Assembly (NCBI GenBank): GCA_947164995.1
Contig: CAMUYU010000012.1
Coordinates: forward strand, 1 to 36,393
DNA length: 36,393 nucleotides
From: an uncultured Clostridia bacterium
GTDB lineage: Bacteria > Bacillota > Clostridia > TANB77 > UBA1234
Direction: 5' to 3'
Each line of letters opens with the position of its first letter. Position 1 is the stretch's first letter. A model generated the notes under the pieces. The model searched no databases. It saw only the letters and a list, made by a program, of their open reading frames with translations, and was not told the origin of the DNA. Both the position numbers and the translations under genes were made by a program. This document shows positions 1 to 36,393 of the stretch, one piece after another.

Positions 1-536
1 CAATTAAAGTAATAATTAGGTCACATCCCATAACCAAACATATGATAATAGCAGTGATTTTAGCCACTTTCTCGCTTATCTTACCATATAGTTTTTCTAG
101 TAGTGGCCAAACTAGGTATAACATTACCATAGCTCCAGCAGATAAGCAAGCACTATTTCTTAAAGAAATCCTACCATTTAGGTTAAATTTATCGTAACTG
201 TAGTTCCAAAGCTCCATTCCAAAGCACTTTTCCAAAAATAAGCTTCCCATATATTCAATAAAAGAAACTATAAACATTATTGCAATAAATACAATTACAG
301 GAGTTACTGGTACTTTGCCGATTTTTATGTCTTTTTTAATGAGTTTTCTAAGAACAAAATACAAAACTAAAACTCCAATTCCATAAATTGGTAAATATGG
401 TCCATGTAAAAATCCTCTATTTACAAAACCATGGCCGAATTGCCGCTTCCCAAATAACTTCATATATCCATCCAATCACGCAAAAAACAAAGAAGAAATT
501 AACAAAGTGATACCATTTCTTTTCTATTTTATCCAT
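1..536 (-). pseudogene. Frameshifted putative ABC-transporter permease-family membrane protein (PF06541-like), 3' end beyond window
   Basis: The start is the ATG at 536, preceded by a GGGGG ribosome binding site. The first frame reads MDKIEKKWYHFVNFF and then a membrane segment with VIGWIYEVIW, but stops after about 39 codons. A +1 shift at the GGG run (449-451 on the plus strand) restores a long open frame containing FVNRGFLHGPYLPIYGIGVL, a hallmark of the PF06541 'putative ABC-transporter type IV' family, then further hydrophobic segments and an ELWNYSYDKFNLNGRISL motif. This second frame stays open to the window edge. One extra base, or two missing, therefore separates the two halves of a recognisable protein. 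It may be a true pseudogene or an assembly/sequencing error in a short homopolymer. The family has no firmly established function. Confidence 0.7.
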
Positions 537-553
537 TTTAACCCCCAAAAAAT

Positions 554-1681
554 TTATTTTTGTTTTGGCTTACCTAATTTCTTAATATTACTTTTTAACT
601 TTTTAGTTTCATTTTCTTTTACAACTTCCATGTAAATGCCTATCATCATCTTAATAGTTTTTACAATCATGTCTTTATCTTCTTTTGAAACCTCATTGTA
701 CTTTTTCATGACGAGTGGCAATTTCTTAGCAAAGTTTTTAGACATTTCTTCAAACGTTTCACTATCTGTAGAATAGAACAAATCAAAAATCGTTTCTACA
801 ACAATTTTTCTTTGTTCATTCGTAGTTTCTTCAAACCATTTAGTTATGGTCTTATCCACTACTTCACTATTTTCTGTACCTTTTGATGAATAAATCAAAT
901 CATCTTTTAAAACTTGCCAAGAATAAATATCATGTTGAAGAATTCCTTTTTCCACACTATATGTGATAGAAGTTTTTTCATTATGATACAAAAGTTTTCC
1001 AACAATTGAATCTTGAGGAATATATGTTTCAATCTTTTTTAAAAAATCTTTAACCTGACACTTTTTTAATACTTCTTTTCTAAAACCAGGACCATCATAG
1101 TTATAAACTTTTATAATCCTATTTTGAATTCTTTTTGAACTAGTAATAGCAGAAAAAATAGCAACATTTCCACCTTTTGAATGTCCACCTACTCTAATTT
1201 TTCTGCCAGGATATTTCTTACAAATATTTTTTAAATATTCTTTTCCTGCAAGTTGGCATGGAACATTTTCCAAAAACATCATATTGAAATCTTCTTTCCA
1301 ACCAAGAATACTAAAATCTGTTCCAAGGAAAGAAACATATATTTCTCGATTAGATAAGTGAATTGTTATTGCGCCAAACTGTTTTTCAATACTTTTATCT
1401 TTATTTACAATACAATCTGTAACCAGTAAATCTTTAAAACGAGTACTCTTTCCAAGATTTACAATTAAGTCTTTGTCCCCTTTATATAAAAAAGCATCTT
1501 CTGGGAAACTGCTCATTTTTCTAGAAATAGAAGCTATTGTTTCTTTAGAATTCATCTTTATTTTGTCAAAAATAAGATATGAAAATCTTGCCAAAATCAA
1601 ACTGTCTATTTCATTAAAACTATGTTCTTTTGAAAATGGTAAGTCTCCACGCCATAATAAATAATCTATAACATTCGCCAT
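554..1681 (-). CDS. DUF2974 (Mbeg1-like) alpha/beta hydrolase, putative lipase
   Basis: A 375-aa protein with lipase-like features. GGHSKGGN is a GxSxG nucleophile elbow, and VSFLGTD followed by GWKEDFNMMF is the oxyanion/strand region typical of DUF2974 proteins. NYDGPGF lies just after the nucleophile, and the acidic and His residues of a triad would sit in the D-S-I-V-G and C-terminal parts. The C-terminal third is charged, helical and ends Lys-rich. The start ATG at 1681 was chosen because AGAGGT lies 8-9 nt upstream and the protein begins ANVIDYLLWRGDL as in the family. The open frame extends 35 codons further upstream without family resemblance. No signal peptide, so probably cytoplasmic. 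The substrate is unknown; assignment to the hydrolase fold is firm. Confidence 0.8.
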   Translation of the reverse strand: MANVIDYLLWRGDLPFSKEHSFNEIDSLILARFSYLIFDKIKMNSKETIASISRKMSSFPEDAFLYKGDKDLIVNLGKSTRFKDLLVTDCIVNKDKSIEKQFGAITIHLSNREIYVSFLGTDFSILGWKEDFNMMFLENVPCQLAGKEYLKNICKKYPGRKIRVGGHSKGGNVAIFSAITSSKRIQNRIIKVYNYDGPGFRKEVLKKCQVKDFLKKIETYIPQDSIVGKLLYHNEKTSITYSVEKGILQHDIYSWQVLKDDLIYSSKGTENSEVVDKTITKWFEETTNEQRKIVVETIFDLFYSTDSETFEEMSKNFAKKLPLVMKKYNEVSKEDKDMIVKTIKMMIGIYMEVVKENETKKLKSNIKKLGKPKQK

Positions 1682-1820
1682 TTTAACTACCTCTTTTTGT
1701 CTATAATCTACACGTATTTTATCACATTTTGACACTCTATTTAAACTAATTATTGAAAAAAATGCAAAAACGTGATAGACTTTCAACGCATTTAAAACTA
1801 ATAGAAATGGGGAAAATACT

Positions 1821-2060
1821 ATGTTGTACGAATACTCTTCTATCTACGAAAAAAGTAATTACCGGTGCATTTTAAAAGATATTATGGTAGATAATGGTTT
1901 AGTTCGCGGAAAATTGGTTGGAGTTTTTTACGGTTGGGATGAAGACCATGAACCACAGTATTATGCTATAGAAGAAGCAAGTTTTTATGCACATTCACTT
2001 ACTTGGACTTTGATAGAATATAGAGGCAAACTTTTGTCGAATACTCCTGATAATTCTTAA
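1821..2060 (+). CDS. Small hypothetical protein (79 aa)
   Basis: One of few plus-strand genes. ATG at 1821 follows GGGG about 8 nt upstream, and a strong hairpin terminator follows the stop by only a few bases, so it looks like a complete single-gene unit rather than a shadow. The protein is acidic and aromatic-rich (YEYSSIYEKSNYR near the N terminus; VFYGWDEDHEPQYYAIEEA in the middle), with no membrane segment, cysteine pair or nucleotide motif. I do not recognise the family. It is divergent from the DUF2974 hydrolase gene and convergent with the ATPase-CYTH gene. Confidence 0.6.
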   Translation: MLYEYSSIYEKSNYRCILKDIMVDNGLVRGKLVGVFYGWDEDHEPQYYAIEEASFYAHSLTWTLIEYRGKLLSNTPDNS

Positions 2061-2063
2061 AAT

Positions 2064-2100
2064 AAAGCATCTCAAATTTGAGATGCTTTTTTTATTTTTT
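2064..2100. terminator. Bidirectional intrinsic terminator
   Basis: A perfect 10-bp stem (AAAGCATCTC / GAGATGCTTT, 2064-2073 and 2080-2089) with a 6-nt loop, followed on the plus strand by a T-rich run. It ends the 79-aa gene on the plus strand and can also end the convergent ATPase-CYTH gene, whose stop is at 2092. Confidence 0.85.
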
Positions 2101-3210
2101 TCCAACTATGCTATCAATAAAACTATCGATGCAAATACTGTCATCATTATAGTTTCTATTATATGTAATATCAGTTGCATTCTTGATGAATGGCGGAAGA
2201 CCCATTTTGCTTTCATCTATAACATCACGTTCTACAATGATAAAAGATTTCTTTCCTAAATAGAAAAAATCAACTCTATATCTTTCACCATCATATATAA
2301 TGTTATATCTAGTTTTTTTAATAGGTTTAGATTTTGCAACGTTGCGATTACCATAGTAATCTTCTTCTCCTATGTTTCTGCAACGTTTTATAAATGTACC
2401 ATCTTTTAGATATCTATTCTTTACACGAGTATAGTAACTCGATCCATCAATAGTACTTTTGCAGTACATCTCATCTTCTTCATCATCATAAAGTTTTACA
2501 AATTCTTCGATATCCTCTTTTATGAGATTCATTGAATTTAAAATTTCAAAATCAAAATCTCTAACACTAACAAGATACCTTTTCTTTTCGATTACTTCTT
2601 CTTCACCAAGGAAAGCTCTAATAACATTGATTACTCTTTGAATTTTTTCATCAAACAAAGTATCATTTGGAATAATCTTTTGGTTAGTGTGATTTCTCCA
2701 AGCATCCATTGTACGCTTGTCACTTTCCCTTGCCTGTTCTATAGTTTCAGTTCTGGCAGAATTATTTGCTGTAGTATAATAATCTTCTTTGCCAATTGCA
2801 GCAGTTACAAGGTGAATAACCAAGTCATATCGCTTCAGAATTTCAGCTTCTTTTATACCTTCTTCTCGAATTAGTTGCTGAAATCCTGCTTCAGTAATAA
2901 ATGCACGATTATCCAAAATACCTCTGTCATAAATGATAGCAACTTTATCATTCTTACAATCTTGTGCTGCAATTTGCCTAATAGACTCTTTAGCAAGTTG
3001 AGCTTTAAGAATTAACCGCTGAAACTCCAATACCTCAAGCTTATGCTCACCAAATGGACGCATGCCATCGTTAATTAATTCTGTTGCTGTCTCATTTACA
3101 ATATAAACTGTGTAGCCTTCACTTCTAAAATATTTTCCAAGCGCATCAAGCGCCGTTGTTTTGCCGCCACACGGGCCACCTGTTACTACAAGATTTATAA
3201 TCTTTTTCAT
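2092..3210 (-). CDS. P-loop ATPase (AAA_28/NadR-type) fused to CYTH-like domain (TTD14-like)
   Basis: A 372-aa two-domain protein. Residues 1-200 form a P-loop kinase/NTPase: VVTGGPCGGKTT is a Walker A at about 8-19, and IIYDRGILDN resembles the Walker B / DRG signature of AAA_28 domains. From about residue 208 (KKRYLVSVRDFDFEIL) the sequence alternates charged beta strands with K, E and R residues (YYTRVKNRY, RYRVDFFYLG, FIIVERDVID) as in CYTH/triphosphate-tunnel folds. The pairing resembles animal TTD14 and its bacterial homologues, suggesting nucleotide or phospho-ligand handling; the substrate is unknown. Last gene of an apparent three-gene operon (YhhN-like, 113 aa, this gene). ATG at 3210 has GAGGGAGAAG upstream. 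Confidence 0.7.
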   Translation of the reverse strand: MKKIINLVVTGGPCGGKTTALDALGKYFRSEGYTVYIVNETATELINDGMRPFGEHKLEVLEFQRLILKAQLAKESIRQIAAQDCKNDKVAIIYDRGILDNRAFITEAGFQQLIREEGIKEAEILKRYDLVIHLVTAAIGKEDYYTTANNSARTETIEQARESDKRTMDAWRNHTNQKIIPNDTLFDEKIQRVINVIRAFLGEEEVIEKKRYLVSVRDFDFEILNSMNLIKEDIEEFVKLYDDEEDEMYCKSTIDGSSYYTRVKNRYLKDGTFIKRCRNIGEEDYYGNRNVAKSKPIKKTRYNIIYDGERYRVDFFYLGKKSFIIVERDVIDESKMGLPPFIKNATDITYNRNYNDDSICIDSFIDSIVGKK

Positions 3211-3247
3211 TTTCTTCTCCCTCTATTTTACTGTAATAATTAAAAAA

Positions 3248-3589
3248 TTAGCGGGATGCTACATGAAGCAATTCATTATATGAAGGATTATTTTTAAAAT
3301 ACTCTTTCATAAATCTTTTTGTAAAAGTAGTGTTAACAAGTTTTTGGCCATTCTCATCTACTATTGTAAAATGTTCTCCACCAAGTAGCGGATGAACCTG
3401 CCCTGCAATAAACCAAGTATCATCACCGTCTATTTTAAATTCTAACAGTGCATAATAATCATCAGCAAGCCAGTCCACATCATCAATGAATTTAAAGTAA
3501 TCTTTCTTCTTAGTTCCTCTTGCTTTTTTATCGGACATAGACCGTCTGTAAGCAATTCTCCAAGTAGCCTTAGCATCAAGTTTAGACAT
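3248..3589 (-). CDS. Hypothetical protein (113 aa) in ATPase-CYTH operon
   Basis: A soluble, mixed-charge protein. The N terminus is basic (KATWRIAYRRSMSDKKARG), the rest aromatic-rich and acidic (DDVDWLADDYYALLEF, GDDTWFIAGQVHPLLGGEHF). No motif I recognise. ATG at 3589 has AAGGAG 7 nt upstream. It lies 23 nt after the YhhN-like gene and 37 nt before the ATPase-CYTH gene on the same strand, with no terminator between, so co-transcription is likely. Confidence 0.6.
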   Translation of the reverse strand: MSKLDAKATWRIAYRRSMSDKKARGTKKKDYFKFIDDVDWLADDYYALLEFKIDGDDTWFIAGQVHPLLGGEHFTIVDENGQKLVNTTFTKRFMKEYFKNNPSYNELLHVASR

Positions 3590-3612
3590 AGCGCTTCTCC
3601 TTTACCATTAAA

Positions 3613-4245
3613 TCAAGCAAAAATAATAATCAAAGTTTGTCCCATAGGATAAAGCCACCAAACTAGTTCTCTAGCTAGTTTTGAACGTAACCCCAAGAAT
3701 TTTTCACATCCAATAATTACATCAGATGCAAGAAACATTAGGCCACCAACTGCTGCTAAAAATTCAATAGATTTAGCTGAAACTGAATACGAAAAAATCA
3801 TAAAATAGCTAAATGCTGTTAGCCAAAGATATAAAATTCCAAAGCAAAACATTTTCAAACTTTTTGCTTTATTCATATTGAATACAAAATAGGACATTAT
3901 TAGTAGTAAGATAAAAAAGATTAGATTTACTCCCCAATTTAAAAAGGAATATTCATTGAAATAAATTTTGAGAAAATAAGTCAAAGCGTACCAAAAATGA
4001 GCCAAAATGAAACAAATACCACCAAGTGCAACTATTTTATTAGTTTGCATTGCTGGAGTTTTTCCAGAATTTAAAACCCAGTCTCCTTCAAATGCAAAAA
4101 GCATTGCAAAAAAACATGCACACCTATCGCCCGTTTTATAAACTATTGCAAGTACAGCTGCTAAGATGAGCATTAAAAGGCTGAGAACTATTTTTCCTGA
4201 ATATTTTTTCCCTAAATATGGAAAGTTGTCAAACCACCGATTCAT
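3613..4245 (-). CDS. YhhN-like (lysoplasmalogenase family) integral membrane protein
   Basis: 210 aa with about seven to eight hydrophobic segments. Conserved-looking polar motifs sit within the membrane helices: FAFEGDWVLNSG, ILAHFWYALTYF and LMFLASDVIIGCEKFLG. These match the pattern of the YhhN/TMEM86 family (GD.., AH..Y and a late SD motif), whose eukaryotic member hydrolyses lysoplasmalogen. The bacterial role is mostly unproven. ATG at 4245 has GAGGAGGT upstream. First gene of the operon read from the promoter at 4309-4336. Assignment is by pattern only. Confidence 0.6.
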   Translation of the reverse strand: MNRWFDNFPYLGKKYSGKIVLSLLMLILAAVLAIVYKTGDRCACFFAMLFAFEGDWVLNSGKTPAMQTNKIVALGGICFILAHFWYALTYFLKIYFNEYSFLNWGVNLIFFILLLIMSYFVFNMNKAKSLKMFCFGILYLWLTAFSYFMIFSYSVSAKSIEFLAAVGGLMFLASDVIIGCEKFLGLRSKLARELVWWLYPMGQTLIIIFA

Positions 4246-4308
4246 AGTAATACCTCCTCGAAATTATTCTTATTTAGAGTTACATAAACAGTTTACTTTA
4301 GTGGTTAT

Positions 4309-4336
4309 ATTATATACTATTTTTGCAAATTGTCAA
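4309..4336 (-). promoter_or_regulatory. Sigma-A-type promoter for the YhhN-like operon
   Basis: On the minus strand TTGACA (4336-4331), a 16-nt spacer and TATAAT (4314-4309): both hexamers are perfect consensus. It lies just downstream of the GNAT stop and about 65 nt before the YhhN-like start. Confidence 0.75.
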
Positions 4337-4347
4337 AGGAAAACATC

Positions 4348-4869
4348 TTATATCTCTTTATAATAATAATTAACAACTACTTGTATAGGTTCGTCCTCTT
4401 CTCTGCCCGCATAGTATTCTTCAGTGGCTGTTTTAATATAATTGGTAAAACCTAAATGAAAATAAATTTGAATATTTCGAATTTCACTAGGTTCAACGCC
4501 TAACGACAACTTTTCAAAACTTCTATCTTTTAAATCTTTTTCTACAAACCTAATTAGCTTTCCAAAATATCCTTTATCTTCGTATTCTTTGTCACATCTT
4601 CCAGCGCTTAGATATGCCATCTTGTTGCCAATTAATCCTTCTTTATTTTTAACGTTGTCAAACTTCTCATCGACGTGAGCACATACTTCACAAATAGCTT
4701 TTCCATCTAAAAAGCCCATATAAAAAATTACAGAATTTTCATTAAAATGCTTTATAGCATCTTCTTTATACTTTTTCCAAGAATTATCTCTAGGATGCAT
4801 TGCGATTAAGTCATCCCATCTTTGATTAAGTTCTTCAAAATTTGCAATTCTACATTCAAAATTGTTCAT
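4348..4869 (-). CDS. GNAT-family N-acetyltransferase
   Basis: 173 aa. The second half carries GNAT-like features: AYLSAGRCDKEYEDKGYFGKLI corresponds to the strand and acetyl-CoA-binding R/Q-x-x-G-x-G/A loop (here degenerate), followed by SLGVEPSEIRNIQIYFHLGF, the usual 'N..A...Y...GF' segment. The substrate is unknown. ATG at 4869 has GGAGGT 8 nt upstream. It stands alone between the promoter of the YhhN operon and the HicB gene. Confidence 0.7.
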   Translation of the reverse strand: MNNFECRIANFEELNQRWDDLIAMHPRDNSWKKYKEDAIKHFNENSVIFYMGFLDGKAICEVCAHVDEKFDNVKNKEGLIGNKMAYLSAGRCDKEYEDKGYFGKLIRFVEKDLKDRSFEKLSLGVEPSEIRNIQIYFHLGFTNYIKTATEEYYAGREEDEPIQVVVNYYYKEI

Positions 4870-4890
4870 GTGGGTTACCTCCGAGTTTTA

Positions 4891-5283
4891 TTATTTATAA
4901 ATCTTCTCCAATAGTGCTTCTTCTAATGTCTTGGAAAAGTTGATGTTTAATTCTAAAGCTCTTTTTGCCAAAAATTCATGTATTTGAATCGTCTTTCTCA
5001 CTTTTTTATTCTTTTTTTTCATATTTAATAAATTTACCTGAATCAAAGATGTAAAACCATTATTAGTATCTAATTCTATTTCATTAATATGAGATGGGAT
5101 TGGAATTTGCTCTCCGTTTTGAATAGCAGTAAAAATCCACCCTGATGCACAATCTATTGCCATTTCAAACGATTCTTCTAAACTATCACCTTCTGTAATT
5201 GCACCAGGTAAATCTGGAATAGTAACCGTATAGCTCCCACCATCAGAAGGATAAAAACATGCTGGATATATTAAGTATTTCAT
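4891..5283 (-). CDS. HicB-family antitoxin-like protein without HicA partner
   Basis: 130 aa. The N-terminal half is a HicB partial RNase-H-like fold (YLIYPACFYP, YTVTIPDLPGAITEGDSLEE, AIDCASGWIF); the C-terminal half (KVRKTIQIHEFLAKRALELNINFSKTLEEAL) looks like a ribbon-helix-helix DNA-binding segment. The first 80 residues closely resemble the true HicB at 12489. ATG at 5283 was chosen for GGAGAG 6 nt upstream; an in-frame ATG five codons earlier overlaps that site. No hicA lies beside it: it follows the XRE-ImmA gene by 18 nt and so appears to be the third gene of the higBA-like operon. Confidence 0.85.
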   Translation of the reverse strand: MKYLIYPACFYPSDGGSYTVTIPDLPGAITEGDSLEESFEMAIDCASGWIFTAIQNGEQIPIPSHINEIELDTNNGFTSLIQVNLLNMKKKNKKVRKTIQIHEFLAKRALELNINFSKTLEEALLEKIYK

Positions 5284-5301
5284 GTAATCACTCTCCAAAT
5301 A

Positions 5302-6321
5302 TTAAATGCATACATTATAATCTTGATATTCTTTTGCCCCATAAGAAAGCTTTTTATCTTTTGCTAATCTATAAACAACAAAAGCTTTTGGATAATTCTT
5401 TTCTTTTGAGATTTTATAATCTTTTAATGAACAAACATATTTATAATAATCATCATCAACCATCCAATCGAAGGCTTGCTTATCTGCTTTGTCTTCAACT
5501 TCATCAGTATCATAAGAAATTAAACTCTCAGCTTGTGCTTTATTAAAGTCAGATTTACAGTGAGCTAGTTCATGTAAAAGTGCAAAATAAACATCTGCTA
5601 TTCTGTGATATTTACAGGTTAAATATATAGCTGGTACTCCTCTGTGAACTTTAAAAGCTCCTCTTATCTTTGAACCTGGAATGTCGTCTTGAATAACAAG
5701 ATAAATACCTTTTTTATTAAAAGTATCTATTAATTCATCTTTGTTAAATTTATTAGCTTTAGCACATTTAGAAATGTAATAAACTAAATCATCAATATTA
5801 TTTTTATTATACTCTTCTACTTTTTGATTAAGCGTTTCTCTATAGCATTTTTCAAGCCATAATAAAAGAAGCTCTGGTTTATCATTTTTACTTTTATACA
5901 AAACACCTTTATCAACTTCAAGTACTTTTTGTGGGCTTGGAACTCTTAGAAACTTTAAAATATCTTTTATAATTTCAGATTTATCTTCTACATCAACAAA
6001 ATCAATAAACTTGTTATCTATTAAATACTTATAATGAAACTTGTTTAAATACTGAGTAAGTGTCAAATGATTTTCTTCAAGATATTTTTCTATTTCGATT
6101 TCTAAATAATAGTTTAGTTCTATCTTATAAATATAATCTATTGGAATATCTGTAACTAAAGAAATCTTATTGATAATCTCGCCAGAAAGATTAACTTTTC
6201 CAGCCAAAATATCAATTAAATGTTTAGGAGTTACCCCTATTCTATTTGCAAAATCTTTATTAGTAATATTATAAAATTCTAAATAATCAATCAAATAATC
6301 TTTAAATCTAATCTTTTTCAT
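5302..6321 (-). CDS. XRE helix-turn-helix / ImmA-IrrE metallopeptidase protein (HigA-like antitoxin)
   Basis: 339 aa. Residues ~5-60 are an XRE-type HTH (ITNKDFANRIGVTPKHLIDILAG). Residues ~200-300 are a COG2856/ImmA zinc-peptidase: HELAH at 250-254, and an acidic third ligand in EVEDKADKQAFDWM about 20 residues later. Such proteins often act as antitoxin and autorepressor of a RelE/HigB toxin. The toxin gene ends 12 nt upstream, and the orphan HicB starts 18 nt downstream. The likely operator is the palindrome at 6697-6726. ATG at 6321 has AAAGGTG upstream. Whether the protease cleaves itself, the toxin or a host protein cannot be told from sequence. Confidence 0.85.
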   Translation of the reverse strand: MKKIRFKDYLIDYLEFYNITNKDFANRIGVTPKHLIDILAGKVNLSGEIINKISLVTDIPIDYIYKIELNYYLEIEIEKYLEENHLTLTQYLNKFHYKYLIDNKFIDFVDVEDKSEIIKDILKFLRVPSPQKVLEVDKGVLYKSKNDKPELLLLWLEKCYRETLNQKVEEYNKNNIDDLVYYISKCAKANKFNKDELIDTFNKKGIYLVIQDDIPGSKIRGAFKVHRGVPAIYLTCKYHRIADVYFALLHELAHCKSDFNKAQAESLISYDTDEVEDKADKQAFDWMVDDDYYKYVCSLKDYKISKEKNYPKAFVVYRLAKDKKLSYGAKEYQDYNVCI

Positions 6322-6333
6322 TTTAATTCACCT

Positions 6334-6666
6334 TTAAGTATAATGTTTAACTACTTTTTTAAAATCTTCATAATGATTCAAACTTATATATATCAGTCGA
6401 ATAACGTTTTTATCTTTGTCTATCTTACAAATCAATCTTATTTTACCACCATTTTTACACAGATTAAAACTCACAAAGCCACTTAGTTCATGTTTTAAAT
6501 ATTCAAAGCCATATTGTCTATAAATGGGATTGTTTTCCATTTCAGTAACAAACTCGCTCATTTTAAATAAGTTGTGTATTTTATCAAAATTTTGCTGTTC
6601 TTCGTTGTGTTTCTTTAGTTTCTTTATTTCCTTTTTAAAGTTTTCATCACGCTCTATAGTAATCAA
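6334..6666 (-). CDS. RelE/HigB-like mRNA interferase toxin
   Basis: 110 aa, basic, of RelE/ParE fold appearance. An N-terminal helical hairpin is rich in Lys, and the C-terminal strands GKIRLICKIDKDKNVIRLIYISLNHYEDF carry the Arg/Lys/Tyr/His residues typical of ribosome-dependent mRNA interferases. Starts at TTG (6666) with AGGAGG 8 nt upstream; no ATG is available in place. Toxin-first order with an XRE antitoxin is the HigBA arrangement. The gene sits directly behind a consensus promoter overlapped by a palindrome. Confidence 0.75.
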   Translation of the reverse strand: MITIERDENFKKEIKKLKKHNEEQQNFDKIHNLFKMSEFVTEMENNPIYRQYGFEYLKHELSGFVSFNLCKNGGKIRLICKIDKDKNVIRLIYISLNHYEDFKKVVKHYT

Positions 6667-6696
6667 AACTACTTCCTCCTATATAGCTTGTTGTAT

Positions 6697-6729
6697 ACAT
6701 ATATTAACATATAGGTTAATATATGTCAA
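6697..6729 (-). promoter_or_regulatory. higBA-like promoter overlapped by a 12-bp inverted-repeat operator
   Basis: The minus strand reads TTGACA (6729-6724), 17 nt, then TAATAT (6706-6701) with an extended-10 TGT before it. The arms ACATATATTAAC (6697-6708) and GTTAATATATGT (6715-6726) form a perfect inverted repeat around a 6-nt centre, covering the -10 and most of the spacer. There is no T-run, so it is an operator rather than a terminator. The XRE protein two genes down is the natural ligand. Confidence 0.8.
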
Positions 6730-6743
6730 GAAAAAGAGAATAA

Positions 6744-6777
6744 AAAGCACGATTTATCAAAAGGTAAATCGTGCTTT
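6744..6777 (-). terminator. Terminator of the type III R-M operon
   Basis: A perfect 13-bp stem (AAAGCACGATTTA / TAAATCGTGCTTT) with an 8-nt loop, followed on the minus strand by a T-rich tail. It lies between the 61-aa gene ending the restriction operon and the higBA promoter, separating the two units. Confidence 0.8.
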
Positions 6778-6827
6778 AGTAATTTATTAGCTTTTCTCTT
6801 TCACATTTACTGAATAACACAGTTTTA

Positions 6828-7013
6828 TTAGTGATTATTATTCTCTCTATAATCGTCACAATGTGCACTACCTATGCATCTCGCTTCGTTTAATATGCAA
6901 TAGTTTTTATTTGAATTGTAATAATAGCAACGGCTCTTGTGTCTCTTCTTTTCTTCTTTCATTTTATCCGGAAACCCCGCATGCCATGGGGTCCCTTTGG
7001 GTACAATTGGCAT
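6828..7013 (-). CDS. Small Cys-rich protein (61 aa), third gene of the R-M operon
   Basis: Starts at ATG 7013, with GAGGTGATT just upstream; a GTG three codons earlier overlaps that site. The N terminus is MPIVPKGTPWHAGFPDK; the rest holds four cysteines in RCYYYNSNKNYC and ARCIGSAHCDDY plus two histidines, which looks like a small metal-binding (zinc) knuckle. It starts 23 nt after the restriction subunit and is followed by the operon terminator, so it is transcribed with mod and res. I know of no standard type III R-M component like this; its function is unknown. Confidence 0.65.
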   Translation of the reverse strand: MPIVPKGTPWHAGFPDKMKEEKKRHKSRCYYYNSNKNYCILNEARCIGSAHCDDYRENNNH

Positions 7014-7036
7014 ATTAATCACCTCACGTCTTATTA

Positions 7037-9334
7037 TTAAAATAGTTCATCAAATTCTTTCCAATTTCTTTTGTTATCTGAATATTTTTCATATACATTT
7101 CTATCGAAGTATAGGAACTTTCCACTTTCGTATATAACTAAACCGCCAACAAGTTTCTTGCCCTTACTTCTAATTTCATCAGTAATATATTGTTGCAATG
7201 CTTGTGATTTTTCTTTATTGTCATCTTCATTGTATCCTTCTGCTTTAGTATCAAATATTCCTATTCTTCCGTCTTTAAACAGAATAATGAAATCTGGTTG
7301 AAAAGTTGAGCCGTCTGCTTTTTCAATTCCAAAATTGGTTTTCATATGTTCAGAGCCGTTTTTCCAAAACCACTCAACTGATTCATCGTGTTTATCTAAA
7401 TATTTAATAAATTTTTCTTCAAGCGAATTAATTTTGTCATTCTTTAATTCCATATATAAAGGCTGATGCAATGATAATTTAGATTTCAGCTCTGCATTCG
7501 TTTCTGAGTTATAATTTTTTTCAGCAGGGATTTCCCATTTCTCATTTATTTCCTTATCAGACCTTTGTTCTACTTCATGATTGTGAACCTGCTTATAATT
7601 TAATGTTGCAACATTTAATAATTCACCAAATATTTCTTCATTTGCAACAATCATATTTTGTATATACATTATCCCATTTTTTGCAGCTTTTAATCTTAAA
7701 TACTTTCCAAGACACTTATATATAGCTTGCTTAACTGTTGGGATTGATCTTTTCGGTGCAAAGCCATTTAGATTGTTTTTTATCACATTTTCAAAAAGAA
7801 TTTGCAAATCTTCTTCACTATATGGACAGCTTATTAATGATTGACTAGCATCAAATTCTTTTTTTTCATCTATTTCTTTTGCCTCTATAACTACATCGCT
7901 TGGTATTCCATCTTCACCAAAATATTCTGTTATAACGCCCTTATCTTTTATTTTTTGAACATTATCTGCGATTTGATCTGGTAGATGAGAGTCATCCACG
8001 TATCTTATATTGAAATAGTGACAAAATTCTCTATCAAATACATCATAAAAACTTGAAGTTATATCACCAAAATCTATTCTGTTTTTATAGTAAGACTTTA
8101 ATGGTGTTGGTTTATAAGATGGTATTCTCCTTGAAATTAATGTTTTAATTATATTAGGATTATATATTTCTTTTTTTATTGCTATAGATTGTATATTGGT
8201 ATAAACAAATGCTCTATTTAATTCTTCATCATCATAGTGCTTTGCCTCTGGCATTCTTAGAATTCTACCCACAGTTTGAATTTCAAATGTAATACTATTA
8301 ATTTCTCTAAATCTAATTAATATTTGTGCTCTTGGACAATCCCAACCTGTATCTATAGCCATTTTGAAAATAAGATATTCCATTTTACCATCTAATGGAA
8401 GTAATTCATCAGAATTTTTATCAACAGTATCCCCATCTAAATAAATTCCTAATTTTCCATTTTCTCTAGTAACACCTTTCTCTGACAAAAATTTCATGAC
8501 TGCTTCTTTTTTCAAATTTCCTGCATCAGCATTTGGAATTTGAACCAAAACTAGTGGATTAACATTTATTCCTTTTTCTTTATACCTTTTTGCAAGTGCT
8601 TCACGTTTTCTATATGCACTTTCAAGTACCAATTTTTGAGATGACATCTCATCATCTGCTATTTTTTTTACATCATTATTTATTATTATCTCTTTTTTTA
8701 TCATTCCCTCAAGAATAACATCATTAGGTTCAACTTTTACAAAAGCATCTCTATCTTCTAATACAGGTGTAGCACTCATTTCAATTGTTAAATTTGCCCT
8801 TATAAATTCATCTCTAATTTCTTTTGCTCTTTCAGTAGTAGAACCCGCATGACTTTCATCTATAATTAGAATAACTTTTCTACCAAGTTCATGTGTCTTT
8901 TGAAGAACAGATGGGAAATTATATTTTTCATTATCTTTCATAAGAGTATTTTTAAAATCTCCAGTTTCCTTATCTTTGGCACGTATTTTCTCCCAATTGA
9001 CAAATACAGCTTCGTTTTGCTCTATATATTCTCTTCCTCCAAAAAAATCATTTTCCATAAGAGTACAATCTATTTTTTCGTCGATTTCTCTTTTAACGCT
9101 TTTATAACTTTGTTTATGAAGCTCTCCTTTTCCTATGCTAAGCCATAAAAAACAAATATCTTCTTTGTATTCTTTAGCGAATTCTTGCATAAAAATTGAC
9201 ATCATAAATGTTTTGCCGCTTCCTGTTGGCGCTTGTAAAACCAAAGTTCCACCCTTGCCATCTTTAATATACATTTCTGAAAGAACAAGTAATTTATCAA
9301 TAGCCTCCTCTTGATACTTCTTTAATTCTTTCAA
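7037..9334 (-). CDS. res: Type III restriction enzyme, Res subunit (helicase-nuclease)
   Basis: 765 aa. SF2 translocase: QAPTGSGKT (Walker A, 34-42), IIDESHAG (158-164), MSATPVL (motif III) and QTVGRILRMPEA (motif VI). The C terminus has a PD-(D/E)XK nuclease core: PDF at about 680, then IFDTKAEG at 693-700. With Mod it cleaves DNA away from unmethylated asymmetric sites after ATP-dependent translocation. It starts at TTG 9334, two bases after the mod stop, with AAGGGGG inside the end of mod, implying translational coupling. All expected helicase and nuclease residues are present, so it looks active. Confidence 0.92.
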   Translation of the reverse strand: MKELKKYQEEAIDKLLVLSEMYIKDGKGGTLVLQAPTGSGKTFMMSIFMQEFAKEYKEDICFLWLSIGKGELHKQSYKSVKREIDEKIDCTLMENDFFGGREYIEQNEAVFVNWEKIRAKDKETGDFKNTLMKDNEKYNFPSVLQKTHELGRKVILIIDESHAGSTTERAKEIRDEFIRANLTIEMSATPVLEDRDAFVKVEPNDVILEGMIKKEIIINNDVKKIADDEMSSQKLVLESAYRKREALAKRYKEKGINVNPLVLVQIPNADAGNLKKEAVMKFLSEKGVTRENGKLGIYLDGDTVDKNSDELLPLDGKMEYLIFKMAIDTGWDCPRAQILIRFREINSITFEIQTVGRILRMPEAKHYDDEELNRAFVYTNIQSIAIKKEIYNPNIIKTLISRRIPSYKPTPLKSYYKNRIDFGDITSSFYDVFDREFCHYFNIRYVDDSHLPDQIADNVQKIKDKGVITEYFGEDGIPSDVVIEAKEIDEKKEFDASQSLISCPYSEEDLQILFENVIKNNLNGFAPKRSIPTVKQAIYKCLGKYLRLKAAKNGIMYIQNMIVANEEIFGELLNVATLNYKQVHNHEVEQRSDKEINEKWEIPAEKNYNSETNAELKSKLSLHQPLYMELKNDKINSLEEKFIKYLDKHDESVEWFWKNGSEHMKTNFGIEKADGSTFQPDFIILFKDGRIGIFDTKAEGYNEDDNKEKSQALQQYITDEIRSKGKKLVGGLVIYESGKFLYFDRNVYEKYSDNKRNWKEFDELF

Positions 9335-9336
9335 GC

Positions 9337-10953
9337 CTATTCCCCCTTACTCATTTTTACAATCTTGTTATACAATTCAATAATTTTATATGGTATTGAT
9401 TCCACAGAATAATTATCAATTTCTTTTAAGTCGCTTAAATCAATGTAGTCTCCTAGATTAAAAATATATAATAATTTAGGTTCTTTTATCTTTTTAATCT
9501 CTTTTAAAAACTCTTTGTATTTTTTTCCTAACACATCAAAGTAAACACATGAAAACATAGATTTATCTTCGTTTGTATATATTGCATATTCTTCAGTATT
9601 TTTATACAAATCGTATGTATCTCCCTTTACGCAAAGCATAGGAATACATTTTTCAGTTAAGTCGTAATATAGTTGATCTTTTGTACCTGCCTTATCCACA
9701 AAGTCTGTCTTAAAATACTGCAGACTACCTTTTAAACCATCTGAATATTTTGACTTATCTTCTCTTTTTCCTGTTATAACAGTTTTTAGTCTAGGATATG
9801 TAACTTCTTCGCAAATATTATTTTCATTATTGGTACAAAGAATAAATTTTCTATTTCCGCCATCTTCAGCATTTAATTCTAGAACAGCTTGACCAGTGGT
9901 GCCTGAACCAGCAAAAAAGTCTAAAACAATTGCATTTTTATTGTTTGTTGCATCAACTATCTTTTTTATCATTTCAACCGGTTTAGGATTATCAAACTTT
10001 AAACCAAAATTCTCAATTTCTGTATTTCCATCAGAGGTCCAAAATCCAGAAAAAATACTATACATTTTTTTTCTCTTAGTTTCCATAGGAAATAATTTTA
10101 CAACAAAGTGCTTCTTGGTTTTTTCATCTATAACTAATGCCGCTTCTCGATTGGCTATCATTTTATCTATTTCTTCTCTTTTTTTGATTCCTTTGGTTTT
10201 TTCGATATCTTCGTAATGAAGTCTCCTCTCTGTTCCTTTTTCATATTTGCCAAAACTTTTTCTAATAAAGTCACTTTCATACTGATACTCTATACCATTA
10301 ATTTGAATCGTTTTCCTTGTTTTTTCATCTTTTTCTGTTAAGCCATCTACTAATTCTTTGTTCTTGCAATATATCAGTACATACTCATGACCCTCATAAA
10401 AATATTTTGCCTGTCCACCGCCAGATTTTTTTTGCCATACAAAAGAAGAAATGAAATTGCTTTCTCCAAAAATCCTATCACATAATAGTTTCAATTGAGC
10501 CTGTTCATTATCATCTATTGAAATAAAAATAACTCCTTTTTCTTTTAATAGTCCTCTCGCTATTTGAATTCTTTTTTCAATAAAATTCAACCATTTACTA
10601 TGTTTGTATTCATTGTCATGGTTTATAAATGTATCATTATACATAAATCCACCATTCTTAGTATTATAAGGTGGATCTATATATATAACATCTATTGATT
10701 CTTTATGTGTATAATTTAATACACTTAGTGCATGAAAATTATCTCCCTCAATTAAAATGTTATTTTGTCCACCATTGTTTATTGATTTTTTCTTTATTTC
10801 CTTAAGAATTGGTATTTTTTTATCACAATCAACTACAATCTTTTCAGGTTCTTTTTCTCTATCCCAAACCAATCCATATTTTCCATTGTTTTGTTCGTTA
10901 AGTCCTTCTATATATTGGATTAGTTGTTCTTTTGTCATTTTTGAATAATCCAT
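9337..10953 (-). CDS. mod: Type III DNA methyltransferase, Mod subunit
   Basis: 538 aa beta-class N6-adenine/N4-cytosine methyltransferase. The catalytic DPPYN is at 93-97 and the AdoMet-binding FFAGSGTT at 346-353, i.e. the permuted order with the target-recognition region between them (about 170-320). In type III systems Mod both modifies the asymmetric site and supplies specificity to Res. ATG 10953 was chosen for GAGGGG upstream; the open frame continues 35 codons further but without resemblance. No tandem repeat of the kind that causes phase variation was seen in the N terminus. Usual Mod proteins are somewhat longer (about 600+ aa), so the recognition domain is compact. Confidence 0.92.
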   Translation of the reverse strand: MDYSKMTKEQLIQYIEGLNEQNNGKYGLVWDREKEPEKIVVDCDKKIPILKEIKKKSINNGGQNNILIEGDNFHALSVLNYTHKESIDVIYIDPPYNTKNGGFMYNDTFINHDNEYKHSKWLNFIEKRIQIARGLLKEKGVIFISIDDNEQAQLKLLCDRIFGESNFISSFVWQKKSGGGQAKYFYEGHEYVLIYCKNKELVDGLTEKDEKTRKTIQINGIEYQYESDFIRKSFGKYEKGTERRLHYEDIEKTKGIKKREEIDKMIANREAALVIDEKTKKHFVVKLFPMETKRKKMYSIFSGFWTSDGNTEIENFGLKFDNPKPVEMIKKIVDATNNKNAIVLDFFAGSGTTGQAVLELNAEDGGNRKFILCTNNENNICEEVTYPRLKTVITGKREDKSKYSDGLKGSLQYFKTDFVDKAGTKDQLYYDLTEKCIPMLCVKGDTYDLYKNTEEYAIYTNEDKSMFSCVYFDVLGKKYKEFLKEIKKIKEPKLLYIFNLGDYIDLSDLKEIDNYSVESIPYKIIELYNKIVKMSKGE

Positions 10954-10975
10954 TTTTTCCCCTCTTTTACCCTTT

Positions 10976-11004
10976 TTTAAATATTCGCCACAATAAATTT
11001 TCAA
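10976..11004 (-). promoter_or_regulatory. Possible promoter of the mod-res operon
   Basis: The minus strand shows TTGAAA (11004-10999), 17 nt and TTTAAA (10981-10976), ending about 23 nt before the mod ATG. The hexamers are only partly consensus and the DNA is AT-rich, so this is tentative. Confidence 0.3.
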
Positions 11005-11011
11005 AATGCTA

Positions 11012-11040
11012 TTGACGAATGATGAATTTCCACGTATAAA
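11012..11040 (+). promoter_or_regulatory. Plus-strand promoter upstream of a hairpin, between mod and recombinase
   Basis: TTGACG (11012-11017), exactly 17 nt, TATAAA (11035-11040). Transcription would begin near 11046 and meet the hairpin at 11053-11093 after a few bases. Confidence 0.55.
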
Positions 11041-11052
11041 ATTGGAGAACAA

Positions 11053-11093
11053 AAGCAAGTATCAAAATGTCTACGTTTTGTACTTGCTTTTTA
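11053..11093 (+). terminator. Hairpin with T-run: early terminator or attenuator
   Basis: AAAGCAAGTA and CAAAA on the left pair with TTTTG and TACTTGCTTT on the right (one bulged T), around a short loop, followed by a T-run and TATATG. There is no gene between the promoter at 11012-11040 and this hairpin. It would therefore release an RNA of about 50 nt or attenuate transcription towards the recombinase gene. Confidence 0.55.
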
Positions 11094-11127
11094 TATGTAT
11101 AAAAACTAGAATATTTATGAGAAAATA

Positions 11128-11157
11128 TTGCTTTTTAGAGGCAAAATGCGATATAAT
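11128..11157 (+). promoter_or_regulatory. Candidate promoter of the serine recombinase gene
   Basis: TTGCTT (11128-11133), 18 nt, TATAAT (11152-11157), about 97 nt before the chosen TTG start. The -10 is perfect; the -35 is weak. Confidence 0.45.
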
Positions 11158-11253
11158 GTTCGTACAAAATTGGAGTATAAAAAAGTAGAATTATTTATAC
11201 ATTCATTTGTCTTTTGTTCACTTAAAATTGATTTTGAATTTGAGGTGATTAAA

Positions 11254-11856
11254 TTGATATACGGATATATTCGTGTTTCTTCTAGAGACCAAAAAATAGA
11301 TAGACAATATGAAGAATTAAAGAAATTAAATATAGATGATTGCAACATATTTATAGATAAAGAATCTGGAAAAGATTTTGAACGAAAGAATTATAAGAAA
11401 CTAATCAAAAAAATAAAGCCTAACGATTTGATTGTTATTAAATCAATCGATAGACTTGGTAGAAATTATGATATGATAATTGATGAATGGGCAAAGATTA
11501 CAAAGCAACTCGGTGCGCACATTAAGGTTATCGATATGCCCCTACTCGATACAAGCACAGATAATAATCTTATTGGAAAATTTATTTCAGATATTGTTTT
11601 ACAAATTTTATCTTTTGTCGCAGAAAATGAAAGAATCAATATTAAGCAACGCCAAGCCGAAGGTATCAAGGTTGCAAAAGCTAAAGGAATTAAATTTGGA
11701 AGACCACGAGTTTCTCTTCCTCAAAATCATTATGAAATATTTGATGGATATATTTGCAAGGATTTATCTTGCGAGAAAGCTATTGAACTTTTAGATATTT
11801 CAAGAGGTACATTTTTTAGATTATTAAAGACTTATAAAAGGATTATAGAGTACTAA
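11254..11856 (+). CDS. Small serine recombinase (resolvase/invertase family)
   Basis: 200 aa. The N-terminal resolvase domain starts IYGYIRVSSRDQ, with the catalytic Ser in YIRVS (residue 9), and has the conserved SIDRLGRN arm. The long E helix (IGKFISDIVLQILSFVAENER) leads to IKQRQAEGIKVAKAKG and the FGRP linker typical of invertases/resolvases. A C-terminal helix-turn-helix ends SCEKAIELLDISRGTFFRLL. The start is TTG 11254, set 6-7 nt after GAGGTG; the frame is open 42 codons further upstream without similarity. It is divergent from mod and ends at a strong terminator. It may act on sites in this accessory block, but no pair of crossover repeats was recognised. Confidence 0.88.
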   Translation: MIYGYIRVSSRDQKIDRQYEELKKLNIDDCNIFIDKESGKDFERKNYKKLIKKIKPNDLIVIKSIDRLGRNYDMIIDEWAKITKQLGAHIKVIDMPLLDTSTDNNLIGKFISDIVLQILSFVAENERINIKQRQAEGIKVAKAKGIKFGRPRVSLPQNHYEIFDGYICKDLSCEKAIELLDISRGTFFRLLKTYKRIIEY

Positions 11857-11857
11857 A

Positions 11858-11889
11858 AAAGACCATACTAAGATAGTATGGTCTTTTTT
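11858..11889. terminator. Bidirectional terminator between recombinase and rdgB
   Basis: A 10-bp stem GACCATACTA / TAGTATGGTC (11861-11870, 11874-11883) with a 3-nt loop and A/T runs on both sides. It serves the converging recombinase and rdgB genes. Confidence 0.85.
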
Positions 11890-12472
11890 ATCTCCCACTC
11901 ACATATTCCACAAACTTTGCTATTGCTTTTCCTCTATGGCTTATTGCTCCTTTTTCTTCTCTCGTGCGTTCTGCAAATGTTTTTCCTTCATAAATAAATA
12001 GTGGATCAAATCCAAATCCGTTTGTGCCTACTTCTTCAAATCCTATTACTCCATCTGCTCTTCCTTCAAAGTAGTGTACTTCTCCGCATTCATCTATATA
12101 GCAAACTACTGTTGCAAAGTGTGCTGTTCTTTTTTCTTTTGGTACATCTTTCATCATTTCTAAAAGTTTGGCTCTTCTATCTGCATCGGATTTTCCTTCA
12201 CCTGCAAATCTTGCTGAATATATTCCAGGTGCTCCATCTAGTGCATCTACAAATAGTCCAGAGTCATCAGCAATTACTGGCTTTTTACTTAAGTCATAAA
12301 TTGCTTTTGCTTTTAAATAGCTATTTTCTGCAAGTGTTGTTCCGTTTTCTTCTACTTCAATATCAAATCCGGCTTCACTTTGCGAATATACTTTTATTCC
12401 AAAACTTGCAAGTTTTTCTCCTAGTTCTTTTACTTTGTTTTGATTGTTTGAGGCTAAAATAATTTCGTTCAT
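11888..12472 (-). CDS. rdgB: XTP/dITP diphosphatase (RdgB/HAM1 family)
   Basis: 194 aa, full length. It hydrolyses non-canonical purine nucleoside triphosphates (dITP, XTP) to monophosphates, keeping them out of DNA and RNA. Family signatures: ILASNNQNKVKEL at the N terminus, ENSYLKAKAIYD, VIADDSGLFVDALDGAPGIYSAR (metal and substrate loop), TNGFGFDPLF and SHRGKA near the C terminus. ATG 12472 has AAGGAG about 9 nt upstream. It starts only 16 nt after hicB on the same strand with no terminator or clear promoter between, so it seems to be expressed from the hicAB promoter. Confidence 0.95.
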   Translation of the reverse strand: MNEIILASNNQNKVKELGEKLASFGIKVYSQSEAGFDIEVEENGTTLAENSYLKAKAIYDLSKKPVIADDSGLFVDALDGAPGIYSARFAGEGKSDADRRAKLLEMMKDVPKEKRTAHFATVVCYIDECGEVHYFEGRADGVIGFEEVGTNGFGFDPLFIYEGKTFAERTREEKGAISHRGKAIAKFVEYVSGR

Positions 12473-12488
12473 GTTTCATTTCTCCTTT

Positions 12489-12893
12489 TTAAGATAATAA
12501 TCTTTCTTTTAATCCTTCTTGTAATACTTCAGAAAAATTAATATTCGCTCTTTCTGCAAGTGTATTTAAATAGTTTGGCAATGTTACAGTTTTCTTTACA
12601 GCCTTGCTTCCATGTGTTCTTGCGTATTCATCAATGTCCAAAATAATATATGATTTAAAACCATTTTTATCTTCTAAATGGACATTTTTTATTTTTGATG
12701 CTTTTGGTATTTCCTCACCTTCCTCTATCGAAGTAAGTATCCATCCAGAAGCACAATCTATTGCCATTTCCATTGCTTCCTCTATTGTATCTCCTTCTGT
12801 TACAGCTCCAGGCAAATCTGGAATCACTACCGTATAACCTTCTTCTCCTTCATCAGCTGGATAAAAACATGCTGGATAAATTAATTTTTTCAT
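12489..12893 (-). CDS. hicB: HicB antitoxin
   Basis: 134 aa. The HicB core (LIYPACFYPADEGEEGYTVV, IPDLPGAVTEGDTIEEAMEM, AIDCASGWILTS) folds as a degraded RNase H-like domain that covers HicA. The C-terminal VKKTVTLPNYLNTLAERANINFSEVLQEGL looks like a DNA-binding ribbon-helix-helix segment able to bind the palindrome in the hicAB promoter. It starts at ATG 12893 with AAAGGAG upstream, 15 nt after hicA. A paralogue without hicA lies at 4891-5283. Confidence 0.93.
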   Translation of the reverse strand: MKKLIYPACFYPADEGEEGYTVVIPDLPGAVTEGDTIEEAMEMAIDCASGWILTSIEEGEEIPKASKIKNVHLEDKNGFKSYIILDIDEYARTHGSKAVKKTVTLPNYLNTLAERANINFSEVLQEGLKERLLS

Positions 12894-12908
12894 ATCAATC
12901 GCACTCCT

Positions 12909-13094
12909 TTACTTAAGACCTGCTTGTTTTAAAATATTGTTTACTGTTTTTATTTTCAAATCCTTATTACTATGAAAAGGAATTGTTATTTTTCCAGTTT
13001 TAAATTTGTGCTTATACTGATGATGTGATCCTTCAATACTATATAAAAACCAGCCATCTTTAAGTAATACTTTTTCAATTTCTCTTGCTTTCAC
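12909..13094 (-). CDS. hicA: HicA mRNA interferase toxin
   Basis: 61 aa, the normal length for HicA. Double-stranded RNA-binding-like fold: KAREIEKVLLKDGWFLYSIE, then GSHHQYKHK with the catalytic histidine, then GKITIPFHSNKDLKIKTVNNILKQAGL. It cleaves mRNA unless bound by HicB. It starts at GTG 13094, with AAAGGAG 6 nt upstream, directly behind a perfect-consensus promoter. Confidence 0.93.
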   Translation of the reverse strand: MKAREIEKVLLKDGWFLYSIEGSHHQYKHKFKTGKITIPFHSNKDLKIKTVNNILKQAGLK

Positions 13095-13109
13095 TTAATA
13101 CTCCTTTAT

Positions 13110-13138
13110 ATTATAACACGTGTTACACGTGTTGTCAA
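13110..13138 (-). promoter_or_regulatory. hicAB promoter with operator filling the spacer
   Basis: The minus strand has TTGACA (13138-13133), 17 nt, TATAAT (13115-13110), both perfect. Between and touching the hexamers is the 19-bp palindrome AACACGTGTTACACGTGTT (13115-13133), itself two ACACGTGT palindromes in tandem. HicB bound here would block RNA polymerase completely. Confidence 0.88.
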
Positions 13139-13211
13139 ATTGTAAACTATATCTTGATTAACATTATTTAATTGTTAAAATTTGAGATTCTTTTAGAAAT
13201 ATAGAAAAAAT

Positions 13212-13240
13212 GAAGAAGCTACACGACCTGCAGCTTCTTC
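13212..13240 (-). terminator. Terminator of the second XRE-ImmA gene
   Basis: Stem GAAGAAGCT / AGCTTCTTC with an 11-nt loop, followed on the minus strand by ATTTTTTCTAT. It isolates the XRE-ImmA gene from hicAB. Confidence 0.75.
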
Positions 13241-13298
13241 ATTATATTTATTGCATACTTATTTGTCAATTATAAGTCTTCAATTTATACTTTTTACA

Positions 13299-14375
13299 TT
13301 AGGATACCCATTCATAATAATCTATCATATCTAAATGGTCACCCCATTCTATTAATTCATCTTTTTGAAGTCTTCCAACAACAATAAAAGGTTTTATTTT
13401 CTCATTTTTAGCAAATTTTTCTATATCTAATCTTGAGAACTCTTCATGCTCATTTATAAATTTATTATAATGTTCTTCATTTATCAATATATTCTTGGCA
13501 AAGGTATCTGCTTTAAACTCTCTTTCGCTATCGACCCTATCAAAGTCAACAAATTTATTATTGTAATCATCATTTAATATATGACCTATTTCATGAAATA
13601 AAGTAAACCAAAATGTATCCGCTCTTTTTCTTCTTATTGTGAGACATAATACAAGCTGCCCTTTTTCATTTGGCATAATAAAACCTTGTACAGGTGCACC
13701 TTTGAAGTTTTTTACAACATTAAAAATGATTCCGCATTCAGCAAACAATTCTTGTAATCCAACAATACCTTGGCTAACTTTATTAACTAACATATATGCC
13801 TTAATTTCTTCTAATCTACTTCTTAATAATTCAATGTCCAATCTTTTTTCTATATCCTTTTTATTAGCAATCATTTCACATGTTCTTATCCATGCATATA
13901 GAACATAAGGATTTATTTGACTATTGTTTGATACTTGAGTTCTAAATGCTCCTATTTTGACTATTTCTGGGATGTACGTTAAATTGCTAACTTTTAATTT
14001 TTTCCTTATATCGACAATTAATTCAATATTATTATTGTGATTATCAAAAACACCAAGATTTACCCAATAATCAACAATATCATGAAGTTCATTTGCAATT
14101 TGTTCTTCTTCGTCAGTAACACCAGCTTCTTGTTTTTGAAGAAGAATTTCATTATCATATTCTTGCTGCCTTTCAATCCAAAATTTTGTATCTTTAAAGA
14201 CATAACCTAATTTTTGAGCAAAAGAATTTGTAATATTTTTATGCCCATTAATTAAAGTATTAATGTGCTTTTCAGTAACACCAGTTCTTAATGCCAATTC
14301 TTTTTGTGTCATGTTATTATTCGCTAAATATTCACTTATTAATTCACCAGGATGCTTAATGTGATTTATGCTCAT
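13299..14375 (-). CDS. XRE helix-turn-helix / ImmA-IrrE metallopeptidase regulator
   Basis: 358 aa. Residues 7-60 are a HigA/VapI-type HTH (HPGELISEYLANNNMTQKEL, GVTEKHINTLINGHKNIT). The C-terminal half is an ImmA-type peptidase with HEIGH at 261-265 and the third ligand in EREFKADTFAKNIL. ATG 14375 is preferred (AGGAGG about 10 nt upstream); the ATG at 14384 is too close to that site. No RelE-like toxin adjoins it. Its promoter region is nearly duplicated upstream of the DUF4417-EndoU operon, so I infer that it represses both and may inactivate itself or another protein by proteolysis on a signal. Confidence 0.85.
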   Translation of the reverse strand: MSINHIKHPGELISEYLANNNMTQKELALRTGVTEKHINTLINGHKNITNSFAQKLGYVFKDTKFWIERQQEYDNEILLQKQEAGVTDEEEQIANELHDIVDYWVNLGVFDNHNNNIELIVDIRKKLKVSNLTYIPEIVKIGAFRTQVSNNSQINPYVLYAWIRTCEMIANKKDIEKRLDIELLRSRLEEIKAYMLVNKVSQGIVGLQELFAECGIIFNVVKNFKGAPVQGFIMPNEKGQLVLCLTIRRKRADTFWFTLFHEIGHILNDDYNNKFVDFDRVDSEREFKADTFAKNILINEEHYNKFINEHEEFSRLDIEKFAKNEKIKPFIVVGRLQKDELIEWGDHLDMIDYYEWVS

Positions 14376-14409
14376 ATAATTCATCCCTCCTAAATAATTC
14401 CTAATGCAA

Positions 14410-14428
14410 TATAACTTATTTGGTTATA
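14410..14428. promoter_or_regulatory. Operator, copy 1 (TATAAC-N7-GTTATA)
   Basis: TATAAC and GTTATA arms around 7 nt. Read on the minus strand it is TATAACCAAATAAGTTATA, differing from the copy at 16309-16327 only in a few central bases. It lies in the 5' leader of the XRE-ImmA gene, about 35 nt past the -10. Confidence 0.7.
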
Positions 14429-14462
14429 CTAATCATATAATAATTATTACCATTAATTATTC

Positions 14463-14491
14463 ATTATACATTTACTTAATTTTATTGTAAT
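14463..14491 (-). promoter_or_regulatory. Promoter of the XRE-ImmA gene
   Basis: The minus strand has ATTACA (14491-14486), 17 nt, TATAAT (14468-14463). The surrounding bases (TTACAATAAA at the -35, TATAATGAA at the -10, AATGGTAATAA downstream) recur at the DUF4417-EndoU operon promoter. Confidence 0.65.
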
Positions 14492-14515
14492 CTTTTTGTA
14501 ACATTTAAGATGAAA

Positions 14516-14553
14516 ACAAAGGATATTTAATCAATATGTTAAATATCCTTTGT
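14516..14553 (-). terminator. Terminator of the EndoU-immunity operon
   Basis: A perfect 14-bp stem (14516-14529 with 14540-14553) with a 10-nt loop, followed on the minus strand by TTTTCATCTT. It sits 26 nt past the putative immunity gene and just before the XRE-ImmA promoter. Confidence 0.8.
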
Positions 14554-14579
14554 ATACTGTTTGTATAAATGATGGTAAT

Positions 14580-14909
14580 TTATTCTTCTTCAATATAAGG
14601 CACAAAATCTTCTAAGTCTTTAAAACCTTGTGAAACAAATTTTTTGTTTGCTTTGTTTACTGCAATTGCAAATTTGTTTTGTACACCCTGCTTTTTATAC
14701 TCAAGCCACAAGTCATCAAAAATTTCACTTAACCATTCAAAGTCTTCATATGAGCAGTCATTCTCCATATAATCAATCACAGCATCTAAATTTTGCGATA
14801 GAATTTCAACTGCTTTTTTATTCTTTTTTTCTATTCCATAATCATCTTCTAAATGAAGTGCCTGGCGTTCTGCCAATACCTTCTTATAGTCTTCAATTAT
14901 TGGTGTCAT
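14580..14909 (-). CDS. Putative immunity/antitoxin protein for the EndoU nuclease
   Basis: 109 aa, acidic and helical (DAVIDYMENDCSYEDFEWLS, EIFDDLWLEYKKQG), ending DLEDFVPYIEEE. No family recognised with certainty. The immunity role is inferred from context: its ATG overlaps the TGA of the EndoU frame (ATGA), its charge is opposite to the very basic nuclease, and it closes the operon. AGGAGG lies within the last codons of the nuclease gene, which indicates translational coupling. Confidence 0.6.
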   Translation of the reverse strand: MTPIIEDYKKVLAERQALHLEDDYGIEKKNKKAVEILSQNLDAVIDYMENDCSYEDFEWLSEIFDDLWLEYKKQGVQNKFAIAVNKANKKFVSQGFKDLEDFVPYIEEE

Positions 14910-15404
14910 TTCTTTTTCCTCCTTTTATTATCAGGTTGATACGTGTCAGGAAAGATTGTGCCAATTTGTCCACTTGTATGAATAACACCAACCCTAACTC
15001 CTTTCCACATACCAAAAACTGCAACTCCATCTGCAACATGTCTACTGCTTTTTAGACTTGCTACGTGATCACCAGCTTTTTTTATATCTTTTTCAGACCA
15101 GTTTTTTGGAAACCATGCTTGGTTTTCTCCAACACGTTTTTTTGGGTCATCATGATTGGGAACATTTCCAACTCTAACTCCATTATTATATGTTTTGGTA
15201 ATATTATACTCTATACCATACTTTTTCAGTTCGTTCATTCCATCTTGTCCATGGCCACCACTTTTTAAACGAATTTTTTCATTTTTTGTTCCGTTTATTC
15301 GACCATTTATATGTACCTTCATTAGAATGAACAACAGCATACTCGCTTGCATGTCTGCCACTTCCACGTGTATTTAAATATCTACCTGATCTAGTTGTTC
15401 CCAT
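14906..15404 (-). pseudogene. Stand-alone bacterial EndoU-type nuclease toxin, frame broken in an A6 tract
   Basis: The natural start is ATG 15404, with GGAGGT 10 nt upstream, overlapping the end of the DUF4417 gene. It encodes GTTRSGRYLNTRGSGR and EYAVVHSNEGTYKW but stops at TGA 15281-15279. The next frame (+1) continues with NGTKNEKIRLKSGGHGQDG and the EndoU-like core: GVRVGNVPNH, WFPKNWSEKDIKKAGDHVAS, GVRVGVIHTSGQIGTIFPD. Removing one A from the A6 run (15282-15287) gives one 165-aa frame. Bacterial EndoU domains are RNases of polymorphic toxins. This one lacks any secretion domain, so it may act inside the cell. The shift may be a mutation, a sequencing error, or slippage-dependent expression. 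Confidence 0.7.
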
Positions 15405-16074
15405 TTGTTGAATTACCTCCTTTCACGGAAGTAATCCAATCATCAAAAAAGACAAAATTCGTTTTATCATAAAGTCCGTCAAATATCTTTGGGGAATTTG
15501 GGCCATAGACGAGAACAATCTTTGGCTCTATTTCATCCAACATTGCAATTAGGCCTTTTCTAAATTGGCATTTCTTTTCAGCATCTGATATTTGTCCATA
15601 ATCTCCTATAGATACAATACTATTTTTTTCAACACCTAAAAATGCAACTTTCTCAGGTAAAACTTCAGTTGTATAAGTCCTTTCATCGCCCCATCGAATA
15701 TTCGGTATAACATAGAAACCTTGTTCTTGTAAGTAATGTCCAATTGCTCGATTAAAATAAATGTCAGCAATTTGCAAACATAGTGGCATGTCCCAGTATA
15801 GTGAATTATCCAGTGATATTACTGCGCTAAATTTTGTTATTTCTCCTATATGCCTATCTGGATGAATTGTAAAGTCATTAAATTTTGAATCATTTTCATA
15901 AAAGCAAAGAACTTCTTCTCTTCCATCAACTTTGTTTATACAAGTAAAAGGAACCATCTTTTTAAAGTCACAAGGACCATTTTGCTTTTTAATTATTGGA
16001 ATTTCTAATTCTCCATCAAAAAAAGCATTTTTAACTAATTCTGAATTAAATCCATCATTTATAACATATTTCAT
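15391..16074 (-). CDS. DUF4417 family protein
   Basis: 227 aa. Recognised by FSAVISLDNSLYWDMPLCLQ, NRAIGHYLQEQGFYVIPNIR and WGDERTYTTEV, the conserved core of DUF4417, followed by SIVSIGDYGQ and KIVLVYGPNSPKIFDGL. The fold suggests an alpha/beta enzyme-like or phosphoribosyl-type protein, but no reaction is known. ATG 16074 has AAGGAGG upstream; part of that site can pair in a small hairpin (CCTTGT/ACAAGG, 16086-16110). It is the first gene of the operon with EndoU and the putative immunity gene, and its end overlaps the EndoU start by 14 nt. Confidence 0.8.
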   Translation of the reverse strand: MKYVINDGFNSELVKNAFFDGELEIPIIKKQNGPCDFKKMVPFTCINKVDGREEVLCFYENDSKFNDFTIHPDRHIGEITKFSAVISLDNSLYWDMPLCLQIADIYFNRAIGHYLQEQGFYVIPNIRWGDERTYTTEVLPEKVAFLGVEKNSIVSIGDYGQISDAEKKCQFRKGLIAMLDEIEPKIVLVYGPNSPKIFDGLYDKTNFVFFDDWITSVKGGNSTNGNN

Positions 16075-16156
16075 TTAATTTGCCTCCTTGTCAAACTTTG
16101 TATTACAAGGGCATTTCAAGATTATTAAAAAATTATTACTTCCTTTCTGCTCCATC

Positions 16157-16185
16157 TTGAAATCTATAACGAAATATGTTAAAAT
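16157..16185 (+). promoter_or_regulatory. Promoter of the candidate antisense small RNA
   Basis: TTGAAA (16157-16162), 17 nt, TAAAAT (16180-16185), with an extended-10 TGT just before. It faces against the DUF4417-EndoU operon. Confidence 0.55.
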
Positions 16186-16191
16186 ATAAAC

Positions 16192-16260
16192 TACAAAAGA
16201 TAAGGATCGTCGAAAATTTTTATCTTTTATAGTTCAATGCGTTAGCATTGAGCTTTTTTT
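16192..16260 (+). ncRNA. Candidate small RNA (~68 nt), antisense to the toxin-operon leader
   Basis: Between the promoter at 16157-16185 and a T-run lie two hairpins. The first is AAAAGATA / TATCTTTT (16195-16202, 16221-16228) enclosing an 18-nt loop with AAGGATCGTCG. The second is GTTCAATGC-GTTA-GCATTGAGC (16232-16253), followed by seven Ts, an intrinsic terminator. No start codon with a ribosome site occurs within it. Its complement lies in the 5' leader of the DUF4417-EndoU mRNA if that starts near 16350. I do not recognise an Rfam family. Confidence 0.5.
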
Positions 16261-16307
16261 CGTTCATTTTTCCTTTAATACATCTGTTAAAAAAATACAT
16301 GTTTGCA

Positions 16308-16328
16308 ATATAACCAAACTGGTTATAT
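16308..16328. promoter_or_regulatory. Operator, copy 2 (ATATAACC-N5-GGTTATAT)
   Basis: A perfect 8-bp inverted repeat with an AAACT centre. It matches the operator at 14410-14428 (shared TATAACCAAA...GTTATA and flanking TGCAA). It lies about 30 nt past the -10 of the toxin-operon promoter. On the plus strand it also sits between TTGCAA and TATTAT, a possible second promoter. Confidence 0.75.
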
Positions 16329-16356
16329 TATCTTTCTGTTTCTTATTACCATTTTC

Positions 16357-16385
16357 ATTATAGCATTATGATTATTTATTGTAAA
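16357..16385 (-). promoter_or_regulatory. Promoter of the DUF4417-EndoU-immunity operon
   Basis: The minus strand has TTTACA (16385-16380), 17 nt, TATAAT (16362-16357): a strong match. Transcription from about 16350 would give a leader of roughly 275 nt before the DUF4417 start. Confidence 0.7.
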
Positions 16386-16449
16386 GTATTATCTAAATTA
16401 TTATTAATTTGTTATATTATGTAGACTTCTGCTGATAATTGTATTTTTT

Positions 16450-16902
16450 CTATATCTTCATTTTCATATTTACATAGAAGTCTTCAAAACCAACTTCTTT
16501 ATATATATTGTATGGAATACTGTTTTTACAAAGCACGTTTACTGATATTAAACTAATATCGTTTTCTTTGCACCACATTTTTACGTTTTCTATTAGTTCG
16601 TGTGCTATACCTTTATTTCTATATTCTTCTTCCACATACATACCATCTAGTAATACCATTTTACTTATATCTGGTCCGGATTCTAGTGATACTGTTTTAG
16701 CAAATGCATATCCAACTACATCCTCTTCTACTGCTTCAAATAACACACAATCCTTGCGATTATACATATTCACAAAATAGTCTTTTACTTGATAATCTTT
16801 TTTTATGTTGTCATCAAATTGACTTTCATATGCAAGTAACTTTGTTAATAGATTATCGCATTTGTTTGCATCTTCATCAGTTTCAACTTTCTTTATTACC
16901 AA
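16450..16902 (-). CDS. GNAT-family N-acetyltransferase
   Basis: 150 aa. GNAT core: VVGYAFAKTV (beta strand), MVLLDGMYVEEEYRNKGIAHELI (the R/Q-x-x-G-x-A acetyl-CoA loop is RNKGIA), then SLISVNVLCKNSIPYNIYKEVGFEDF with the classic N..A/P...Y...GF ending. Substrate unknown. The start is probably TTG 16902 (VIKKVETDEDA), with AGAGGTG 6 nt upstream; the GTG at 16911 overlaps that site. It is last in the thioesterase-TetR-GNAT operon, 12 nt after tetR. Confidence 0.8.
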   Translation of the reverse strand: MVIKKVETDEDANKCDNLLTKLLAYESQFDDNIKKDYQVKDYFVNMYNRKDCVLFEAVEEDVVGYAFAKTVSLESGPDISKMVLLDGMYVEEEYRNKGIAHELIENVKMWCKENDISLISVNVLCKNSIPYNIYKEVGFEDFYVNMKMKI

Positions 16903-16914
16903 GCAAATCACCTC

Positions 16915-17481
16915 TTATTTTTTTAATCCCTTTATTAATACACCTATGTAGTCATCATATATTTCAAAACTTGTAACTTCGTTGTTATTTTTAATTCTAT
17001 ACATTGCTGTTGAATAAGTTGTGCTAAATACTAAGTAAGATAAGCTTTCTGCATTTCCTTCTTTAAATTCTCCGTTATCTATTCCTTCTTGTATTACCGC
17101 TTCTATTCTTTTGCAAAAGTCCGAAATTGCTTTTTGACATTTTAATGATCTTTCATTTTTTGCCAAACTATTGCTTATTACTACTGTCATGAATTCTTCA
17201 TATAATACCACTATTTTTATTAGTATCAAAACGATTGCATCTAGTTTTTCTTCAGCAGTTTCTCTATGTCTAAATTTTATTTCTACACTATTTTCTAATA
17301 GTTTAAAGCCACTATCTAAAAGAGTATCAAATATTTCTTCCTTTGTTTCAAAATGATAGTAAAGTGAGCCCTTAGCAACTCCGGACACAGCTGTTATCTC
17401 CTCTATGCCTGCATTGTCGAACCCTTTTTCAGAAAAAAGTTTTATTGCGGTTTTAAAAATCTTTCTTTTTGTTTTGTTCAT
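16915..17481 (-). CDS. TetR/AcrR-family transcriptional regulator
   Basis: 188 aa. The N-terminal HTH is typical: KIFKTAIKLFSEKGFDNAGI, EEITAVSGVAKGSLYYHFETKEEIFDTLL. The C-terminal helical ligand domain (ILIKIVVLYEEFMTVVISNS, YLVFSTTYSTAMYRI) is not diagnostic. It lies between an acyl-CoA thioesterase and an acetyltransferase and next to a long-chain acyl-CoA ligase, so an acyl-CoA or fatty-acid ligand is a reasonable guess, in the manner of FadR-type TetR regulators. No clear operator palindrome was identified near these genes. Confidence 0.9.
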   Translation of the reverse strand: MNKTKRKIFKTAIKLFSEKGFDNAGIEEITAVSGVAKGSLYYHFETKEEIFDTLLDSGFKLLENSVEIKFRHRETAEEKLDAIVLILIKIVVLYEEFMTVVISNSLAKNERSLKCQKAISDFCKRIEAVIQEGIDNGEFKEGNAESLSYLVFSTTYSTAMYRIKNNNEVTSFEIYDDYIGVLIKGLKK

Positions 17482-17513
17482 AAATAATTCCTTTTCAAAA
17501 TTTCTTTATATTA

Positions 17514-17936
17514 TTATTCTTTGCTCGTGTGTGCACTTGCAAATTTTGTATATATTTCTTCATCATATTTTTTCATGTTAATAGGTTTTAGTTGTAATGT
17601 TGTAAAGCAGTGTGTTGTATATGCTTCTACTACCACTTCACCTGTATTTACATTTTTAACATCATAGTCTATTCTCATTTTTATACCGTTGTATTCTGTT
17701 ACTCTTATTCCTATTGCTAATATATCTCCTTGAGTAACATGTTTTTTATACTTAACATTTACTTCTAGAGTAGGAATTGTGTATCCTCTTTTTTCTATTT
17801 CTCTCATAGGAATACCCTCATATTCTAGCCATGCACATCTTGCTTCTTCTAAAAATCTAATATAGTTAGAATGATGTACTACTCCCATCATGTCTGTTTC
17901 ATAATAATTAATTTTTCTTGTATATGTAAATGCCAT
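17514..17936 (-). CDS. Acyl-CoA thioesterase (YbgC/FadM-type hotdog fold)
   Basis: 140 aa. The 4-hydroxybenzoyl-CoA thioesterase-like signature YYETDMMGVVHHSNYIRFLEEAR carries the catalytic Asp (Y-x-D-x-D/M) and the HHSNY motif, followed by YEGIPMREIEKRG and IPTLEVNVKYKKHVTQGD, as in YbgC/FadM. It hydrolyses short- or long-chain acyl-CoA; chain length cannot be told. ATG 17936 was chosen for GAGGTGG just upstream and the family N terminus FTYTRKINYYETD; a further 10 upstream codons are unlikely. First gene of the operon with tetR and a GNAT gene. Confidence 0.88.
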   Translation of the reverse strand: MAFTYTRKINYYETDMMGVVHHSNYIRFLEEARCAWLEYEGIPMREIEKRGYTIPTLEVNVKYKKHVTQGDILAIGIRVTEYNGIKMRIDYDVKNVNTGEVVVEAYTTHCFTTLQLKPINMKKYDEEIYTKFASAHTSKE

Positions 17937-17992
17937 TTTCCACCTCATATATTTATATTTTTGCAAGTTAATTTTACCACGAAAAACCGAAA

Positions 17993-18019
17993 AAAGCCAA
18001 CCAAAATGGCTAGCTTTTT
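17993..18019 (-). terminator. Probable terminator of the acyl-CoA ligase gene
   Basis: An imperfect stem GAAAAAGCtaGCCA / TGGttGGCTTTTTTC on the minus strand with a T-rich tail, about 20 nt past the ligase stop. The internal mismatches make it weaker than others in the window. Confidence 0.5.
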
Positions 18020-18036
18020 CATTTATTTCTTGACTT

Positions 18037-19707
18037 TTATTTGATAAATTTAGCTAAATTATTATCTCTTTTTATTTTTCCTGTAGTTGTCTTTATTAGT
18101 GCTTCTTTTGTTACTTCTACACCTAATATATGCTTGTATTTTGGAAGATTTGGATTGATTTCTTTGTTAACGATGTCTTTAAAGTGTTTAGCAATTTCCT
18201 CTTCGCTCATTTCTTTAAATTCTTCTTCATCATATACTATTAATGCATTTAGTTTAATATCTGTTGGGTCATCACTCTTTGGTCTTCCAAATACAAATGA
18301 TTCTTTTACTTCTGGTATTAAGTTTAATGCTTTTTCTATTTCTTCTGGGAATACATTCTTTCCATTTTTTAGAACTATTACACTCTTTTTACGACCTTTG
18401 ATAAAGATAAATCCATCTTTATCTATTGTTGCTAAGTCTCCTGTTTTTATTCCACCATCTTCTGTGAATACTTCTTTGTTTGCCTCATCGTCACCTAAGT
18501 AACCTAACATTTTATTTTCACCATATACTACTAGTTCACCTAAACCTTCGGCATCTGGATTAATTATTTTTGCAGTTACTCCTATTAGTGGTCTTCCAAT
18601 TGATGATAGTCTATAATTATCTCTTGTTTCTACAGATACTACTGGAGAAAACTCAGAAAGTCCATAGCCTTGTACTAAATGGAAGCCCCAGTTTCTAAAT
18701 CCTTTTTCTACTTCTGGTTCTAATGCAGCAGCACCACTTATGAAGTATTTAACGTTATCGTCTATTGCTTCATGTAAAAACTTAAACATTTCTTTTCTTT
18801 CATCAAGTGATAGATTTTCTGCATCTGCTTTTGCTTCTAATGCTTTGATTGCTTCTAGCTTTCCTTCTTTTTCTAGTTTCTTTCTAAGTGTTTTGTACAT
18901 GCTTTCATATACTGCAGGTACGCACATAATAATTGATATATGATTCACTCTTAAGTCTTCTGCTATCATTCTTATTCCACGACAGAATATGATTTTTGCA
19001 CCTACTGCAATTGGAAGTAAGAAACCTACACTTCCCTCAAATACATGGTGAAGTGGTAAGAAAGATAAGAATACATCTTTATCGTCTAAGTCTGTTAATG
19101 TATCTAGTACGCAGTCTATACAAGAACACATACTATGATTTGAAAGCATTACTGCTTTTGAATTTGCCGTTGTTCCTGATGTAAATAATAATATGCTCAT
19201 TTCATTTGGATTTATTGTTGCATCTAGAAATTCTCTATTTCCTTCTTGTAATAACTTTTCACCTTTTTGTATTAAATCTTCTTTTGTCAATACGCCTTCA
19301 TTTTTGGCAGTTCCCATAGAAATTAAATACTTTAACTTGCTACCTGGATTTTTTGAAATCTTTAATATATCTTCTTCATAGTTTTCATCAAAAAAGATTG
19401 CTTCTATTTCAGAACGTACAACTGAGTTTTCAAGTTCTACAAAAGGAAGCGATTTATCTAGTGGTACTATTACTCCTGTACCACATGAAACTGAAAGGTA
19501 TGATACTTCCCAATTCATAGAGTTTTTTCCAATTACTGCTATTCTTTTTCCTTTTAGTTCCATCTCTACCAAGCTTGTTCCAAGAGAATCTATCATATGC
19601 TTAAATTCGCTATATGTAATTGCCTTTCCATCTATTTCGTATAAAGTGTTATTTGCATGTTCTTTTATACTTTTTTCTACTAATTCTTTTACTGTGTTAT
19701 ATCTCAT
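18037..19707 (-). CDS. Long-chain fatty acid-CoA ligase-like AMP-binding enzyme
   Basis: 556 aa ANL-superfamily adenylating enzyme. LLFTSGTTANSKAVMLSN (173-190) is the P-loop-like A3 motif, with Ala-Asn in place of the usual Gly-x-Pro. GYGLSEFSPVVSVE is A5, TGDLATIDKDGFIFIKGR (A7/A8) contains the Asp that binds ribose, and TTTGKIKRD near the end carries the catalytic Lys (A10). It activates a fatty acid to acyl-AMP and acyl-CoA (or acyl-carrier) in the cytoplasm. ATG 19707 has GGAGGA upstream. That ribosome site directly follows the T-run of the hairpin at 19727-19760, suggesting read-through or attenuation control. The neighbouring thioesterase does the reverse reaction. Confidence 0.85.
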   Translation of the reverse strand: MRYNTVKELVEKSIKEHANNTLYEIDGKAITYSEFKHMIDSLGTSLVEMELKGKRIAVIGKNSMNWEVSYLSVSCGTGVIVPLDKSLPFVELENSVVRSEIEAIFFDENYEEDILKISKNPGSKLKYLISMGTAKNEGVLTKEDLIQKGEKLLQEGNREFLDATINPNEMSILLFTSGTTANSKAVMLSNHSMCSCIDCVLDTLTDLDDKDVFLSFLPLHHVFEGSVGFLLPIAVGAKIIFCRGIRMIAEDLRVNHISIIMCVPAVYESMYKTLRKKLEKEGKLEAIKALEAKADAENLSLDERKEMFKFLHEAIDDNVKYFISGAAALEPEVEKGFRNWGFHLVQGYGLSEFSPVVSVETRDNYRLSSIGRPLIGVTAKIINPDAEGLGELVVYGENKMLGYLGDDEANKEVFTEDGGIKTGDLATIDKDGFIFIKGRKKSVIVLKNGKNVFPEEIEKALNLIPEVKESFVFGRPKSDDPTDIKLNALIVYDEEEFKEMSEEEIAKHFKDIVNKEINPNLPKYKHILGVEVTKEALIKTTTGKIKRDNNLAKFIK

Positions 19708-19726
19708 TTTAAATCCTCCAAAAAAA

Positions 19727-19760
19727 ATAATGCTGTGGCTATAATTTGCCACAGCATTAT
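19727..19760 (-). terminator. Strong terminator abutting the acyl-CoA ligase ribosome site
   Basis: A 13-bp stem ATAATGCTGTGGC / GCCACAGCATTAT with an 8-nt loop and, on the minus strand, a run of seven Ts that runs straight into GGAGGA. It ends the pncB-to-HAD operon and leaves no room for a separate promoter between it and the ligase start. Confidence 0.8.
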
Positions 19761-19787
19761 TTATATCATTTTACTATTTAAAAATCA

Positions 19788-20426
19788 TTAGACCAGGTGG
19801 TCGAAAACTGATATTTTTTTTGGAAGCTCTTCTATTTTGTCTATAGAATGGGCTGTTTTTAGGTCTTGGCCGAACCCATATTTGGCTTGAATAAACTCTA
19901 CTCCGGCTCCAATTGCCGCTTCCATATCTTTTTCTGTATCACCCACATATATAGATTTATCTAGATTATGGTCTACTACTATTTTCTTTATTGCTTCTGG
20001 TTTTGTTAAATTATATTCTCCCGTTGCTATGTAATCTGTGAATAATTCTTTTGTGCCACTACAATTTAAAAATGCTTCTATGTATGTATTAAATGCGGTG
20101 TTACTTACAATGAATAATTCATATTTTTTAGACAATTCTTCCATTGTTTCTTTTACTTTTGCAAATACATTTCCACCATATTTTTGCAAGTATTCTATAT
20201 TTTTTATTGTGCTTTCATCCATTAATGACACTGCTTCTTCTACACTTAATGTTGGAAAATATATCTTTGCACACGCATCTCTAGGTGTTCCAAAAACATC
20301 ACATATTGTCTTTCTACTTATTGGTTCGAAACCATTTTTAATTGCAACTTCATTTACTGCTTTGTGAGTTGCATCTATTACTTCCCACAATGTGCCATCT
20401 AAATCAAAAATTATACCAGTATTCAT
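19788..20426 (-). CDS. HAD-superfamily phosphatase (phosphoglycolate phosphatase-like)
   Basis: 212 aa, cap-type I HAD hydrolase. Motif I is IIFDLDGTLWE (nucleophile Asp and acid/base Asp), motif II VSNTAF, motif III the Lys in TKPEAIKK, and motif IV YVGDTEKDMEAAIGAG. It dephosphorylates a small metabolite; the substrate is unknown. ATG 20426 is preferred because GGGG lies 9 nt upstream; the ATG five codons earlier overlaps that GGGG and has no site of its own. It ends the apparent operon pncB-nadE-nadD-membrane protein-HAD, so a role with nicotinate or ribose phosphates is possible but unproven. Confidence 0.85.
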   Translation of the reverse strand: MNTGIIFDLDGTLWEVIDATHKAVNEVAIKNGFEPISRKTICDVFGTPRDACAKIYFPTLSVEEAVSLMDESTIKNIEYLQKYGGNVFAKVKETMEELSKKYELFIVSNTAFNTYIEAFLNCSGTKELFTDYIATGEYNLTKPEAIKKIVVDHNLDKSIYVGDTEKDMEAAIGAGVEFIQAKYGFGQDLKTAHSIDKIEELPKKISVFDHLV

Positions 20427-20447
20427 TTTTTGTTTCCCCATTACTTT

Positions 20448-21017
20448 TTAACTATTATATATTTTCTTTCCTGTATATCCGACTACCCATAAAGAAACTA
20501 GCACGAAAAATACAGCCATTATGGTTGTTGGAATAATCATTGAACGAATAGAATTTACATTTTCAGCAATTGATGCTTTATATTCACGTTCTGTCATTCC
20601 CACCGAATTTAAAAAAGCGGAAGAATATGTAGCATTAGCTACTGTAGTCGCAATTTCTTTTGCTGTTTTTAATGCATGTATATTGTTAATTGATGTTGAT
20701 ATTGCAGATTTACAATATATTCCCATAATGATAATTAAAAATAATAAAACAACAACCATTGTAACAGTCTTTTTTGAACCATAAAGTGAAGTCTTGTTTG
20801 CTACTTTATTCGTAATTAATGTACCGATTATCATACATAATCCAAAAATAATTATTAAAGAACACGAGCCAATCCATGTTTTAGCAACTGAAACATCACT
20901 AGGTAAAACAAAACTAATAGCTAATGTCACTAATTGAAATGCAATAAATATAAGTCCAAATCTCCAAACATATCCCCATATAGATTTTAAAACATCTACT
21001 ACGTCATCTTTAGTCAT
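20448..21017 (-). CDS. Hypothetical membrane protein (four TM segments)
   Basis: 189 aa. Hydrophobic segments lie at about 15-37 (YVWRFGLIFIAFQLVTLAIS), 48-68 (WIGSCSLIIIFGLCMIIG), 83-103 (VTMVVVLLFLIIIMGIYC) and 160-182 (MIIPTTIMAVFFVLVSLWVV). A soluble, Ala/Thr-rich loop between the third and fourth, probably extracytoplasmic, carries the ERE motif of MTEREYKASIAENV. No family recognised. ATG 21017 has AAGGAG upstream. It lies 24 nt after nadD and 21 nt before the HAD gene. Confidence 0.65.
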   Translation of the reverse strand: MTKDDVVDVLKSIWGYVWRFGLIFIAFQLVTLAISFVLPSDVSVAKTWIGSCSLIIIFGLCMIIGTLITNKVANKTSLYGSKKTVTMVVVLLFLIIIMGIYCKSAISTSINNIHALKTAKEIATTVANATYSSAFLNSVGMTEREYKASIAENVNSIRSMIIPTTIMAVFFVLVSLWVVGYTGKKIYNS

Positions 21018-21041
21018 TATCTTTTCTCCTTTGTTAAATAG

Positions 21042-21635
21042 TTATTTCCAATATTTTTTTACATCTACTTTTTTCAGTCTTTCAATTGTACTAACATACA
21101 AATACTCTTTAAGCTTTTCTGTGTATCCATTTTTTAATATTTCTTTTCTTATCATACTAGAAGATATTACTTTTGGATTAATTTTTGCAAGTTTTATATT
21201 AGCTTTGTATTTTTCATATTTTTTTAATGCATTTTCAAAGTTTGCGGTATCTCTTTCAACTATCATTAGCTTATGGTCTTTTAATATTCGCTTATAATCA
21301 TGCCATGTATCTAGTTCGTCCAAGCAATCTGTGCCACATATAAAATAGAAATCATGTTTTGGATACTCTCTTTTATAATAATCTAATGTATTTATTGTAT
21401 AAATGCTTCCTTCTATTTCAAAGCTTGATACTTCAACTTTACTATCATTTTTGAAAATTACTTTTAACATTCTATATCTTTCTGTACCAGGCATAAGATG
21501 AGCCTTAGCATGCGCATCAGCATTTGGTATTACAATTATTTTATCTACGTATCCTTTTTTTAGTAGTTGCCTAACTATGCTTACATGCATTTTATGTGGT
21601 GGATTAAAAGAACCACCAAAGATTCCAATTTTCAT
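21042..21635 (-). CDS. nadD: Nicotinate-nucleotide adenylyltransferase
   Basis: 197 aa. It converts nicotinate mononucleotide plus ATP to deamido-NAD. Signatures of the nucleotidyltransferase alpha/beta phosphodiesterase fold: IGIFGGSFNPPHKMHVSI (GxFxPxHxxH), VIPNADAH, FYFICGTDCLDELDTWHDY and the ISSSMIRKEI loop. ATG 21635 has GGAGAG upstream and lies 10 nt after the nadE stop; an upstream extension inside nadE is a shadow. The upstream and downstream enzymes of the pathway are encoded in the same operon. Confidence 0.93.
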   Translation of the reverse strand: MKIGIFGGSFNPPHKMHVSIVRQLLKKGYVDKIIVIPNADAHAKAHLMPGTERYRMLKVIFKNDSKVEVSSFEIEGSIYTINTLDYYKREYPKHDFYFICGTDCLDELDTWHDYKRILKDHKLMIVERDTANFENALKKYEKYKANIKLAKINPKVISSSMIRKEILKNGYTEKLKEYLYVSTIERLKKVDVKKYWK

Positions 21636-21645
21636 TTGTACTCTC

Positions 21646-23493
21646 CTATATACTCCAGATTGTTCTATCTGCATCTGATGGCATTACTAAATCTCCTCTT
21701 GGACTTAATCCAACTGTTCCTACTGTTGGTCCATCAGGTACACAGTTTCTCTTAAATTGTTGTGTTATAAATTTCTTTAAAAATACTTTAAGCCACTTCT
21801 CTATTTCTTCTTTTTCTATTTTTCCTTCAAATGCAACAGAAGCTCTATCTAATAAATGTTTTGGTGTGCTTCCATATCTTATAAAATGATATAAGAAGTA
21901 ATCATGTAATTCGTATGGTCCTATTTCACTTTCTGTTTTTTGAGCAATGTCTCCTTGTTCATCTGGTGGTAATAATTCAGGGCTTATTGGTGTTTTTGAA
22001 ATATCTAATAATGCAGGGTTTCCTGTTCTTTGTGCTTCAAATTTTAGCATGCGCATTATAAGTGTTTTTGGTAAGTTAGCATTAATTCCATACATGCTCA
22101 TGTGATCTCCGTTATATGTGCACCAGCCAAGTGCAAGCTCTGACATATCTCCTGTTCCAAGCACAAATCCATTTTCCATATTTGCAACATCCATCAAGAT
22201 TTGTGTTCTTTCTCTTGCTTGTGCATTTTCGTAAGTTATACTTCTATCATCTTCTGGAAGTCCTATATCTTTATAGTGCTGTATACATGAATCTTTTATA
22301 CTAATATCTCTTAAATCTACATCATAATATTTTGCAAGTCCTACTGCATTGTTATATGTTCTACCACTTGTTCCAAAACCTGGCATTGTTATTGCTACTA
22401 TATGCTTGTTATCTAATCCTAATTTTTTATATGCTCTATCGGCAACTATTAAAGCAAGTGTAGAATCTGAGCCACCGCTTAACCCTAGTACTACTTTACA
22501 GTTTCCTAGTTGTTTTATTCTTCTTGCAAGCGCTGAAGATTGAAGTTCTAATATTTCATCTACTCTTTCTGCAAGTTTATCTGGTTGCTCTGGAATAAAC
22601 GGAAATGGATCTAGTTCTTTTTGTGCTTGCTTTTCTTTTGAATCTAATGGTGTGCGATAGTTTTCTACTACTCCATTTTCTTTATCTATTTCAACTGATT
22701 CTTCATTTAGTTTTATATCTCCATAAATTAATGTGCTTTCAAAAGAAAACTTCTTTCCTTCACACATTACTTTTCCATCATCTACAATTAATGAATAACC
22801 TGAGTACACACTATTTGAAGATGACTCATTTATACCAGGCATTAAATATACATACCCTATTCCATTATCAAAAGAAAGTGTTCTTGCTTCTTGTTTAACT
22901 TTAGTTGTTTTAGAGGCAACGTCATTTGCAGAGGTCATGTTTAGGCAAACATATACAACTATGTTTTCAGGATTTAAATATTCAATTATTGTTTCGCTTA
23001 ATGTAATTGCAAAAGCAGCATTTTCATTGTTTGGAACTTTAAATACATTTCTATCAAATGTAAGCTCTGTTCCAAATACATTAAATGTTTTTTCATATAG
23101 TTCTGAGCCACTATTAAACCATCTATATTCTTGACGGGTTAGATTTTTCTTTGGAACTATTCCAATTATTGCTCCTTTATGAATCAACAACGCAACATTA
23201 TATAGCTTGCCACTAATCTTTGCTGGTGTACCCAATACTAATATGCTTTCTATTTCTTTTGTTGATTCACAAATTTTAGAAATAGCTTTTTCGGTTTCTT
23301 CCATCAAAATCTTTTGATTAAACAAATCTCCACAACTTGCTCCCGTAAGGCTTAGTTCTGGTGTTGCAACTACTTCTATTCCCTTTTGATTTGCTTCATT
23401 TAATTTTTCAATTATTTTTTCTGAGTTAAAAATTGGGTTTGCAAGTTTTATTTCTGGAACTAGTGCTCCAACTCTAACATATTCTTCTGCCAT
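21646..23493 (-). CDS. nadE: Glutamine-dependent NAD+ synthetase
   Basis: 615 aa, the long two-domain form. The N-terminal nitrilase-type glutaminase domain (1-290) has the catalytic Glu in VVATPELSLTGAS, Lys in VPKKNLTRQEYRW and Cys in VVYVCLNMTSAN. The C-terminal synthetase has the pyrophosphate loop VVLGLSGGSDSTLAL and the GTGDMSELALGWCTYNGD and SISPELLP-type segments. It amidates deamido-NAD using glutamine and ATP. ATG 23493 has GGAGGA upstream; the gene begins 13 nt after pncB. All catalytic residues are present, so it should accept glutamine rather than needing free ammonia. Confidence 0.95.
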   Translation of the reverse strand: MAEEYVRVGALVPEIKLANPIFNSEKIIEKLNEANQKGIEVVATPELSLTGASCGDLFNQKILMEETEKAISKICESTKEIESILVLGTPAKISGKLYNVALLIHKGAIIGIVPKKNLTRQEYRWFNSGSELYEKTFNVFGTELTFDRNVFKVPNNENAAFAITLSETIIEYLNPENIVVYVCLNMTSANDVASKTTKVKQEARTLSFDNGIGYVYLMPGINESSSNSVYSGYSLIVDDGKVMCEGKKFSFESTLIYGDIKLNEESVEIDKENGVVENYRTPLDSKEKQAQKELDPFPFIPEQPDKLAERVDEILELQSSALARRIKQLGNCKVVLGLSGGSDSTLALIVADRAYKKLGLDNKHIVAITMPGFGTSGRTYNNAVGLAKYYDVDLRDISIKDSCIQHYKDIGLPEDDRSITYENAQARERTQILMDVANMENGFVLGTGDMSELALGWCTYNGDHMSMYGINANLPKTLIMRMLKFEAQRTGNPALLDISKTPISPELLPPDEQGDIAQKTESEIGPYELHDYFLYHFIRYGSTPKHLLDRASVAFEGKIEKEEIEKWLKVFLKKFITQQFKRNCVPDGPTVGTVGLSPRGDLVMPSDADRTIWSI

Positions 23494-23506
23494 ATATTCC
23501 TCCAAA

Positions 23507-24940
23507 TTACTTCAAATTTTTTGCTTCTAAAATCATATTCTTTTTAAGGTTAAGTAATTTTTCACTATAATCCACATAGTGCTTATGTGGCATTTCTATT
23601 CTTCTTACTTCTGGGTAAATTGTTTGCATTTGTTCATTGCAATAATCTCTTTTTTCAAATATTGTTGGATCTTTGTAAATTAAATTACCATTTTCAAATA
23701 TCTTTTCTCTTAAGTTTCTTACAGTGTAATTTCTTACTCTTAATTGGTTTGTTTCATTTTCTGGGTCTATTAATAAGTATTCATCTTCAGGTATATATTC
23801 ATCATGAAGCGCTACTAAATCGCCAACTGCATATCCTGTTTTGTTATCGTAAAATCTATATAAGTTTTTAAAACCTGGGTTTATTGTTTTAATTGCATCA
23901 CTACTTACTTTTATCTTTGGAACTATTTCACCTTCGCTTATTATTGCAACGTTTTTATACACACAACCAACACGTGCATTGTCAGGTACTACGATATTAT
24001 CTCCAAGTCCAATTGAATCCATTACTGCACCTTGTCTAATTAATGATGCAAGTGTTTCTGGTTTTAAACCATTAGATAATGAAATTTTTACATCCGGAAG
24101 ACCTGCTTCTATAAACATTCTCTTTGCTTCTTTAGAAAGGTATGCCAAGTCTCCTGAATCTATTCTAACTCCTTTTAGTGTGTATCCATTTGGAATCAAA
24201 TATTCTTTTGCAATTTTAATTGCATTTGGGACTCCGCTTCTTAATGTATCGTATGTATCTACTAGTAATACACAATTATTTGGATATGTTTTTGCAAAGT
24301 TTAAAAATGCTTCATATTCTGAATTTGCTTCGGTTACCAAACTATGTGCCATTGTACCCATTGCAAGCATACCATATTTTTCTGCAGCCATTACGTTTGA
24401 TGTTCCTACTGCTCCTCCAATGATTGCACATTTACTTGCTTCTACTGCAGCATCTGGTCCAAATGCTCTTCTTGCACCAAATTCCATTACTCCTACTTCT
24501 TTTGTAATTTCTACTATTCTTCTTGTAGCAGTTGCATAACAAATACTTGCATTTAAATATGATAATAATGCTGTTTCAATAATTTGTGCTTCAATTATTG
24601 GTGCTACTACAGTTACTATTGGTTCGTTTCTAAATACAGGTGTTCCATCAGGTACAGCATATATATCTCCAGTAAATTTAAAGTCCGATAAATAGTTTAA
24701 AAAATCTTCTGTAAATAAATTTAAACTTCTTAGATAAGCTATATTTTCGTTTGTAAATTTTAAATTTTGTATGTATTCAATTATATTATCTAAGCCAGCC
24801 ATTATGCCATATCCAGCATTTACTGGTTCTTTTCTAAAGAATGCATCAAAGATTGCAACTTTTTCTCTTTCTCCCGAATTAAAATATACTTGTGCCATTG
24901 TTAATTCATATAAATCTGTCATCATTGTTTTGTTTTCCAT
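23507..24940 (-). CDS. pncB: Nicotinate phosphoribosyltransferase
   Basis: 477 aa. It makes nicotinate mononucleotide from nicotinate and PRPP, the entry to the Preiss-Handler pathway. Family features: MMTDLYELTMAQVYFNSG at the N terminus, FDAFFRKEPVNAGYGIMAG, MEFGARRAFGPDAA, GTMAHSLV with the conserved His, VLLVDTYDT and VRIDSGDLAYLSKE. ATG 24940 has GAGGGG upstream. As with the acyl-CoA ligase, this ribosome site directly follows a terminator T-run (24965-24998). It heads pncB-nadE-nadD. Confidence 0.94.
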   Translation of the reverse strand: MENKTMMTDLYELTMAQVYFNSGEREKVAIFDAFFRKEPVNAGYGIMAGLDNIIEYIQNLKFTNENIAYLRSLNLFTEDFLNYLSDFKFTGDIYAVPDGTPVFRNEPIVTVVAPIIEAQIIETALLSYLNASICYATATRRIVEITKEVGVMEFGARRAFGPDAAVEASKCAIIGGAVGTSNVMAAEKYGMLAMGTMAHSLVTEANSEYEAFLNFAKTYPNNCVLLVDTYDTLRSGVPNAIKIAKEYLIPNGYTLKGVRIDSGDLAYLSKEAKRMFIEAGLPDVKISLSNGLKPETLASLIRQGAVMDSIGLGDNIVVPDNARVGCVYKNVAIISEGEIVPKIKVSSDAIKTINPGFKNLYRFYDNKTGYAVGDLVALHDEYIPEDEYLLIDPENETNQLRVRNYTVRNLREKIFENGNLIYKDPTIFEKRDYCNEQMQTIYPEVRRIEMPHKHYVDYSEKLLNLKKNMILEAKNLK

Positions 24941-24955
24941 ATAACCACACCCCTC

Positions 24956-24998
24956 AAAAAAATAACATTCCAAAATATTTATAATAATTTTGGAATGT
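24956..24998 (-). terminator. Terminator after map, abutting the pncB ribosome site
   Basis: A 12-bp stem ACATTCCAAAAT / ATTTTGGAATGT (24965-24976, 24987-24998) with a 10-nt loop, then on the minus strand TATTTTTTT running into GAGGGG of pncB. It ends the adk-map unit or acts as a pncB attenuator. Confidence 0.75.
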
Positions 24999-25030
24999 CA
25001 TCACCTCTTTTTAAAAATTTATTATTACGA

Positions 25031-25795
25031 TTAGTCGTTTGTTAATATTACTGGTCCATTTTTTGTAATTGCAACTGTATTTTCATAGTGTGCGCCTAGC
25101 ATACCATCTTCTGTAATAATAGACCATCCATCATCTGATTCCATGATATATCTTTCACCTTGGCATACCATTGGTTCTATTGCAAGTACCATACCCTCTT
25201 GAATTCTAGGACCTTTTCCCGGCTTTCCAAAATTTGGAATTCCTGGTTCTTCATGCATTGAAATACCTACCCCATGTCCTTGAAATTCTCTTAATACTGA
25301 GAATCCATTTTTTTCAACATACTCTTGAATGGCATGTGAAATATCTGAAATACGATTTCCGACTTTTGCAAATTTTAATCCTTCAAAGAAACTTTGTTTT
25401 GTAACTTCAATTAATCTTACCGCTTCTTTATCTTTTGGCTCTCCTACTATAAATGTACGTGCAGCATCTGCAAAGTAGCCATCCTTGTCTGCTACTATAT
25501 CTACTTTTACTACATCGCCATTTTTCAAAACTCTTTCAGTAGGAATTCCATGAATTATTTCATCATTTACAGATACACAACAACACGCTGGAAATGGAAT
25601 TTCATCTCCTTCTGCAAAGCCTTTGCATGAAGGATTGTATCCATTTGCAACTATTAAATCTTCTGCAGCTTTATCTACGTCTTTTGTAGTTGCTCCTTCA
25701 ACGCATGCTTCTTCTGCAGCTTTAAGTGCAAGATAAACAATGTGACCTGCTTCTTTTATTTTTTTAATTTCTCTTTCTGATTTTAGTACTATCAT
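25031..25795 (-). CDS. map: Methionine aminopeptidase, type I
   Basis: 254 aa. It removes the initiator Met from new proteins. The five metal ligands are visible: Asp in VVKVDIVADKDGYFADAART (two), His in QGHGVGISMHEEPGI, Glu in MVLAIEPMV and Glu in AHYENTVAI. ATG 25795 has AAAGGA upstream. It lies 47 nt after adk as in most Firmicutes, but the usual downstream infA-rpmJ-rpsM genes are absent: a terminator and pncB follow instead. Confidence 0.95.
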   Translation of the reverse strand: MIVLKSEREIKKIKEAGHIVYLALKAAEEACVEGATTKDVDKAAEDLIVANGYNPSCKGFAEGDEIPFPACCCVSVNDEIIHGIPTERVLKNGDVVKVDIVADKDGYFADAARTFIVGEPKDKEAVRLIEVTKQSFFEGLKFAKVGNRISDISHAIQEYVEKNGFSVLREFQGHGVGISMHEEPGIPNFGKPGKGPRIQEGMVLAIEPMVCQGERYIMESDDGWSIITEDGMLGAHYENTVAITKNGPVILTND

Positions 25796-25842
25796 TTAAT
25801 ATGTCCTTTCAAAGTATGGAGCACAAAGTGCCCCGCTACGTT

Positions 25843-26499
25843 CTATGAGTTTAGTGCGGCTCTCACAAGTTCTACTGTATCTTGAAATACTTTTTGTCCT
25901 TGAACTTTTTTAAGAATGCCAACTTCTTCATAGTATTTAATAAGTGGTTCTGTTTGTTCATGATAAACTCTTAGTCTCTTGCTAACAGTTTCTTCATTAT
26001 CGTCATCTCTAACGAATAATGGTGAACCACATTTATCACAAATGTTTTCTTTCTTTGGTGGATTATCGCTTATGTTGTATATTGCTTTACAATTTGGATT
26101 TGAGCACGTTCTTCTATTTAATGCTCTATTCATTATTTCGCTATCATCAACATCTATATATATGACAGCATCTATTTCAGATTCTTTTGCTTTTAGAAAA
26201 TACGACAAAGCTTGTGCTTGAGATAGTGTACGTGGAAATCCATCTAGTAAAAATCCATTCTCTACACAATCTGGTTCTTCTAATCTATTCTTAAGTAAAT
26301 CTATTACTAGTTCATCAGGAACTAGTTCTCCTTTGTCCATATATTCTTTTGCTTTCTTTCCTAGTGCTGTACCTTCTTTAATGTTTTTTCTGAAAATATC
26401 TCCAGTTGAAATATGTGGTATGTTATAAAATTTTGCTATCCATTGGCATTGACTGCCTTTACCACTTCCTGGTGCTCCCAAAATAATAATTCTTTTCAT
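25843..26499 (-). CDS. adk: Adenylate kinase, zinc-binding LID form
   Basis: 218 aa. It converts AMP plus ATP to two ADP. P-loop GAPGSGKGSQ (8-17), AMP-binding region ISTGDIFRKNI, DGFPRTLSQAQAL, and a long LID with four cysteines (RRTCSNPNCKAIYN, ICDKCGSPLF) that bind zinc, as in Gram-positive adenylate kinases. ATG 26499 was chosen for GGAGG upstream; eight earlier codons are not family-like. It follows a single-TM protein gene by 24 nt instead of secY. Confidence 0.95.
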   Translation of the reverse strand: MKRIIILGAPGSGKGSQCQWIAKFYNIPHISTGDIFRKNIKEGTALGKKAKEYMDKGELVPDELVIDLLKNRLEEPDCVENGFLLDGFPRTLSQAQALSYFLKAKESEIDAVIYIDVDDSEIMNRALNRRTCSNPNCKAIYNISDNPPKKENICDKCGSPLFVRDDDNEETVSKRLRVYHEQTEPLIKYYEEVGILKKVQGQKVFQDTVELVRAALNS

Positions 26500-26523
26500 C
26501 TCTTGCCTCCTTAGAGAACACAT

Positions 26524-27267
26524 TTACTTCTTTAAATACTCACTGTATAAACTTCTTGCTCTTGTATATACATCTTGTAAATCTGTTTCATCAAGTATCA
26601 TTTCTTCACCTGATTCTATATTTGCTTCATCGTAAATTTCTCCAACATCTTCGCCAACTTTTTCTATAAGTGTTTCATTTACAATGTAGTATTTGGTTTT
26701 AAAGCCTGTTCCAGCACCTTCAACTACATATAATACTAAGTTGCCATCTTCATCATAATGGAATTGTTGACTATCTAGAAAATCTGATGCAGGAATAATG
26801 TATATCATTGAGCCTGCTATTTGAATAGTTGTACTTGTTGTTGATGTATTTAGTAATTCAAATAACTCTTTATATTTTGAACCAACTACTTCTTCGCCGA
26901 CTTTATCTTGAATTGTGTTAGTAACGTTAGCACCAACATTTCTTTGCTCTATAAGTTTTATGCTATCTATTAGTGCTTCTTTGGTAGAAAAAGTTTCAGA
27001 CCTTGGCAAGGCTGGTTCTTCTTCGCCACTTTCTTGCGCAGTTTCACCACTGATTATAACTATTGTAGTTTCATCAGCTGGAATCATTGGCTCTTTTTTA
27101 TCTTCTGTTTTTGGACTAATTACATCGTCTTTGTTGACTACTGTAACTTCCACTTCTTCTGGATGATTATTTTTATAACGTCTACTTTCTTTAATTAGAA
27201 AGTATGTTCCTCCAATAACTATTGAAATAACTAATACTGTAACTATGAATCTAAGAAACTTTTTCAT
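26524..27267 (-). CDS. Hypothetical membrane-anchored protein (247 aa)
   Basis: One N-terminal membrane anchor (about 5-25, FLRFIVTVLVISIVIGGTYF), a short positive stop KESRRYKNN, then an acidic, Thr/Glu-rich linker (about 40-90) and an extracytoplasmic domain with LIEQRNVGANVTNTIQ, KYKELFELLNTSTTSTTIQI and FHYDEDGNLVLYVVEGAG. The topology suggests that the C terminus is outside the cell. No known family. It is the first gene of the unit with adk and map, with a good promoter at 27312-27340, so it co-drives two essential genes. Confidence 0.65.
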   Translation of the reverse strand: MKKFLRFIVTVLVISIVIGGTYFLIKESRRYKNNHPEEVEVTVVNKDDVISPKTEDKKEPMIPADETTIVIISGETAQESGEEEPALPRSETFSTKEALIDSIKLIEQRNVGANVTNTIQDKVGEEVVGSKYKELFELLNTSTTSTTIQIAGSMIYIIPASDFLDSQQFHYDEDGNLVLYVVEGAGTGFKTKYYIVNETLIEKVGEDVGEIYDEANIESGEEMILDETDLQDVYTRARSLYSEYLKK

Positions 27268-27311
27268 AAAAGCCTCTCTCCTTTCATCTTTCGTACTACT
27301 AATTCGACATT

Positions 27312-27340
27312 ATTTTATCATAAAGGCGTGCAAGTTACAA
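27312..27340 (-). promoter_or_regulatory. Promoter of the membrane protein-adk-map operon
   Basis: The minus strand has TTGTAA (27340-27335), 17 nt, TAAAAT (27317-27312), with an extended-10 TGA. It is about 45 nt upstream of the 247-aa gene. Confidence 0.6.
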
Positions 27341-27363
27341 TAATTTTAAGCCACAAAAAAAGT

Positions 27364-27396
27364 AATGCGAACTTAGTTTTTTACCAAGTTCGCATT
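27364..27396 (-). terminator. Terminator of the 242-aa gene
   Basis: An 11-bp stem AATGCGAACTT / AAGTTCGCATT with an 11-nt loop and, on the minus strand, ACTTTTTTTG. It separates the 242-aa gene from the adk operon. Confidence 0.85.
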
Positions 27397-27407
27397 TATT
27401 ATTTTAC

Positions 27408-28136
27408 TTATTTTTTCTTAAATAAACCACCTAATAATCCTTTTTTACCTTTTTTTCTATAGTCTTCTAAAACTCCAAGTTCTGCATACTTTTCTATTAA
27501 CTCATCAAATGGTCTTTTTTGGTCATCTTCTCTATACATTTCTTCAAATGTATAATCTGAATTTTCTCTATCCATAGCAAATTTTCTCCATTCACTTAGC
27601 TCTGGTAAAACTAGGTTATTTGCTATCTGATCTGAAGTATAAACCATTCCATTTGGATTAAATTTTATAGAATAGTTTGGATTTGGTCTAAATTTGTTAG
27701 TCAATAAATTATATATTCCATAGATGAAATTATATGGCACTATGTTGTCATGTTTTTGCGTATAAACATCATATTTATCTCTTATAAGTATTGGAATTGG
27801 AATATTAGGTTCTCCATTTGCATTTGTTCCTTCTAGTATTCCAAGTGGAATTTTTACAACGAATACATTTTCAAATCTGTTTTTTGATGCGTATTCTTTA
27901 ACAGCTTTATCCATACTTGGATTCATTGAGTCTCTTTCATATTTTAACATTGATGAGCCTAAATAATTTGAACCCAAAAGAACTATCCCAATTTCGGCTA
28001 TTGGTCTTAAGTCTGTAGCATTTGTTCCATAGAAATAAAATGCATGGTGACTATCATATTTTATTTGATCATTTTTATTTACTTCTCCAACTTTTTTTAC
28101 TTCAACATCTTCATCAATTTCAATTTCAACTTTCAT
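27408..28136 (-). CDS. Hypothetical protein (242 aa) with basic C-terminal tail
   Basis: A soluble protein. The acidic N terminus MKVEIEIDEDVEVKKVGEVN is followed by HHAFYFYGTNATDLRPIAEI, a region VFVVKIPLGILEGTNANGEP, and NPNYSIKFNPNGMVYTSDQI. The last 16 residues are a basic amphipathic tail (RKKGKKGLLGGLFKKK) that could contact membrane or nucleic acid. I do not recognise the family. ATG 28136 has GAGGAG upstream. It is a single-gene unit bounded by terminators on both sides. Confidence 0.6.
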   Translation of the reverse strand: MKVEIEIDEDVEVKKVGEVNKNDQIKYDSHHAFYFYGTNATDLRPIAEIGIVLLGSNYLGSSMLKYERDSMNPSMDKAVKEYASKNRFENVFVVKIPLGILEGTNANGEPNIPIPILIRDKYDVYTQKHDNIVPYNFIYGIYNLLTNKFRPNPNYSIKFNPNGMVYTSDQIANNLVLPELSEWRKFAMDRENSDYTFEEMYREDDQKRPFDELIEKYAELGVLEDYRKKGKKGLLGGLFKKK

Positions 28137-28275
28137 ATTTCAAAACTCCTCATTGTTTTTTTGCCATTTAAATATAATTATGGCATCTTACAAGTATAAG
28201 GATATCATTTTTTATACATATATATGCTAATTTGTGTTTTATTTAATATTTTTGAAATATATCGTTAATAAAAAA

Positions 28276-28291
28276 AGAGCCTTTCGGCTCT
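28276..28291 (-). terminator. Terminator of the 262-aa gene
   Basis: A compact stem AGAGCC-TTTC-GGCTCT followed on the minus strand by TTTTTTATT. Confidence 0.8.
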
Positions 28292-28297
28292 CTTATT

Positions 28298-29086
28298 TTA
28301 ATCATCAAGTTCTTTTCCATGGTTTTTAATATCAGATAATGTTATTGCATTTTTACTGTTCTCTCTTGCATCTATGGCTGCTTCTTCTAAAGATTTTGCT
28401 TTGCTTTCTGATAATAGTTTTGCCATATCAAAACCTAATGCTTTGGCCTGCTCTTTTGTTATTTGAAGAACTATATCTTCATCTTTCCTACCTTGTTCTT
28501 CTAATTCTTTAACCTTTTTTTCAATTAATTCATTATATAGCGGATTTTGTATTAAATCTTCAAACTTTAAATCAGATGGTTTTATTGGTAATCCTGGATG
28601 CAAAGTAAATAGAACTTCACCAATTCCATCTTCTGGCCCAAGTATAAGAGTTGTTTTTTCTTCATCTTTAGCTTCAACTTGTGATGATGTACAAACATCA
28701 AATTTACCTGTTCCTGCATGAGCAATAGTTAAATATAATGGACTATCCTCTGGCAAATCATCTAAATTTCTAATACCATTTTTGCCTGGCAATTCTACAC
28801 TATAGTACGTACAGATTGGAATGCCTGCACCTTCTTCTGGTATAAATTCTGATAACTCTTTATCATCATCCAAAATAGCTCTTATGATATCTTCTTCCGC
28901 CATTTCTTCAAACCAAGATCCTGCACTGATTCCACTAACACGTTGGCTTAATGTTGATAATAAATAATTTGTATCACCAAATTTAATTTCTATTGTTCTT
29001 TTTAATGCATCTAATAATCTTTTCTTTTTTTCATCTTTAACATTACTATAACTTTCCAATAGTTTTAATATTGCTTCTTCACTCAT
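28298..29086 (-). CDS. Hypothetical protein (262 aa)
   Basis: Soluble and acidic. The N-terminal helices (EEAILKLLESYSNVKDEKKK) are followed by a conserved-looking centre: GAGIPICTYYSVELPGKNGI, LYLTIAHAGTGKFDVCTSSQ, TTLILGPEDGIGEVLFTLHP, then GLPIKPSDL. The GP..G..LFT.HPG.P string looks like a real domain, but I cannot name it. The C-terminal helices are charged. ATG 29086 has AAGGGGGA upstream; eleven earlier codons are not credible. It lies between the secY terminator and another isolated gene, forming a single-gene unit. Confidence 0.6.
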   Translation of the reverse strand: MSEEAILKLLESYSNVKDEKKKRLLDALKRTIEIKFGDTNYLLSTLSQRVSGISAGSWFEEMAEEDIIRAILDDDKELSEFIPEEGAGIPICTYYSVELPGKNGIRNLDDLPEDSPLYLTIAHAGTGKFDVCTSSQVEAKDEEKTTLILGPEDGIGEVLFTLHPGLPIKPSDLKFEDLIQNPLYNELIEKKVKELEEQGRKDEDIVLQITKEQAKALGFDMAKLLSESKAKSLEEAAIDARENSKNAITLSDIKNHGKELDD

Positions 29087-29184
29087 AACTATTCCCCCTT
29101 GTCCTTTGTGCCACATCATATAACAATTATACTATTTATTCAAATTTATGTCAACTTTGATAAAAATCAACTAGAACATAAAAA

Positions 29185-29208
29185 AACGAGAGTCTTTCGA
29201 CTCTCGTT
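29185..29208 (-). terminator. Terminator of the ribosomal/secY operon
   Basis: A perfect 10-bp stem AACGAGAGTC / GACTCTCGTT with a TTTC loop and, on the minus strand, a T-run (GTTTTTTATG). It lies 14 nt past the secY stop, so secY is the last gene of the operon here. Confidence 0.88.
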
Positions 29209-29221
29209 GGTATTATTAGTA

Positions 29222-30553
29222 TTAGTCTAAGAAGCCTTTGTAGTTTCTTACTACCATTTGTGCTTCTAATTGTTTGATTGTTTCTAGTGCAACTGATACA
29301 ACGATTAGGATAGCTGTACCACCAAATGAAATTCCAAGTCCACTGAATGAACTTAGAATTGGGATAATAGCTATTATTCCTAAAAAGATTGAACCAAATC
29401 CTGAAACATATTTTAAAATATTTGATAAATAATCTGCTGTTGGTTTTCCAGCTCTAATACCTGGAACGAAACCACCATTCTTTTTAAGATTATTTGCAAC
29501 TTCTGTTGTATTGAATACCATCTTTGTATAGAAGTATGTAAACACTGCAATCAATACTAAGTATAAGACTACGTGTGCAATTCCTTCTCCCCAATATTGA
29601 GTATTGTTTTGAATACTTGTGAATGCAAACACTCTATATATAACAGCCCAAAAATCTGTTTCTTGTAGGATGTTTGGATTGATTAATTGAATAATCATTG
29701 CTGGGAATTGCATAAATGACATTGCAAAGATGATTGGCATAACACCAGCCATAACAAGTTTGATAGGAATGTTTGTGTTTTGACCACCATACATTTTTCT
29801 ACCAACTACTCTTTTTGCATATTGTACTGGTACTCTTCTTTCTGATTCTGTAACGTATACTACTGAACCAATTATAAGGATTGCACCAATTACAATAGCA
29901 ATAAGCTCAACTAGTCCTAATGGACTAAATACTCCTGATGGTACTACAAGTGCTTGCCATAATGTTGAAGCAGCTCTTGGAAGACCAACTACGATACCTG
30001 CAAAGATAAGTAGTGATGAACCATTTGCAATACCATGTTGAGTAATTTTATCAGCGATCCACATAAGTAATGTAGAACCTGTTGTTAATGTCATAACAAA
30101 CATAAATGGAATTAAATAACCTTCACCTAGGAATACTCCATAGTTTCTAAATGTCATGTAAATTCCAAATGCTTCAACTGCTGCTAGGATAGCTGCTAAA
30201 TATTTTGTGTAATCATTTAGCTTTTGTCTACCCATCTCTCCTTCTTTTTGTAATTCTTCTAATTGAGGAATTGCAACTGTAAGAAGTTGAATAACAATTG
30301 ATGATGTGATGTATGGTCCAATTGACATAGCAAATATTGCTAATTGTCCGAATGCGCTACCTGAAATAATGTTTACCATATTTAAGATACCGCTATTCAT
30401 GAAAGCTCCTATTTGAGAAGCTAATGCTGAACCATCAACACCTGGAGCTGTAATGTTTGCTCCTAATCTAAATAATACAAGTAAGAATAATGTCCATAAC
30501 ATTTTCTTTCTTAAATCTTTAACTTTCCAAGCTTCTAGAAGTGTTTTTAACAA
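29222..30553 (-). CDS. secY: Preprotein translocase subunit SecY
   Basis: 443 aa, ten membrane segments, full length. It forms the SecYEG channel for protein export. Family features: LLEAWKVKDLRKKMLWTLFL at the N terminus, NMVNIISGSAFGQLAIFAMS and GPYITSSIVIQLL (plug and lateral gate), TGSTLLMWIADKITQHGIAN, RRVPVQYAKR (cytosolic C4 loop) and KKNGGFVPGIRAGKPTADYL (C5 loop). It starts at TTG 30553, immediately after the rplO stop, with GAGGTG inside the end of rplO. Confidence 0.97.
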   Translation of the reverse strand: MLKTLLEAWKVKDLRKKMLWTLFLLVLFRLGANITAPGVDGSALASQIGAFMNSGILNMVNIISGSAFGQLAIFAMSIGPYITSSIVIQLLTVAIPQLEELQKEGEMGRQKLNDYTKYLAAILAAVEAFGIYMTFRNYGVFLGEGYLIPFMFVMTLTTGSTLLMWIADKITQHGIANGSSLLIFAGIVVGLPRAASTLWQALVVPSGVFSPLGLVELIAIVIGAILIIGSVVYVTESERRVPVQYAKRVVGRKMYGGQNTNIPIKLVMAGVMPIIFAMSFMQFPAMIIQLINPNILQETDFWAVIYRVFAFTSIQNNTQYWGEGIAHVVLYLVLIAVFTYFYTKMVFNTTEVANNLKKNGGFVPGIRAGKPTADYLSNILKYVSGFGSIFLGIIAIIPILSSFSGLGISFGGTAILIVVSVALETIKQLEAQMVVRNYKGFLD

Positions 30554-30994
30554 CTAAATCACCTCAACCTTTCCACCTGCAGCTAAAATCTTTGCTTCTG
30601 CGTTTTTAGTAACTCTGTTTGCTTTAACTGTAAGTTTTTTAGAAAGTTCTCCATTGCCTAATACAACGATACCATCATTGACTTTCTTTATAATTCCTAA
30701 TTCTTTTAAGCTATTAGCTGTAACTTCTGTACCATTTTCTAGTTTATCTAACATAGATAATGTTACTTCTGTATAAACTTTAGCGTTTCTATTTTTAAAA
30801 CCTCTCTTAGGTATTCTTCTAAATAATGGCATTTGACCACCTTCAAAACCTGGTCTTACTCCACCGCCAGATCTTGCGTTTTGTCCTTTATGACCCTTAC
30901 CAGATGTTTTACCTAAACCAGATCCTATACCTCTTCCAAGTCTTCTTCCTGATTGTCTTGAACCTGGTGCAGGACTTAACTCGTTAAGTTTCAT
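30554..30994 (-). CDS. rplO: 50S ribosomal protein L15
   Basis: 146 aa. The Gly/Arg-rich N terminus [20 protein letters not shown] and [20 protein letters not shown] are diagnostic, followed by [20 protein letters not shown]. It binds 23S rRNA late in assembly. ATG 30994 with GGAGG upstream lies 19 nt after rpsE; rpmD, normally between them, is absent. Confidence 0.97.
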
Positions 30995-31013
30995 CTTGAT
31001 AACACCTCCTCAA

Positions 31014-31505
31014 TTATAAAATCTCGTTAACTTTTTTGCCTCTTAGCATTGCAACTTCTTCAACTGTTTTTAATTCTTTAAGTGCTCTTAGTGTAGCATA
31101 AACTGCATTTCTAGGTGTGTTTGAACCTAGATTCTTTGTTCTGATATTTCTATATCCAGCAGCTTCTAAAACAGATCTTGCAGCACCACCAGCAATAAGT
31201 CCAGTACCTTCTTCAGCTGGTTTTAATAATACTTTACCAGCTCCAAAGTGACCAATTATTTCATGAGGTATAGTAGTATTTACTATTGGAACTTCGATAA
31301 GGTTCTTCTTTGCATCGTCGATTGCTTTTTTAATAGCATCTGGAACTTCTGCAGATTTACCATTTCCAACACCTACATGACCTTGTTCATCTCCAACAAC
31401 AACTAGTGCGCTAAATCTAAAAGTTCTACCACCTTTAACAACTTTAGCAACTCTGTTAAGAGAAACAACTTTTTCTTTAAGGTCTAATGTACTTGCATCT
31501 ATCAT
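31014..31505 (-). CDS. rpsE: 30S ribosomal protein S5
   Basis: 163 aa. [40 protein letters not shown] and [19 protein letters not shown] with [20 protein letters not shown] are diagnostic. It contributes to decoding accuracy near the mRNA entry site. ATG 31505 with AAGGAGG upstream. Confidence 0.97.
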
Positions 31506-31523
31506 TAAATTTTCCTCCTTATT

Positions 31524-31883
31524 TTAGAATTCTAAGCCAGCTTCTCTTGCAGCTTCTGCAAAAGCTTGAACTTTTCCGTGGTAAATATATCCACCTCTAT
31601 CAAATACAACATTTTTAATGCCAGCTTTGATAGCTCTCTTCGCAATTAATTCGCCAACTTCTTTGGCAGCTTCGATATTTGATTGCTTTGTTTTAACTTC
31701 TTTATCCATTGTAGATGCAGAAACTAAAGTTTTTCCAGCAACATCATCGATAACTTGAGCTACTATGTTTTTGTTGCTTCTAAAAATATTTAGTCTTGGG
31801 CACTCAGCTGTACCAGAAATCTTAGCACGAACTCTTTTGTGTCTTCTAACTCTAGCAACGTTTTTAGCTTCTTTATTAATCAC
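31524..31883 (-). CDS. rplR: 50S ribosomal protein L18
   Basis: 119 aa. It binds 5S r[40 protein letters not shown] and [20 protein letters not shown] are diagnostic. The start is taken as GTG 31883 (AAAGGAG 9 nt upstream); the TTG three codons earlier directly abuts the ribosome site. The expected Pro-Arg-Leu after GT-E-P is here ECPRL, a Cys replacing Arg/Pro. Confidence 0.95.
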
Positions 31884-31903
31884 TCTTAACAACTCCTTTC
31901 AGT

Positions 31904-32437
31904 TTATTTCTTACCCATCTTTCCTTCTTTTCTAATAATATGCTCACCAGCATATTTAATACCTTTGCCTTTATATGGCTCTGGAGGTCTAACTTCTCTG
32001 ATTTCAGCACAAAGTTGTCCAATAGCTTCTTTATTGATTCCTTTTACAATGATTGTATTTGGATTTGGAGCTTCGATTGTAACTCCTTCTCTATCTTCAA
32101 ACTCTACTGTATGAGAAAATCCCATATTCATAATAAGTTTATTACCTTGTTTTTGAACTCTATAACCTACGCCGTTAACTTCAAGTTGTTTTTCAAATCC
32201 ATCTGTAACACCAACAACCATGTTGCTTAAAAGTGTTCTTGATAAACCTGTTAAGTTATCTTTGTTTGGATCTTTAACGCTAACTGTAAGTACGCCAGCA
32301 TCTAATTTGATGTCTACGTCATGATTAAATTCTCTTGTTAAAGTTCCTTTTGGTCCTTTAACTGTAACGTTATGTCCGTCGATTTTAACTTCAACTCCAG
32401 CTGGAACAGCTATAGGTTTTTTACCTATTCTTGACAT
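31904..32437 (-). CDS. rplF: 50S ribosomal protein L6
   Basis: 177 aa, two repeated L6 domains. [50 protein letters not shown] and the C-terminal [20 protein letters not shown] are diagnostic. Normal length; ATG 32437. Confidence 0.97.
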
Positions 32438-32452
32438 TTTTTATTCCCCTTT

Positions 32453-32848
32453 CTACCAAATGTAAGCTAATACTTCTCCACCAATTCCTTCTTCTCTTGC
32501 TTTCTTATCTGTCATGATGCCCTTTGATGTAGAAATTAAAGCTATTCCAAGACCTCCTAATACTTTAGGAAGTTCATCTTTTGCTGCATAAACTCTTAAA
32601 CCAGGTTTAGAAATTCTCTTAAGACCTGAAATAACTTTTTGTTTATTAACGTATTTAAGAGTAATTCTGATAATTCCTTGTGAATTATCTTCTATTTCTT
32701 CATAAGACTTGATATATCCTTCTTCGTATAAGATTTCAGCGATTGCTTTCTTAAGTTTTGAAGCTGGAACATCAACTGTTTCATGTCTTTGTTCATTTGC
32801 ATTTCTAATTCTTGTAAGCATATCTGCTATAGGATCAGTAATGTTCAT
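32453..32848 (-). CDS. rpsH: 30S ribosomal protein S8
   Basis: 131 aa. [20 protein letters not shown] at the start and [20 protein letters not shown] near the end are diagnostic. It binds the central domain of 16S rRNA and in many bacteria autoregulates the spc operon. ATG 32848 with AAAGGAG upstream. It is preceded by an unusual ~305-bp spacer after rpsN. Confidence 0.97.
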
Positions 32849-32916
32849 TTCTTTCTCCTTTCATTTGAAATAATAATTAGTTTAAATATAAACATCACAT
32901 GAAAGTATTTTTTATT

Positions 32917-33021
32917 TTATAAAAATAAGTTGTGATATCTTTCTTGCTTATCAAGAGATTTATCAATTATGCAATCATTTGGCGTACAATGTGCGCCAAC
33001 GCAACCATCACACCAAATCAT
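32917..33021 (-). CDS. Possible 34-aa Cys-rich micro-protein inside the ribosomal operon
   Basis: ATG 33021 opens a short frame beginning MIWCDGCVGAHCTPNDCII, with four Cys and one His in the first 17 residues, then KSLDKQERYHNLFL. The spacing of Cys/His looks like a metal-binding cluster and recalls CIGSAHCDDY of the 61-aa protein at 6828-7013. The ribosome site is weak (AAAG directly upstream), so expression is doubtful; it may be a remnant of a longer gene. Confidence 0.3.
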   Translation of the reverse strand: MIWCDGCVGAHCTPNDCIIDKSLDKQERYHNLFL

Positions 33022-33063
33022 CTTTAAAAAATAATAAATACTCTCTACATTTACTTAACTATA

Positions 33064-33105
33064 TTTCAATAATTTTATTTTAAGTTAGGTTACTAACTAT
33101 TGAAA
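33064..33105. repeat. Nested inverted repeat in the rpsN-rpsH spacer
   Basis: Outer arms TTTCAATA (33064-33071) and TATTGAAA (33098-33105), inner arms AGTTAG (33083-33088) and CTAACT (33093-33098) around GTTA. It could fold as a hairpin in the mRNA. The absence of a T-run argues against a terminator. Confidence 0.5.
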
Positions 33106-33153
33106 AGTTCCAAGTTACTTTTCTCTATTCACTCTTCACTTTTCACTTTCATA

Positions 33154-33339
33154 TTACCAGCTCGCCTTTTTAACACCAGGGATTTGTCCTTTATGAGCTA
33201 ATTCTCTAAAGCAAACTCTGCAGATTCCATACTTACGAATGTAAGAATGTGGTCTTCCACAAATTTTGCATCTGTTATATGCTCTTGTGCTATATTTAGG
33301 AGCTAATTTTTGTTTAGCAATTAATGATTTTTTTGCCAT
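33154..33339 (-). CDS. rpsN: 30S ribosomal protein S14, zinc-binding type (type Z)
   Basis: 61 aa, the short form. Zinc site CKICGRPH ... GICRVCF supplies four cysteines; the N terminus [20 protein letters not shown] and the C terminus [11 protein letters not shown] are typical. ATG 33339. It follows rplE by 17 nt. Confidence 0.97.
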
Positions 33340-33356
33340 TTATTTTTCCTCCTTAA

Positions 33357-33896
33357 TTATTTTGCAAAAGGCATTCCAAGAAGAGCAAGAAGCTCTTTAG
33401 CCTCTTCATCAGTGTTAGCTGTAGTAACAAATATAATGTCCATACCTCTAAGTTTATCAATTTTATCATATTCAATTTCTGGGAATATAAGTTGTTCTTT
33501 AACACCCATTGAATAATTTCCTCTTCCATCGAATGAGTTTGGAGATAATCCTTTGAAATCTCTAACTCTTGGAAGTGCAACATTAAATAGCTTGTATACG
33601 AAGTCGTACATTTTATCAGCTCTTAATGTAACTTTACAACCGATTTCTTGTCCTTCTCTAATTTTAAAACCAGCAATTGATTTCTTTGCTTTTGTAGCAA
33701 CTGGTTTTTGTCCAGTAATGATGCTTAAATCTCTCATAGCATTTTCTAATGCTTTTGAATTTTCTCTAACATCGTTAACACCCATATTAATAACAACTTT
33801 TTCAAGTTTTGGTGCTTGCATTACTGAAGAATAATTAAACTTTTTAACAAGTGCAGGAACTACTTCCTTCTTGTAAGTTTCTTGTAATTTAGTCAT
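33357..33896 (-). CDS. rplE: 50S ribosomal protein L5
   Basis: 179 aa. [54 protein letters not shown] and [20 protein letters not shown] are diagnostic. It binds 5S rRNA and contacts P-site tRNA. ATG 33896 with AAAGGAGG upstream. Confidence 0.97.
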
Positions 33897-33914
33897 TGAT
33901 GATTACCTCCTTTC

Positions 33915-34235
33915 CTAATCTAATTCTTTTCCGCATGATGCGCAAACTCTTACCTTTTTGCCATCAGCCTTTACATTATATTTTACTCTAACGCCTTTTC
34001 CGCATTTGCTGCAATATACATTTACTTTAGAAGCAGGAATTGCAACTTCCATTTCTATAATACCGCCAGCTTCACCTTGTTTTCTAGGTTTTGTATGCTT
34101 TTTTCTAACGTTAACACCTTTAACAACAACTTTGTTTTCCTTAGGCATAGCTTTTAGAACTTCGCCTTTAGCACCTTTGTCGTTTCCGGCATTTACCATA
34201 ACAGTATCACCTTTTTTAACGTGCATATTGTTCAA
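33915..34235 (-). CDS. rplX: 50S ribosomal protein L24
   Basis: 106 aa. The KOW motif HVKKGDTVMVNAGNDKGAKG and NVRKKHTKPRKQGEAGGIIE are diagnostic. The C-terminal part carries two CxxC pairs (CSKCGKGVRVKY, VCASCGKELD), a zinc-ribbon variant seen in some Firmicutes. The likely start is TTG 34235, 6 nt after AGGTG; the ATG three codons later is too far from it. Confidence 0.94.
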   Translation of the reverse strand: MNNMHVKKGDTVMVNAGNDKGAKGEVLKAMPKENKVVVKGVNVRKKHTKPRKQGEAGGIIEMEVAIPASKVNVYCSKCGKGVRVKYNVKADGKKVRVCASCGKELD

Positions 34236-34292
34236 TTTTTACACCTACCTTTTCTATTTGTTAGCACACAGTTTCCAAGTGTATGCTTAAGA

Positions 34293-34661
34293 TTATAGTA
34301 CTTCTGGAGCTAGTGAAAGGATCTTCATGAATTCTCCTTCTCTTAATTCTCTAGCTACTGGTCCAAAAATACGAGTTCCTCTAGGGGTTTTATCTTCTCT
34401 TATAATAACTGCTGCGTTGTCATCGAATCTAATGTATGATCCGTCAGCTCTTTGTAAGCCTTTTTTAGAACGAACGATAACAGCTTTTACAACATCACCT
34501 TTTTTAACCATGCCACCTGGTGCAGCGCTTTTAACAGAAGCTACGATAATATCTCCGATATTAGCGAATTTTCTGTATGATCCACCAAGGCATCTGATAC
34601 ACATAATTTCTTTTGCTCCAGTGTTGTCAGCAACACGAAGTATTGTTTGTTGTTGTATCAT
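34293..34661 (-). CDS. rplN: 50S ribosomal protein L14
   Basis: 122 aa. [40 protein letters not shown] and [20 protein letters not shown] are diagnostic. It contacts 16S rRNA in bridge B8. ATG 34661 chosen (AAAGGAG upstream, family N terminus); eleven earlier codons rejected. Confidence 0.97.
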
Positions 34662-34718
34662 TTTTCTTTCTCCTTTCCGAATTATTACGATCAACCAATT
34701 CGTAAATAAATTGGTATA

Positions 34719-34976
34719 TTATTTTGCTTTTTCAATAATCTCGACAATTCTCCATCTCTTATCCTTAGAAAGTGGTCTTGTCTCCATTACTTTAACTGTA
34801 TCGCCAACTCCACACTCATTGTTTTCATCATGAGCTTTTAACTTATATGTTCTTCTCATGATTTTGCCATAAGTTGGATGCTTGTAGCTGTCTTCAACTG
34901 CAACTACAACAGTCTTTTCCATTTTATCACTTACTACTTTACCTACTCTGGTTTTTCTAAGTGCTCTCTCTTCCAT
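34719..34976 (-). CDS. rpsQ: 30S ribosomal protein S17
   Basis: 85 aa. [40 protein letters not shown] and [19 protein letters not shown] are diagnostic of S17, a primary 16S rRNA binder. ATG 34976. Confidence 0.96.
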
Positions 34977-34998
34977 GACATAAACTCCTTTCTAAAAA

Positions 34999-35196
34999 TT
35001 ATTCACCTTTAAGTTCTCTTTCTCTAAGAACTGTCTTAATCTTTGCAATATCTCTTTTTACAGATCTGATTTTCATCGGATTAGCTAATTGATTAGTAGC
35101 ATTTTGAAATCTTAATTTGAAAAGTTCTTGTTTTAATTCAGCTTCTAAATTTGCTAAATCCGATGAAGATTTCTCTCTTATTTCACTAACCTTCAT
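34999..35196 (-). CDS. rpmC: 50S ribosomal protein L29
   Basis: 65 aa. [40 protein letters not shown] and [17 protein letters not shown] are diagnostic. ATG 35196 has AGGTGG upstream and overlaps the end of rplP by 11 nt. Confidence 0.95.
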
Positions 35197-35626
35197 CGTT
35201 TTCACCACCTTCTGTATTTCTTGCATCAACAAATTTAGTCTTTACAGGTAATTTATGGCTTGCAAGTCTGAATGCTTCTCTAGCAACATCTTCTGCAACT
35301 CCATCCATTTCAAATAAGATTCTACCTGGTTTAACTGGTGCTACCCAATATTCTACTGAACCTTTTCCTGAACCCATTCTTGTTTCAGCTGGTTTCTTAG
35401 TAATTGGTTTGTCTGGGAAAATTTTAATCCAAACTTTACCACCACGTTTAATAAATCTTGTCATAGCTATTCTGGCTGCCTCTATTTGGTTAGAAGTAAT
35501 CCAAGCAGCCTCTAATGTTTGAAGTCCATATGTTCCATAAGTAACTGTGTTTCCACGAGTAGCCTTACCTCTGTTATGGCCTCTCATTTGCTTTCTATGT
35601 TTTGTTCTTTTTGGCATTAATGGCAT
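35186..35626 (-). CDS. rplP: 50S ribosomal protein L16
   Basis: 146 aa. [39 protein letters not shown] and the peptidyl-transferase-proximal [20 protein letters not shown] are diagnostic. ATG 35626 has GGAGG upstream; it overlaps the rpsC stop (TAATG). Confidence 0.97.
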
Positions 35627-36282
35627 TATTTTCTACCTCCTTCTGTATGTTTTTCAGGAAGTACTTCACCTTTATATATCCAAACTTTAACACCTATCTT
35701 ACCATATGTTGTGTTTGCTTCAGCAAAACCATAATCGATGTCTGCTCTAAGTGTTTGAAGAGGAATAGTACCTTCTTTATAAAACTCAGAACGAGCAATT
35801 TCTGCTCCTGCAAGTCTACCACCGCATTGAGTTTTAATACCTTTTGCTCCAGCCTTCATAGCTTTTGCCATACATTGTTTCATAGCTTTTCTGTATGAAA
35901 TTCTTCTTTCAATTTGAGAAGCAATATTTTCAGCAACTAATGTTGCATCAATATCTGGGTTTTTAACTTCAATAACGTTAACAGCAATGTCTCTCTTGAA
36001 AGTTTTCTTTAGGTCTTCTCTAACCTTATTGATGATTTCTCCGTTTTTTCCAAGAGCTAAACCTGGTTTAGCAACATAAACATTTGCCTTTGTAAATTTA
36101 TCTGTTCTTTCGATTTCAATTCTTGAAATACCAGCAACAGCTAGTTTCTTAGAAACTTCTTTTCTAATTTTATAGTCTTCAACTAGGTAGTCTGCAAATT
36201 TGTCATCTCTTGCATACCATTTTGAATCCCAATCTTTTATTATTCCCACTCTTAAACCATGTGGGTCCATTTTTTGTCCCAT
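35626..36282 (-). CDS. rpsC: 30S ribosomal protein S3
   Basis: 218 aa. [20 protein letters not shown], the KH domain with [20 protein letters not shown] and the C-terminal [20 protein letters not shown] are diagnostic. It lines the mRNA entry channel. ATG 36282 with AAAGGAGG upstream. Confidence 0.97.
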
Positions 36283-36304
36283 TTAATTTGCTTCCTCCTT
36301 TCCT

Positions 36305-36393
36305 CTATACTCTTTCTTTAAGAACTATAGTAATGTGAGAAGTTCTTTTTCTAATTCTATTTGCTCTACCTTGTGTAGCAGCTCTAATTCTCT
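36305..36393 (-). CDS. rplV: 50S ribosomal protein L22, C-terminal end (partial)
   Basis: The minus-strand frame entering at the right edge reads RIRAATQGRANRIRKRTSHI and then TIVLKERV, ending at TAG 36307-36305. This is the conserved C terminus of L22 (A-QGRA-RI-KRTSHIT). The start lies beyond the window. It is followed by rpsC 22 nt later, in standard S10-operon order. Confidence 0.92.
   Translation of the reverse strand, partial: RIRAATQGRANRIRKRTSHITIVLKERV

Follow-up and report, generated by a model that had tools for sequence, protein, structure and literature searches.

The control that ribosomal protein S8 exerts in E. coli acts at rplE, not at rpsH (PMC10931766), through an operator at the start of rplE in the spc operon in which a helix-21-like internal loop of the mRNA lies beside the ribosome-binding site (PMC10931766, PMC4176348). 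In 16S rRNA, the S8 site in helix 21 comprises A595-(A596-U644) and G597-C643 with residue 641, together with the invariant A642 (PMC4176348). According to the cited review (PMC10931766 / PMC4176348), no E. coli-like S8 structure is found in B. subtilis. The S4 leader of Firmicutes is a lineage-limited mRNA structure that mimics the rRNA site of an operon-encoded ribosomal protein (PMC7247131); the available portion of that paper lists no S8 or rpsH leader, and the terms rpsH and rpsN occur in it 0 times. In the available portions of five papers (PMC10931766, PMC4176348, PMC7247131, PMC2704228, PMC1590033), we found no description of an S8 site before rpsH, which is not proof of absence.

The locus described here is an insert between rpsN and rpsH that represents a conserved cis RNA, neither junk nor a small gene. 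From its sequence, we tentatively read it as a cis-acting mRNA structure of one low-GC Clostridia genus, the likeliest function being that of an S8 feedback site before rpsH. Compared with the E. coli operator as presented in the accessible parts of PMC10931766 and PMC4176348, the operon type and the proposed regulator are the same, and both RNAs place a helix-21-like internal loop beside a ribosome-binding site. Unlike that operator, the insert precedes rpsH, and a long apical domain separates its core strands by ~160 nt; furthermore, residue 641 is A, as in the local 16S rRNA, rather than U, and binding of S8 to the insert is a prediction. The insert resembles the S4 leader, as described in the accessible part of PMC7247131, in being a lineage-limited mRNA structure with a likeness to the rRNA site of an operon-encoded ribosomal protein, and differs from it in being internal to the operon instead of residing at the 5' end.

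The window, that is, the whole 36.4-kb stretch of DNA analysed, carries on its minus strand a ribosomal-protein operon with the gene order rpsC, rplP, rpmC, rpsQ, rplN, rplX, rplE, rpsN, rpsH, rplF, rplR, rpsE, rplO, secY; the gene names were recognised from the sequence of the open frames and are backed across relatives by tblastn maps. Because the open frame of rpsN (S14, 61 aa; 33154..33339, minus strand) ends at 33154 and that of rpsH (S8; 32453..32848, minus strand), the presumed regulator and first target with which the relatives were located, starts at 32848, the gap spans exactly 32849-33153, with the minus strand giving the sense RNA. It is 305 bp long, whereas none of the remaining 12 junctions between rpsC and secY exceeds 57 bp, which bears out the insertion of about 300 bp claimed in the original prediction. 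The accompanying description of this junction as one of the most conserved in bacteria is overstated for the group: the rpsN-rpsH gap has a median of 80 bp across 81 loci and reaches 150 bp or more in 23 of these. Gaps of at least 150 bp are frequent at rplN-rplX (18 of 73 loci), rplF-rplR (14 of 80) and rpsH-rplF (12 of 80) as well. The search with S8 gave a match in 53 of 57 genomes, and a second collection contributed at least 80 loci; the gap comparison covered 111 loci among the matches listed, with the window included twice and several genomes twice.

A homologous insert occupies the same junction in three other genomes of the genus, with gaps of 294 bp (G001), 260 bp (G002) and 251 bp (G003), so that it is orthologous in all four genus genomes compared. 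Among nine genomes of the same family from other genera, the rpsN-rpsH gap measures 33-164 bp and the insert is absent there; neither the gap comparison nor the descriptor scan described below detected an S8-like site at this junction in any sister genus. In this genome, G001 and G002, rpsN-rpsH is the sole covered gap longer than 80 bp; G003 has further long gaps in the operon, which are filled with repeats. With a covariance model of the element, each of the four genus members is recovered with an E of at most 1.3e-27 and at one place per genome, the second matches in G001 and G003 being the same place on the opposite strand because the element is palindromic. At E 0.01, the nine other family genomes yielded a single match (G009, 5.9e-4), located elsewhere and not visibly related to the insert. 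The weak matches of the R1 covariance model in G007 (8), G009 (1) and G004 (1), with E from 5.9e-4 to 0.69, were considered as relatives of the insert and rejected: among the nine of ten that were viewed, the seven from G007 share the GC palindrome only, and L160 and L162 show no visible likeness. Matches to Rfam in 32400-33600 (three up to E 5) all fall far under the gathering scores.

BLAST for copies in the same genome, the check proposed with the original prediction, revealed no convincing second copy of the whole insert, and the same holds for all four genus genomes (this genome is 85% complete, in 39 contigs); the best stray match in a 400-kb sample of this genome is 35 nt long (E 0.002). 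The original prediction had named a lack of other copies, combined with conservation of only a random sequence in relatives, as grounds against itself; other copies were indeed not found, and the part conserved in relatives is not random.

The nested inverted repeat that had been noticed is present, with 32-nt arms at 32901-32932 and 33014-33045 that are 81% complementary. The sense RNA of the gap folds at -66.4 kcal/mol, whereas its shuffles average -46.3 +/- 4.45 kcal/mol (z -4.5) and none of 100 is as stable, and all four orthologues fold better than their shuffles (z -3.9 to -6.0). The alignment of the four sequences fits one structure that consists of a closing and base helix, a long stem, a three-way junction and two hairpins. 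This conserved structured element, as delineated by alignment and covariation, extends over 32865..33073 on the minus strand, to which all the following features belong as well. The closing stem is formed by an invariant run at 33065..33071 (5' strand, TATTGAA) that pairs with 32865..32870 (3' strand, TTTCAA), the latter ending 4 nt before the rpsH Shine-Dalgarno sequence AAGGAG (32855..32860), which itself sits inside a 16-nt invariant block. The arms of the inverted repeat (I1, helix 4) make up the long stem, 33014..33045 being the 5' arm and 32901..32932 the 3' arm. Helix 7 is the second apical hairpin (GATAAATCTCTTG..CAAGAAAGATATC; 32932..32965, limits approximate). Pair-keeping changes on both sides were observed for 9 of the 74 pairs, compared to a shuffle mean of 3.4, with none of 500 shuffles reaching 9; a control with slid pairing partners gave at most 2 such two-sided changes. 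Among five covariation measures, one, that of further pair types, does not stand out, with 74 of 500 shuffles scoring as high. The suggestion of a new regulatory insert is thus supported by the failure to find a second copy, the presence in all four genus members, the compensatory changes and the frozen base helix. Two conventional candidates were rejected: the minus strand of the insert contains no site resembling an intrinsic terminator, and sigma-70 promoter-like sites number 4 on both strands (1 on minus) against 3.5 +/- 1.9 in shuffles.

The link to S8 comes from the base helix, the sequence of which reads 5'-UU-AAGU-AAAU ... AUUU-AAACU-AA and contains a helix-21-like internal loop just upstream of the rpsH ribosome-binding site. 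The 5' strand of this S8-like core, AGUU-AAGU-AAAU (33049..33060, with AAGU at 33056-33053), is invariant in all four genomes from UUAAG onward, and the 3' strand, AUUU-AAACU-AAUU (32875..32887, with AAACU at 32883-32879), includes 12 invariant columns. The last base of the core lies 18 nt before the rpsH Shine-Dalgarno sequence. The numbering of individual window bases and the U598-A640 pairing follow E. coli numbering, in which window base 32881 is the equivalent of A642, and 33054 and 32880 are those of G597 and C643. The core and its flanking complementarity match the features of the S8 site, as given in the accessible part of PMC4176348, in all four orthologues. A 16S rRNA fragment of G007, from the same family, reads GGC-AAGU-UAGU ... 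ACUA-AAACU-GUC, with nine core letters identical to those of the insert, A641 included, and the order-level 16S rRNAs of G036 and G056 likewise have AAGU and AAACU at the helix 21 site. Searches for 16S rRNA were successful in 1 of 13 family genomes, in none of this genus, and in 2 of 25 others tried.

To gauge chance, a strict and a loose descriptor of the core were scanned. On both strands of the window, the strict one matches once, at the insert, and the loose one 8 times; the 16S rRNAs of G036 and G056 are missed because a C-A mismatch adjoins the core. The strict descriptor was found in 17 (this genome), 4 (G003), 10 (G001) and 3 (G002) of 3000 dinucleotide shuffles and, in the same order of genomes, in 26, 14, 29 and 19 of 5000 structure-preserving shuffles (0.3-0.6%); the loose one appeared in 18-103 of 3000 and 77-129 of 5000, respectively. 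These chance figures are optimistic because the descriptor was written with the core match already in view. Across the relatives, the loose descriptor occurs near rpsN-rpsH in 10 of 111 rows, 8 of which are the four genus genomes counted twice, the others being L041 and L108, and the strict one gives 8 coding-strand rows outside the genus, none in the rpsN-rpsH gap. A search for the exact core with short helices in 1,142,742 bases of both strands returned 33 rows, of which the genus element accounts for 6; in L020, L029, L041, L059 and L076, the end of rpsN pairs either with the gap or with the beginning of rpsH, probably by chance.

The frozen position of the core strands is a partly separate line of evidence from these figures. 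In alignment columns 91-297, which stop short of the 16-nt Shine-Dalgarno block, the core is invariant at 22 of 22 columns compared to 101 of the 185 other columns, and upstream of that block no window of 10 nt or longer is fully invariant except in the two core strands. Invariance outside the core is close to that at four-fold sites of the neighbouring genes (91 of 186). Pairwise identity among the four genomes is 75-92% for the element, 68-76% for four-fold sites of four neighbouring genes and 51-70% for the upstream part of the gap; between this genome and G002, the element and the four-fold sites are equally identical. Taken as a whole, the element is accordingly under moderate constraint, given that its identity only modestly exceeds that of four-fold sites.

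The weakest point of the S8 reading is the energetics of the fold. The helices that flank the core consist of A-U and G-U pairs alone, with no G-C pair, and forcing the S8 fold costs 1.8 kcal/mol in this genome, 6.2 in G003, 4.2 in G001 and 2.3 in G002. The core fold is predicted to be probable or partly formed in this genome and G002; in G001 and G003, other pairing is preferred by 4-6 kcal/mol, and the core pairs have a probability of at most 0.15 in the free RNA. The energy model used here does not include base triples, and S8 could select the core fold on binding. Covariation provides no test of the core pairs because these hardly vary.

Other parts of the insert have a different character. 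The 34-aa Cys-rich frame noted originally exists (32917..33021, minus strand) and is not conserved, its length being 34, 18, 14 and 11 codons across the four species; as a small Cys-rich protein gene, for which the ATG frame with four Cys speaks, it is refuted as conserved by these lengths and lacks a Shine-Dalgarno sequence, by eye, in the 20 nt upstream, so that this explanation is extremely improbable. The GTGAA-type purine stretch on the coding strand is also where it was reported (33128..33146, minus strand), outside the aligned part of the three relatives. Both strands of a 400-kb sample of this genome, taken outside the window contig, contain one occurrence of GTGAARAGTGAA and none of AGTGAAGAGTGAA. 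Purine runs of the 7-mer type (GTGAA, GTGAGAG, TTAGAGG) right behind stop codons recur across the order, in some loci with a complementary run before the next gene; they include a GTGAA-type run in the rplF-rplR gap of G003 (L002) and runs in the rpsN-rpsH gaps of L016, L023, L026 and L072.

The apical GC-rich hairpin GGCGCACATTGTACGCCA (32980..32997, minus strand) belongs to a family of dispersed short palindromes: this 18-bp GGCG-CGCC hairpin has 16 strand matches at 11 places in the genome, compared to 0 for the reversed-pattern control, and the ten other places show no wider visible likeness to the insert. The notion of a degenerate repeat element therefore applies to the apical hairpin only, the rest having no convincing second copy. 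In its many copies, the hairpin resembles the dispersed short palindromes and intergenic stem-loop repeats described in the accessible part of PMC1590033; unlike those, the remainder of the element is orthologous, with no second copy found. Within one family, the number of strand matches to short GGCGRCCANTRGYCGCCA palindromes differs from genome to genome, ranging from 0 to 169 (169 in G007, 39 in G002, 21 in G003, 28 each in G011 and G010), with the reversed control at 0 throughout.

Several other repeated elements populate the ribosomal-protein operons of the order. A palindromic element of ~125 bp from a sister family (L234, L258 and L261 of G044; L283, L288 and L289 of G032) occupies the rpsN-rpsH gap, sometimes twice, at 13 of the 81 loci searched, and other operon junctions as well. 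Samples of G044 (689,248 bases) and G032 (400,000 bases) show it concentrated in ribosomal-protein operons, a few copies lying near grpE-dnaK-like and glyS-like genes and, in G032, also S7, EF-G and EF-Tu (names by eye); wherever it was inspected, at all places but a 26-nt match (L293), its orientation is that of the next gene. A second element of ~95 nt with a GGGGACA ... TGTCCCC core (L234 10773-18912 and L266 of G044; L278, L283, L288 and L289 of G032) lies, again in the same orientation as its neighbouring genes, in gaps such as rpsN-rpsH, rplR-rpsE and, twice, rpsE-rplO, and also near purB-like and infB-rbfA-like genes. Rfam gave no match at gathering score in L234, L069, L063 and L067. 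In G003 (L002), the gaps rpsQ-rplN, rplN-rplX and rpsH-rplF hold three related inserts, 87-93% alike and antisense to the operon, which share exact blocks of 17-18 nt with the sister-family palindromic element; these blocks suggest that a single ancient palindromic superfamily spans different families. We rejected an origin of the insert from either the sister-family elements or the repeats in the G003 operon, to which its matches are only short and weak.

Two alternatives to S8 feedback merit discussion. The insert could be an intercistronic RNA structure with no affinity for S8 that sets the expression of the genes on both sides, through mRNA processing, protection of the upstream message or insulation of rpsH translation from rpsN. 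All the structural evidence, including the fold conserved with compensatory changes, fits such an element without S8, and two other repeated elements occupy gaps of ribosomal-protein and other operons in the sister family, in the direction of the next gene where examined. Because long gaps are common in the order and sister-family gaps contain such elements, a structure at this junction is less surprising, and this explanation retains substantial, if minority, plausibility; it gives no account, however, of why the frozen strands match helix 21 or why they lie beside rpsH.

Alternatively, the insert might be what remains of a palindromic mobile repeat after a single insertion in the ancestor of the genus and subsequent drift, the likeness to the S8 site being due to chance. 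Compatible with such an origin are the long, imperfect palindrome, which its own model also recognises on the opposite strand, the dispersed apical hairpin, the repeats in several operon gaps of G003 and the identity of 75-92%, modestly over the 68-76% of four-fold sites and equal to it for this genome and G002. Yet the whole element has no second copy in four genomes, which also led us to reject a MITE-like mobile repeat, the covariation exceeds that of shuffles, the strands are frozen, and the insert has been kept in all four genomes, while this genome, G001 and G002 have no other covered gap above 80 bp. We consider a drifting relic unlikely. S8 feedback at the insert remains the best single reading, at somewhat short of an even chance.

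Under S8 feedback, S8 in excess over free 16S rRNA would bind the core of the insert, the two strands of which would be brought together by the long stem and the three-way junction, and the GC-rich apical hairpin would be a resident short repeat that acts as the cap. The bound protein would clamp the closing stem 4 nt before the Shine-Dalgarno sequence of rpsH, the gene directly downstream, and may thereby crowd the landing site of the 30S subunit; translation of rpsH would then fall and, by coupling, that of the downstream genes as well. The insert may further represent a type of S8 site not known from E. coli, an rRNA mimic directly before rpsH in Clostridia with a folded apical domain of ~160 nt and an origin in a repeat-rich junction, a fuller proposal that we hold with somewhat more reserve than the feedback itself.

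If the S8 reading is true, it would provide one answer to the question of how Firmicutes control the spc operon, and rRNA mimicry would have been invented independently here, at an operon position where it is new. As a candidate S8 site in Clostridia that is well defined and can be mutated, the insert makes this question directly testable.
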